Shown here: positions 1 to 28,730 of the stretch, in pieces
How the letters are laid out: each line of letters starts with the position of its first letter
Position numbering within the stretch: position 1 is the first letter of the stretch
Source: a virus
Length of the DNA: 28,730 bases
Strand: one strand, 5' to 3'
Virus record (IMG/VR): IMGVR_UViG_3300042565_001315
Location: 1-28,730 of that record
The notes under the pieces: generated by a model
Seen by the model: only the letters and a program-made list of their open reading frames with translations
Databases searched by the model: none
Told to the model about the DNA's origin: nothing
Position numbers and translations under genes: made by a program

Positions 1-759
1 GTTGCGGCCACCGCCTAAGAAGGCGATGCGTTCCAAGTAGATGCAGCAGGCGTGCGTGCCAAGAGCGCCCTTTTGGACTTGTGCGCCATCAATGCGTGCA
101 AATGGGAACAGATCGCCGCCCACGTTGTCGAAGACTTCCATCGTGTTGCTGTTGAGCGCATAGACTTCATTACGCAGCTTGATGAGTGCAACAACAGGAT
201 CAGGGTCTACCTCGGAACTGCCGTATTTCAGGGGGTTAACCTGGGTCGGGTCTGACAACTCGGTGACAACCAAATTGGCACCGTCTGTGGTCATGAAATA
301 TCCATCCACCCAACAGAAATCCAACACGACGCCAAGGTCTGGGTCGGTGACTTGTCTGAGGATTGGGGCAGTTGGGTTCCAACCTATGGTGCCTGGTGTG
401 TTTACTGGAATCCAATAATACAGTCGCCCACCGGATGCAATGGCCAACACATCGAAGCTGTAGTCCATCGTCACCAGCTCGGTGACAGGCCCGCCAACAT
501 CACCTAGCACGGTCACAGCGCCATCGCTGGCCACAGAGACCAGCTTAGTGCCCATCACACGGTAACAGACGCCGTTCCAATTGATGCCGCCTCGGTCTAC
601 GCCTGGGCCTGTGCCGTTAGCCACAATGCCGTCTCCAGGCCGCAGAAAGCCATTGCTGATGCCTGACGCCTTTGGCACCGGCACCATGTTCACAGGGTAG
701 GCGGTGCGAAGCTCTGGTGTGCTGTCAGTGTAGATGCCGCTAAGTATGGGGATTTGCAT
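1..759 (-). CDS. P22 gp10-like packaged-DNA stabilisation protein (partial)
   Basis: The frame is open from ATG at 759 to the left edge, giving 253 N-terminal residues; the C-terminus lies outside the window. The N-terminus (MQIPILSGIYTDST, then YPVNMVPVPK and GFLRPGDGIV) matches the start of the P22 gp10 family, whose members bind the gp4 ring below the portal and close the DNA channel. The visible part is rich in beta-propeller-like repeats with Gly, Trp and Tyr. It starts 3 nt after the stop of the preceding gene and lies downstream of the gp4-like gene, as in P22-type phages. The family call rests on recognised motifs and gene order. Confidence 0.85.
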   Translation of the reverse strand, partial: MQIPILSGIYTDSTPELRTAYPVNMVPVPKASGISNGFLRPGDGIVANGTGPGVDRGGINWNGVCYRVMGTKLVSVASDGAVTVLGDVGGPVTELVTMDYSFDVLAIASGGRLYYWIPVNTPGTIGWNPTAPILRQVTDPDLGVVLDFCWVDGYFMTTDGANLVVTELSDPTQVNPLKYGSSEVDPDPVVALIKLRNEVYALNSNTMEVFDNVGGDLFPFARIDGAQVQKGALGTHACCIYLERIAFLGGGRN

Positions 760-762
760 GGC

Positions 763-1026
763 TTACCACTTGACCTTGTTTGCCCAATACGCTGCGCTCA
801 TTTTGCCCTTGGCGATGTTGCTCGCGTGCCTAGCCTTGAATGCTTCATTGCGCTTGCTGCCATCTGGGGAACCTGAAACACCTTGCTGGCCGAAGCGAAT
901 GGTCTTAACCTGATCCCCAGACTTCGCCACCACAACGTGGCTTTTGGTTGGATGCGATGGCGTGCGCTTGGGCTTGTTGTAGCCCTCGACGCCGACGCGA
1001 GCCAAGCGGGTGTCTTTAGTTGCCAT
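763..1026 (-). CDS. Small basic conserved phage protein (87 aa)
   Basis: This 87-residue basic protein has a core KSHVVVAK followed by IRFGQQG, then KARHASNIAKGKMSAAYWANKVKW at the C-terminus. I recognise this pattern from short conserved proteins in head/tail regions of many podoviruses, but no function is established. Its ATG overlaps the upstream stop codon by one base (TAATG), so translation is probably coupled. The position between the gp4-like and gp10-like genes suggests a virion or assembly role, which is inference only. Confidence 0.75.
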   Translation of the reverse strand: MATKDTRLARVGVEGYNKPKRTPSHPTKSHVVVAKSGDQVKTIRFGQQGVSGSPDGSKRNEAFKARHASNIAKGKMSAAYWANKVKW

Positions 1027-1481
1027 TAGGCGACCCGATACCAGCTATTTGTTGCTTGGTAATATCGAACGGTAAAAAAAGCGTTTGCCGCCAAAGTAGT
1101 CGGTGCGCCGAAGGCTGCTGCTGCGCCGTTTAGGGCCAGCGTGAAGCTGGTGATGATCTGAGTGGTAGTAACCAGCACTTGGGTGCCATCGGGCACGCCA
1201 GTGTTCAAGGGAAGCGTGATCGTTCCCGTAGCCAAAGTGCCGGCAGGCTGGATCAGCATCCATTGCTGCTCGGTGGTTGGCGTCGGCACCGTGATGTTAA
1301 ATCCAGTTCCAGGCGTATACAGATTCGTAGCCACCGTTGGGGCTGCAAACGTCTGCTGGAAATATTGCAGCAGTTGCGTGACCGATACCCTGCGTGCATC
1401 ACCATTGTTGGGCACGTAAACTGGGATCTGATCGCCGCCCGAAAGCTGAGAAAGTGGTGAGAGTTGATTGATCGTAGGCAT
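1026..1481 (-). CDS. Putative virion protein with adaptor-like N-terminus (151 aa)
   Basis: The N-terminal 40 residues (INQLSPLSQLSGGDQIPVY, then RRVSVTQLLQYF) form a short motif often seen at the start of phage fibre or head-decoration proteins. The rest is Thr/Ala/Gly-rich and beta-prone, ending FTVRYYQATNSWYRVA. A GAGGAA ribosome site precedes ATG 1481. The same N-terminal plan recurs in the fibre-type protein at 24855-25502, so this may be an accessory fibre or decoration protein. Its exact place in the particle cannot be read from the sequence. Confidence 0.7.
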   Translation of the reverse strand: MPTINQLSPLSQLSGGDQIPVYVPNNGDARRVSVTQLLQYFQQTFAAPTVATNLYTPGTGFNITVPTPTTEQQWMLIQPAGTLATGTITLPLNTGVPDGTQVLVTTTQIITSFTLALNGAAAAFGAPTTLAANAFFTVRYYQATNSWYRVA

Positions 1482-1489
1482 GCTGTTCC

Positions 1490-1972
1490 TCAGTAGTATT
1501 CGATGGGGCCATCGCCACCTGCCAAGACTGGGTTAGCTGGGGGGCGGATAAATGGATTGTCATAGACGCGCCAGGGCTTATTACCTGCGCCCGCTGGCAT
1601 GGTGCTGGGCAGTTGCTGCTCCATCGGCATAGCTGCGATTGATAGGAGCGTGTTATAGGACTCTTTAGCCGTGGCTTTGGTGTCAGGCATCACCTGTTTG
1701 CCGTAACTCGGGGCTAGTTTGATGGCCAGGTTGGTGTAGATGGCCTCGTTTGAGCTGTCTGGCACGTTAGTCTGCTCGTCCAGATCGCTATCTTGGGGGC
1801 TGGATGGCAGCGGGTAAGCCAGCCGGATGCCCAGAGCATTCCAGGCAGCCATCATGGTATCAAGCCTGCGCAGAGCTGATTGCATTTGCTCTGGGCCAAG
1901 ATCGAATGCATAGGAGGCCAAGCCGATCTCGTCGAAAGCCTGCTCGATGAATTGGCGCTTGGTCCATCCCAT
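1490..1972 (-). CDS. P22 gp4-like tail accessory factor
   Basis: This protein has 160 residues, close to the 166 of P22 gp4. The N-terminus reads WTKRQFIEQAFDEIGLA, followed by LRRLDTMMAAWNALGIRLAY; the middle has NEAIYTNLAIKLAPSYGK, features of the gp4 head-completion family. In P22, gp4 forms a 12-subunit ring that extends the portal and accepts gp10. P22 gp4 was also reported to have peptidoglycan-hydrolysing activity; I see no catalytic motif to confirm that here. The gene lies upstream of the gp10-like gene, as expected. Confidence 0.85.
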   Translation of the reverse strand: MGWTKRQFIEQAFDEIGLASYAFDLGPEQMQSALRRLDTMMAAWNALGIRLAYPLPSSPQDSDLDEQTNVPDSSNEAIYTNLAIKLAPSYGKQVMPDTKATAKESYNTLLSIAAMPMEQQLPSTMPAGAGNKPWRVYDNPFIRPPANPVLAGGDGPIEYY

Positions 1973-1973
1973 G

Positions 1974-2261
1974 TCATTCTCCTAGTTTGTCTTGGATCAA
2001 TTGTCCCAGCTTTTTGTCCTTTGTGCGACCATCAAATTTGATTCCAAGCTCTGTGGCCTTGGCCTCTAGTTCTTCGCGAGTTGGGGGTGCATCGTCTTGC
2101 GGTTCAGCTTGTGCCTCAATGGCATCAATGGGCGATGGGTAGTATTGCTTGATCGCTTTGCGCTCAAGTGCCGCAGTCTTTTTAGACTTGCGCTTTTGCA
2201 GGCGCAACTCTTTCCAAGCGGGGAGAGTTTTGTCTTTGATGATTGCGGCTGACCTAATCAT
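1974..2261 (-). CDS. HeH/LEM-like domain protein (95 aa)
   Basis: The N-terminal 45 residues are strongly basic (KELRLQKRKSKK). A Pro/Asp/Glu-rich linker follows, and the C-terminal 35 residues (TREELEAKATELGIKFDGRT then LGQLIQDKL) look like a HeH/LEM-type helix-extended-loop-helix domain. Such domains occur in small proteins and domains of phage head operons and in transcription terminator Rho; their phage role is not settled. The start overlaps the upstream stop as ATGA, and its own stop is 1 nt before the gp4-like start, so it sits inside the late head operon. Confidence 0.7.
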   Translation of the reverse strand: MIRSAAIIKDKTLPAWKELRLQKRKSKKTAALERKAIKQYYPSPIDAIEAQAEPQDDAPPTREELEAKATELGIKFDGRTKDKKLGQLIQDKLGE

Positions 2262-2410
2262 TTCTTAGCTTTCTTCGCTGTTTTGGCAGACGCCACAAAG
2301 TCAGCCTTTGTAGGTGCGCCTTTGGTGCCAGGCTTACGCATTTTCTCTTTGCTACCGGCTTCAATACGAGCACGTTTAGCTGCAATATTGGCATAAAGTC
2401 CAGGTTTCAT
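2258..2410 (-). CDS. Short basic conserved phage protein (50 aa)
   Basis: A 50-residue protein starting MKPGLYANIAAKRARIEAGS, with KMRKPGTKGAPT in the middle and a Lys-rich end. This form, a short basic protein with KPG repeats, is widespread in phage structural operons and has no known function. It overlaps both neighbours by ATGA junctions (start with the stop of the upstream gene, stop with the start of the downstream gene), which is strong evidence that it is translated. DNA binding or head assembly is possible because of the high charge, but this is unproven. Confidence 0.75.
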   Translation of the reverse strand: MKPGLYANIAAKRARIEAGSKEKMRKPGTKGAPTKADFVASAKTAKKAKK

Positions 2411-2577
2411 TTCATGGCCTTTTTAGGTGCTTTGCTTGGCTTGCCAGCTTTCATTGCGGCCTTGCGTGCAGTGGACAGTGCCACGGCTACGGCTTGTTTC
2501 TGCGGCATACCAGATTTCATTTCCTTGGAAATGTTTTTGCTGATGGATTTCTGCGAGTAACCTTTGGTCAGTGGCAT
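2407..2577 (-). CDS. Small basic protein, DUF6496-like (56 aa)
   Basis: The protein begins MPLTKGYSQKSISKNISKEM and contains MPQKQAVAVALSTARKAA and a Lys/Pro/Ala tail. This is the pattern of a family of small phage and bacterial proteins (DUF6496-like) with unknown role. I place the start at ATG 2577 because GGAG stands 6 nt before it; the in-frame ATG at 2589 would put that ribosome site inside the coding region. The stop overlaps the next gene as ATGA. It is the first gene after the hairpin at 2595-2620. Confidence 0.7.
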   Translation of the reverse strand: MPLTKGYSQKSISKNISKEMKSGMPQKQAVAVALSTARKAAMKAGKPSKAPKKAMK

Positions 2578-2591
2578 ATCAATCTCCATGG

Positions 2592-2623
2592 AAAACAGGC
2601 CGACATCTCTGCCGGCCTGTCTT
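2592..2623 (-). terminator. Intrinsic terminator after the head-decoration gene
   Basis: A 10-bp stem (2595-2604 with 2611-2620, one G-U pair, 6-nt loop) is followed on the minus strand by TTTT. It lies 8 nt after the stop of the gene ending at 2628 and before the small basic genes, so it may lower expression of the tail-accessory genes relative to coat and decoration proteins. The T tract is short, so termination may be partial. Confidence 0.6.
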
Positions 2624-2627
2624 AGTT

Positions 2628-3242
2628 TTAGCCGCCGATGCGGTAGACGATGAAGGTATCTGCCGCAGTCTTGCGAACACGGAAGCGTGCAGCCGCACCA
2701 GACGTGGCCGCCGTTGCAGCAGAGCCAACGATGGTCACGTTTGTATTGACCGTCAGGGTCAGAGCAAATGCAGCCAAAGTAATGACGGTGAAGTCAAACG
2801 AATCGCCGGTTGCCCACTCAGTTGCCAGGTCAAGGTTTGCACCAGTTGGCAGTTGAATGTTACGGCTTGCCGTAGGCGTTGCGGTGATGATGCCGGTCAA
2901 CAATTCAGCGGCTGTGGCGATCATCGAACCACCATCAGCAATGTTGGCTGGCGCGCCCTGGGGCTGCCAGTTGCCGTTGTTGCTGATGTCAGGAGCAACG
3001 CCCACCGAGTAGTAAGCGCCCGATGCACCGGCCTGAATGGTCACGATAGTGGCATTGGTGAATGCGCCTGACACATAGGTGGTGTTCTCGACAACAGTCA
3101 GCAGGTCTTGCGAATCAGGGAAATTGGGGAAACCAACTTCCTGAAACACGCTTGCTGGTGAGAAGGCCTGAACGGCGATTTTTTCGCCAGCGGGCACAGT
3201 GACAACGGCCGTGCCTTGGGTAAAGATTACTTGATAGCTCAT
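2628..3242 (-). CDS. Putative head decoration or head-fibre protein (204 aa)
   Basis: This 204-residue protein follows the coat gene by 11 nt. It is almost free of charged clusters and rich in Ala, Thr, Val and Gly. Residues about 1-90 look like one beta domain; the C-terminal 100 residues (IATAAELLTGIITATPTASR to RVRKTAADTFIVYRIGG) resemble a repeated beta module seen in phage capsid-associated and fibre proteins. The position directly behind the coat gene supports a decoration or head-fibre role. The exact family is not recognised. A hairpin terminator follows. Confidence 0.65.
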   Translation of the reverse strand: MSYQVIFTQGTAVVTVPAGEKIAVQAFSPASVFQEVGFPNFPDSQDLLTVVENTTYVSGAFTNATIVTIQAGASGAYYSVGVAPDISNNGNWQPQGAPANIADGGSMIATAAELLTGIITATPTASRNIQLPTGANLDLATEWATGDSFDFTVITLAAFALTLTVNTNVTIVGSAATAATSGAAARFRVRKTAADTFIVYRIGG

Positions 3243-3253
3243 GATTTAACTCC

Positions 3254-4540
3254 TTATGCCTGACCGAACAGCAAGATACCAGACATTTCTGGCTGCTTAT
3301 TGACAACACCAAACAAGGTATCAAGACGATACTTGGTTTTCATGGTGTCGACATCGTATTGCTTCTGCATGACAAGCTCGATGCCCTGATCTGTAGATGC
3401 ACGCATCACTGCGACACCAGCATCAGACGGGACAGCGTAACGGCCAGGCAGAATCTCCAGCGCATCTTTCTGCCAGAAGCAGTTAATAGGCGCAGCAGCC
3501 ACGTTCAGGCGCGTGATGGTGCGGCCAGCGGCTGGGGTAACGATGACGTTTTGATATTGCAACTCAGCGTCACTTCCACCCTGGGCCGAGATAATCGGGG
3601 GAGTAATGACGCAGGTCGTAGCATTAATCACCTGAACAACGCGGAAGGTTTTGTTGAAACCCGTGCCTTGTTTGGTGATGTGATGCACAGCCTCAACGCC
3701 TTGAATCTGGATCGGCGTACCGGCAGGCAGGTCAGTGGTGCTAGAGACCGTGATGGTCTGGAAGCGATTGTCCACGTTCTGAGTTTCACCCGTAGCGGCA
3801 GTCTGGGTTGCTTGCGGAACATAGTAGTTGCCGGCAGCAGCCAAGGTGCTCATCGTCGGGTCTGAACCGGTGCGAGCCGCGATGCGGTTTGCATAGTCCA
3901 GCTTGTAGGTCTCGAATCCTGCAACCATACCAACGAAAGAACGCTCGAAAGCGGTATTCGACTTGTTTCCAGAGAAACTGCGCGATGCACCGCCACCAGT
4001 AGCGCCACCGGCAATATTGCCAGCAATGCCGTTGTAGTCGCGCGACGACAGGGCCAGGTAACGATCGAAGGCTTGCACGCCCTGCTCGTTCATGATGCTG
4101 TCGCACAGGGCCACATCATCATAGTCACCAGCCGCGGTGTTCACGGTCACGACCAGCGAGCCTTGTGCTGCGGCCACGTTCATGATGGCAATGTTGATGT
4201 CGGAGGCCAGCTTTTGCTTTGCAGCATCACCCAGACGACCCTCTTGCAGCGCATCACGCAACTCAAGTGCGTCCAGAATCCACGGCACAGACTTTTGGAA
4301 GCCGAGCGTGGCAGGGACGGTGAGCTGAGTGTAGGCAGTAAAGTTGCCGGTCTGGTCCATGCCGTCATAGCTTTGGGCGATGTAGGGCTGGGGACGATAA
4401 ATCACGTTATTGGTGCGCTCCATCATCGTGCCGTCGGTGTTGTAGACCGAGACATTGCGGGACAACACCAGAGCATCGTTAAAGCCTTCGAGGATGTCCT
4501 CGAACGCAACGCGCTCTTCTTTTGAAAAACTATTAGCCAT
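3254..4540 (-). CDS. Major capsid protein, P22 gp5 family
   Basis: The protein has 428 residues, matching the 430 of P22 coat. Around residues 90-130 (LELRDALQEGRL, KQKLASDINIAIMNVAAAQGSLVV) it aligns by eye with the P22 coat segment of the HK97 fold core, and the middle contains a Gly-rich insertion (GGATGGGASRS). A good ribosome site (GAAAGGAA) precedes ATG 4540, fitting very high expression. It follows the scaffold gene by 20 nt. The scaffold, portal and terminase order is that of P22-like phages. Confidence 0.9.
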   Translation of the reverse strand: MANSFSKEERVAFEDILEGFNDALVLSRNVSVYNTDGTMMERTNNVIYRPQPYIAQSYDGMDQTGNFTAYTQLTVPATLGFQKSVPWILDALELRDALQEGRLGDAAKQKLASDINIAIMNVAAAQGSLVVTVNTAAGDYDDVALCDSIMNEQGVQAFDRYLALSSRDYNGIAGNIAGGATGGGASRSFSGNKSNTAFERSFVGMVAGFETYKLDYANRIAARTGSDPTMSTLAAAGNYYVPQATQTAATGETQNVDNRFQTITVSSTTDLPAGTPIQIQGVEAVHHITKQGTGFNKTFRVVQVINATTCVITPPIISAQGGSDAELQYQNVIVTPAAGRTITRLNVAAAPINCFWQKDALEILPGRYAVPSDAGVAVMRASTDQGIELVMQKQYDVDTMKTKYRLDTLFGVVNKQPEMSGILLFGQA

Positions 4541-4560
4541 TTTGATTTCCTTTCAGAAAA

Positions 4561-5415
4561 TTACTTAGGTGCTGATCGTTTCTGCTGCTTGTACCGATAA
4601 ACTTTCGTCATATCACCAGTACGGGCCGCTTCTTCTCTCAGCCGTTCTAGGGTTGAGTCCACCGCACCGGATGATCGTCCAGTTCCTGAAACGATACGTT
4701 CTGGTGCGGGTGCTGCTCTGCGATTGGTCACTTTCAATTCTCTCTCCAGATTCGCTACCGCAAATGCAAACTTTACGGGGTCTTTGATATCGGACAGCTC
4801 TTTAGCCTTCTTTGGGTTCTTGCCGAGTGCGTAAATAACCAGAGCTGAGTTGTTAGCGCCTTGAACCACGATTCCCTGCTGGGTGATGTTGAAAATTTGC
4901 TGGGCCACAGCCTCAGCATCCTCAAAATCTTTGACTCGCAACTCGGCTTTCGCCTTGCCGTAGTCATCCAGCTTTGCCTTCCACGCCTTCTGCTGATTCA
5001 TAACTTCAGCTTCCTGCGCGGCCTGCATCTCGTCGGATTTTCGCTTGCGCTCAAACCAATCTGCCAGTGCTGCCTCGAATTTATCAGCGTCGTAATCGTG
5101 ATCTTCCAGCTTTGGCTTTACTCCCAACACGACCGGCTTGGTCTCAGTCTGTGTGGTTTGCAGCTTATTCTGTAGCTCGCGGTTCTGACGTTGCAATTCT
5201 CGGTTCGTCTTACGCAGCTCGCGTACCCATTCAGGTGCTTGAGTCTGTTCCTCTGGAGGTGGCGCTTCCTCACCAATGGATACAACAACTTCATCCGGAT
5301 CGTCATTTTGGTCCTGCTCAACTTCGGCTTGCGCCTCTGGCTGCTCGGTTTCTTCAATAACTTCGGTTTCGTCGTTGTTGTCCAATTCTGCCGTTTGATT
5401 CATCTCTAACCCCAT
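4561..5415 (-). CDS. Scaffolding protein, P22 gp8-like
   Basis: A 284-residue protein with a very acidic N-terminal third (runs of Glu, Asp and Pro), a coiled-coil segment around residues 60-95 (ELRKTNRELQRQNRELQNKL), a helical middle rich in Lys, Glu and Ala, and a basic C-terminal tail (YRYKQQKRSAPK). P22 scaffold (303 aa) likewise uses a basic C-terminal helix-turn-helix to bind coat. Two starts are possible, ATG 5415 and ATG 5403; neither has a clear ribosome site. Its place between portal and coat is typical. Confidence 0.85.
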   Translation of the reverse strand: MGLEMNQTAELDNNDETEVIEETEQPEAQAEVEQDQNDDPDEVVVSIGEEAPPPEEQTQAPEWVRELRKTNRELQRQNRELQNKLQTTQTETKPVVLGVKPKLEDHDYDADKFEAALADWFERKRKSDEMQAAQEAEVMNQQKAWKAKLDDYGKAKAELRVKDFEDAEAVAQQIFNITQQGIVVQGANNSALVIYALGKNPKKAKELSDIKDPVKFAFAVANLERELKVTNRRAAPAPERIVSGTGRSSGAVDSTLERLREEAARTGDMTKVYRYKQQKRSAPK

Positions 5416-5477
5416 TCAACTCACCCATTAAAAACGGCTGGGTGGATACCGTTAATTACATTTTCACCTGTTTTCAG

Positions 5478-7538
5478 TTATCTGACAACAGGCTGAATAA
5501 TCTGTCCTTGCAATATTTCTTGCACGGCCTCTGCATTTGTAAGCGCCATATTCTGGGCGGTTTCATCAACTTTACCCAAGGTTTCCAGCGTTTTAGCCCT
5601 ACTGAGTTCAGCATCGGCCACGGTTTTGACGGTATTCGCACGGGCCTGGGCTGCCTTTGCGGTAGCCTCTTCTGCCGCTGCCTGGAGATACATTGCATTC
5701 GGGTCTTGGGGCTTGCCCTGCATCTCAGCCATGAGTTCCTGGGCTTCTTCTTCTGTCGGTTTTACCACACCCATGCGGAGCAGTTTTTTGCGGAAATAGG
5801 CGTTTGTGTCGGATAACCCCTCACCTTCCATATTCATCATCGCCATTGCTGTAATGACCTGCTGAGTCTCTGGGTCTTGTGTAAGCTGGAGCATTCCTGT
5901 CAGCGCCCGGACAGTTGCGGCACGTTTACTGCTGCTGGACGGGCCAACCTCGGCAACCACATCAAAGGTGGCAGAGCTAAGGTCGTTTTCCATGACCATT
6001 GCGCCTGTTTCTGTGTCAATCGCAGGCTTCATCAGCTCGACCACGCTTGACTCACCAGTTGGTGCAATAGCCTTCATCTTGCGCTTTTCCTCGACGTAAA
6101 TGTCACGCGCCATTGATAGCCAAATCTCGCCGCATCGCTTCATGCCCTTGGCAAAATTGCTCATGTAAATAAACGTCTGCATATCTACGCGGGTCTGAAT
6201 CATCTCCACCGCTTTGCCAGAAATGCCCGACACCATTTTGTCAGCGCCCTGGGGATTGCCCAGAATGTCTTGCATATCCGTCTCTGTGATCTGCAAAAGC
6301 GCAGCCATTGCCGGTGGAATCTGTGGGCTTTTCGTGTAGGCAATTGGCCCACTGATTTGCTGCTCGCCGTTTGGCCCCGTGATTGGGTTGACCAGAAGAT
6401 ACGGGTAGTCCTTGAGGTTGTCCTCGGCCCACATGACCTGGTGGCCTGCGACCTGCTCTGGAACCAATATTGGCTTTTCTACACTGGACAGTGCGCTGAT
6501 CTCGCCCAGCTTAGAGAGCTGCATGTTCTTCAGGCGCTGGGCATCTTTGGCCAGCCTGACAGCCCCCATACAGCGCTCGATGTTGTCTACAAACCATCTT
6601 TTCCCGTAGACGACGACGATGGGGATGCAGTTTCCAGCAATATATCCTGCGTCCTCCAGCACTTTGCCGCCAGACATGATGTACTTACGCACCCGCTTGC
6701 GCTTGATCTTTTTCTGCCGAACCTCAAGGGTTCCGACTGCTGCCAGGGTTTCTTCTAGGGTTTCGTCGGCCTCAAAGTCGGCAGAACTGTAACGCTCTTC
6801 AGTGCCGTCGATGGCTTGGAAGATGCGGATGGTTTCGGTCTTTTCCTCTACTTTAAAGTATTCAGCCACAAACACGACATCAGGCGTTGCCCAATCAAAC
6901 TCATACTGGTGGATGATCTTGGGCCAATCAGTCGGATCATCGTTGTAGGTTTCTTTGTAGCTCTCGCGGGTCATGCTAGTGACCACAAAAGCATATTTGG
7001 CGTCCGACTTGTCCTGGCGCTTTGAGTTTAGGTCAAAGAATACGGAGCTGTCGGCATCGAATATAGGCTCCATGCGGATGCGCTGGCGGTCATCGTCGCC
7101 GTTTTCCTCATCTTCGTAGACGGTGCGCAGCCTCCATGCACCAATGCCGCCGCCGACTGCTTCCTCAAAGGCGTTATCGTAGGCCTCGTCGGCTACCGAT
7201 GCCTGCTCGTCAGCACGGTACAACCCGTCACATACCTCGGCCAGCTTCTCGTTATCTGTGCCGTCTTTGGACACATAGTCCACAGTAATGCGGTTGTTGC
7301 GGTATTCGTTGACGATACGAATAACCGCCAGCATGATCTTGTTGACCTCAAACTTGGGCTTGTTCTCATACTGATCCCACAGCGGGCCTTCCCACTGGCT
7401 CCCGCACAGGGAATAGAAACGCCTATCTTGCAGACACTGAAGGCGCTCATCCCGCAGCGCAGTCTGAATGTCATTGAACTGGCGCAGGGCTTCCGCGTGA
7501 AGATTCGAGAGCCGCTGATCGTTTGAGATTCTGGCCAT
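5478..7538 (-). CDS. Portal protein, P22 gp1 family
   Basis: About 686 residues, against 725 in P22. The N-terminal part has QWEGPLWDQYENKPKFEVNKI and VNEYRNNR, typical of the P22 portal family; the C-terminal 100 residues are Ala/Glu/Gln-rich and helical (AAAEEATAKAAQARANTVK), equivalent to the barrel domain that reads internal pressure. I choose ATG 7538, since AAAGGAA lies 6 nt upstream; an in-frame ATG at 7568 would overlap the terminase stop. The dodecameric portal joins terminase, gp4 ring and scaffold at one vertex. Confidence 0.9.
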   Translation of the reverse strand: MARISNDQRLSNLHAEALRQFNDIQTALRDERLQCLQDRRFYSLCGSQWEGPLWDQYENKPKFEVNKIMLAVIRIVNEYRNNRITVDYVSKDGTDNEKLAEVCDGLYRADEQASVADEAYDNAFEEAVGGGIGAWRLRTVYEDEENGDDDRQRIRMEPIFDADSSVFFDLNSKRQDKSDAKYAFVVTSMTRESYKETYNDDPTDWPKIIHQYEFDWATPDVVFVAEYFKVEEKTETIRIFQAIDGTEERYSSADFEADETLEETLAAVGTLEVRQKKIKRKRVRKYIMSGGKVLEDAGYIAGNCIPIVVVYGKRWFVDNIERCMGAVRLAKDAQRLKNMQLSKLGEISALSSVEKPILVPEQVAGHQVMWAEDNLKDYPYLLVNPITGPNGEQQISGPIAYTKSPQIPPAMAALLQITETDMQDILGNPQGADKMVSGISGKAVEMIQTRVDMQTFIYMSNFAKGMKRCGEIWLSMARDIYVEEKRKMKAIAPTGESSVVELMKPAIDTETGAMVMENDLSSATFDVVAEVGPSSSSKRAATVRALTGMLQLTQDPETQQVITAMAMMNMEGEGLSDTNAYFRKKLLRMGVVKPTEEEAQELMAEMQGKPQDPNAMYLQAAAEEATAKAAQARANTVKTVADAELSRAKTLETLGKVDETAQNMALTNAEAVQEILQGQIIQPVVR

Positions 7539-7561
7539 ATTAGTTCCTTTCCCCGATTGTC

Positions 7562-9028
7562 TCACCACTTTTTCATGTTGGCGATGGGGGTAAAAGCGAC
7601 GGGCTTTTGTGCTGGCAGACGCTGAACCAGTGCAATTGCGTCAAACATCGGATCAAGTTGGTCATCATGCGCACCAGCCGGGAATGCCGAAACCTCGGCT
7701 AGCATGTCTGAAAGCCAAGGCACGTCATGGGGGAAAAGCACGTTGCCGGACTCGATGAATGGTGCTGCATCGTAGGCGCGGCTGATCTTGTCTTTGTTTC
7801 GTTGTACGGCAACCACAGGTATACCTTCGCGCCGCATGGTCTGAATCAGGCCGGTGCCGGACACCTTGTCCTCAATGTACAAACCTCGGACTGTGGCCGC
7901 TTGGTACGCCGGTCGCTGGTCGTTAACGTGCTTTGACCAAAACGCCCGGACTTGCATCAGTAGCTCGGGCGCTTCCCATTTCCCCCTGATCTGGTCAATC
8001 AAAATGGCTTGGCCGATGCTGGATCGTGCCCAGCACTGAATCACTGACCAGTCATTATGCGTTGCGGTCTTTTGGGCCGTATCTGCCGTCAAAAATCGGA
8101 AATCAAGGGCAGGCATGGCCGACCAAAACTTAAACCAATCGGTATTGATGATACCGCCGCCTCGTGGCGCGGGCCGCTGTTGCAACTGTCCGGCTGTGCC
8201 GTAGGTTCCAAGGGTTTTCTCCAGTTCGGCCACTTGAGCCTCATCAAAGCGCTCAGGGAACATCAGTTCGCCTTCTTTTGTGCGCGGGTCTGTCCATCCG
8301 ATGCTGGTGGTGCAGCGGTGCTCAGGCTCGAATCGCATCGGAATGCACAAATGGACGTATGGCAAATCCATATCTTTGATGACGCCGGAAATGTCTTTCT
8401 CATTCAAACGCTGCATGATGACCACGATGGCCGACTTGTCCGAGTTGATCCGGGTCGGCAGCGTCTCAGTGAAGGCAATGCGTGCGGCTTCCAGTTTGGC
8501 CTGGCTGTTGGCGTTGTCTGCGCTGATCGGGTCGTCTAGAATTACACGGTCTCCGCGAACGCCAGTCATGCTGGTGAAGGCTCTGGCCTGACGGATGCCC
8601 TTCTTTGTGTTTCCAAACTCGCGCTTCCCGTCCAGATCGGCCAGCAGTTCGATGGGCCAGAGTTGTTGATACCAGTCAGACTTGATTAGGTCTCGACAGC
8701 GACGGCTATCTCGAATGGCCAATTGTTCTTCGTGGGCAGTGCCGACAAAGCGCATCTCAGGAAGATTTCGTGGCCCCCATTCCCAGGCTGGCCAGATAAC
8801 GCCTGACAGCAGGGATTTCATGGAACCGGGCGGGACGTTCATCAAGAGCCGAATGATATTGCCGTTTGTTACGGCCTCAAGGTGCAGGCAGATGGCATCT
8901 AACGCCCAACCCCACTTTAGTTCCGCAGCCGGTTCAAGTACTCGCCAAGCGCGTTTGGCAAACTCTGCCAGGCTTCGCCTGCACAGCTCGCGCTCAACGG
9001 CCAATAAGTCAGCTTGCGTTAGTTGCAT
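7562..9028 (-). CDS. terL: Terminase large subunit
   Basis: 488 residues (P22 gp2 has 499). The ATPase domain shows a Walker A-like loop PPGSMKS at 66-72 and a Walker B segment VILDD at 162-166. The hinge QQRPAPRGGG is at 283-292. The C-terminal RNase H-like nuclease carries acidic residues at D316 (TADTAQ), E386/D387 (YIEDK) and D455/D456 (AHDDQLD). It packages DNA into the prohead and makes the headful cut. I start at ATG 9028 because upstream codons overlap terS in another frame and look non-native; the 20-bp overlap with terS suggests coupling. Confidence 0.93.
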   Translation of the reverse strand: MQLTQADLLAVERELCRRSLAEFAKRAWRVLEPAAELKWGWALDAICLHLEAVTNGNIIRLLMNVPPGSMKSLLSGVIWPAWEWGPRNLPEMRFVGTAHEEQLAIRDSRRCRDLIKSDWYQQLWPIELLADLDGKREFGNTKKGIRQARAFTSMTGVRGDRVILDDPISADNANSQAKLEAARIAFTETLPTRINSDKSAIVVIMQRLNEKDISGVIKDMDLPYVHLCIPMRFEPEHRCTTSIGWTDPRTKEGELMFPERFDEAQVAELEKTLGTYGTAGQLQQRPAPRGGGIINTDWFKFWSAMPALDFRFLTADTAQKTATHNDWSVIQCWARSSIGQAILIDQIRGKWEAPELLMQVRAFWSKHVNDQRPAYQAATVRGLYIEDKVSGTGLIQTMRREGIPVVAVQRNKDKISRAYDAAPFIESGNVLFPHDVPWLSDMLAEVSAFPAGAHDDQLDPMFDAIALVQRLPAQKPVAFTPIANMKKW

Positions 9029-9485
9029 CTTTTGCGGCCATGATCTGCGCCAGCGTGTCTGTGGATAACTTCGATGCGTCGATTGTCTGCACTTGCAACG
9101 GATTTTCTTTGTCGCCAGCCAACTCCAGCCGGTCTCCGTATTTTTTCGGGGCAAGTTTGGACAAAAGCCATTTGCGAGTATCAACCTGAAGTTTGTGCTT
9201 TTGAACTGCCGCCCAATCTTTTTTACCGTCCGGTTGCAGTCCGACATCTTTGTCACTTAACTCTAGTACCTCATTTGCCATGAGTTCGATTAAGTCCTCG
9301 CGCGCGCGCGTGTAATTTTCCGCAAGGATAGCATCTTCATCAACCCACCTTGAAAAAGTACTCTGCGGAACACCAGCAGCTTGGCACGCCTTAAACGCGC
9401 TTAGGCCGCTTCGCATCCCATCCAGCACTGCCTGGCTGATGATTGCGCGGTCCTCGCTTCCCGGTTTAGTGCGCTTTGCCGTCAT
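9009..9485 (-). CDS. terS: Terminase small subunit
   Basis: 158 residues. Residues about 14-50 form a helix-turn-helix (AFKACQAAGVPQSTFSRWV). The middle is helical, and KLQVDTRKWLLSKLAPKKYGD near residue 98 is a signature of phage small terminases. It recognises the packaging start site and loads TerL. Its ATG overlaps the stop of the small secreted-protein gene (TGATG). A pac site could lie in this gene, as it does in P22, but I cannot identify one. Confidence 0.88.
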   Translation of the reverse strand: MTAKRTKPGSEDRAIISQAVLDGMRSGLSAFKACQAAGVPQSTFSRWVDEDAILAENYTRAREDLIELMANEVLELSDKDVGLQPDGKKDWAAVQKHKLQVDTRKWLLSKLAPKKYGDRLELAGDKENPLQVQTIDASKLSTDTLAQIMAAKDATNAS

Positions 9486-9613
9486 CAGAAGCCACTATTT
9501 CTGGTCGTGGTGCAGGTGTAGCTGTTATCCAAGTTCTTAACGCACCGGGTAGTGGTCTGGGCTTGGGCTGCAAAAGAAAACAGCAGGGCTGCGATTGTGA
9601 ATAGGGTTTTCAC
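9485..9613 (-). CDS. Tiny secreted two-cysteine protein (42 aa)
   Basis: GTG start at 9613 with AAGGAG 6 nt upstream. The 42 residues are a clear signal peptide (MKTLFTIAALLFSFAAQA, cleavage after AQA) and a mature part of about 23 residues rich in Thr with two cysteines (C24, C34). The stop overlaps the terS start (TGATG), so the frame is part of the late operon. Similar short Thr/Cys secreted proteins occur in related phages beside the terminase, without known function. A disulfide in the periplasm is likely, and a role in host-envelope interaction or lysis timing is only a guess. Confidence 0.6.
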   Translation of the reverse strand: MKTLFTIAALLFSFAAQAQTTTRCVKNLDNSYTCTTTRNSGF

Positions 9614-9624
9614 GGTTACTCCTT

Positions 9625-9642
9625 AAAAAAGGGCCGAAGCCC
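9625..9642 (-). terminator. Intrinsic terminator with TTCG loop
   Basis: On the minus strand GGGC-TTCG-GCCC (9642-9631) is followed by TTTTTT (9630-9625). It ends the HNH-type gene just upstream of the terminase operon, so late transcription must either read through or start in the short gap. Confidence 0.7.
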
Positions 9643-9658
9643 CAAAAGCTAACAACTG

Positions 9659-10018
9659 TCAGCGCATGAATTGTGCTTGGTTTGGTATAGGTATGTCAAC
9701 AGGCCATTGCCCGCTGTCCACCAGTTTTCTAACCGTTGCGATGTGCGCTGCCATCCATGCGGTCTGTCTGGCTTCTCTGGAAAACTTTGCCCCCTGATCG
9801 ATTTCATAGTGGCACTTCAGGCACAAGGCGGCTGTGTATTCGTCACTGGCCTTGATTCCCCTTCCTTTGCCGTGTTGCGCCATGTTTGAGTGCGCTGCCT
9901 GCACCATGTGCCCGCTTCCGCAGTGCTGGCAGTCCAAGCTTGCCACCAGCTTTAATAGTTTTTTGCTTCTGACGTAGGTGTGTTTGGGGATCATGTTAGG
10001 GTTTGTCCTAGTGTACAT
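9659..10018 (-). CDS. HNH-type nuclease-like protein (DUF1364-like)
   Basis: 119 residues. A zinc-binding pair CQHCG near residue 30, then QAAHSN (40-45), KGRGIKASDEY and ALCLKCHYEIDQG (64-76) together give the Cys-Cys/His/Cys-Cys/His layout of the DUF1364 or Rap-like HNH group. Small HNH proteins beside terminase help DNA cleavage and packaging in several phages; λ-type relatives act in recombination. ATG 10018 and ATG 9994 are both possible starts and neither has a strong ribosome site. The gene diverges from the plus-strand gene at 10088 across a shared promoter/operator module. Confidence 0.75.
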   Translation of the reverse strand: MYTRTNPNMIPKHTYVRSKKLLKLVASLDCQHCGSGHMVQAAHSNMAQHGKGRGIKASDEYTAALCLKCHYEIDQGAKFSREARQTAWMAAHIATVRKLVDSGQWPVDIPIPNQAQFMR

Positions 10019-10038
10019 CGTCTAGATGGCTATACAAT
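10007..10038 (+). promoter_or_regulatory. Promoter/operator module, copy A
   Basis: CCTAGTG (10007-10013) is followed by an imperfect dyad GTCTAG-ATGG-CTATAC (10020-10035) that overlaps a -10-like TACAAT (10033-10038). The same arrangement occurs at 15511-15543 and 17947-17965. It lies between the HNH gene and the plus-strand operon, so it may control both directions. The -35 region is weak (TAGTGT, 18-nt spacing), which suggests the dyad is mainly a protein-binding site. Confidence 0.55.
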
Positions 10039-10047
10039 ACAGTCATG

Positions 10048-10079
10048 CCCTAGCAATTCGCAAGGGGTCTTTTTAGGAG
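10048..10079 (+). promoter_or_regulatory. Leader hairpin plus T run before the ribosome site, copy 1
   Basis: CCC-ta-GC (10048-10054) can pair with GC-aa-GGG (10060-10066); TCTTTTT and AGGAG follow at once. The same order recurs at 10346-10367 and 17975-18005, with a looser version at 15553-15578. It could act as an attenuator or as an mRNA stabiliser that presents the ribosome site; the sequence does not decide. Confidence 0.45.
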
Positions 10080-10087
10080 CTAGCAAC

Positions 10088-10318
10088 ATGGCAGCAAACG
10101 GAAACAACAACCAAGTCCTCGGCCCATCTGATCTTTACGGCCTGATGCTCGAAGTAAAAAACGGCATGGCAAATGGCAGCATTAGGGGCTGCACTTGGAT
10201 CACAAAAAAACAAGCCAAACAGGTTGGCATTGAGTGGTCGTTCGTTGAGCAATCTACCCAAATCCTTGGTTTGAAACTTAAACGACACGCAAGATATGGT
10301 TACATGATTAGCAAATAA
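10088..10318 (+). CDS. Hypothetical early protein (76 aa)
   Basis: Starts at ATG 10088, 8 nt after AGGAG; an earlier in-frame ATG at 9980 would read through the promoter and is rejected. The 76-residue basic product (SDLYGLMLEVKNGM, TWITKKQAKQVGIEW, LKLKRHARYGYMISK) has a lone-domain look with a possible helix-turn-helix in ITKKQAKQVGIEWSFV. I do not recognise the family. It is the first gene behind module A, so it should be expressed early. Confidence 0.65.
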   Translation: MAANGNNNQVLGPSDLYGLMLEVKNGMANGSIRGCTWITKKQAKQVGIEWSFVEQSTQILGLKLKRHARYGYMISK

Positions 10319-10325
10319 AACCACC

Positions 10326-10339
10326 GGGGCTTCGGCCCC
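10326..10339. other. GGGGC-TTCG-GCCCC hairpin
   Basis: A perfect 5-bp stem with a TTCG tetraloop lies 8 nt after the stop at 10318. No T run follows directly on either strand, so it is more likely an mRNA 3'-end stabiliser or a weak terminator than a strong one. The same kind of hairpin forms the terminator at 9631-9642. Confidence 0.5.
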
Positions 10340-10345
10340 ATCAAT

Positions 10346-10367
10346 CCCGCAAGGGTCTTTTAAGGAG
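10346..10367 (+). promoter_or_regulatory. Leader hairpin plus T run before the ribosome site, copy 2
   Basis: CCC-GCAA-GGG (10346-10355), TCTTTT and AAGGAG stand in a row before ATG 10376. The loop is a GNRA tetraloop (GCAA). No operator dyad is seen upstream, so this copy probably lies inside the transcript from module A. Confidence 0.45.
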
Positions 10368-10375
10368 TAATTATT

Positions 10376-10618
10376 ATGTTTACAAAACAAGAATCCAACA
10401 CGGGGCCAGTCTGGATGCACGACAGCGGCCTTATTTGGATTCGCCATTACGATCTTGTCAATCGTCCATTTTTTCAGGCTTATCGTGCACTCAAAAAACC
10501 AAAATCAGGACAGATGCCTTGGGCAGTTAACAATAAAAAAATAAGTGATGAAGGGTTCACAACCCTTGAGGAAGCAATGCAAGAAGCGGAAAACCGTTTT
10601 CAGTTAGGGGGAGAATAA
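10376..10618 (+). CDS. Hypothetical early protein (80 aa)
   Basis: 80 residues with many Trp, Phe and Tyr (WMHDSGLIWIRHYDLVNRPF), then a Lys-rich stretch and an acidic helical C-terminus (TTLEEAMQEAENRFQLGGE). AAGGAG precedes the ATG. The compact mixed fold resembles small phage proteins that carry an EEA-type terminal helix, but no family can be named. The stop overlaps the next start (TAATG). Confidence 0.65.
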   Translation: MFTKQESNTGPVWMHDSGLIWIRHYDLVNRPFFQAYRALKKPKSGQMPWAVNNKKISDEGFTTLEEAMQEAENRFQLGGE

Positions 10619-10701
10619 TGTCGCATCGTCTCGTTTTAGGGCTGGTCTATCTGCTGGCCATCGTTATTTTGTTTGCTGATCTTTTTATCTGGAGGGCTTG
10701 A
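10618..10701 (+). CDS. Very small membrane protein (27 aa)
   Basis: The 27-residue product (HRLVLGLVYLLAIVILFADL core) is one predicted membrane helix. GGGGGAG precedes the start, the ATG overlaps the stop of the upstream gene, and the ribosome site of the next gene lies in its last codons. These junctions support translation. Function unknown; phage single-helix proteins of this size often modulate host membrane proteins or exclusion. Confidence 0.5.
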   Translation: MSHRLVLGLVYLLAIVILFADLFIWRA

Positions 10702-10703
10702 AC

Positions 10704-10940
10704 ATGAGAACAATTAGCTATCTCTACGATGCCGGGTCAGGCATAACGCTTGATTGCGAGCTTGAATATGACCCTGGCGAGGATGCAAACACTGACCCAG
10801 AGTCGCCCACCTGCGGCCCAGGCTGCGCTCCCGCGGCGTGGCTAATCACAGCAAAAATCGGCAACGTAGACATCATGCCGGTTTTAGATCAAACAATCAT
10901 CGAACTAATCGAGGTGGCAGCATGTCAATCAGCAATTTAA
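10704..10940 (+). CDS. Conserved small phage protein (78 aa)
   Basis: Start at ATG 10704, preceded by GGAGG; a TTG at 10698 in frame is less likely. The acidic protein has ELEYDPGEDANTDPESP, a CGPGC motif near residue 40 and a C-terminal IGNVDIMPVLDQTIIELIE. The pattern (acidic PGE segment, a Cys or Pro-rich turn, then a beta strand with NGVDI-like sequence) is known from small phage proteins without a function. It overlaps the next gene in another frame by 19 bp. Confidence 0.6.
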   Translation: MRTISYLYDAGSGITLDCELEYDPGEDANTDPESPTCGPGCAPAAWLITAKIGNVDIMPVLDQTIIELIEVAACQSAI

Positions 10941-11104
10941 TCAAATCAATTTGGAAATTTATTTTAATGGTTGGATGGTGTTTGGGTTTTTGCTTGGCAT
11001 TTTTTGCGGCGCTTGTTTTTTTGGGGTTTATAGCAAAAATGTACGCCCAATTTTTTATGCTTGGCTGGAATTTCGGGCCAGATTTATTTAAAAATTTTCT
11101 ATGA
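10922..11104 (+). CDS. Small membrane protein (60 aa)
   Basis: ATG 10922 with GAGG about 8 nt upstream. Residues 10-50 are highly hydrophobic (FILMVGWCLGFCLAFFAALV, then FLGFIAKMYAQFFMLGW), enough for one long or two short membrane helices. No family is recognised. It belongs to a run of three tiny membrane proteins (10618, 10922, 11101) in one operon. The stop overlaps the next ATG (ATGA). Confidence 0.55.
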   Translation: MSISNLIKSIWKFILMVGWCLGFCLAFFAALVFLGFIAKMYAQFFMLGWNFGPDLFKNFL

Positions 11105-11163
11105 TTCTTGCACTATCAGCGGTTATAATCGTGGCACTACTGTCAATCCTCCTTGATCTGTAG
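11101..11163 (+). CDS. Possible 20-residue membrane peptide
   Basis: MILALSAVIIVALLSILLDL, an almost wholly hydrophobic peptide, begins in an ATGA overlap with the preceding gene and ends 15 nt before a strong terminator. There is no separate ribosome site, so translation would be by coupling. It resembles KdpF-like short helices in length and composition, but this may be chance. Confidence 0.35.
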   Translation: MILALSAVIIVALLSILLDL

Positions 11164-11177
11164 TTGCACCCTCCTTA

Positions 11178-11202
11178 GCCCGCGCAATGCGGGCATTTTT
11201 TT
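11178..11202 (+). terminator. Strong intrinsic terminator
   Basis: GCCCGC (11178-11183), a 5-nt loop, GCGGGC (11189-11194), then A and seven T (11196-11202). It ends the short plus-strand operon from module A. It faces the methyltransferase gene, whose stop is at 11234 on the other strand. Confidence 0.9.
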
Positions 11203-11233
11203 GCCTACTGTAGGACCACAATTTGAAGTGCTG

Positions 11234-11890
11234 TCAAAACATAGCCTCTTGCTTTTGTTTTGCTGGCTCCGGCGTAAACAACTGGCCTTGCGCTACAGCT
11301 TGCTCCATGCGTTGGCAAGCGGCCTCAAAGTACTTTGGTTCGCGCTCAATGCCTATAAATTTGCAACCCATCTGAATGGCAGCTACGCCCGTTGTCCCGC
11401 TGCCCATAAATGGATCAAGGATATTTTCTGGCTTTCCAGCTTGTTCAATGCACCACTTCATTAAAGCTAGTGGTTTTTGTGTAGGATGAATTTTTCCTTC
11501 TGTTGCCACCTCACCATGCGAACAATTAAATGCTTTGACTGGTTTTTTTAAGTTAGTCCATGCAAGCTCACAATGTCCTGACGTAAATTCCCGTACCACT
11601 TTATCCCAAACAAACCAAGAACCAGAAATCGGCAACTTGAAATAATTTCCACCCCAAATAACTAATTTACTATCTGTAGTTAAACACCAATCAGCAAACC
11701 ATTCAGGCCTGATGTCCCATTTTTCTGCCTCTCCTCTAAATTTTCCCCATCCGGAGCTATTGCCCCCACTCCAAGTCCCCTCAATGCCATAAGGCGGATC
11801 AGTAATCACCGCATCCACCTTGTTTAGCGTTGGCAGAATGTCCATGCAGTCGCCAAGATACAGCGTGGCGTTTCCGATTTCTACTTTCAT
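11234..11890 (-). CDS. DNA methyltransferase (N4-cytosine/N6-adenine type)
   Basis: 218 residues from ATG 11890, which overlaps the preceding stop (ATGA). The catalytic motif DPPY is at 31-34, HPTQKP at 135-140 and the AdoMet motif DPFMGSGTTG at 159-168. The order (catalytic motif before AdoMet motif) is that of β-class enzymes of the N6_N4_Mtase family. It methylates an exocyclic amino group; the target base and site cannot be read. No restriction partner is seen, so it is an orphan methylase likely used against host restriction or for timing. It is the last gene of the minus early operon. Confidence 0.88.
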   Translation of the reverse strand: MKVEIGNATLYLGDCMDILPTLNKVDAVITDPPYGIEGTWSGGNSSGWGKFRGEAEKWDIRPEWFADWCLTTDSKLVIWGGNYFKLPISGSWFVWDKVVREFTSGHCELAWTNLKKPVKAFNCSHGEVATEGKIHPTQKPLALMKWCIEQAGKPENILDPFMGSGTTGVAAIQMGCKFIGIEREPKYFEAACQRMEQAVAQGQLFTPEPAKQKQEAMF

Positions 11891-12216
11891 TGATGTGACC
11901 TGTCTTGCATCCGGTTCGTCGCTTCCCTTGTACGCCAAATCTCGATATCAAGCCTTGCTGCCTCCAGCTCCCATTTAAGGGTTTCCTCTTGCTCAATGGC
12001 CAGGGCCAGGCCTTTTAGAAGTTGGTGATAAGCAGGGTCTGCGTAGGCTTCGCGCTCCTGTGCGTTTGCTGCTTCTACGCCTAGCTTGAGTGCGTCTTTC
12101 ATCAGAAGTGCTTTTTTTGACTTGCGGAATTCTTCAAGGTAGACACGCTGCGCTTTGGCCTCTCCGTAAGCTGGGGCTTTATCCCTGATGGTCTGGGCTG
12201 CTTCTTCGGGTTTCAT
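11887..12216 (-). CDS. Conserved helical phage protein (109 aa)
   Basis: A mostly helical, highly charged protein (APAYGEAKAQRVYLEEFRKSKKALLMKD, QEREAYADPAYHQLLKGLAL, WELEAARLDIEIWRTREATN). I recognise the pattern from small proteins beside replication and nuclease genes in betaproteobacterial and Enterobacteria phages, but the function is unknown. It overlaps the VRR-NUC gene by 4 bp and the methyltransferase by 4 bp, so it is translated in the same chain. Confidence 0.65.
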   Translation of the reverse strand: MKPEEAAQTIRDKAPAYGEAKAQRVYLEEFRKSKKALLMKDALKLGVEAANAQEREAYADPAYHQLLKGLALAIEQEETLKWELEAARLDIEIWRTREATNRMQDRSHQ

Positions 12217-12476
12217 ATCACCCCAATCATTCTTAAAGCCGCTTCAGGGCTGTCAACCCTGCACAGCGTACCTCCGGTCCACTTCTCAAAAAAGTCGGCT
12301 TGTAGGCCCGTTAAACGCTTTTTAGAGGTGGTTTTGACCTCCATCAGCAATGTCCTGTCCTTGTAGCCCACCAAAAGGTCTACAGGCAGGCCAATGATCC
12401 AGACATAAGCCCCAGCATCCCGAAGGGCTTTGACTATGGCGGCCTGGTTCTCATCCACCCGTGCTGCGTATCTCAT
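12213..12476 (-). CDS. VRR-NUC-type nuclease domain protein
   Basis: 87 residues, about the length of the stand-alone VRR-NUC domain. The PD-(D/E)XK core is seen as D33 (GLPVDLLVGY) and E46-V-K48 (LLMEVKTTSKK), followed by LTGLQADFFEKW. Such domains act as structure-specific nucleases, possibly on branched DNA during phage replication and recombination. The start lies 26 bp inside the preceding gene. It is part of a chain of replication-type genes. Confidence 0.8.
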   Translation of the reverse strand: MRYAARVDENQAAIVKALRDAGAYVWIIGLPVDLLVGYKDRTLLMEVKTTSKKRLTGLQADFFEKWTGGTLCRVDSPEAALRMIGVI

Positions 12477-12651
12477 CTCTCGCCTTGTTCATCAATCGCC
12501 GCAACTCGGTTGCAGCATCAAGCCCGCGTTTTCTCTCAATTGCCGAAATAATACCGGCCCACCACACTTGCGCTGCTGCTGCCCCGTCCTGGCTGGCCTT
12601 GCGTCTGTATCTCTGTAGCCATTCCCTCGCTTCGGTGCGTCTCATGTGCAT
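12451..12651 (-). CDS. Hypothetical small protein (66 aa)
   Basis: ATG 12651 has GGAG 6 nt upstream, which sets the start inside a longer open frame. The protein (RRTEAREWLQRYRRKASQDG, AAAQVWWAGIISAIERKRG, TELRRLMNKARDEIRS) is helical and basic with two Trp-rich spots. A similar pattern occurs in small phage proteins next to replication genes. It overlaps the gene at 12536-12754 in another frame by 116 bp and the nuclease gene by 26 bp. Confidence 0.6.
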   Translation of the reverse strand: MHMRRTEAREWLQRYRRKASQDGAAAAQVWWAGIISAIERKRGLDAATELRRLMNKARDEIRSTGG

Positions 12652-12754
12652 CAAGATCTCCGGTGAGCTGTAGGGCGAAGTCCACAACACCGGAGGGGTA
12701 GGCAACACCCTCTCGCACCCTGTCGAGGATTTTTTGAGCTTGGTCATATGTCAT
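12536..12754 (-). CDS. Hypothetical small protein (72 aa)
   Basis: The first 42 residues (MTYDQAQKILDRVREGVAYP, then VDFALQLTGDLDAHE) look like a real small phage protein with a helix-rich N-terminus. The last 30 residues lie in a long overlap with the next gene and have low-complexity Gly/Ser sequence. The ATG overlaps the stop of the preceding gene (ATGA). The native end may once have been earlier. Function unknown. Confidence 0.55.
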   Translation of the reverse strand: MTYDQAQKILDRVREGVAYPSGVVDFALQLTGDLDAHETHRSEGMATEIQTQGQPGRGSSSASVVGRYYFGN

Positions 12755-13104
12755 GATCCCCTCCTGAGTTGAGCCAAACGCTCGCGGATGTGGTCAGGCA
12801 TCGCCACAGTCCCTGCAACCCGTTCTTTGTACTGCTCGGCCATTGAGACGGGTTTTTTGACCTCGGGGATTTCGGCCCCGTCCCACCTCTGTTGGTTCAG
12901 GTAGACCAACGGAGCAGGAATAAAAGCCCCGTTGTCTTTGCGCCATTGGTCTGTGGTTTTTTGCCACTCCACATGCTTGATGATCTGGTCGGAGCAGTGT
13001 TCGTAAAGACCTTTTTTCCACCGTGCTAAACAAGCTGCCTTTGCGCCCTTCCTAGGGCTTTTGGGCCATGCTGCCCAGAATCTGTCGAATCCACTTTCAA
13101 ACAT
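12751..13104 (-). CDS. Replication-type protein (C-terminal domain of phage replication initiators)
   Basis: 117 residues from ATG 13104, with GGAGG 7 nt upstream. The sequence FDRFWAAWPKSPRKGAKAA followed by ARWKKGL and later APLVYLNQQRWDG is the module usually found at the C-terminal end of phage replication-initiator or helicase-loader proteins. Here it stands alone, without the usual DNA-binding N-terminal domain. It may act as a small host-helicase recruiter. It overlaps the transporter gene by 8 bp. No polymerase or helicase is seen in the window. Confidence 0.6.
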   Translation of the reverse strand: MFESGFDRFWAAWPKSPRKGAKAACLARWKKGLYEHCSDQIIKHVEWQKTTDQWRKDNGAFIPAPLVYLNQQRWDGAEIPEVKKPVSMAEQYKERVAGTVAMPDHIRERLAQLRRGS

Positions 13105-13585
13105 TGCTTTTCCTCCATGTAACTCTGTTGATGACATAAGCCCAGGCAGCACCGCCTACCACCTTTGCCAGAAACTGCATCGCAACAATGTGCGGCATCA
13201 AGACGCCGAATGCGATTGTCGGAAACACCAAAGAGTCCACAGCCGCTCCCGCCACATTGCTGACGTTCGCTCTCTTTAGCCAAGTACCCGGAATCTTTGC
13301 GAATACAGTCCAGTCTACGATTGCAGCGGCAGTAAACGCAGCAGCAGATGCCACCGCAATCATCCCGGCGGCAGGGTTGAGCATAAAGGTCAACAGACCA
13401 GTTGCACCAATCAGTGATCCCATCTGCCACATCTTGAGCCTGACATGCAGCCAGTCTCGAAGTGCTAAGTCTAGGCCGATCAGGAAAAAAGCGTTTATGG
13501 GCGTTATGGCAGGCCCGAACTGGGCAACCAAAAGATTGGCCACAGTCATTGCAACTGCATAAATTGCGATTGCTAGGTAAAGCAT
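13097..13585 (-). CDS. YhhQ/VUT-family queuosine-precursor transporter
   Basis: 162 residues, starting at ATG 13585 with GGAG 5 nt upstream. It is very hydrophobic with about six membrane segments. VANLLVAQFGPAITPINAF and LIGLDLALRDWL near the N-terminus, a FTAAAIVDW segment in the middle and SNVAGAAVDSLVF further on are signatures of the VUT_1 (YhhQ) family, which takes up 7-deazaguanine precursors (preQ0/preQ1). It is shorter than E. coli YhhQ (221 aa), as phage versions often are. It overlaps the DpdA-like gene by 13 bp, so the two are probably co-translated. Confidence 0.82.
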   Translation of the reverse strand: MLYLAIAIYAVAMTVANLLVAQFGPAITPINAFFLIGLDLALRDWLHVRLKMWQMGSLIGATGLLTFMLNPAAGMIAVASAAAFTAAAIVDWTVFAKIPGTWLKRANVSNVAGAAVDSLVFPTIAFGVLMPHIVAMQFLAKVVGGAAWAYVINRVTWRKSNV

Positions 13586-14256
13586 AAAGTCTCCTGTGTT
13601 GGGATGTTTTTCCATTTGGTGGGTGGGTTTGCTGCATTGATGCGCTTTGCCATGCAACCGGCGCATTCCGTTTGATAACCGTGGTTAAGTGCTACGTTGG
13701 TGCTGTCTGCGCTCGATAGTGGCCAGCGTTCGTGTCCCATGCCTAGCATCCGCAGACCATGAGTCCAGGGCAATTGAGACGATCTCTTCGACAAGGCATT
13801 AAAAGTCTCGTCCATCTTTGCAGACCACTTGGGTGATCCTACTTGCCAGTACTCTCCAGAAGATCCCAGACAAACCCTACCCCACTCGTCGCACAGCTCA
13901 AACAGGTAGTCAATGGGCAGACCCAAATGCCAGACAGGGATGCCTAGCGCTTTTCCATAGGGCCAAGTCTTGACCATCTTGCGCTGCGTCTCTACATCGC
14001 CTCCTATCACATCAGGCACGACGGCCCAATGAGGGTGTCCAAGAATAGGCTCTAGCCACTCATAAAAGCCGTGCAAGTCAAAGTCAACCTTGCGGGTGAA
14101 GCAGCTGAAAGCGCCGTTGTCTAGCATCAGAGACTGGCCGATTTGCAAACAGGTTTTCAAGTTGTCTGGCCTAAAATAAGAAATGCAGAAGTGCTGCCCT
14201 GCCATGCTCATAAGAGCGTGTTTTGGTGTTATCGGTGTGCCGTGATAGTGGATCAT
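13573..14256 (-). CDS. DpdA-like DNA transglycosylase (TGT superfamily)
   Basis: 227 residues. Motifs in order: LDNGAF at 45-50 (the position of the TGT catalytic Asp motif), VPDVIGG at 80-86, VWHLGLP at 108-114, CLGSSGEY at 129-136, HGLRMLG at 166-172 and SADST at 182-186. I recognise the pattern of short phage DpdA-like proteins of the TGT fold, which exchange guanine in DNA for a 7-deazaguanine. A CxxC (198-201) may be left over from the TGT zinc site. It is shorter than bacterial DpdA (about 400 aa or more). Overlap with a YhhQ-type transporter strongly supports the reading. No QueC/D/E or FolE is in the window. Confidence 0.72.
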   Translation of the reverse strand: MIHYHGTPITPKHALMSMAGQHFCISYFRPDNLKTCLQIGQSLMLDNGAFSCFTRKVDFDLHGFYEWLEPILGHPHWAVVPDVIGGDVETQRKMVKTWPYGKALGIPVWHLGLPIDYLFELCDEWGRVCLGSSGEYWQVGSPKWSAKMDETFNALSKRSSQLPWTHGLRMLGMGHERWPLSSADSTNVALNHGYQTECAGCMAKRINAANPPTKWKNIPTQETLCFT

Positions 14257-14543
14257 CTAAATGTCTTTAACATGATTCATAAACACCATAATTCATATGG
14301 TTCACCCAAAAGACCCCCCTACCCCACAAAGTGTGAGGAAGGACGAGTTAGGTTCACCCCCCATTGAAGGGATCGTCATGCTACTGATTGGATACAGTAC
14401 GCCCCCGGCTTGACGATTCGACCAGCCGCACGGATTGTTCGGGAACTGCCCCCTAGCCTTACGGCATACCGTGTCGCGGTTTCCTTCCGAGCAGCCCCAC
14501 TTGCGGCCCCTGCTTTCGTGCGGAGTACGGTCGCGTAGAAAAC
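14257..14543. other. Gene-free leader region with hairpins
   Basis: No credible protein gene. A nested hairpin has outer stem ATCGTC/GACGAT (14372-14377 with 14412-14417) and inner stem TACTG/CAGTA (14382-14386 with 14395-14399). A second one is ACGG-cata-CCGT (14461-14472). The part may be the 5' leader of the DpdA operon or an extension of the structured RNA region to its right. Confidence 0.4.
14271..14297 (-). promoter_or_regulatory. Direct repeat upstream of the DpdA-like gene, possible operator
   Basis: CATGATTCATA (14271-14281) and CATAATTCATA (14287-14297) are direct repeats with 16-bp spacing, 15 bp before the start codon at 14256. Spacing of about one and a half helical turns fits two protein contacts. 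It may control the DpdA operon. No clear -10/-35 pair is seen here. Confidence 0.4.
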
Positions 14544-14618
14544 AAAAAAGCCGGTTACTGCTGCCCTCGGTGGAAACCCTTTGGATTTGAACCAAGGGCG
14601 AGAGCATGAGTAACCGGC
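14544..14618 (-). terminator. Long inverted repeat with T run
   Basis: On the minus strand a perfect 10-bp stem (14618-14609 with 14559-14550, GCCGGTTACT/AGTAACCGGC) is followed at once by TTTTTT (14549-14544). An inner GCCCT/AGGGC pair can extend it. The large loop contains a tRNA-like segment. It can end a minus-strand transcript coming from the structured region. Confidence 0.6.
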
Positions 14619-14637
14619 CTTCACTGTCGCTTTCCAC
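14570..14637 (-). ncRNA. tRNA-like small RNA segment
   Basis: On the minus strand a 7-bp closing stem (GTGGAAA 14637-14631 with TTTCCAC 14576-14570) encloses 54 nt that include a T-arm-like hairpin with GGTTCAAATCC. At 68 nt it is shorter than a tRNA, the D and anticodon arms cannot be drawn well, and a 3-nt gap separates T-arm and acceptor, so it is not a normal tRNA gene. The closing stem competes with the 10-bp terminator stem. It may be a decayed tRNA, an attachment-site remnant or part of a larger RNA. Confidence 0.35.
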
Positions 14638-14652
14638 GGCAACGGGATGAAG

Positions 14653-14679
14653 TTTCTATCAAATTTTGGGTCTTGTCAA
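14653..14679 (-). promoter_or_regulatory. Possible promoter for the tRNA-like RNA
   Basis: A consensus -35 TTGACA (14679-14674) is followed after 15 nt by TAGAAA (14658-14653) on the minus strand. Spacing is short. The predicted start would be just before the tRNA-like segment, giving a transcript of about 100 nt up to the T run at 14544. Confidence 0.4.
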
Positions 14680-14823
14680 GCCCCTACGAAAAAAATTGTT
14701 GGTGGCAGGCGCTGATCTCCTGCTTTGCGCTGCTCATTTCCGGGTCTGGATTTAAGGGCCACGATGCGCAATAAGAGTGCCCACCTCCTAAGAGGACCAT
14801 TTGTGCGCATCAGCCTGCGCATT

Positions 14824-14901
14824 CACCAACACGGCTGGGGACTCGTCGTGCGTCCTTCGATTCGTGGCGACACCGGCCACATCCCCATGCGTGTTGGTTG
14901 T
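14824..14901. repeat. Duplicated helix element, copy 1
   Basis: Arms 14826-14841 and 14882-14897 pair as 8 bp, a 2x2 internal loop (GC opposite TG), then 6 bp. Between them GTGGC/GCCAC forms an inner hairpin. The left arm shares 20 identical bases with 15048-15067, and the right arm differs by one base from 15133-15151 over 19 bases. Confidence 0.75.
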
Positions 14902-15047
14902 CGGCAGACCACCCCTCTCATTTGGTCACATTTCGCCCCGAATACGTCAGGGTTAGGGGTACGTCACTTGGTCACTACTTGGGGCGGGCCAACCGCTCGA
15001 ATTTCCCTAAGTCACCGTATGCCTACGGTGCCGTTCATGATTGCTGA

Positions 15048-15151
15048 CACCAACACGGCTGGGGACTGGTGGGCATTCCTGTATGGGCGGGCCAGTGGTA
15101 TGTACCCGCTTGGACTTCCCTGACTAGCCAGCCCCCATGCGTGTAGGTTGT
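15048..15151. repeat. Duplicated helix element, copy 2
   Basis: Arms 15050-15069 and 15128-15147 pair as 8 bp (one mismatch), the same GC/TG internal loop, then 10 bp (one A-C on plus, G-U on minus). The arms are conserved with copy 1, while the material between them is not, which points to a repeated RNA building block instead of simple duplication. Confidence 0.75.
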
Positions 15152-15292
15152 TGGTACTTGCAGCGTCTGGTCCGGCTCACGCGGGCTTGCGCCCGGCTTC
15201 GTCCACAGAATTCGCTTTCCCAACAAGTCTGAGGCCAACGTACTACCCTACTCGCGCTTGCGCTTTCAGAGCTTCGACTGGCCCCAGGCTTG

Positions 15293-15463
15293 TTAGTCCT
15301 CTTTTTCGAGGTTAGCAAACCACTCTGGCTTGATGCACCGCAACTGCCACAGCCTGCCCTGTGGGATGGTCTGCCACTGATGCACCGCACCCCTGCTGAT
15401 GCCCAGTAGCCGGGCTAACCGAGCCTGGGAGCCTGCAAGAATGATCGCCTCGTATTTCGTCAT
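15293..15463 (-). CDS. Cro-like repressor (56 aa)
   Basis: A 56-residue protein (MTKYEAIILAGSQARLARLL, GISRGAVHQWQTIPQGRLWQ, then IKPEWFANLEKED). Residues 12-31 form a helix-turn-helix of the Cro/YdaS type, and the length is that of small Cro proteins. It sits at the centre of a divergent control region. There is no ribosome site: a -10-like TAGAAT ends 6 nt before the ATG, so the mRNA may be leaderless, like λ cI from its maintenance promoter. It probably binds the TTTAGTG-type sites on its own promoter and the dyads before the plus-strand operons. Confidence 0.82.
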   Translation of the reverse strand: MTKYEAIILAGSQARLARLLGISRGAVHQWQTIPQGRLWQLRCIKPEWFANLEKED

Positions 15464-15469
15464 GGGTGC

Positions 15470-15497
15470 ATTCTAGATCAAAGTCAAGTTTAGTGAA
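15470..15497 (-). promoter_or_regulatory. Promoter of the Cro-like gene, probably leaderless
   Basis: TTCACT (15497-15492), 16 nt, TAGAAT (15475-15470). The start point would fall at or next to the ATG at 15463. A TTTAGTG half-site (15489-15495) overlaps the -35, fitting autorepression. Confidence 0.5.
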
Positions 15498-15510
15498 CAT
15501 TGGGGTTTTC

Positions 15511-15543
15511 CCTAGTGTGCAAGTGTTTAGGTGGCTGTACAGT
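15511..15543 (+). promoter_or_regulatory. Promoter/operator module, copy B
   Basis: CCTAGTG (15511-15517), the dyad GTTTAG-GTGG-CTGTAC (15525-15540) and a -10-like TACAGT (15538-15543). A further TTTAGTG lies at 15489-15495. It precedes the long plus-strand operon and adjoins the Cro-like gene promoter. Confidence 0.55.
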
Positions 15544-15552
15544 CTACCCATG

Positions 15553-15578
15553 CCGCAATGTTGCGGTCTAACCAGGAG
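15553..15578 (+). promoter_or_regulatory. Leader hairpin before the ribosome site, variant copy
   Basis: CCGCA-ATGT-TGCGG (15554 region, arms within 15553-15566) is followed by TCTAACC and AGGAG (15574-15578). It keeps the order hairpin, TCT, AGGAG of the other leaders but lacks the T run. Confidence 0.4.
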
Positions 15579-15583
15579 TAATG

Positions 15584-15799
15584 ATGTCTTACACAGGTTT
15601 CAGTCTGACAGACCCGCCCAGTCTGCGGCCCAATGATGCACCAGAGCGCATCTATGGCTGGCTCGACAGCCAACTTTCCATCGCACGCCATTACGGCGGC
15701 ATAACGTACAACGGGTGCGAATACTTGATTGACTACAGCGACCCTCATGAACCGCTGGTTCGGCAAGACACTAAAAAAGGGAAAGGAAAAAAGAAATGA
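15584..15799 (+). CDS. Hypothetical early protein (71 aa)
   Basis: First gene of the main plus-strand operon. ATG 15584 is preferred over ATG 15581 because AGGAG then stands 5 nt away instead of 2. The product (RPNDAPERIYGWLDSQLSIA, RHYGGITYNGCEYLIDY, Lys-rich end) is not recognised. Its strong leader and promoter-proximal place point to a role early in infection. The stop overlaps the next start (ATGA). Confidence 0.6.
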   Translation: MSYTGFSLTDPPSLRPNDAPERIYGWLDSQLSIARHYGGITYNGCEYLIDYSDPHEPLVRQDTKKGKGKKK

Positions 15800-15897
15800 A
15801 TAGATATTTAGTAACCGAAGCGCAGTTTAAGCAATTGCTGACCGTTGCCAGGCTTTTTGAGCTGGCTTACCCGTATCCAGAAGGGGACAGCAAATGA
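15796..15897 (+). CDS. Very small protein (33 aa)
   Basis: MNRYLVTEAQFKQLLTVARL followed by FELAYPYPEGDSK. It has ATGA overlaps at both ends and AAAGGAAAAAAG before its ATG, so it is very likely translated. The single amphipathic helix suggests a small binding partner, but nothing is known. Confidence 0.5.
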   Translation: MNRYLVTEAQFKQLLTVARLFELAYPYPEGDSK

Positions 15898-16196
15898 AAC
15901 ACACACCTGGGCCTTGGGAGATCGTGCAGTCAGACCACGGCATAGTAGTTCGCACCGAGTCGCCAAAAAAAACAAGGTACGGCGCAAGTCGTTACGCCGC
16001 TATCGGCGGTTTTGAACGCAGCGACCCGCAGCAGCTTGCAGAAGCACTAGCAAATGCCCGCTTGATCGCCGCCGCGCCTGAGTTGCTGGAGGCGCTGCAA
16101 ATTTTGTTTGAACGCGCCAACCGTAACAGCATCGACCCGTTCGCTCTGCAACAAGCAGTTGCCGCCATCGTTAAAGCAACAGGAAAAACCAAATGA
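15894..16196 (+). CDS. Conserved phage protein of the MKHTPGPW type (100 aa)
   Basis: Starts MKHTPGPWEIVQSDHGIVV and has NARLIAAAPELLEALQ in the middle. Both motifs are very common together in accessory proteins of siphoviruses and podoviruses of Proteobacteria. Function unknown. The C-terminal tail (AAIVKATGKTK) is shared, also at DNA level, with the next protein. ATGA overlaps join it to both neighbours. Confidence 0.7.
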   Translation: MKHTPGPWEIVQSDHGIVVRTESPKKTRYGASRYAAIGGFERSDPQQLAEALANARLIAAAPELLEALQILFERANRNSIDPFALQQAVAAIVKATGKTK

Positions 16197-16423
16197 GCCA
16201 ACAAACCGAAGCCCAGCGGCTGGCTGATGCGTTGGATACGTTCAGCAACCCTTGGGACAAACAAGCGGCAGCCGAACTGCGCCGCCTGGAATCAATGAAC
16301 GCGCAACTGCTGGAGGCGCTGAAATATGTGCTGGAAGACGATGGCCTTCTCCCCCGCGCCACCGCCGAAACCCGAGCAGTTGTTCGCGCTGCCATCGTTA
16401 AAGCAACAGGAGAAGCGAAATGA
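16193..16423 (+). CDS. Small accessory protein with AELRRL/LLEAL motif (76 aa)
   Basis: EAQRLADALDTF, AAAELRRLESMNAQLLEALK and the tail AAIVKATGEAK. This is a common accessory-gene form in phages: a helical pair with conserved AELRRL and LLEALK. Function unknown. It shares its last 12 codons almost exactly with the preceding gene, which suggests tail exchange or duplication. Confidence 0.65.
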   Translation: MSQQTEAQRLADALDTFSNPWDKQAAAELRRLESMNAQLLEALKYVLEDDGLLPRATAETRAVVRAAIVKATGEAK

Positions 16424-16548
16424 ACGAAGCAATGAAACGTGCGTGGCTTGAAATCAGCGCAACGATTGAAGAGCCGACAGAAGAAGACCTGACGCGGTTT
16501 CTTCAAACCTGGGCCGCTGCACTGCGGGCAGCGGGGGAACAAAAATGA
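16420..16548 (+). CDS. Very small helical protein (42 aa)
   Basis: MNEAMKRAWLEISATIEEPT, then DLTRFLQTWAAALRAAGEQK. ATGA overlaps on both sides and an AGGAGAAG ribosome site support it. The product is acidic in the middle and helical. No family is recognised. Confidence 0.5.
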   Translation: MNEAMKRAWLEISATIEEPTEEDLTRFLQTWAAALRAAGEQK

Positions 16549-16778
16549 CCAAGTGGCATAAAGGCCCGCCGCCGTCAATTGGCTGGTGGCCTGCGAGTGT
16601 ACAAAAAGATGCCGGCTCACTACGTTGGTGGAATGGGGAGTGTTGGAGTAATGCGGCAGAGGAAAAATCTTCCGCGTGGGGCGTGTATCTCGCCGCAACT
16701 ACACGGGCATTTAGTAGACAGACAGATATTGAATGGACAGACCGGCCCGAGTGGTGGCCAGCAAGGAGCAAGACATGA
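16545..16778 (+). CDS. Trp-rich small phage protein (77 aa)
   Basis: WHKGPPPSIGWWPASVQKDA, LRWWNGECWS and DRPEWWPARSK. A Trp-rich protein with the GPPPSIGWWPAS motif is a known type of small phage accessory protein, possibly a small beta domain. Function unknown. It is joined by 4-bp ATGA overlaps to both neighbours. Confidence 0.65.
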   Translation: MTKWHKGPPPSIGWWPASVQKDAGSLRWWNGECWSNAAEEKSSAWGVYLAATTRAFSRQTDIEWTDRPEWWPARSKT

Positions 16779-17122
16779 GCGACAAGCAATTACTGAAAGA
16801 CGCTGCGAAGGCGGCTGGGATTGAGGAATGGCTTTTGAACACCCAAAATGGCAATGTATGGGATGCAGAAAAATCAGTTTGGCGGCGAGCGTGGAACCCC
16901 CTCATTGACGACGGCGATGCGCTGCGGCTGGCAGTGAAGTTGCGCATTAGTGTTTGGGTTGATTCGTCAGACGCCTGCTGTTCCTGGGTGCCCGAAGGTC
17001 AGCACCCATTTTCAGAAGGCATGGAGCAATTAGCGGAGGAAATTACTAACGGTGATCCCTACGCAGCCACCCGCCGCGCCATCGTCAAAGCTGCGGCTGA
17101 AATTGGAAGGAGCAAGACATGA
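16775..17122 (+). CDS. Phage ABA-sandwich-type protein (115 aa)
   Basis: ATG 16775, in overlap with the preceding stop. Residues after 50 (NPLIDDGDALRLAVKLRISV, and near the end YAATRRAIVKAAAEIGR) are the signature of the Phage_ABA_S type domain seen in many phage accessory proteins. The role is unknown. Its tail again uses the RxAIVKAxAE sequence found, in variant form, at the ends of other genes in this operon. Confidence 0.65.
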   Translation: MSDKQLLKDAAKAAGIEEWLLNTQNGNVWDAEKSVWRRAWNPLIDDGDALRLAVKLRISVWVDSSDACCSWVPEGQHPFSEGMEQLAEEITNGDPYAATRRAIVKAAAEIGRSKT

Positions 17123-17697
17123 GCATCACCGCAATGAAAAAGGCCCGTGAGGGGCTGAAAGCGGCGCGCCACGGACACTGCGACCATGCGTGGGCCGATG
17201 AGGCCATTGCCGACCTCAGCGCCGCCATCGAGGCGGCTGAGAAGCAGGAGGCGGCAGAGAGATACATACACGAATACCGCAGCAAACCGCACCCTGGTGA
17301 TTTCGGCATACCGAGAGGTCACTGGTGGCAGGCAAAGCAATATGCAGACGTTTTGTACACCACCCCACCCGCAGCACAGCCAGCACAGCCAGCACAGCAG
17401 GAGCCGGTAGCGTGGGCCGTGTTTGAGGGGCGAAACGCGCATGACCTGTACCTACCTCAAGAGTACGACGAGGCTCTGAAGATGGCGGGATACAAAGGCG
17501 ATCACGCTGAAGTTAAGCCACTCTACACCACCCCACCCGCAGCACAGCAAGCGCCGCTGACGGATGAGCAGCGCCAAGAACTTATGAGCAAGGCTTGGAA
17601 TAAGTGGTTGAGCGGAAAAGATGATGGGCGTCTGTTTGCTTGGTATTTTTCATTTGAAGTTGAAGCCACCCACGGCATCACAGGAGAGAAGACATGA
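17119..17697 (+). CDS. Modular accessory protein with LYTTPPAAQ repeats (192 aa)
   Basis: Residues 1-60 are helical (REGLKAARHGHCDHAWADEA). LYTTPPAAQ occurs twice, at about residues 79-87 and 135-143, flanking the domain EPVAWAVFEGRNAHDLYLPQ. At DNA level a 25-base sequence is repeated exactly at 17356-17380 and 17524-17548. The C-terminal domain has DEQRQELMSKAWNKW. The EPVAW and LYTTPPA modules are frequent in phage accessory proteins and act as swap points between short domains. Function unknown. Confidence 0.65.
   Translation: MSITAMKKAREGLKAARHGHCDHAWADEAIADLSAAIEAAEKQEAAERYIHEYRSKPHPGDFGIPRGHWWQAKQYADVLYTTPPAAQPAQPAQQEPVAWAVFEGRNAHDLYLPQEYDEALKMAGYKGDHAEVKPLYTTPPAAQQAPLTDEQRQELMSKAWNKWLSGKDDGRLFAWYFSFEVEATHGITGEKT
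17356..17398 (+). repeat. Direct repeat and 9-base tandem repeat inside the modular gene
   Basis: The 25-base unit at 17356-17380 recurs exactly at 17524-17548, in frame (168 bp, 56 codons apart). Within the first unit CAGCACAGC is repeated three times in tandem (17372-17398). Recombination between the units would remove or add the 56-residue module without a frameshift. Confidence 0.85.
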
Positions 17698-17930
17698 CAG
17701 ATTGGACACCTGAAGAAGATGAAGCCTTTAACGAGGTGGAGAAAAATAGCAACCTTGGCAAGCAAATATTGCGGGGCATCGAGGGGCAGCCTTATTTGTA
17801 TCCATCCAAGCGTGAGTGGGTTGGTCTGACGCATGAAGAGCGCTCAGAAATTGGGCGAAAACATTACGCACAAACACTCCCACTTATGTATGCCGTAGAA
17901 GACAAACTTAAGCAGAAAAACATAGGGTAA
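17694..17930 (+). CDS. Conserved small phage protein (78 aa)
   Basis: An acidic N-terminus (DWTPEEDEAFNEVE), then REWVGLTHEERSEIG and a helical end (YAVEDKLKQKN). The REWVGLT-EER and YAVE-KLK pattern is common in phage accessory proteins of unknown role. It is the last gene before module C, and the next promoter begins about 15 bp after its stop. Confidence 0.65.
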   Translation: MTDWTPEEDEAFNEVEKNSNLGKQILRGIEGQPYLYPSKREWVGLTHEERSEIGRKHYAQTLPLMYAVEDKLKQKNIG

Positions 17931-17946
17931 GTCCCTATTCCACACT

Positions 17947-17965
17947 GTCTAGTGGTCTATACAAT
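17947..17965 (+). promoter_or_regulatory. Promoter/operator module, copy C
   Basis: The dyad GTCTAG-TGGT-CTATAC (17947-17962) overlaps a -10-like TACAAT (17960-17965). It lies inside the long plus-strand cluster before the ERF gene, giving the recombination genes their own start point. Confidence 0.55.
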
Positions 17966-17974
17966 CATCGCATG

Positions 17975-18005
17975 CCCTGGCATCCCGCTGGGGTCTTTTT
18001 AGGAG
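17975..18005 (+). promoter_or_regulatory. Leader hairpin plus T run before the ribosome site, copy 3
   Basis: CCC-tg-GC-atccc-GC-tg-GGG (17975-17993), TCTTTTT (17994-18000) and AGGAG (18001-18005). It has the same lay-out and spacing as copy 1 at 10048-10079. Confidence 0.45.
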
Positions 18006-18010
18006 AAAAA

Positions 18011-18568
18011 ATGGACAAGATAGCAAGCGCACTGGTCAAGGCACAAAAAGCCTTCGGCCCAGCTCTGAAAACAAGCACAAACCCGCACTTCCGCTCACGC
18101 TACGCCGATCTGTCGGCCTGCGTTGAGGCGGTTATGGATGGGCTTTCAGCAAACGGTATTTTCTTCACGCAGCGGGTTAGCCCGTCTGACACTGGTGTCT
18201 TGGTCGAAACGGTGTTTATTCACGAAAGCGGCGAGACTTTTTCTTGCGGGCAAATTCATGTCCCAGCCACAAAGCATGATGCCCAGGGCTTTGGGTCTGC
18301 TCTGACTTACGCCAGGCGCTACAGCCTGATGGCGGCTTGCGGCATCGCTCCAGAGGACGACGATGGCTATGCAGCGGCTCGCAAGGGGCCAAAGCCTGAC
18401 ATTACAGACCACCTGGCAGCTATTGAGGCAACAACCACGGGCGAAGAATTGCAAGCGGTCTACAAACAGGCATACGAGGCTTGCCAGGGCCATCAAGACC
18501 TGATTAAACGGGTCATTGATGCCAAGGCCGCAAGGGTTGCGCGCGCCAAACAGGAGAAGCAAGCATGA
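18011..18568 (+). CDS. ERF-family single-strand annealing protein
   Basis: 185 residues from ATG 18011, 5 nt after AGGAG. NPHFRSRYADLSA at 24-36 and GSALTYARRYSL at 95-106 are the ERF family signatures; the Asp-rich stretch PEDDDG follows. ERF proteins (first known in P22) form rings on ssDNA and anneal homologous strands. This helps circularise headful-packaged, terminally redundant genomes and gives high recombination. The C-terminal part is helical and basic. A YqaJ exonuclease lies three genes downstream. Confidence 0.92.
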   Translation: MDKIASALVKAQKAFGPALKTSTNPHFRSRYADLSACVEAVMDGLSANGIFFTQRVSPSDTGVLVETVFIHESGETFSCGQIHVPATKHDAQGFGSALTYARRYSLMAACGIAPEDDDGYAAARKGPKPDITDHLAAIEATTTGEELQAVYKQAYEACQGHQDLIKRVIDAKAARVARAKQEKQA

Positions 18569-18831
18569 GCGATACCACAGGCGGGCCAGCGTTTCCAACG
18601 CCAGCGCACAATTTGCAAAATGACGGCATGACCCTGCGCGAATACGCCGCGATCAAGCTCAAGGTTCCGGACAGCGGCACCGTTTGGCTGGACGAGATGA
18701 TTGCCCAGTCCTTGCGCGATGAGGTGGCGGCCAAGGCGATGCAGGGGCATTGGCTGAGCATCCCGCCAGAGCACGCTGCAAAACGCGCATACGAGTACGC
18801 CGACGCCATGCTGAAAGCGAGGGAATCATGA
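18565..18831 (+). CDS. Conserved small phage protein of the GGPAFP type (88 aa)
   Basis: Starts MSDTTGGPAFPTPA and has GMTLREYAAIKLK, then YEYADAMLKARES at the end. The GGPAFP-GMTLRDY-ADAMLKAR pattern is very common in phages of Proteobacteria and has no known function. ATGA overlaps tie it to the ERF gene and to the next gene. Confidence 0.7.
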   Translation: MSDTTGGPAFPTPAHNLQNDGMTLREYAAIKLKVPDSGTVWLDEMIAQSLRDEVAAKAMQGHWLSIPPEHAAKRAYEYADAMLKARES

Positions 18832-19106
18832 AGTGCGCCGTCAAGGACTGCGAAAACCACGCACATCAAGGCCATTTTGTCGGTTTGTTGTGCCTCCCCT
18901 GTCATACGTTTATTGCTGGAGATGGCAGTCCGTATTCGCAAGCGTACCGCAACTCCCGCAACATGATCGACACGGCTATTGCAATGGAGCGCGAGGCGTC
19001 TGCGAAGGCCTTTGAGGCAGAGGCTGACACTTGGACGGCATGGCCGCAAGCCGGAGCAGCGAAGCGCAAGGGTGCCGCCGCCATCAGAGCAAGGGGGCAA
19101 GCATGA
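18828..19106 (+). CDS. Small zinc-finger-like protein (92 aa)
   Basis: ATG 18828 overlaps the preceding stop. Two Cys pairs in the N-terminus (C3/C8 and LCLPCH near residue 22) may bind zinc. GDGSPYSQAYRNSRNM follows, then a long Ala/Glu helix and a basic tail. This type occurs in phage recombination operons, with unknown role. Confidence 0.65.
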   Translation: MKCAVKDCENHAHQGHFVGLLCLPCHTFIAGDGSPYSQAYRNSRNMIDTAIAMEREASAKAFEAEADTWTAWPQAGAAKRKGAAAIRARGQA

Positions 19107-19324
19107 GCTACGCTTTTCCGCAGCCACACAAGTGCATCAAATGTGGGCACGAGTTTCTATATTCCAGCGATGACGGACATACCGCGCCAGTAACGCCTAA
19201 AGGAGACCATCCGGTTTGCCCGAAGTGTTGGTCCGAGTTTCTGGCAACCGTTGGACTCGGGTATTGCACGGTTGCTTTTACAAAATCTGGCAGCGAGTAC
19301 GACAGAGCAAGGGGGCAAGAATGA
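19103..19324 (+). CDS. Zinc-ribbon protein (73 aa)
   Basis: CIKCGHEF near residue 10 and CPKCWSEF near residue 38 make a four-cysteine zinc ribbon. GLGYCTVAF follows. The start at 19103 overlaps the preceding stop. This is a known small phage type with unknown partner. It precedes the exonuclease gene directly. Confidence 0.7.
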   Translation: MSYAFPQPHKCIKCGHEFLYSSDDGHTAPVTPKGDHPVCPKCWSEFLATVGLGYCTVAFTKSGSEYDRARGQE

Positions 19325-19938
19325 TTAAGCAAGGAACAGAAGAATGGGACAAGCAGCGCCTGGGCAAAGTAACGGCCAGCAACTTGCACAAGGTTCTTGC
19401 CAAGACAAAAACGGGCTATGGGGCTGATCGCGGTCACTACATGACCCAGCTAGTCTTGGAGCGTATCACCGGCACTAGGGCCGATGGCTACACAAACGCT
19501 GCGATGCAGTGGGGCATTGAGCAGGAGCCGTTTGCTAGGGCCGCATACGAGGCTTACAGGGGCGTTCTGGTTGAGGAAGTGGGGTTTCTGTTGCACCCGA
19601 CGATTGAGATGGCTGGCGCCTCTCCTGATGGCCTTGTCGGGGCTGATGGCATGGTAGAGATCAAGTGCCCAGAGTCTGCAACCTTTTTGGAGGCATTGCT
19701 ATCGCAAACGGTTGCTGGCAAGTACTACGCTCAGATGCAGTGGCAGATGCGCTGTGCTGGCCGGCAGTGGTGCGATTACGTTGTGTATGACTCGCGCTTC
19801 CCGCAAAAGTTACAACTTGTCATTATTAGGGTAAATGCTGATGACGAGTGGTTAAAAAATGCGGAAACTGAAGTCATAAAGTTCTTGGCAGAGGTAGATG
19901 AAAAAGTGCAAGCTCTTAAACAAAGGATGGATGTATGA
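19321..19938 (+). CDS. YqaJ-type recombination exonuclease
   Basis: 205 residues from ATG 19321. QGTEEWDKQRLGKVTAS at the N-terminus, E66/E69 (GIEQEP), the catalytic core SPDG at 101-104 with EIK at 113-115, and the helix YYAQMQWQM at 135-143 give the λ-exonuclease/YqaJ fold with D103, E113 and K115 as metal-site residues. It degrades one strand from DNA ends and hands ssDNA to the ERF annealing protein. The overlap with neighbours places it in the same recombination operon. Confidence 0.92.
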   Translation: MIKQGTEEWDKQRLGKVTASNLHKVLAKTKTGYGADRGHYMTQLVLERITGTRADGYTNAAMQWGIEQEPFARAAYEAYRGVLVEEVGFLLHPTIEMAGASPDGLVGADGMVEIKCPESATFLEALLSQTVAGKYYAQMQWQMRCAGRQWCDYVVYDSRFPQKLQLVIIRVNADDEWLKNAETEVIKFLAEVDEKVQALKQRMDV

Positions 19939-20186
19939 GCAAAATTCTTAAAGAAATCTCGTGCGTTACTGGCGAGTACAAAAACGCCCAGGGCGAGGTC
20001 AAGAAGCGGTACGCCCGCATCGGTTCGATTATTGACACGAAGAACGGCCCGATGCTCAAGATCGACAGCATTCCGCTAGAAGAGGGCGGCTGGGATGGCT
20101 GGGCGTACATCAACGAGCCGAAGAAAGAAGAAGCCCGGCCAATGCGTCAATCAAAGCCCGATTTTGATGAAGACCTTCCCTTTTAG
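19935..20186 (+). CDS. Small putative ssDNA-binding protein with SSB-like tail
   Basis: 83 residues. The first 60 look like a small beta domain (EISCVTGEYKNAQGEVKKRY, ARIGSIIDTKNGPMLKI, GWAYINEP). The end FDEDLPF matches the acidic, Phe-terminated tip of bacterial SSB, which binds partner proteins. It directly follows the exonuclease with a 4-bp overlap. This supports an ssDNA-binding or SSB-mimic role in recombination; a direct DNA-binding surface is not proven. Confidence 0.65.
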   Translation: MSKILKEISCVTGEYKNAQGEVKKRYARIGSIIDTKNGPMLKIDSIPLEEGGWDGWAYINEPKKEEARPMRQSKPDFDEDLPF

Positions 20187-20188
20187 TC

Positions 20189-20395
20189 ATGCGGTACGCG
20201 AACATCAACAACAGCCCCAGACTGCTCAGAACGCTTAAGGTTCTGAGAAAAAACACGGAGCTAACAACTCTGGAGATCATACAAAAAGCCCGTGTCTGCG
20301 CTGTGAGTGCAATCATCTCGGAGCTGCGGCAAAACGGGTTCAGCATTTCCTGCAAACGCAGGGGCAACAATTGGTTTTACAAACTGGAGAATTGA
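20189..20395 (+). CDS. Small winged-helix DNA-binding protein (68 aa)
   Basis: LRTLKVLRKNTELTTLEIIQ, ARVCAVSAIISELRQNGFSI and CKRRGNNWFYKLEN: three helices and a C-terminal wing, the pattern of the HTH_39-type small phage proteins. It could be a transcription factor or recombination directionality-type factor. There is no good ribosome site before ATG 20189. No integrase is in the window. Confidence 0.6.
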   Translation: MRYANINNSPRLLRTLKVLRKNTELTTLEIIQKARVCAVSAIISELRQNGFSISCKRRGNNWFYKLEN

Positions 20396-20396
20396 C

Positions 20397-20585
20397 ATGA
20401 ATGCGTATAAGCAAGTAAGAGCAGGCGAGCAATCAGTATTTGTCTCGCCAATGCCCTCCGCCGGAGGCGTGTGGCTGTCTATCAACGCAATTTGCGGTTC
20501 TATGAATGCTCAGCTTAACCAAAAGCAGATGCAGGAACTCATCGAGGCTTTGCAGTCTTATGTGGCCTTTTCCGAAGTTTCCTAA
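20397..20585 (+). CDS. Hypothetical small protein (62 aa)
   Basis: GGAG precedes ATG 20397 by 8 nt. The protein (NAYKQVRAGEQSVFVSPMPS, GGVWLSINAICGSMNAQLNQ, QMQELIEALQSYVAF) is of mixed beta and helix type. No family is recognised. A near-perfect palindrome follows its stop by about 10 bp. Confidence 0.55.
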   Translation: MNAYKQVRAGEQSVFVSPMPSAGGVWLSINAICGSMNAQLNQKQMQELIEALQSYVAFSEVS

Positions 20586-20594
20586 TCCTTTGGA

Positions 20595-20620
20595 CAGGCC
20601 TGGGCAATTGCCTGGGCCTG
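20595..20620. repeat. 26-bp near-perfect palindrome between genes
   Basis: CAGGCC-t-GGGCAATTGCC-t-GGGCCTG: two T/G mismatches break an otherwise perfect dyad centred on AATT. There is no T run after it, so it is not a normal terminator. It could be a protein-binding site or a processing hairpin. Confidence 0.6.
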
Positions 20621-20647
20621 ATAAGTTTGACCCTAGCAAGGACGACT

Positions 20648-20851
20648 ATGAACCAGCCCCCTATTGACAAGGGAGTACCTATCCCTAACCGCTTCCCTTT
20701 TTCAAAAATGGAAGTTGGCGACAGCTTTGTCATAACGACCAAGCGCCATACCGCATCTGTTGCCGCGAGGCGCTACGGTGACAAGCACGGAATGCGGTTC
20801 ATTACACGTCAAATGCCTGATGGCACCATCAGATGTTGGAGGACGCAATGA
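20648..20851 (+). CDS. Conserved small phage protein (67 aa)
   Basis: RFPFSKMEVGDSFVI near residue 14, then ARRYGDKHGMRFITRQ and GTIRCWRTQ at the end. The MxVGDSF, RYGxKHGxKF and DGxRxWR pattern is a known small phage family (DUF7303-like) of unknown function. AAGGA precedes ATG 20648 by 7 nt. The stop overlaps the next gene. Confidence 0.65.
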   Translation: MNQPPIDKGVPIPNRFPFSKMEVGDSFVITTKRHTASVAARRYGDKHGMRFITRQMPDGTIRCWRTQ

Positions 20852-21084
20852 GCAAACAAACCGACGCTATGAGACTGGCTGATAAGTTAGAAGACGTAGC
20901 GTTAAACGCATACGTTATTGAGCCTGCCGTAGCCGAACTGCGCCGTCAGCCTGCCGATGATCTCAGCGACGTTCTAAAGCGTGCCGACGTTTTGTACCAA
21001 AAAATCGGACAACAGTGGTTTGACTTGATCCCAAGAATTTACAGCCAATCTCGCGCCGACAAACTCAAGGAGAAGAACACATGA
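20848..21084 (+). CDS. Small accessory protein (78 aa)
   Basis: SKQTDAMRLADKLEDVALNA and VAELRRQPADDLSDVLKRAD. It shares the LADxLE and AELRR design with the protein at 16193-16423, so the two belong to the same loose family. Function unknown. ATGA overlaps on both sides. Confidence 0.6.
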   Translation: MSKQTDAMRLADKLEDVALNAYVIEPAVAELRRQPADDLSDVLKRADVLYQKIGQQWFDLIPRIYSQSRADKLKEKNT

Positions 21085-21287
21085 GCAAGACTAGTGCCGT
21101 ATACGCGCAAGGCCAACTTGTAGCAGCTGGAAACTGCCCTATTTGCGGTGGCCGATTTGTCAATCTAACGTGCCAGTCATGCGGCGGGCATTTTGAAAAT
21201 TTACAGCAAGTGCAGCAAATTTATGATTTGGCAGATGCGATCGTCAAAACCAAAGCCGCCATCGCTGCGGCAAAAGGGGAAGCATGA
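21081..21287 (+). CDS. Zinc-ribbon protein (68 aa)
   Basis: CPICGG near residue 19 and CQSCGG near residue 31 make a tight four-cysteine knuckle, followed by a helix (LQQVQQIYDLADAIVKTKAA). Possibly a small nucleic-acid or protein-binding adaptor. The end (AIAAAKGEA) again precedes the next ATG in the AAGGGGAAGCATGA junction type seen through the operon. Confidence 0.6.
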   Translation: MSKTSAVYAQGQLVAAGNCPICGGRFVNLTCQSCGGHFENLQQVQQIYDLADAIVKTKAAIAAAKGEA

Positions 21288-21463
21288 CAAAACCATCCGA
21301 CCTTCCGTATTTTCCCGGCAAAGAACTTGCAATAGAAGCCAGAGATCGCGGGATCAAAGTTATTGGCATCACTGATGACATTAAAGGAGCCATGATTATT
21401 GGCCTCATCCAGATCGTGAAGGAGCTGCGAGACGAGATTAGATGTTTAAAGGAGCAAGCATGA
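21284..21463 (+). CDS. Hypothetical small protein (59 aa)
   Basis: Starts MTKPSDLPYFPGKELAIEAR and ends in a helix (IQIVKELRDEIRCLKEQA). ATGA overlaps at both ends support it. No family is recognised. Confidence 0.5.
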   Translation: MTKPSDLPYFPGKELAIEARDRGIKVIGITDDIKGAMIIGLIQIVKELRDEIRCLKEQA

Positions 21464-21738
21464 AAGAAGACATTATCCGCATGGCGCGGGAAGCTGGAAT
21501 TGCGGATGCTTTTCTTGCTGAACCGCATCCAGGGGTTATGACTCAACTTGAACGCTTTGCCGCCCTTGTCGAAGACGCGCAAGCCAAAAGAATGCACGCC
21601 GAAGGCATGGTGACTGTCGGCCATATGCGCCAGCAGATCGCAGCCGAGCGCGAGGCAATCCTGCAAATGAGCGCGGCAACATGGTTCAAGACGCAGGCTG
21701 ACTACGACGCCGCTATCCAAGCAAGGGGGGAGGAATGA
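21460..21738 (+). CDS. Conserved accessory protein of the DIIRMAREAG type (92 aa)
   Basis: KEDIIRMAREAGIADAF at the start, FAALVEDAQAKRMHAEGM in the middle and ARGEE at the end. The pattern DxIRMAREAG-LERFAALV is common in phage accessory proteins. Function unknown. The start at 21460 is set by the ATGA overlap with the preceding gene. Confidence 0.65.
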   Translation: MKEDIIRMAREAGIADAFLAEPHPGVMTQLERFAALVEDAQAKRMHAEGMVTVGHMRQQIAAEREAILQMSAATWFKTQADYDAAIQARGEE

Positions 21739-21824
21739 ATAGCGAAATCATCGCTGCTTCCATTGCTTTCGTTGTTTGGTGCTGGCTTTTTTCGGAGGTG
21801 CTGGTCACATGGTTAAGAATGTAA
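21735..21824 (+). CDS. Very small membrane protein (29 aa)
   Basis: MNSEIIAASIAFVVWCWLFS followed by EVLVTWLRM: one membrane helix. GGGGGGAGGA precedes the ATG, which overlaps the preceding stop region. The role is unknown. Confidence 0.5.
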   Translation: MNSEIIAASIAFVVWCWLFSEVLVTWLRM

Positions 21825-21843
21825 ATGCTTTACAGGTTAAAAA

Positions 21844-22029
21844 ATGAAATCTTTACTAGACGCAAGTTTTAAGTATGTGCCCGCAGCGGCTACAGACATC
21901 AAAGCAACATGGAGAAAATTTGGATGGAAACCAACTAATGAACTGCCCAATATGCGGAAAGTGGTCAACAGTGAAAGCGACAAGAACAACAAACGGAATA
22001 ATCAAACGATACAGGATGTGCGCCAATGA
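21844..22029 (+). CDS. Small phage protein of the SFKYVPAAATD type (61 aa)
   Basis: The first 33 residues (MKSLLDASFKYVPAAATDIK, then ATWRKFGWKP) match a well-known short phage protein type. The remaining residues (SESDKNNKRNNQTIQDVRQ) are low-complexity and lie opposite the frame of the zinc protein at 21938, so the native C-terminus may be extended or altered. The stop overlaps the ATG at 22026. Confidence 0.6.
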   Translation: MKSLLDASFKYVPAAATDIKATWRKFGWKPTNELPNMRKVVNSESDKNNKRNNQTIQDVRQ

Positions 22030-22204
22030 GCATGCTTTCCACACTGAAGAACGACCCATCCCCAAAAACACTCACGGAGGTTCCAGACTTCGCAAGCTGG
22101 CACCACAAAAACCTAGCACAAGTGGCGACAGAGATGTTCCTACAAATCAAGGAACACGAATACGAAATCCAGACCCTGCGCCAAGACCTGAAGACTGCAA
22201 TTAA
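21938..22204 (+). CDS. NrdR-like zinc-finger protein, overlapping both neighbours
   Basis: From ATG 21938: MNCPICGKWSTVKATRTTNG, then RYRMCANEHAFHTEE. This is the zinc-finger module of NrdR/Ogr-like small phage regulators, with Cys pairs at 3/6 and C/H near residue 33. After about residue 42 the sequence is Pro/Lys/Arg-rich and overlaps the next gene by 179 bp, so the original stop may have been lost. Expression probably depends on translation coupling. It may act as a small transcription regulator. Confidence 0.5.
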   Translation: MNCPICGKWSTVKATRTTNGIIKRYRMCANEHAFHTEERPIPKNTHGGSRLRKLAPQKPSTSGDRDVPTNQGTRIRNPDPAPRPEDCN

Positions 22205-22232
22205 CGCTTACAGAGAGGTACTGACAAAATGA
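22026..22232 (+). CDS. Small helical phage protein (68 aa)
   Basis: VPDFASWHHKNLAQVATEMF and EIQTLRQDLKTAINAYREVL are the recognisable parts: a short linker and a long helix pair, a design known from phage accessory proteins. The ATG overlaps the stop of the 21844 gene. A second ATG at 22032 is possible. Function unknown. Confidence 0.55.
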   Translation: MSMLSTLKNDPSPKTLTEVPDFASWHHKNLAQVATEMFLQIKEHEYEIQTLRQDLKTAINAYREVLTK

Positions 22233-22408
22233 GCGATCCACACAATTGGGAATCCCGTTGCCGTCTGTGCAACAACACCGGCTTCACCATTGATGGCAAA
22301 CCTTGCGCTTGCCGTGACGACAAATTTAGCGACCAGTTAGCAATGGTGCTGGTTGGGCTTATCTGCCTGTTGGTTGCGTTGATAGCCGGTATCAACTTTG
22401 GGAAGTAG
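22229..22408 (+). CDS. Zinc-finger plus membrane-helix protein (59 aa)
   Basis: CRLCNNTGF and CACRDDK form a DnaJ-type cysteine pair motif, followed by a membrane helix (QLAMVLVGLICLLVALIAGI). This would place a small zinc knuckle at the inner membrane face. It is the last gene of the plus operon. Its stop is 1 nt from the stop of the convergent holin-like gene. Confidence 0.55.
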   Translation: MSDPHNWESRCRLCNNTGFTIDGKPCACRDDKFSDQLAMVLVGLICLLVALIAGINFGK

Positions 22409-22409
22409 C

Positions 22410-22778
22410 TTACTTCGCCTTGCGGCTGTAGAACAGCGTCCGATCCCCAAAAAGGTAGAAGCCCACAGCCGCAGCAAAGTTGTCTACAGCGTCGCTCGGC
22501 TGGCCCGACAGTTTGAGCGATGCCCAAGTGCTCAGCACAACAAGGGCCACAGCGGGCCGCATAAGCCTCACAGCGGCTTCAACCCACGGGTATGAGGGGT
22601 TGGCCCCACCGGCCTCGTTCATGGCCTTAAACATGTCTAGATCAAGCTGACGCATCTTGACGTACTCGTCAACGTTAACGGGCTTGTATTGATCGGTCTG
22701 AATGAAGCGACCAATAAGCGACTTGCCCAGGTCGACGGCCAGAGGGCCAAGGGCAGCAAGGATGGTTAGCGGGTCCAT
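22410..22778 (-). CDS. Holin-like protein (3TM type)
   Basis: 122 residues. DPLTILAALGPLAVDLGKSL at the start, a charged middle, then RLMRPAVALVVLSTWASLKL and AVGFYLFGDRTLFYSRK. The layout resembles the 3TM holin family linked to gene-transfer agents and phages. It would form inner-membrane pores for endolysin release. It is the last gene of the minus late operon in the window and overlaps the upstream gene by 13 bp. Confidence 0.7.
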   Translation of the reverse strand: MDPLTILAALGPLAVDLGKSLIGRFIQTDQYKPVNVDEYVKMRQLDLDMFKAMNEAGGANPSYPWVEAAVRLMRPAVALVVLSTWASLKLSGQPSDAVDNFAAAVGFYLFGDRTLFYSRKAK

Positions 22779-23005
22779 TTATGCACCTCCAGAGCGGCGT
22801 ATGCGATTAGTCCTGGCAGCGTGGTAGCCAGCGCGTCCAACGGGTCAGGCGTACCCTCTTTGCGATACCACTGTTGCCACTCGTAAAACACGCCGAAGGC
22901 GGCGCAGCCAAGAAACAACGCCTGCCCTAATGGCAGACTGTGCAAAATCCACAACGCCAAGCACGCGCCAGCGCCCATAGCGATATGTTGCAGCTTATCT
23001 ATCAC
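22766..23005 (-). CDS. Small membrane protein of the lysis cassette (79 aa)
   Basis: DKLQHIAMGAGACLALWILH at the start, GQALFLGCAAFGVFYEWQQW in the middle and DPLDALATTLPGLIAYAAL at the end: about three membrane segments. The DKLQH-YEW-TPDPLDALAT pattern is known from small phage membrane proteins of lysis regions (VanZ-like in style). It may be a second holin or antiholin. No spanin lipobox is present. Confidence 0.6.
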   Translation of the reverse strand: MIDKLQHIAMGAGACLALWILHSLPLGQALFLGCAAFGVFYEWQQWYRKEGTPDPLDALATTLPGLIAYAALEVHKWTR

Positions 23006-23457
23006 ACCAGCTCAAAGTGTGGGCCGTCTATAAACGGCCTCTGGCCTTGCTTACGGCGGGTATCAATGTAGTGCATCATTGCCGACTCCATAGAGCCATT
23101 CCATTTTCGGATGTCAGGAATGTTCCATGCCGCACCCCAGCGCAGTCCTACATTCGCCTCAATTGCTGCTAAACGCATCGCGTCTGCAATGTCGTCGTAC
23201 AGGTTCAATTCCCAAGAGATGCGGTTACCGATGTAGGCTACTAGGTCAATGGCCCGCCCCTCGATATGTGTGCCGCCCTCTTTAATTTGGCTTGCTCCTT
23301 TGGCGTACAGCTCGCGCTGGCGCTCTGGTGTGCGTAGCCCTTCGGTTACTGCAAAATCTACTTTTGTCAACTCAATCGCACGCTGCACAACACAAATCAA
23401 ATTAGGGTTTACCCCAACAAGACGGTCTATGGATCGTGCGCTAAGTTTAAAAGTCAT
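23002..23457 (-). CDS. Endolysin, peptidase M15 family
   Basis: 151 residues. EGLRT at 39-43, the zinc motif H64-x6-D71 (HIEGRAID) and H147 (GPHFEL) are the M15C set of L-alanyl-D-glutamate endopeptidases. It cuts the peptide side chain of peptidoglycan in host lysis. No signal peptide is seen, so it needs the holin. It overlaps both neighbours by 4 bp. Confidence 0.9.
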   Translation of the reverse strand: MTFKLSARSIDRLVGVNPNLICVVQRAIELTKVDFAVTEGLRTPERQRELYAKGASQIKEGGTHIEGRAIDLVAYIGNRISWELNLYDDIADAMRLAAIEANVGLRWGAAWNIPDIRKWNGSMESAMMHYIDTRRKQGQRPFIDGPHFELV

Positions 23458-23732
23458 TTGATCTTGGCCCGCAGCATCATGATCTCTAGTTGCTGCTCTA
23501 CGCGCTTCATCGTTTCAAGAAGTTCAGACCTAGTGACTGAATTTGCTTGCAGCTCCTTGACCGAAATTTGCAGCAACGTAATGTCTTTTTGGTGGCTTTG
23601 CACCGCATCAGACAAGTCGTCAATTGTGCGGTATATAGCCCACGCACCGCCAATAACCGTTAAAGTCATGGTAACAAACAGGCTTGGCAAGACCTTTTCG
23701 GTAAACCATCTCCAGCTCACGGTTTTCTCCAT
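23454..23732 (-). CDS. Membrane-anchored coiled-coil protein (92 aa)
   Basis: Residues 13-33 are one membrane helix (VLPSLFVTMTLTVIGGAWAI); then a long coiled coil (LSDAVQSHQKDITLLQISVK, LETMKRVEQQLEIMMLRAK). It may be an i-spanin-like or XhlA-like lysis accessory protein. No outer-membrane partner is evident. The stop overlaps the endolysin start by 4 bp. Confidence 0.6.
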   Translation of the reverse strand: MEKTVSWRWFTEKVLPSLFVTMTLTVIGGAWAIYRTIDDLSDAVQSHQKDITLLQISVKELQANSVTRSELLETMKRVEQQLEIMMLRAKIK

Positions 23733-24136
23733 GAATCAACCCCTAGCGTAAGTGCCAATAAATTTTCTGGCGTAACACGTTGCGTGGGGAGTTGACGGGT
23801 CATACACAACCAGCACCATTCATAGCAGTACAGCCAACTCCGCTTACTTGCCCTGAACGGTAATATAAACCATAACAATGAAAACCAATCGTACTTGGTT
23901 TCTTTGAATTGTGAAGTAACGTCTTCAGCAGATAGTTTAATGGGGATCAAGTCCCATTCTTCAGGCTTGTAGAAAGAAACGTGTAAGCCATCTTTAAAAG
24001 TTGCGTGGTACATCAAGTCATCAATGGCAATCCCGGCATGTGGATAGCGTGTGTGTAACCGCCAACGGGTGTACTTGGAAAACAACCCCGGCAAGCCAGG
24101 GCTGTCTGTGTGGCGCAGTGCTAGATAGACAGTCAT
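23717..24136 (-). CDS. Permuted papain-fold hydrolase-like protein (139 aa)
   Basis: H33 in YPHAGIAIDD and C104 in WLYCYEWC match the order His first, Cys later, of permuted NlpC/P60 (YiiX-type) enzymes; YHATFKDGLHV and YDWFSLLWF lie between. In phages such proteins sit near tail or lysis genes and may cut peptidoglycan peptides or act on cell-wall links. The extra cysteines C108 and C111 are unusual. Confidence 0.6.
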   Translation of the reverse strand: MTVYLALRHTDSPGLPGLFSKYTRWRLHTRYPHAGIAIDDLMYHATFKDGLHVSFYKPEEWDLIPIKLSAEDVTSQFKETKYDWFSLLWFILPFRASKRSWLYCYEWCWLCMTRQLPTQRVTPENLLALTLGVDSWRKP

Positions 24137-24321
24137 TCTGGGGCAATCTGAAACATCACAGTGGGCCTACTGCGCCCGTTGTGCAAGACGGTTCGAACCT
24201 GACGCACAGGCAGATCAGACAGATGGGCTAGAACTTCATCTTTGGACAAGCCAAGAGCATCGGCCAGCTCTTTAACCGTCCGTGGGTTCTCTTGAACCAT
24301 CTTCATAATCTGCTCGCGCAT
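24133..24321 (-). CDS. Small helix-turn-helix protein (62 aa)
   Basis: REQIMKMVQENPRTVKELAD then ALGLSKDEVLAHLSDL: a clear helix-turn-helix of winged-helix type, with a beta hairpin wing (RQVRTVLHNG, PTVMFQI). A DNA-binding regulator is likely. Its place in the late operon between fibre-type and lysis genes is unusual; it may be a late regulator. The ATG overlaps the preceding stop (TAATG). Confidence 0.65.
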   Translation of the reverse strand: MREQIMKMVQENPRTVKELADALGLSKDEVLAHLSDLPVRQVRTVLHNGRSRPTVMFQIAPE

Positions 24322-24677
24322 TACAGGCCTTCGCCTGGCACGATGTAGACAGTAGACGCACCAGCAGGGGCCAGGCCCGAGAAATAGGACTCACGATTAA
24401 AGCGCAGCACTTCAACAGCACCGGGAACCAGCACAATCGCCGCTGAAGGCGTGCCAGCGACAGGAGCTACTGCATTAGCCTCTGCAATAGCTGCCGTTGG
24501 GCCAACGCCCAAAAACACCGTATTGGCGCTAATGTTGATGATGCGGTATTGGCCTGTGCTTTGGGCATCAAGCCTTGAGAACACCAGAGCCTGGACGCCA
24601 GTAGAGGCAGAAGTCGTGGCAGGGATTACGACTGTGTTGCCAAGGGGTGCGAATGCAATTTGACTATTTGATGCCAT
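24321..24677 (-). CDS. Small beta-rich virion-type protein (118 aa)
   Basis: An Ala/Val/Thr-rich protein (IAFAPLGNTVVIPATTSAST, QYRIINISANTVFLGVGPTA, VPGAVEVLRFNRESYFSGLA). It reads as a single beta domain like small tail or head accessory proteins. The family is not recognised. It lies between the fibre-type genes and lysis genes. Confidence 0.6.
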   Translation of the reverse strand: MASNSQIAFAPLGNTVVIPATTSASTGVQALVFSRLDAQSTGQYRIINISANTVFLGVGPTAAIAEANAVAPVAGTPSAAIVLVPGAVEVLRFNRESYFSGLAPAGASTVYIVPGEGL

Positions 24678-24688
24678 GATTTTTCCAA

Positions 24689-24853
24689 TTACAAAATGAT
24701 TTCTGAACCATCTTCTTGAAGCAAAGCAAAGCCATCTTCTTTTAGCAAAACGCCATAAAGTTGAGTTTGACTTTGCAATGGAACGACTTTTGGTCGTGAT
24801 GTTATCCAGCTTAAAAGGCCGGTTGTGAGTGATGCGCGAACAGCTTTTAACAT
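24689..24853 (-). CDS. Hypothetical small protein (54 aa)
   Basis: Start at ATG 24853, with AGGA 7 nt upstream; the longer frame from 24949 overlaps the preceding gene. The product (LKAVRASLTTGLLSWITSRP, YGVLLKEDGFALLQEDGSEI) ends with a duplicated hairpin-like motif (LLKEDGFALLQEDGSE). No family is recognised. It could be a tail-fibre accessory or chaperone. Confidence 0.5.
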   Translation of the reverse strand: MLKAVRASLTTGLLSWITSRPKVVPLQSQTQLYGVLLKEDGFALLQEDGSEIIL

Positions 24854-24854
24854 T

Positions 24855-25502
24855 TTATTTTCCTGCCCAGCCAGTATTTCCGGTTCCGGATTGTTTAACG
24901 TACAGTGACGTAAGTACACCACCATCAGTTCGTGAATACAATGATCCAACAGGTGCAGTTACAACACCTTCTGGACTGCCAGAACCACTTGTCCAAGTGA
25001 TATTTCCCGGTAATGTAATGCCTTTACCAGATGTGCCGATGACTAGGTTTTCATCATCAATAACCAAGTTGCCTGCGGATGTCCAATAACCTCTGACATT
25101 ACCGCCCGAACCTGCCCAAGTTTGAATGTGGTTAGTACCATCTTGACGAATAAATAAAGATGCATTTCCCACAGCATCACCAGCAGAGTTGTTGTCGTAT
25201 ACAAAAATCTTTGCAAGAGACCCACTAGCAGAACCAATCTGAACTGAGTTAATTGCGGTTGTTCTAAAAGTTTCAATACTTGCATTTGCAAAACCAGTAG
25301 CATTTGCTGCTGGAGAGTAAATTCCGTTGGCGGGAATAGTTGCACCAGTAGGTGTGTAACTAGACGCAGAAACATCGCGACCCGCAGTTAAATTGGCAAC
25401 AGATACCTTATCTGTTGCTCCACTTTGAACAATCGGCAATACCTCCGTACCAGCAAGCGGAGTGGTTGCTGCTGGAAGCGCAGAAATTTTGGTGTCGGCC
25501 AT
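24855..25502 (-). CDS. Fibre-type virion protein (215 aa)
   Basis: The N-terminus MADTKISALPAATTPLAGTE, then VLPIVQSGATDKVSVANL, is a common anchor for phage fibre or appendage proteins. The middle is Ala/Ser/Gly-rich beta repeat sequence, and the end APVGSLYSRTDGGVLTSLYV followed by SGTGNTGWAGK is another common fibre-end motif. It follows the tailspike gene, so it may be a second receptor-binding part. AAGGAA precedes ATG 25502. Confidence 0.7.
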   Translation of the reverse strand: MADTKISALPAATTPLAGTEVLPIVQSGATDKVSVANLTAGRDVSASSYTPTGATIPANGIYSPAANATGFANASIETFRTTAINSVQIGSASGSLAKIFVYDNNSAGDAVGNASLFIRQDGTNHIQTWAGSGGNVRGYWTSAGNLVIDDENLVIGTSGKGITLPGNITWTSGSGSPEGVVTAPVGSLYSRTDGGVLTSLYVKQSGTGNTGWAGK

Positions 25503-25510
25503 ATTTTTCC

Positions 25511-27781
25511 TTAGAAAGTATTGATGTTGGCAGTTTTTGCCAAACCACCGTTTTGCACAATCGTGCCGTTGCTGGTCTTGGACGCCACGTTGTAAACAAT
25601 AAACTCGGTGCCAGCATTGATGACAATTGACGATGCAGTTGTGGCGCGAAGATCAGTAATGTTCATGAGCGCCACTTGAGTGGTGCTTGCATTGCTGGTG
25701 TAAAGAAAAGACTCAGCGCAAGCGCTGCCGTTGTTGCTCATCCTTGTTGCGTTAAGGATGGTTCCACGAATCAATGGTGCAACTGTACCAAAGTGGACGC
25801 GGCCAGCACCATCGTATTGAAACCCGTCGAAATTCATCTCACGACCATAGATGTCTGCATGGGCGTATGTCACAGCTAGTCCCTGTGGAACTTTGATTCG
25901 GATGTTGTTAAACACGCCATTGTCGCCAATAAACTCGTTCAGAACTTGTCGTGTTGCGTTTGAAAATGCTGTGTCCAAATTGAAAGCGTTGATGAATACA
26001 TTGTTGACGTTTTGATAGCCACCAGAACCAGTAGTGCCTACCCTAAACAACGGCTGCGATGTAGTTTCACCAGCAAAAGAAGATGACGATATTTCAACCT
26101 CAACATTGGAAATGCTGTTGTTGATGCCTGCAACAGAAAACGACCCATTGACAACTAACATATTATCCATTTGAACGCTGCCAGTACCGTCACTTGCGCC
26201 AGTAATGGTAATGCCCGTGCAATTGTTGCCACTGCCAAAAACTTGGAAGTTTTCAATGACAATGTTTTCTTGCGTAGATGGTAAAGGCGTGCCCTGACGA
26301 ATACCGCCACCAGAAGCCTGATTGATAAAAATGTCTTTTAAAATAAAGTTTCGCAATGGTTTGTTGGCTGCGTCTGAAAAGAAACCAACACCAACGATGC
26401 AGTGCGACACAAACAAACCTTGAACCAATGTTTCACGGTTAGAAACAAGAGGGCCAGGCGCCCACTGAACACCAGATTGAACAGGCTTAGCAGTAGATGC
26501 AAAAACCTTGATGTTTTGAATTTTGATGTTGTCGGTTATGTCAATCGGCACGATCATACCGTACTGCATACCCTCTGCATAAATTTCGCAATCGTGTGCA
26601 ATTGACTCAGCAGCGCGGAACTTAAGTGCACGTTTGGAGCACTGACGGAAAATGCAATCGGCCACATGGACAGACAAAATCTCAGCGCCGCCCGGTTCGC
26701 CGTATGTACGAATAGCATCCGCATCGCTAAAGTTAGCCTGATCGCCAATGCTTAAACCAGCAGCCAAGATTGTTTGGATGTTTTCAAACGTGCATCCCGT
26801 CACAAGGCCCGCTGTTGGGATTGGTTGCGGTGCGGTAGGCACTGCCAAGTCATCTGGCATAAAGCAAATACCACCAATGAATCCAATGCCAACCGTTGCA
26901 GCAACCGGAGGAACTGTGCCGCTGCCATCGTTGTACTTGATGAGGTCTTTAAACAGGCAGTTTACAACTTCATAGTTTGTGACGGCATATGGACTTATCA
27001 ACAGAGCGTAGCACTGGTTGAGTGGTGTAGTGCCCCAAGACCGAGCCGTGATGCTCTTGAATGTGCATCCGTTAAACACTGGTCGGTCTGTGTTTGCTTC
27101 GATATAAACCAAACTTGCCTTTGGCTGGAGGTTGTTTGCGTCAAAGACTACGTTCTGAAACGTCACGTTGTCGCCAGTGATTTTGGCAAGGCGCGCTGTG
27201 TTAACGCCATCAAACAGCAGAGTGCCGTTTTTGATGGTCATGTTGCTTTCAGAGAATGTGACGACTGAGGTGATGCGGTAAGTACCACCGACAAGATCGA
27301 TCTCATATTGCGCGGCATCGACTGCTGCTTGCATGGCCAGCGTGTCGTCTGCCACGCCATCTCCAACAGCGCCGAAGTCTTTTGCGCTGACGCTCTGGGC
27401 CAGCTTTTGGCAAAGTGGATATGCCACGCCACCTGTGAATGTGGGGTCATACTCAACATCGCAAGAGTCAATGACTGCTTCAATTCCAGTCCCGTCTGGG
27501 AAGTTGTAGACCATCGAGCCTTTGCTGTCCTGCACCAAGATGCTGTAGTTCACGCCATTAACGTAAATCTGGGCTGGTGTGCCTGCGCGGGAAACGTATC
27601 CGTTGAGCGTGCGCAGTGGCTGTGCAGCAACGATGGTCAGAGCCTCATCGAAGTACACCACGACAGGGTTCGTCTGTGGGTTCAGATTTGCCTGGCCAAT
27701 CCAGATATAACCATTCTCCAATGGCTGGCCATCACGGTCTTGAAAGACCGGGAATGGGACTTGAATCGAGAGTGCGCTCAT
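25511..27781 (-). CDS. Tailspike with P22-type head-binding domain
   Basis: 756 residues. Residues 8-110 match the P22 tailspike head-binding domain (FPVFQDRDGQPLENGYIWIG, NPQTNPVVVYFDEALTI, QPLRTLNGYVSRAGTPAQIY). At 130-155 comes SVSAKDFGAVGDGVADDTLA, the start of a pectate-lyase-3 type β-helix that fills most of the rest. It should be a trimer that binds and perhaps cuts a host surface polysaccharide; the target and catalytic residues cannot be told. AGGAG precedes ATG 27781 by 8 nt. Confidence 0.9.
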   Translation of the reverse strand: MSALSIQVPFPVFQDRDGQPLENGYIWIGQANLNPQTNPVVVYFDEALTIVAAQPLRTLNGYVSRAGTPAQIYVNGVNYSILVQDSKGSMVYNFPDGTGIEAVIDSCDVEYDPTFTGGVAYPLCQKLAQSVSAKDFGAVGDGVADDTLAMQAAVDAAQYEIDLVGGTYRITSVVTFSESNMTIKNGTLLFDGVNTARLAKITGDNVTFQNVVFDANNLQPKASLVYIEANTDRPVFNGCTFKSITARSWGTTPLNQCYALLISPYAVTNYEVVNCLFKDLIKYNDGSGTVPPVAATVGIGFIGGICFMPDDLAVPTAPQPIPTAGLVTGCTFENIQTILAAGLSIGDQANFSDADAIRTYGEPGGAEILSVHVADCIFRQCSKRALKFRAAESIAHDCEIYAEGMQYGMIVPIDITDNIKIQNIKVFASTAKPVQSGVQWAPGPLVSNRETLVQGLFVSHCIVGVGFFSDAANKPLRNFILKDIFINQASGGGIRQGTPLPSTQENIVIENFQVFGSGNNCTGITITGASDGTGSVQMDNMLVVNGSFSVAGINNSISNVEVEISSSSFAGETTSQPLFRVGTTGSGGYQNVNNVFINAFNLDTAFSNATRQVLNEFIGDNGVFNNIRIKVPQGLAVTYAHADIYGREMNFDGFQYDGAGRVHFGTVAPLIRGTILNATRMSNNGSACAESFLYTSNASTTQVALMNITDLRATTASSIVINAGTEFIVYNVASKTSNGTIVQNGGLAKTANINTF

Positions 27782-27842
27782 TGTTGGTTCTCCTGGTCGA
27801 ATTGTCTATTAAGGCTGCACTGGTGGCAATGCGTTAAAGGCT

Positions 27843-28730
27843 TCATGGCTTTAAAGGCTTGAGGGATTGCTGCACTCGATTCCTTACCTCTCGGTTTTTC
27901 ACATACTTTGATGCCTCACGCAAAGCTGTAACTGCTGGCGCTGGAATGCCAGTCAGACCAAATGTCGCAACAGAGTCCAATGCAACTTGCAAGGCAGATG
28001 CCGTGTTTGAGAAGTTAATTGCGCCAGGTGGTGCTGTGTAGATGTCAATGGCTATATTGCCAAGGTCTCGAATTTGCTGTGCTTGCTGCTTGCCAAACAA
28101 ACCATCTAGCTTGCCTTCTCTATCTAATGATCTGATAGCACTGTTAAGTTTGTCTGGAGATACAAGTGGCTGCCCACGCTCATCGCGTTGCGCTGTTGAC
28201 AAGGCTTTGTTGATAATGAATCGAATCGTGTTGGACTTTAGTTCGTTCCATGCCTGTTTGCCCTCTGGCCCTGCTGTAAGCAAAGTCTTTCGGACCTTGT
28301 TCATTTCTTCCAATGGCGCATTAATAATGATTTTGTCAAAAACGTCATCAAAGGCAATGGTGCGCTCGTCGGTGTTTCGTTTGGTTGATAACAGTTTTGC
28401 CGTTAAACCGACGTTTTCGCGTAATTTCCGAGCAGCCTTGTAACTTTCACCGCCTTTGCCCTCAGTGCCGGCATCAATAGCAGAGTTTATCTTTTTGGCC
28501 ATCAAAGACTGACGCTTGTCCGTCCAGTCTGTGGACTGATTGACAAACTGTCGGAGAAGCTCTGTATCGTCAATAGAGCGTGCCTGGGCAATCAAATTGC
28601 CATCAGCATCTTCTGCTAAAACACCAAGTCTGAGAGCTTCTCTGCGAATAGGTGCTACGTTTGCCGCAACGCCTTCAAAACGCTGCACATCAGCCGCCGC
28701 TGTAGCCAGAGCATCCAATGTAACTGGCTC
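27843..28730 (-). CDS. Large virion/ejection-type protein, C-terminal part (partial)
   Basis: The frame is open to the right edge, so the start lies outside; 295 C-terminal residues are visible. It is helical, Lys/Arg/Ala-rich (ARSIDDTELLRQFVNQSTDW, KINSAIDAGTEGKGGESYKA, SLDREGKLDGLFGKQQAQQI) with a Gly/Pro/Ala-rich part near the end (ATFGLTGIPAPAVTALREAS). Long helical proteins upstream of the tailspike in P22-like phages are DNA-ejection proteins, so this is the likely role. The identity within that group is unknown. Confidence 0.5.
   Translation of the reverse strand, partial: EPVTLDALATAAADVQRFEGVAANVAPIRREALRLGVLAEDADGNLIAQARSIDDTELLRQFVNQSTDWTDKRQSLMAKKINSAIDAGTEGKGGESYKAARKLRENVGLTAKLLSTKRNTDERTIAFDDVFDKIIINAPLEEMNKVRKTLLTAGPEGKQAWNELKSNTIRFIINKALSTAQRDERGQPLVSPDKLNSAIRSLDREGKLDGLFGKQQAQQIRDLGNIAIDIYTAPPGAINFSNTASALQVALDSVATFGLTGIPAPAVTALREASKYVKNREVRNRVQQSLKPLKP

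Follow-up and report, generated by a model that had tools for sequence, protein, structure and literature searches.

What is encoded at positions 14345-15292 of the window, the whole stretch of 28,730 nucleotides analysed here (IMG/VR virus record IMGVR_UViG_3300042565_001315), whose coordinates are used unless another locus is named? A sequence-only reading had described this region as gene-free, and no credible gene is indeed present there; with a single exception (E=0.031), the ORFs inside it have no PHROG match. The fold energy of the region is unremarkable (z = -1.9 on the minus strand and -1.6 on the plus strand), which is weak evidence by itself, and homologues were therefore used to decide whether the DNA encodes structured RNA. 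The answer is an array, on the minus strand, in which at least three structured RNA modules are conserved; they are named 1, 2 and 5 (the last is a working label, as the window has no module 3 or 4). These conserved units are 100-190 nt long and also occur singly, reordered or grafted into one another. The sequence-only reading had proposed a large structured RNA; structure, covarying homologues and the minus strand hold up, whereas a single RNA of 0.6-1 kb does not.

That reading had also called for homologues to be collected and examined for compensatory changes. When this was done, modules 1, 2 and 5 were all found to covary, with main measures exceeding all 500 shuffles; these covariation counts are uncorrected for kinship, and kinship-corrected sliding controls lie far below the observed values for the three modules. 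The modules are structured RNA beyond chance because covariance models built without the window match it and because compensatory changes exceed those of the shuffles.

Module 1 (14906..15048, minus strand) was traced through a single phage. A blastn search with the region matched only Klebsiella phage MY01 (Schitoviridae), at 74.5% over 100 bases of unannotated DNA; the matching element immediately precedes a cluster of 11 tRNAs encoded on its own strand. With the MY01 element as query, 29 records were matched at 80% coverage or more, MY01 included; they belong to Pylasvirus, Ithacavirus and Triduovirus (Schitoviridae), where the module is upstream of tRNA clusters, and to Taipeivirus and relatives (Ackermannviridae), where it is found in gene-poor, tRNA-flanked regions. 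In Taipeivirus, for instance, it falls within a gap of ~3.2 kb annotated with nothing or with tiny ORFs. IMG/VR scans with patterns fixing some conserved strings, as opposed to the blastn that gave the cultured phages, added loci L004, L005, L018, L069 and L003, the last of which comes from the virus of the window itself (99.98% over 11.8 kb). No module 1 was found in E. coli genomes or among 100 further loci (pattern matches and module 2 loci), and Prevotella locus L020 was a chance pattern match within an apparent coding region.

The covariance model R1, built from an alignment (A4) of 11 Schitoviridae and Ackermannviridae sequences with the window left out, matches the window with 88 bits and an E-value of 1.3e-21, and other held-out module 1 loci at 1e-19 or better; E-values from this and the other covariance models are rough, as calibration was shortened. 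The fold comprises helices Pa, P2 (loop GGCA), P3, P5 and P6 and a pseudoknot, P4, within a closing helix, P1, whose arms lie at about 15065-15049 and 14898-14882. In an alignment of 17 sequences, 97.2% of cells pair and both sides change in 21 of 32 pairs, values matched by none of 500 shuffles. For instance, the helix GUCA/UGAC is replaced by GUCU/AGAC in phage TR2. The pseudoknot, formed between the strand 3′ of GACGU and the P6 loop, was left out of R1; nevertheless, AU, CG and UA are all seen at one of its pairs, and its covariation score is reached by 0 of 500 shuffles. By-eye comparison with core strings of group I introns or tmRNA gave no support for either. Downstream of module 1 in L018 (2970-2900, minus strand), the sequence GGUAGAGUACCUGGUUCGAUUCCUGGGCGUCCACCA resembles a tRNA without an anticodon arm and is a candidate tRNA-like domain or attachment site.

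The array is assigned to the minus strand because G-U cells exceed A-C cells in module 1 by 36 to 6 when it is read in that direction. In addition, the modules of relatives lie on the same strand as the adjacent tRNAs, so that the lean of the sequence-only reading to this strand is confirmed.

Module 2 (14695..14833, minus strand) is matched by R2, a model also built without the window, with 62.8 bits (approximate E=5.9e-14), and a second, weak match is found at 24283-24184 (E=0.025), inside an ORF. When window positions 14690-14840 were used as query, about 200 phage records were obtained, the best matches being split in two around a variable middle. The module has a constant frame, consisting of a closing helix, AAU, a hairpin (loop AGGCUGAU), an insert, a second hairpin (loop AGAUCAGCA) and the other arm of the closing helix, and the insert between the two hairpins is variable. 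The end of hairpin 1 is separated from the closing arm by 31-270 nt (median 93), although the longest cases may be misassigned. In the window, the closing helix is GUGUUGGUG/CACCAACA and the hairpin loops are AGGCUGAU and AGAUCAGCG, which have a six-base complementarity; the loop-loop contact counts as predicted, because the search pattern fixed loop 1. The closing helix is exchanged in a compensatory manner among relatives (UUGUGGUG/CACCACAA, GUGUUGGUG/CACCAACAA, GUGAUGGUG/CACCAUCA), with changes on both sides at eight pairs and observed values reached by none of 500 shuffles. At least 120 matches were obtained in an IMG/VR scan, and carriers include HK620, EcP1, PY54, Burkholderia CSP3 and Aeromonas ST4, whose copy is near tRNAs. 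In HK620, the module lies in the Q-S interval, between the annotated qut/pR′ and the terminator tQ.

Do these modules belong to a known RNA? No Rfam family matches the window, and the GOLLD and ROOL models give no match either at their gathering threshold or with the E-value relaxed to 10. The three module families are absent from Rfam 15; they are judged new from this and from searches among open-licence papers, and some of them may be described in subscription papers or preprints. The suggestion of the sequence-only reading that this is a GOLLD/ROOL-like locus was thus not upheld. GOLLD and ROOL are large structured phage RNAs that often adjoin tRNA islands (PMC12286853). The array is likewise structured phage RNA, with tRNAs nearby in some relatives and none found in the window; it differs in consisting of shuffled modules of 100-190 nt instead of one fixed large RNA. 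An unrelated but large, ornate and self-assembling RNA working in the manner of GOLLD or ROOL would fit the size of the region, the tRNA setting of relatives, the pseudoknots, the complementary loops and the clamp arms described below, which can pair across neighbours. Such an RNA is nevertheless improbable. Besides the lack of an Rfam match, the modules are found singly and reordered (module 2 comes before module 1 in Taipeivirus and after it in the window), and because of this no fixed whole is conserved.

By eye, module 2 resembles STnc100, the consensus of which appears to share the frame GGUGAAU-hairpin ... hairpin-CACC that is present in the window; the loop sequences of STnc100 differ from those of module 2. 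PasD and STnc100 are prophage sRNAs with one fold and different seeds, and PasD was recovered among RNA bound by Hfq (PMC13192938). It is located close to Q and the lysis genes, and the HK620 module 2 is in a similar position. However, the STnc100 model (RF02076) gives no match in the window, nor in 15 module 2 sources at E up to 1. Because this model fails on module 2 loci, the link to STnc100 and PasD is one of resemblance, and membership of module 2 in the STnc100 family was rejected. Likewise, R2 finds nothing where the STnc100 model matches L012, a Taipeivirus locus (MDA2066) in which 3.2 kb of gene-poor DNA (970-4180) contains, in a row, an Rfam STnc100 match (1774-1561, minus strand), a tag module, module 2 and module 1.

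The tag module is a side finding that is absent from the window. It lies upstream of module 2 in HK620 (L070, about 2850-2690, minus strand), Taipeivirus (L012, 3182-3080, minus strand) and many others; it was also seen in L072 and L089 and in 99 IMG/VR contigs. It reads GCA AAC GAx ... stop, and its 106 occurrences encode 12 distinct peptides of exactly 10 residues each, among them ANDDVVLMAA, ANDEQFLAVA, ANEEMYLAVA and ANDNTFLAVA; the SsrA tag of E. coli is ANDENYALAA. Beyond the tag comes a pseudoknot, both stems of which show compensatory changes. A tRNA-like domain was looked for in this module and not found, ARAGORN made no call where it was run, and Rfam gave only subthreshold tmRNA matches at these loci. 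Matches to the HK620 tag stretch were found in 156 of 5426 E. coli genomes, and among the matches listed it is unannotated in 15 of 15. No description of a phage tmRNA tag module was found in the searched literature, which covers only part of publications. This SsrA-like module of ten residues upstream of module 2 is what would favour the array as part of a phage tmRNA-like system for trans-translation. That role is very unlikely for the window: the likeness to tmRNA is confined to related arrays with the tag module and pseudoknot, the tag-like string GCNAAYGA was not found in the region, no tRNA-like domain was found in the window either, and a tag module is lacking at many module 2 loci.

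The third family came to light through locus L157, which showed conservation also in the part of the array that lies 3′ of the terminator hairpin. This part, module 5 (14371..14529, minus strand), is matched by the model R3, again built without the window, with 168.8 bits (approximate E=9.5e-45). It contains helices h1, h2, h3, h3b, h3c, h4 and h6 and a pseudoknot, h5. A pattern with 22 fixed bases matched at least 119 IMG/VR stretches, and in 35 distinct sequences (alignment A9) 96.6% of cells pair and both sides change at 16 pairs, the main covariation measures being above all 500 shuffles. Since the pattern fixed the 3′ strand of helix 3 and hairpin 3c, their invariant pairs are uninformative. 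By contrast, the pseudoknot AUCAUCA/UGAUGAU varies, being AUCGUCA/UGACGAU in the window, AUAUGCA/UGCAUAU or yet others elsewhere, and five of its seven pairs are compensatory. The tRNAs within 3 kb of module 5 copies (n=16) are all upstream and on the same strand.

The surroundings of the modules raise the main rival explanation, namely that they are leader elements acting in cis on the transcription or processing of their operon, through antitermination, attenuation, or the protection or maturation of linked tRNAs. The position of the HK620 module 2 between pR′/qut and tQ would be expected of such elements, and so would that of module 1 on the 5′ side of tRNA clusters. Furthermore, a terminator-like hairpin precedes 77 of 120 module 5 copies, compared with 3.3% of random positions. 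However, the genes downstream of module 5 belong to many families, which argues against control of one gene; modules differ in number and order from phage to phage; no cis role is obvious for the variable inserts; and certain copies, such as some in Taipeivirus, are more than 1.5 kb from tRNAs. Control in cis is therefore regarded as possible but rather unlikely. Put RNAs are short hairpin elements and would in this differ from the array modules, to which their likeness is one of position. It is with HK022 put RNA, a structured RNA in phage leaders (PMC9378689), that this likeness is seen. Upstream of IMG/VR copies of module 5, 35 ORFs form one family that looks RusA resolvase-like by eye, and this recalls the rus-Q interval of lambdoid phages.

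In the window itself, the array opens with a predicted hairpin, CUAACAAGCCUGGGGCC/GGCCUCAGACUUGUUGG (15220..15296, minus strand). Between modules 2 and 5 there is a putative promoter, TTGACA with a candidate -10 further downstream (14650..14679, minus strand; identified by eye), to which relatives have a promoter-like counterpart at the equivalent position, and an inverted repeat that makes a terminator-like hairpin, GGCCGGUUACU/AGUAACCGGC, followed by UUUUUU (14544..14619, minus strand). Upstream of the array, on the same strand, is an ORF of 79 amino acids (15312..15551, minus strand) that looks like a small Cro-like HTH protein by eye and by the equivalent position in L005; its label is putative because neither PHROG nor Pfam gives a match. 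Downstream is a gene (13573..14256, minus strand) that matches phrog_887 (E=1.4e-47), a relative of phage queuine tRNA-ribosyltransferase proteins, with no match in Pfam. Chance alone may not explain why a relative of tRNA-modification genes adjoins the array.

Modules may also be found inside each other. The apical hairpin of module 5 has a long insertion in 30 of 102 scored copies, and in several loci (L157, L290, L291 and L393) this insertion is a module 2 frame. At L157 (1280-1450), module 2 is grafted into the apical hairpin; two tRNAs and a number of clamp hairpins also lie at this locus. Judged by their distribution, the modules appear to be exchangeable cassettes, traded and reordered among many unrelated phages. 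Such precise grafting, together with conserved compact pseudoknots, might be expected of self-cleaving ribozymes or mobile RNA cassettes, and theta ribozymes, which lie next to viral tRNAs (PMC10879173), offer a likeness as structured RNAs in that setting. Yet no ribozyme family in Rfam matches the window and no catalytic core was recognised, which leaves this explanation with a very low probability.

Two compound helices that share a 2x2 internal loop had been pointed out in the sequence-only reading, and both were located. In the first of these X clamps, CCUACACGCAUGGGG (15147-15133) pairs with CCCCAGCCGUGUUGG (15064-15050), forming hairpin C (15050..15147, minus strand) with an insert of 68 nt; in the second, CCAACACGCAUGGGG (14897-14883) pairs with CCCCAGCCGUGUUGG (14840-14826), forming hairpin D (14826..14897, minus strand) with an insert of 42 nt. 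The CA/GC internal loop is identical in both, and the arms are also able to pair between neighbouring copies. Clamps with other inserts occur in at least nine contigs besides the window. Module 1 is bordered by their arms in both the window and L005, as is module 2 at L109, L137 and L191, and the inserts differ at each of these five loci.

Some inserts in other contigs bear T arms (L109, L180 and L094); those of L109 and L180 are 81 nt long and tRNA-like, with the T arm GGGGG-TTCGACT-CCCCC. These T arms, and a T-loop-like string, GGUUCAAAUCC, near 14590, could suggest that the region consists of degenerate tRNA genes, attachment-site remnants or a missed protein gene. This is extremely improbable, being largely refuted by the compensatory changes on the minus strand. 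In addition, the region's ORFs have no significant relatives, and no tRNA was found in the window (ARAGORN 0, Rfam none). The string near 14590 was rejected as a trace of tRNA, as L191 retains the hairpin with the string altered. Nor is tRNA-like cargo a rule in module 2: of 96 inserts, 2 have T arms, whereas random draws average 0.72 and reach this count in 50 of 300 cases, a difference that is not significant. The earlier remark that tRNA-like elements lie nearby is not confirmed within the window; in relatives, tRNAs are close to module 1 and to some copies of modules 2 and 5.

What, then, might the array do? The best overall explanation, about which confidence is evenly balanced, is that it is a minus-strand series of independently folding noncoding modules, joined by clamps, that would act in trans as stable RNAs; its structural part, taken by itself, is almost certain. 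The array would be transcribed with the surrounding operon, module 5 perhaps from its own upstream promoter, and the module RNAs would be stable and act during infection. By analogy with known prophage RNAs, that they do so as sRNAs is plausible, at a little under even confidence. Module 2 would be a scaffold in which a loop-loop contact fixes the two hairpins on their closing helix, so that an exchangeable insert is displayed for base-pairing to target RNAs, the mode of action proposed for PasD and STnc100; this is the best guess because of the constant frame and variable insert, the location in leaders and near tRNAs, and the PasD/STnc100 precedent. In modules 1 and 5, the pseudoknotted cores are invariant, which points to binding of proteins or to catalysis; these modules would be the protein-binding or otherwise active parts. 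Nevertheless, a location in leaders or ahead of tRNA clusters is equally compatible with a role in cis, which counts against action in trans. A broader and more speculative idea, to which only a rather low probability is given, is that exchangeable RNA modules (at least 1, 2 and 5, the X clamps and the tag module) form a general system common to phages, from which custom multi-domain RNAs would be assembled, some tagging or rescuing ribosomes or targeting host RNAs during infection, the array of the window being one such assembly.

Two of the three families absent from Rfam 15 are each present in more than 100 phage genomes or contigs, classical phages such as HK620 included, and their shuffling and grafting suggest an exchange of RNA domains among phages comparable to that of protein domains. 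These families also explain gene-poor regions now annotated with doubtful small ORFs, as in Taipeivirus. Since cultured phages have modules 1 and 2, function can be addressed directly by deletion, probing or pulldown. Finally, outside the array, the window has two pairs of short direct repeats of about 30 bases, one at 16161-16196 and 16388-16423 (89% identical) and the other at 17356-17384 and 17524-17552 (97% identical).
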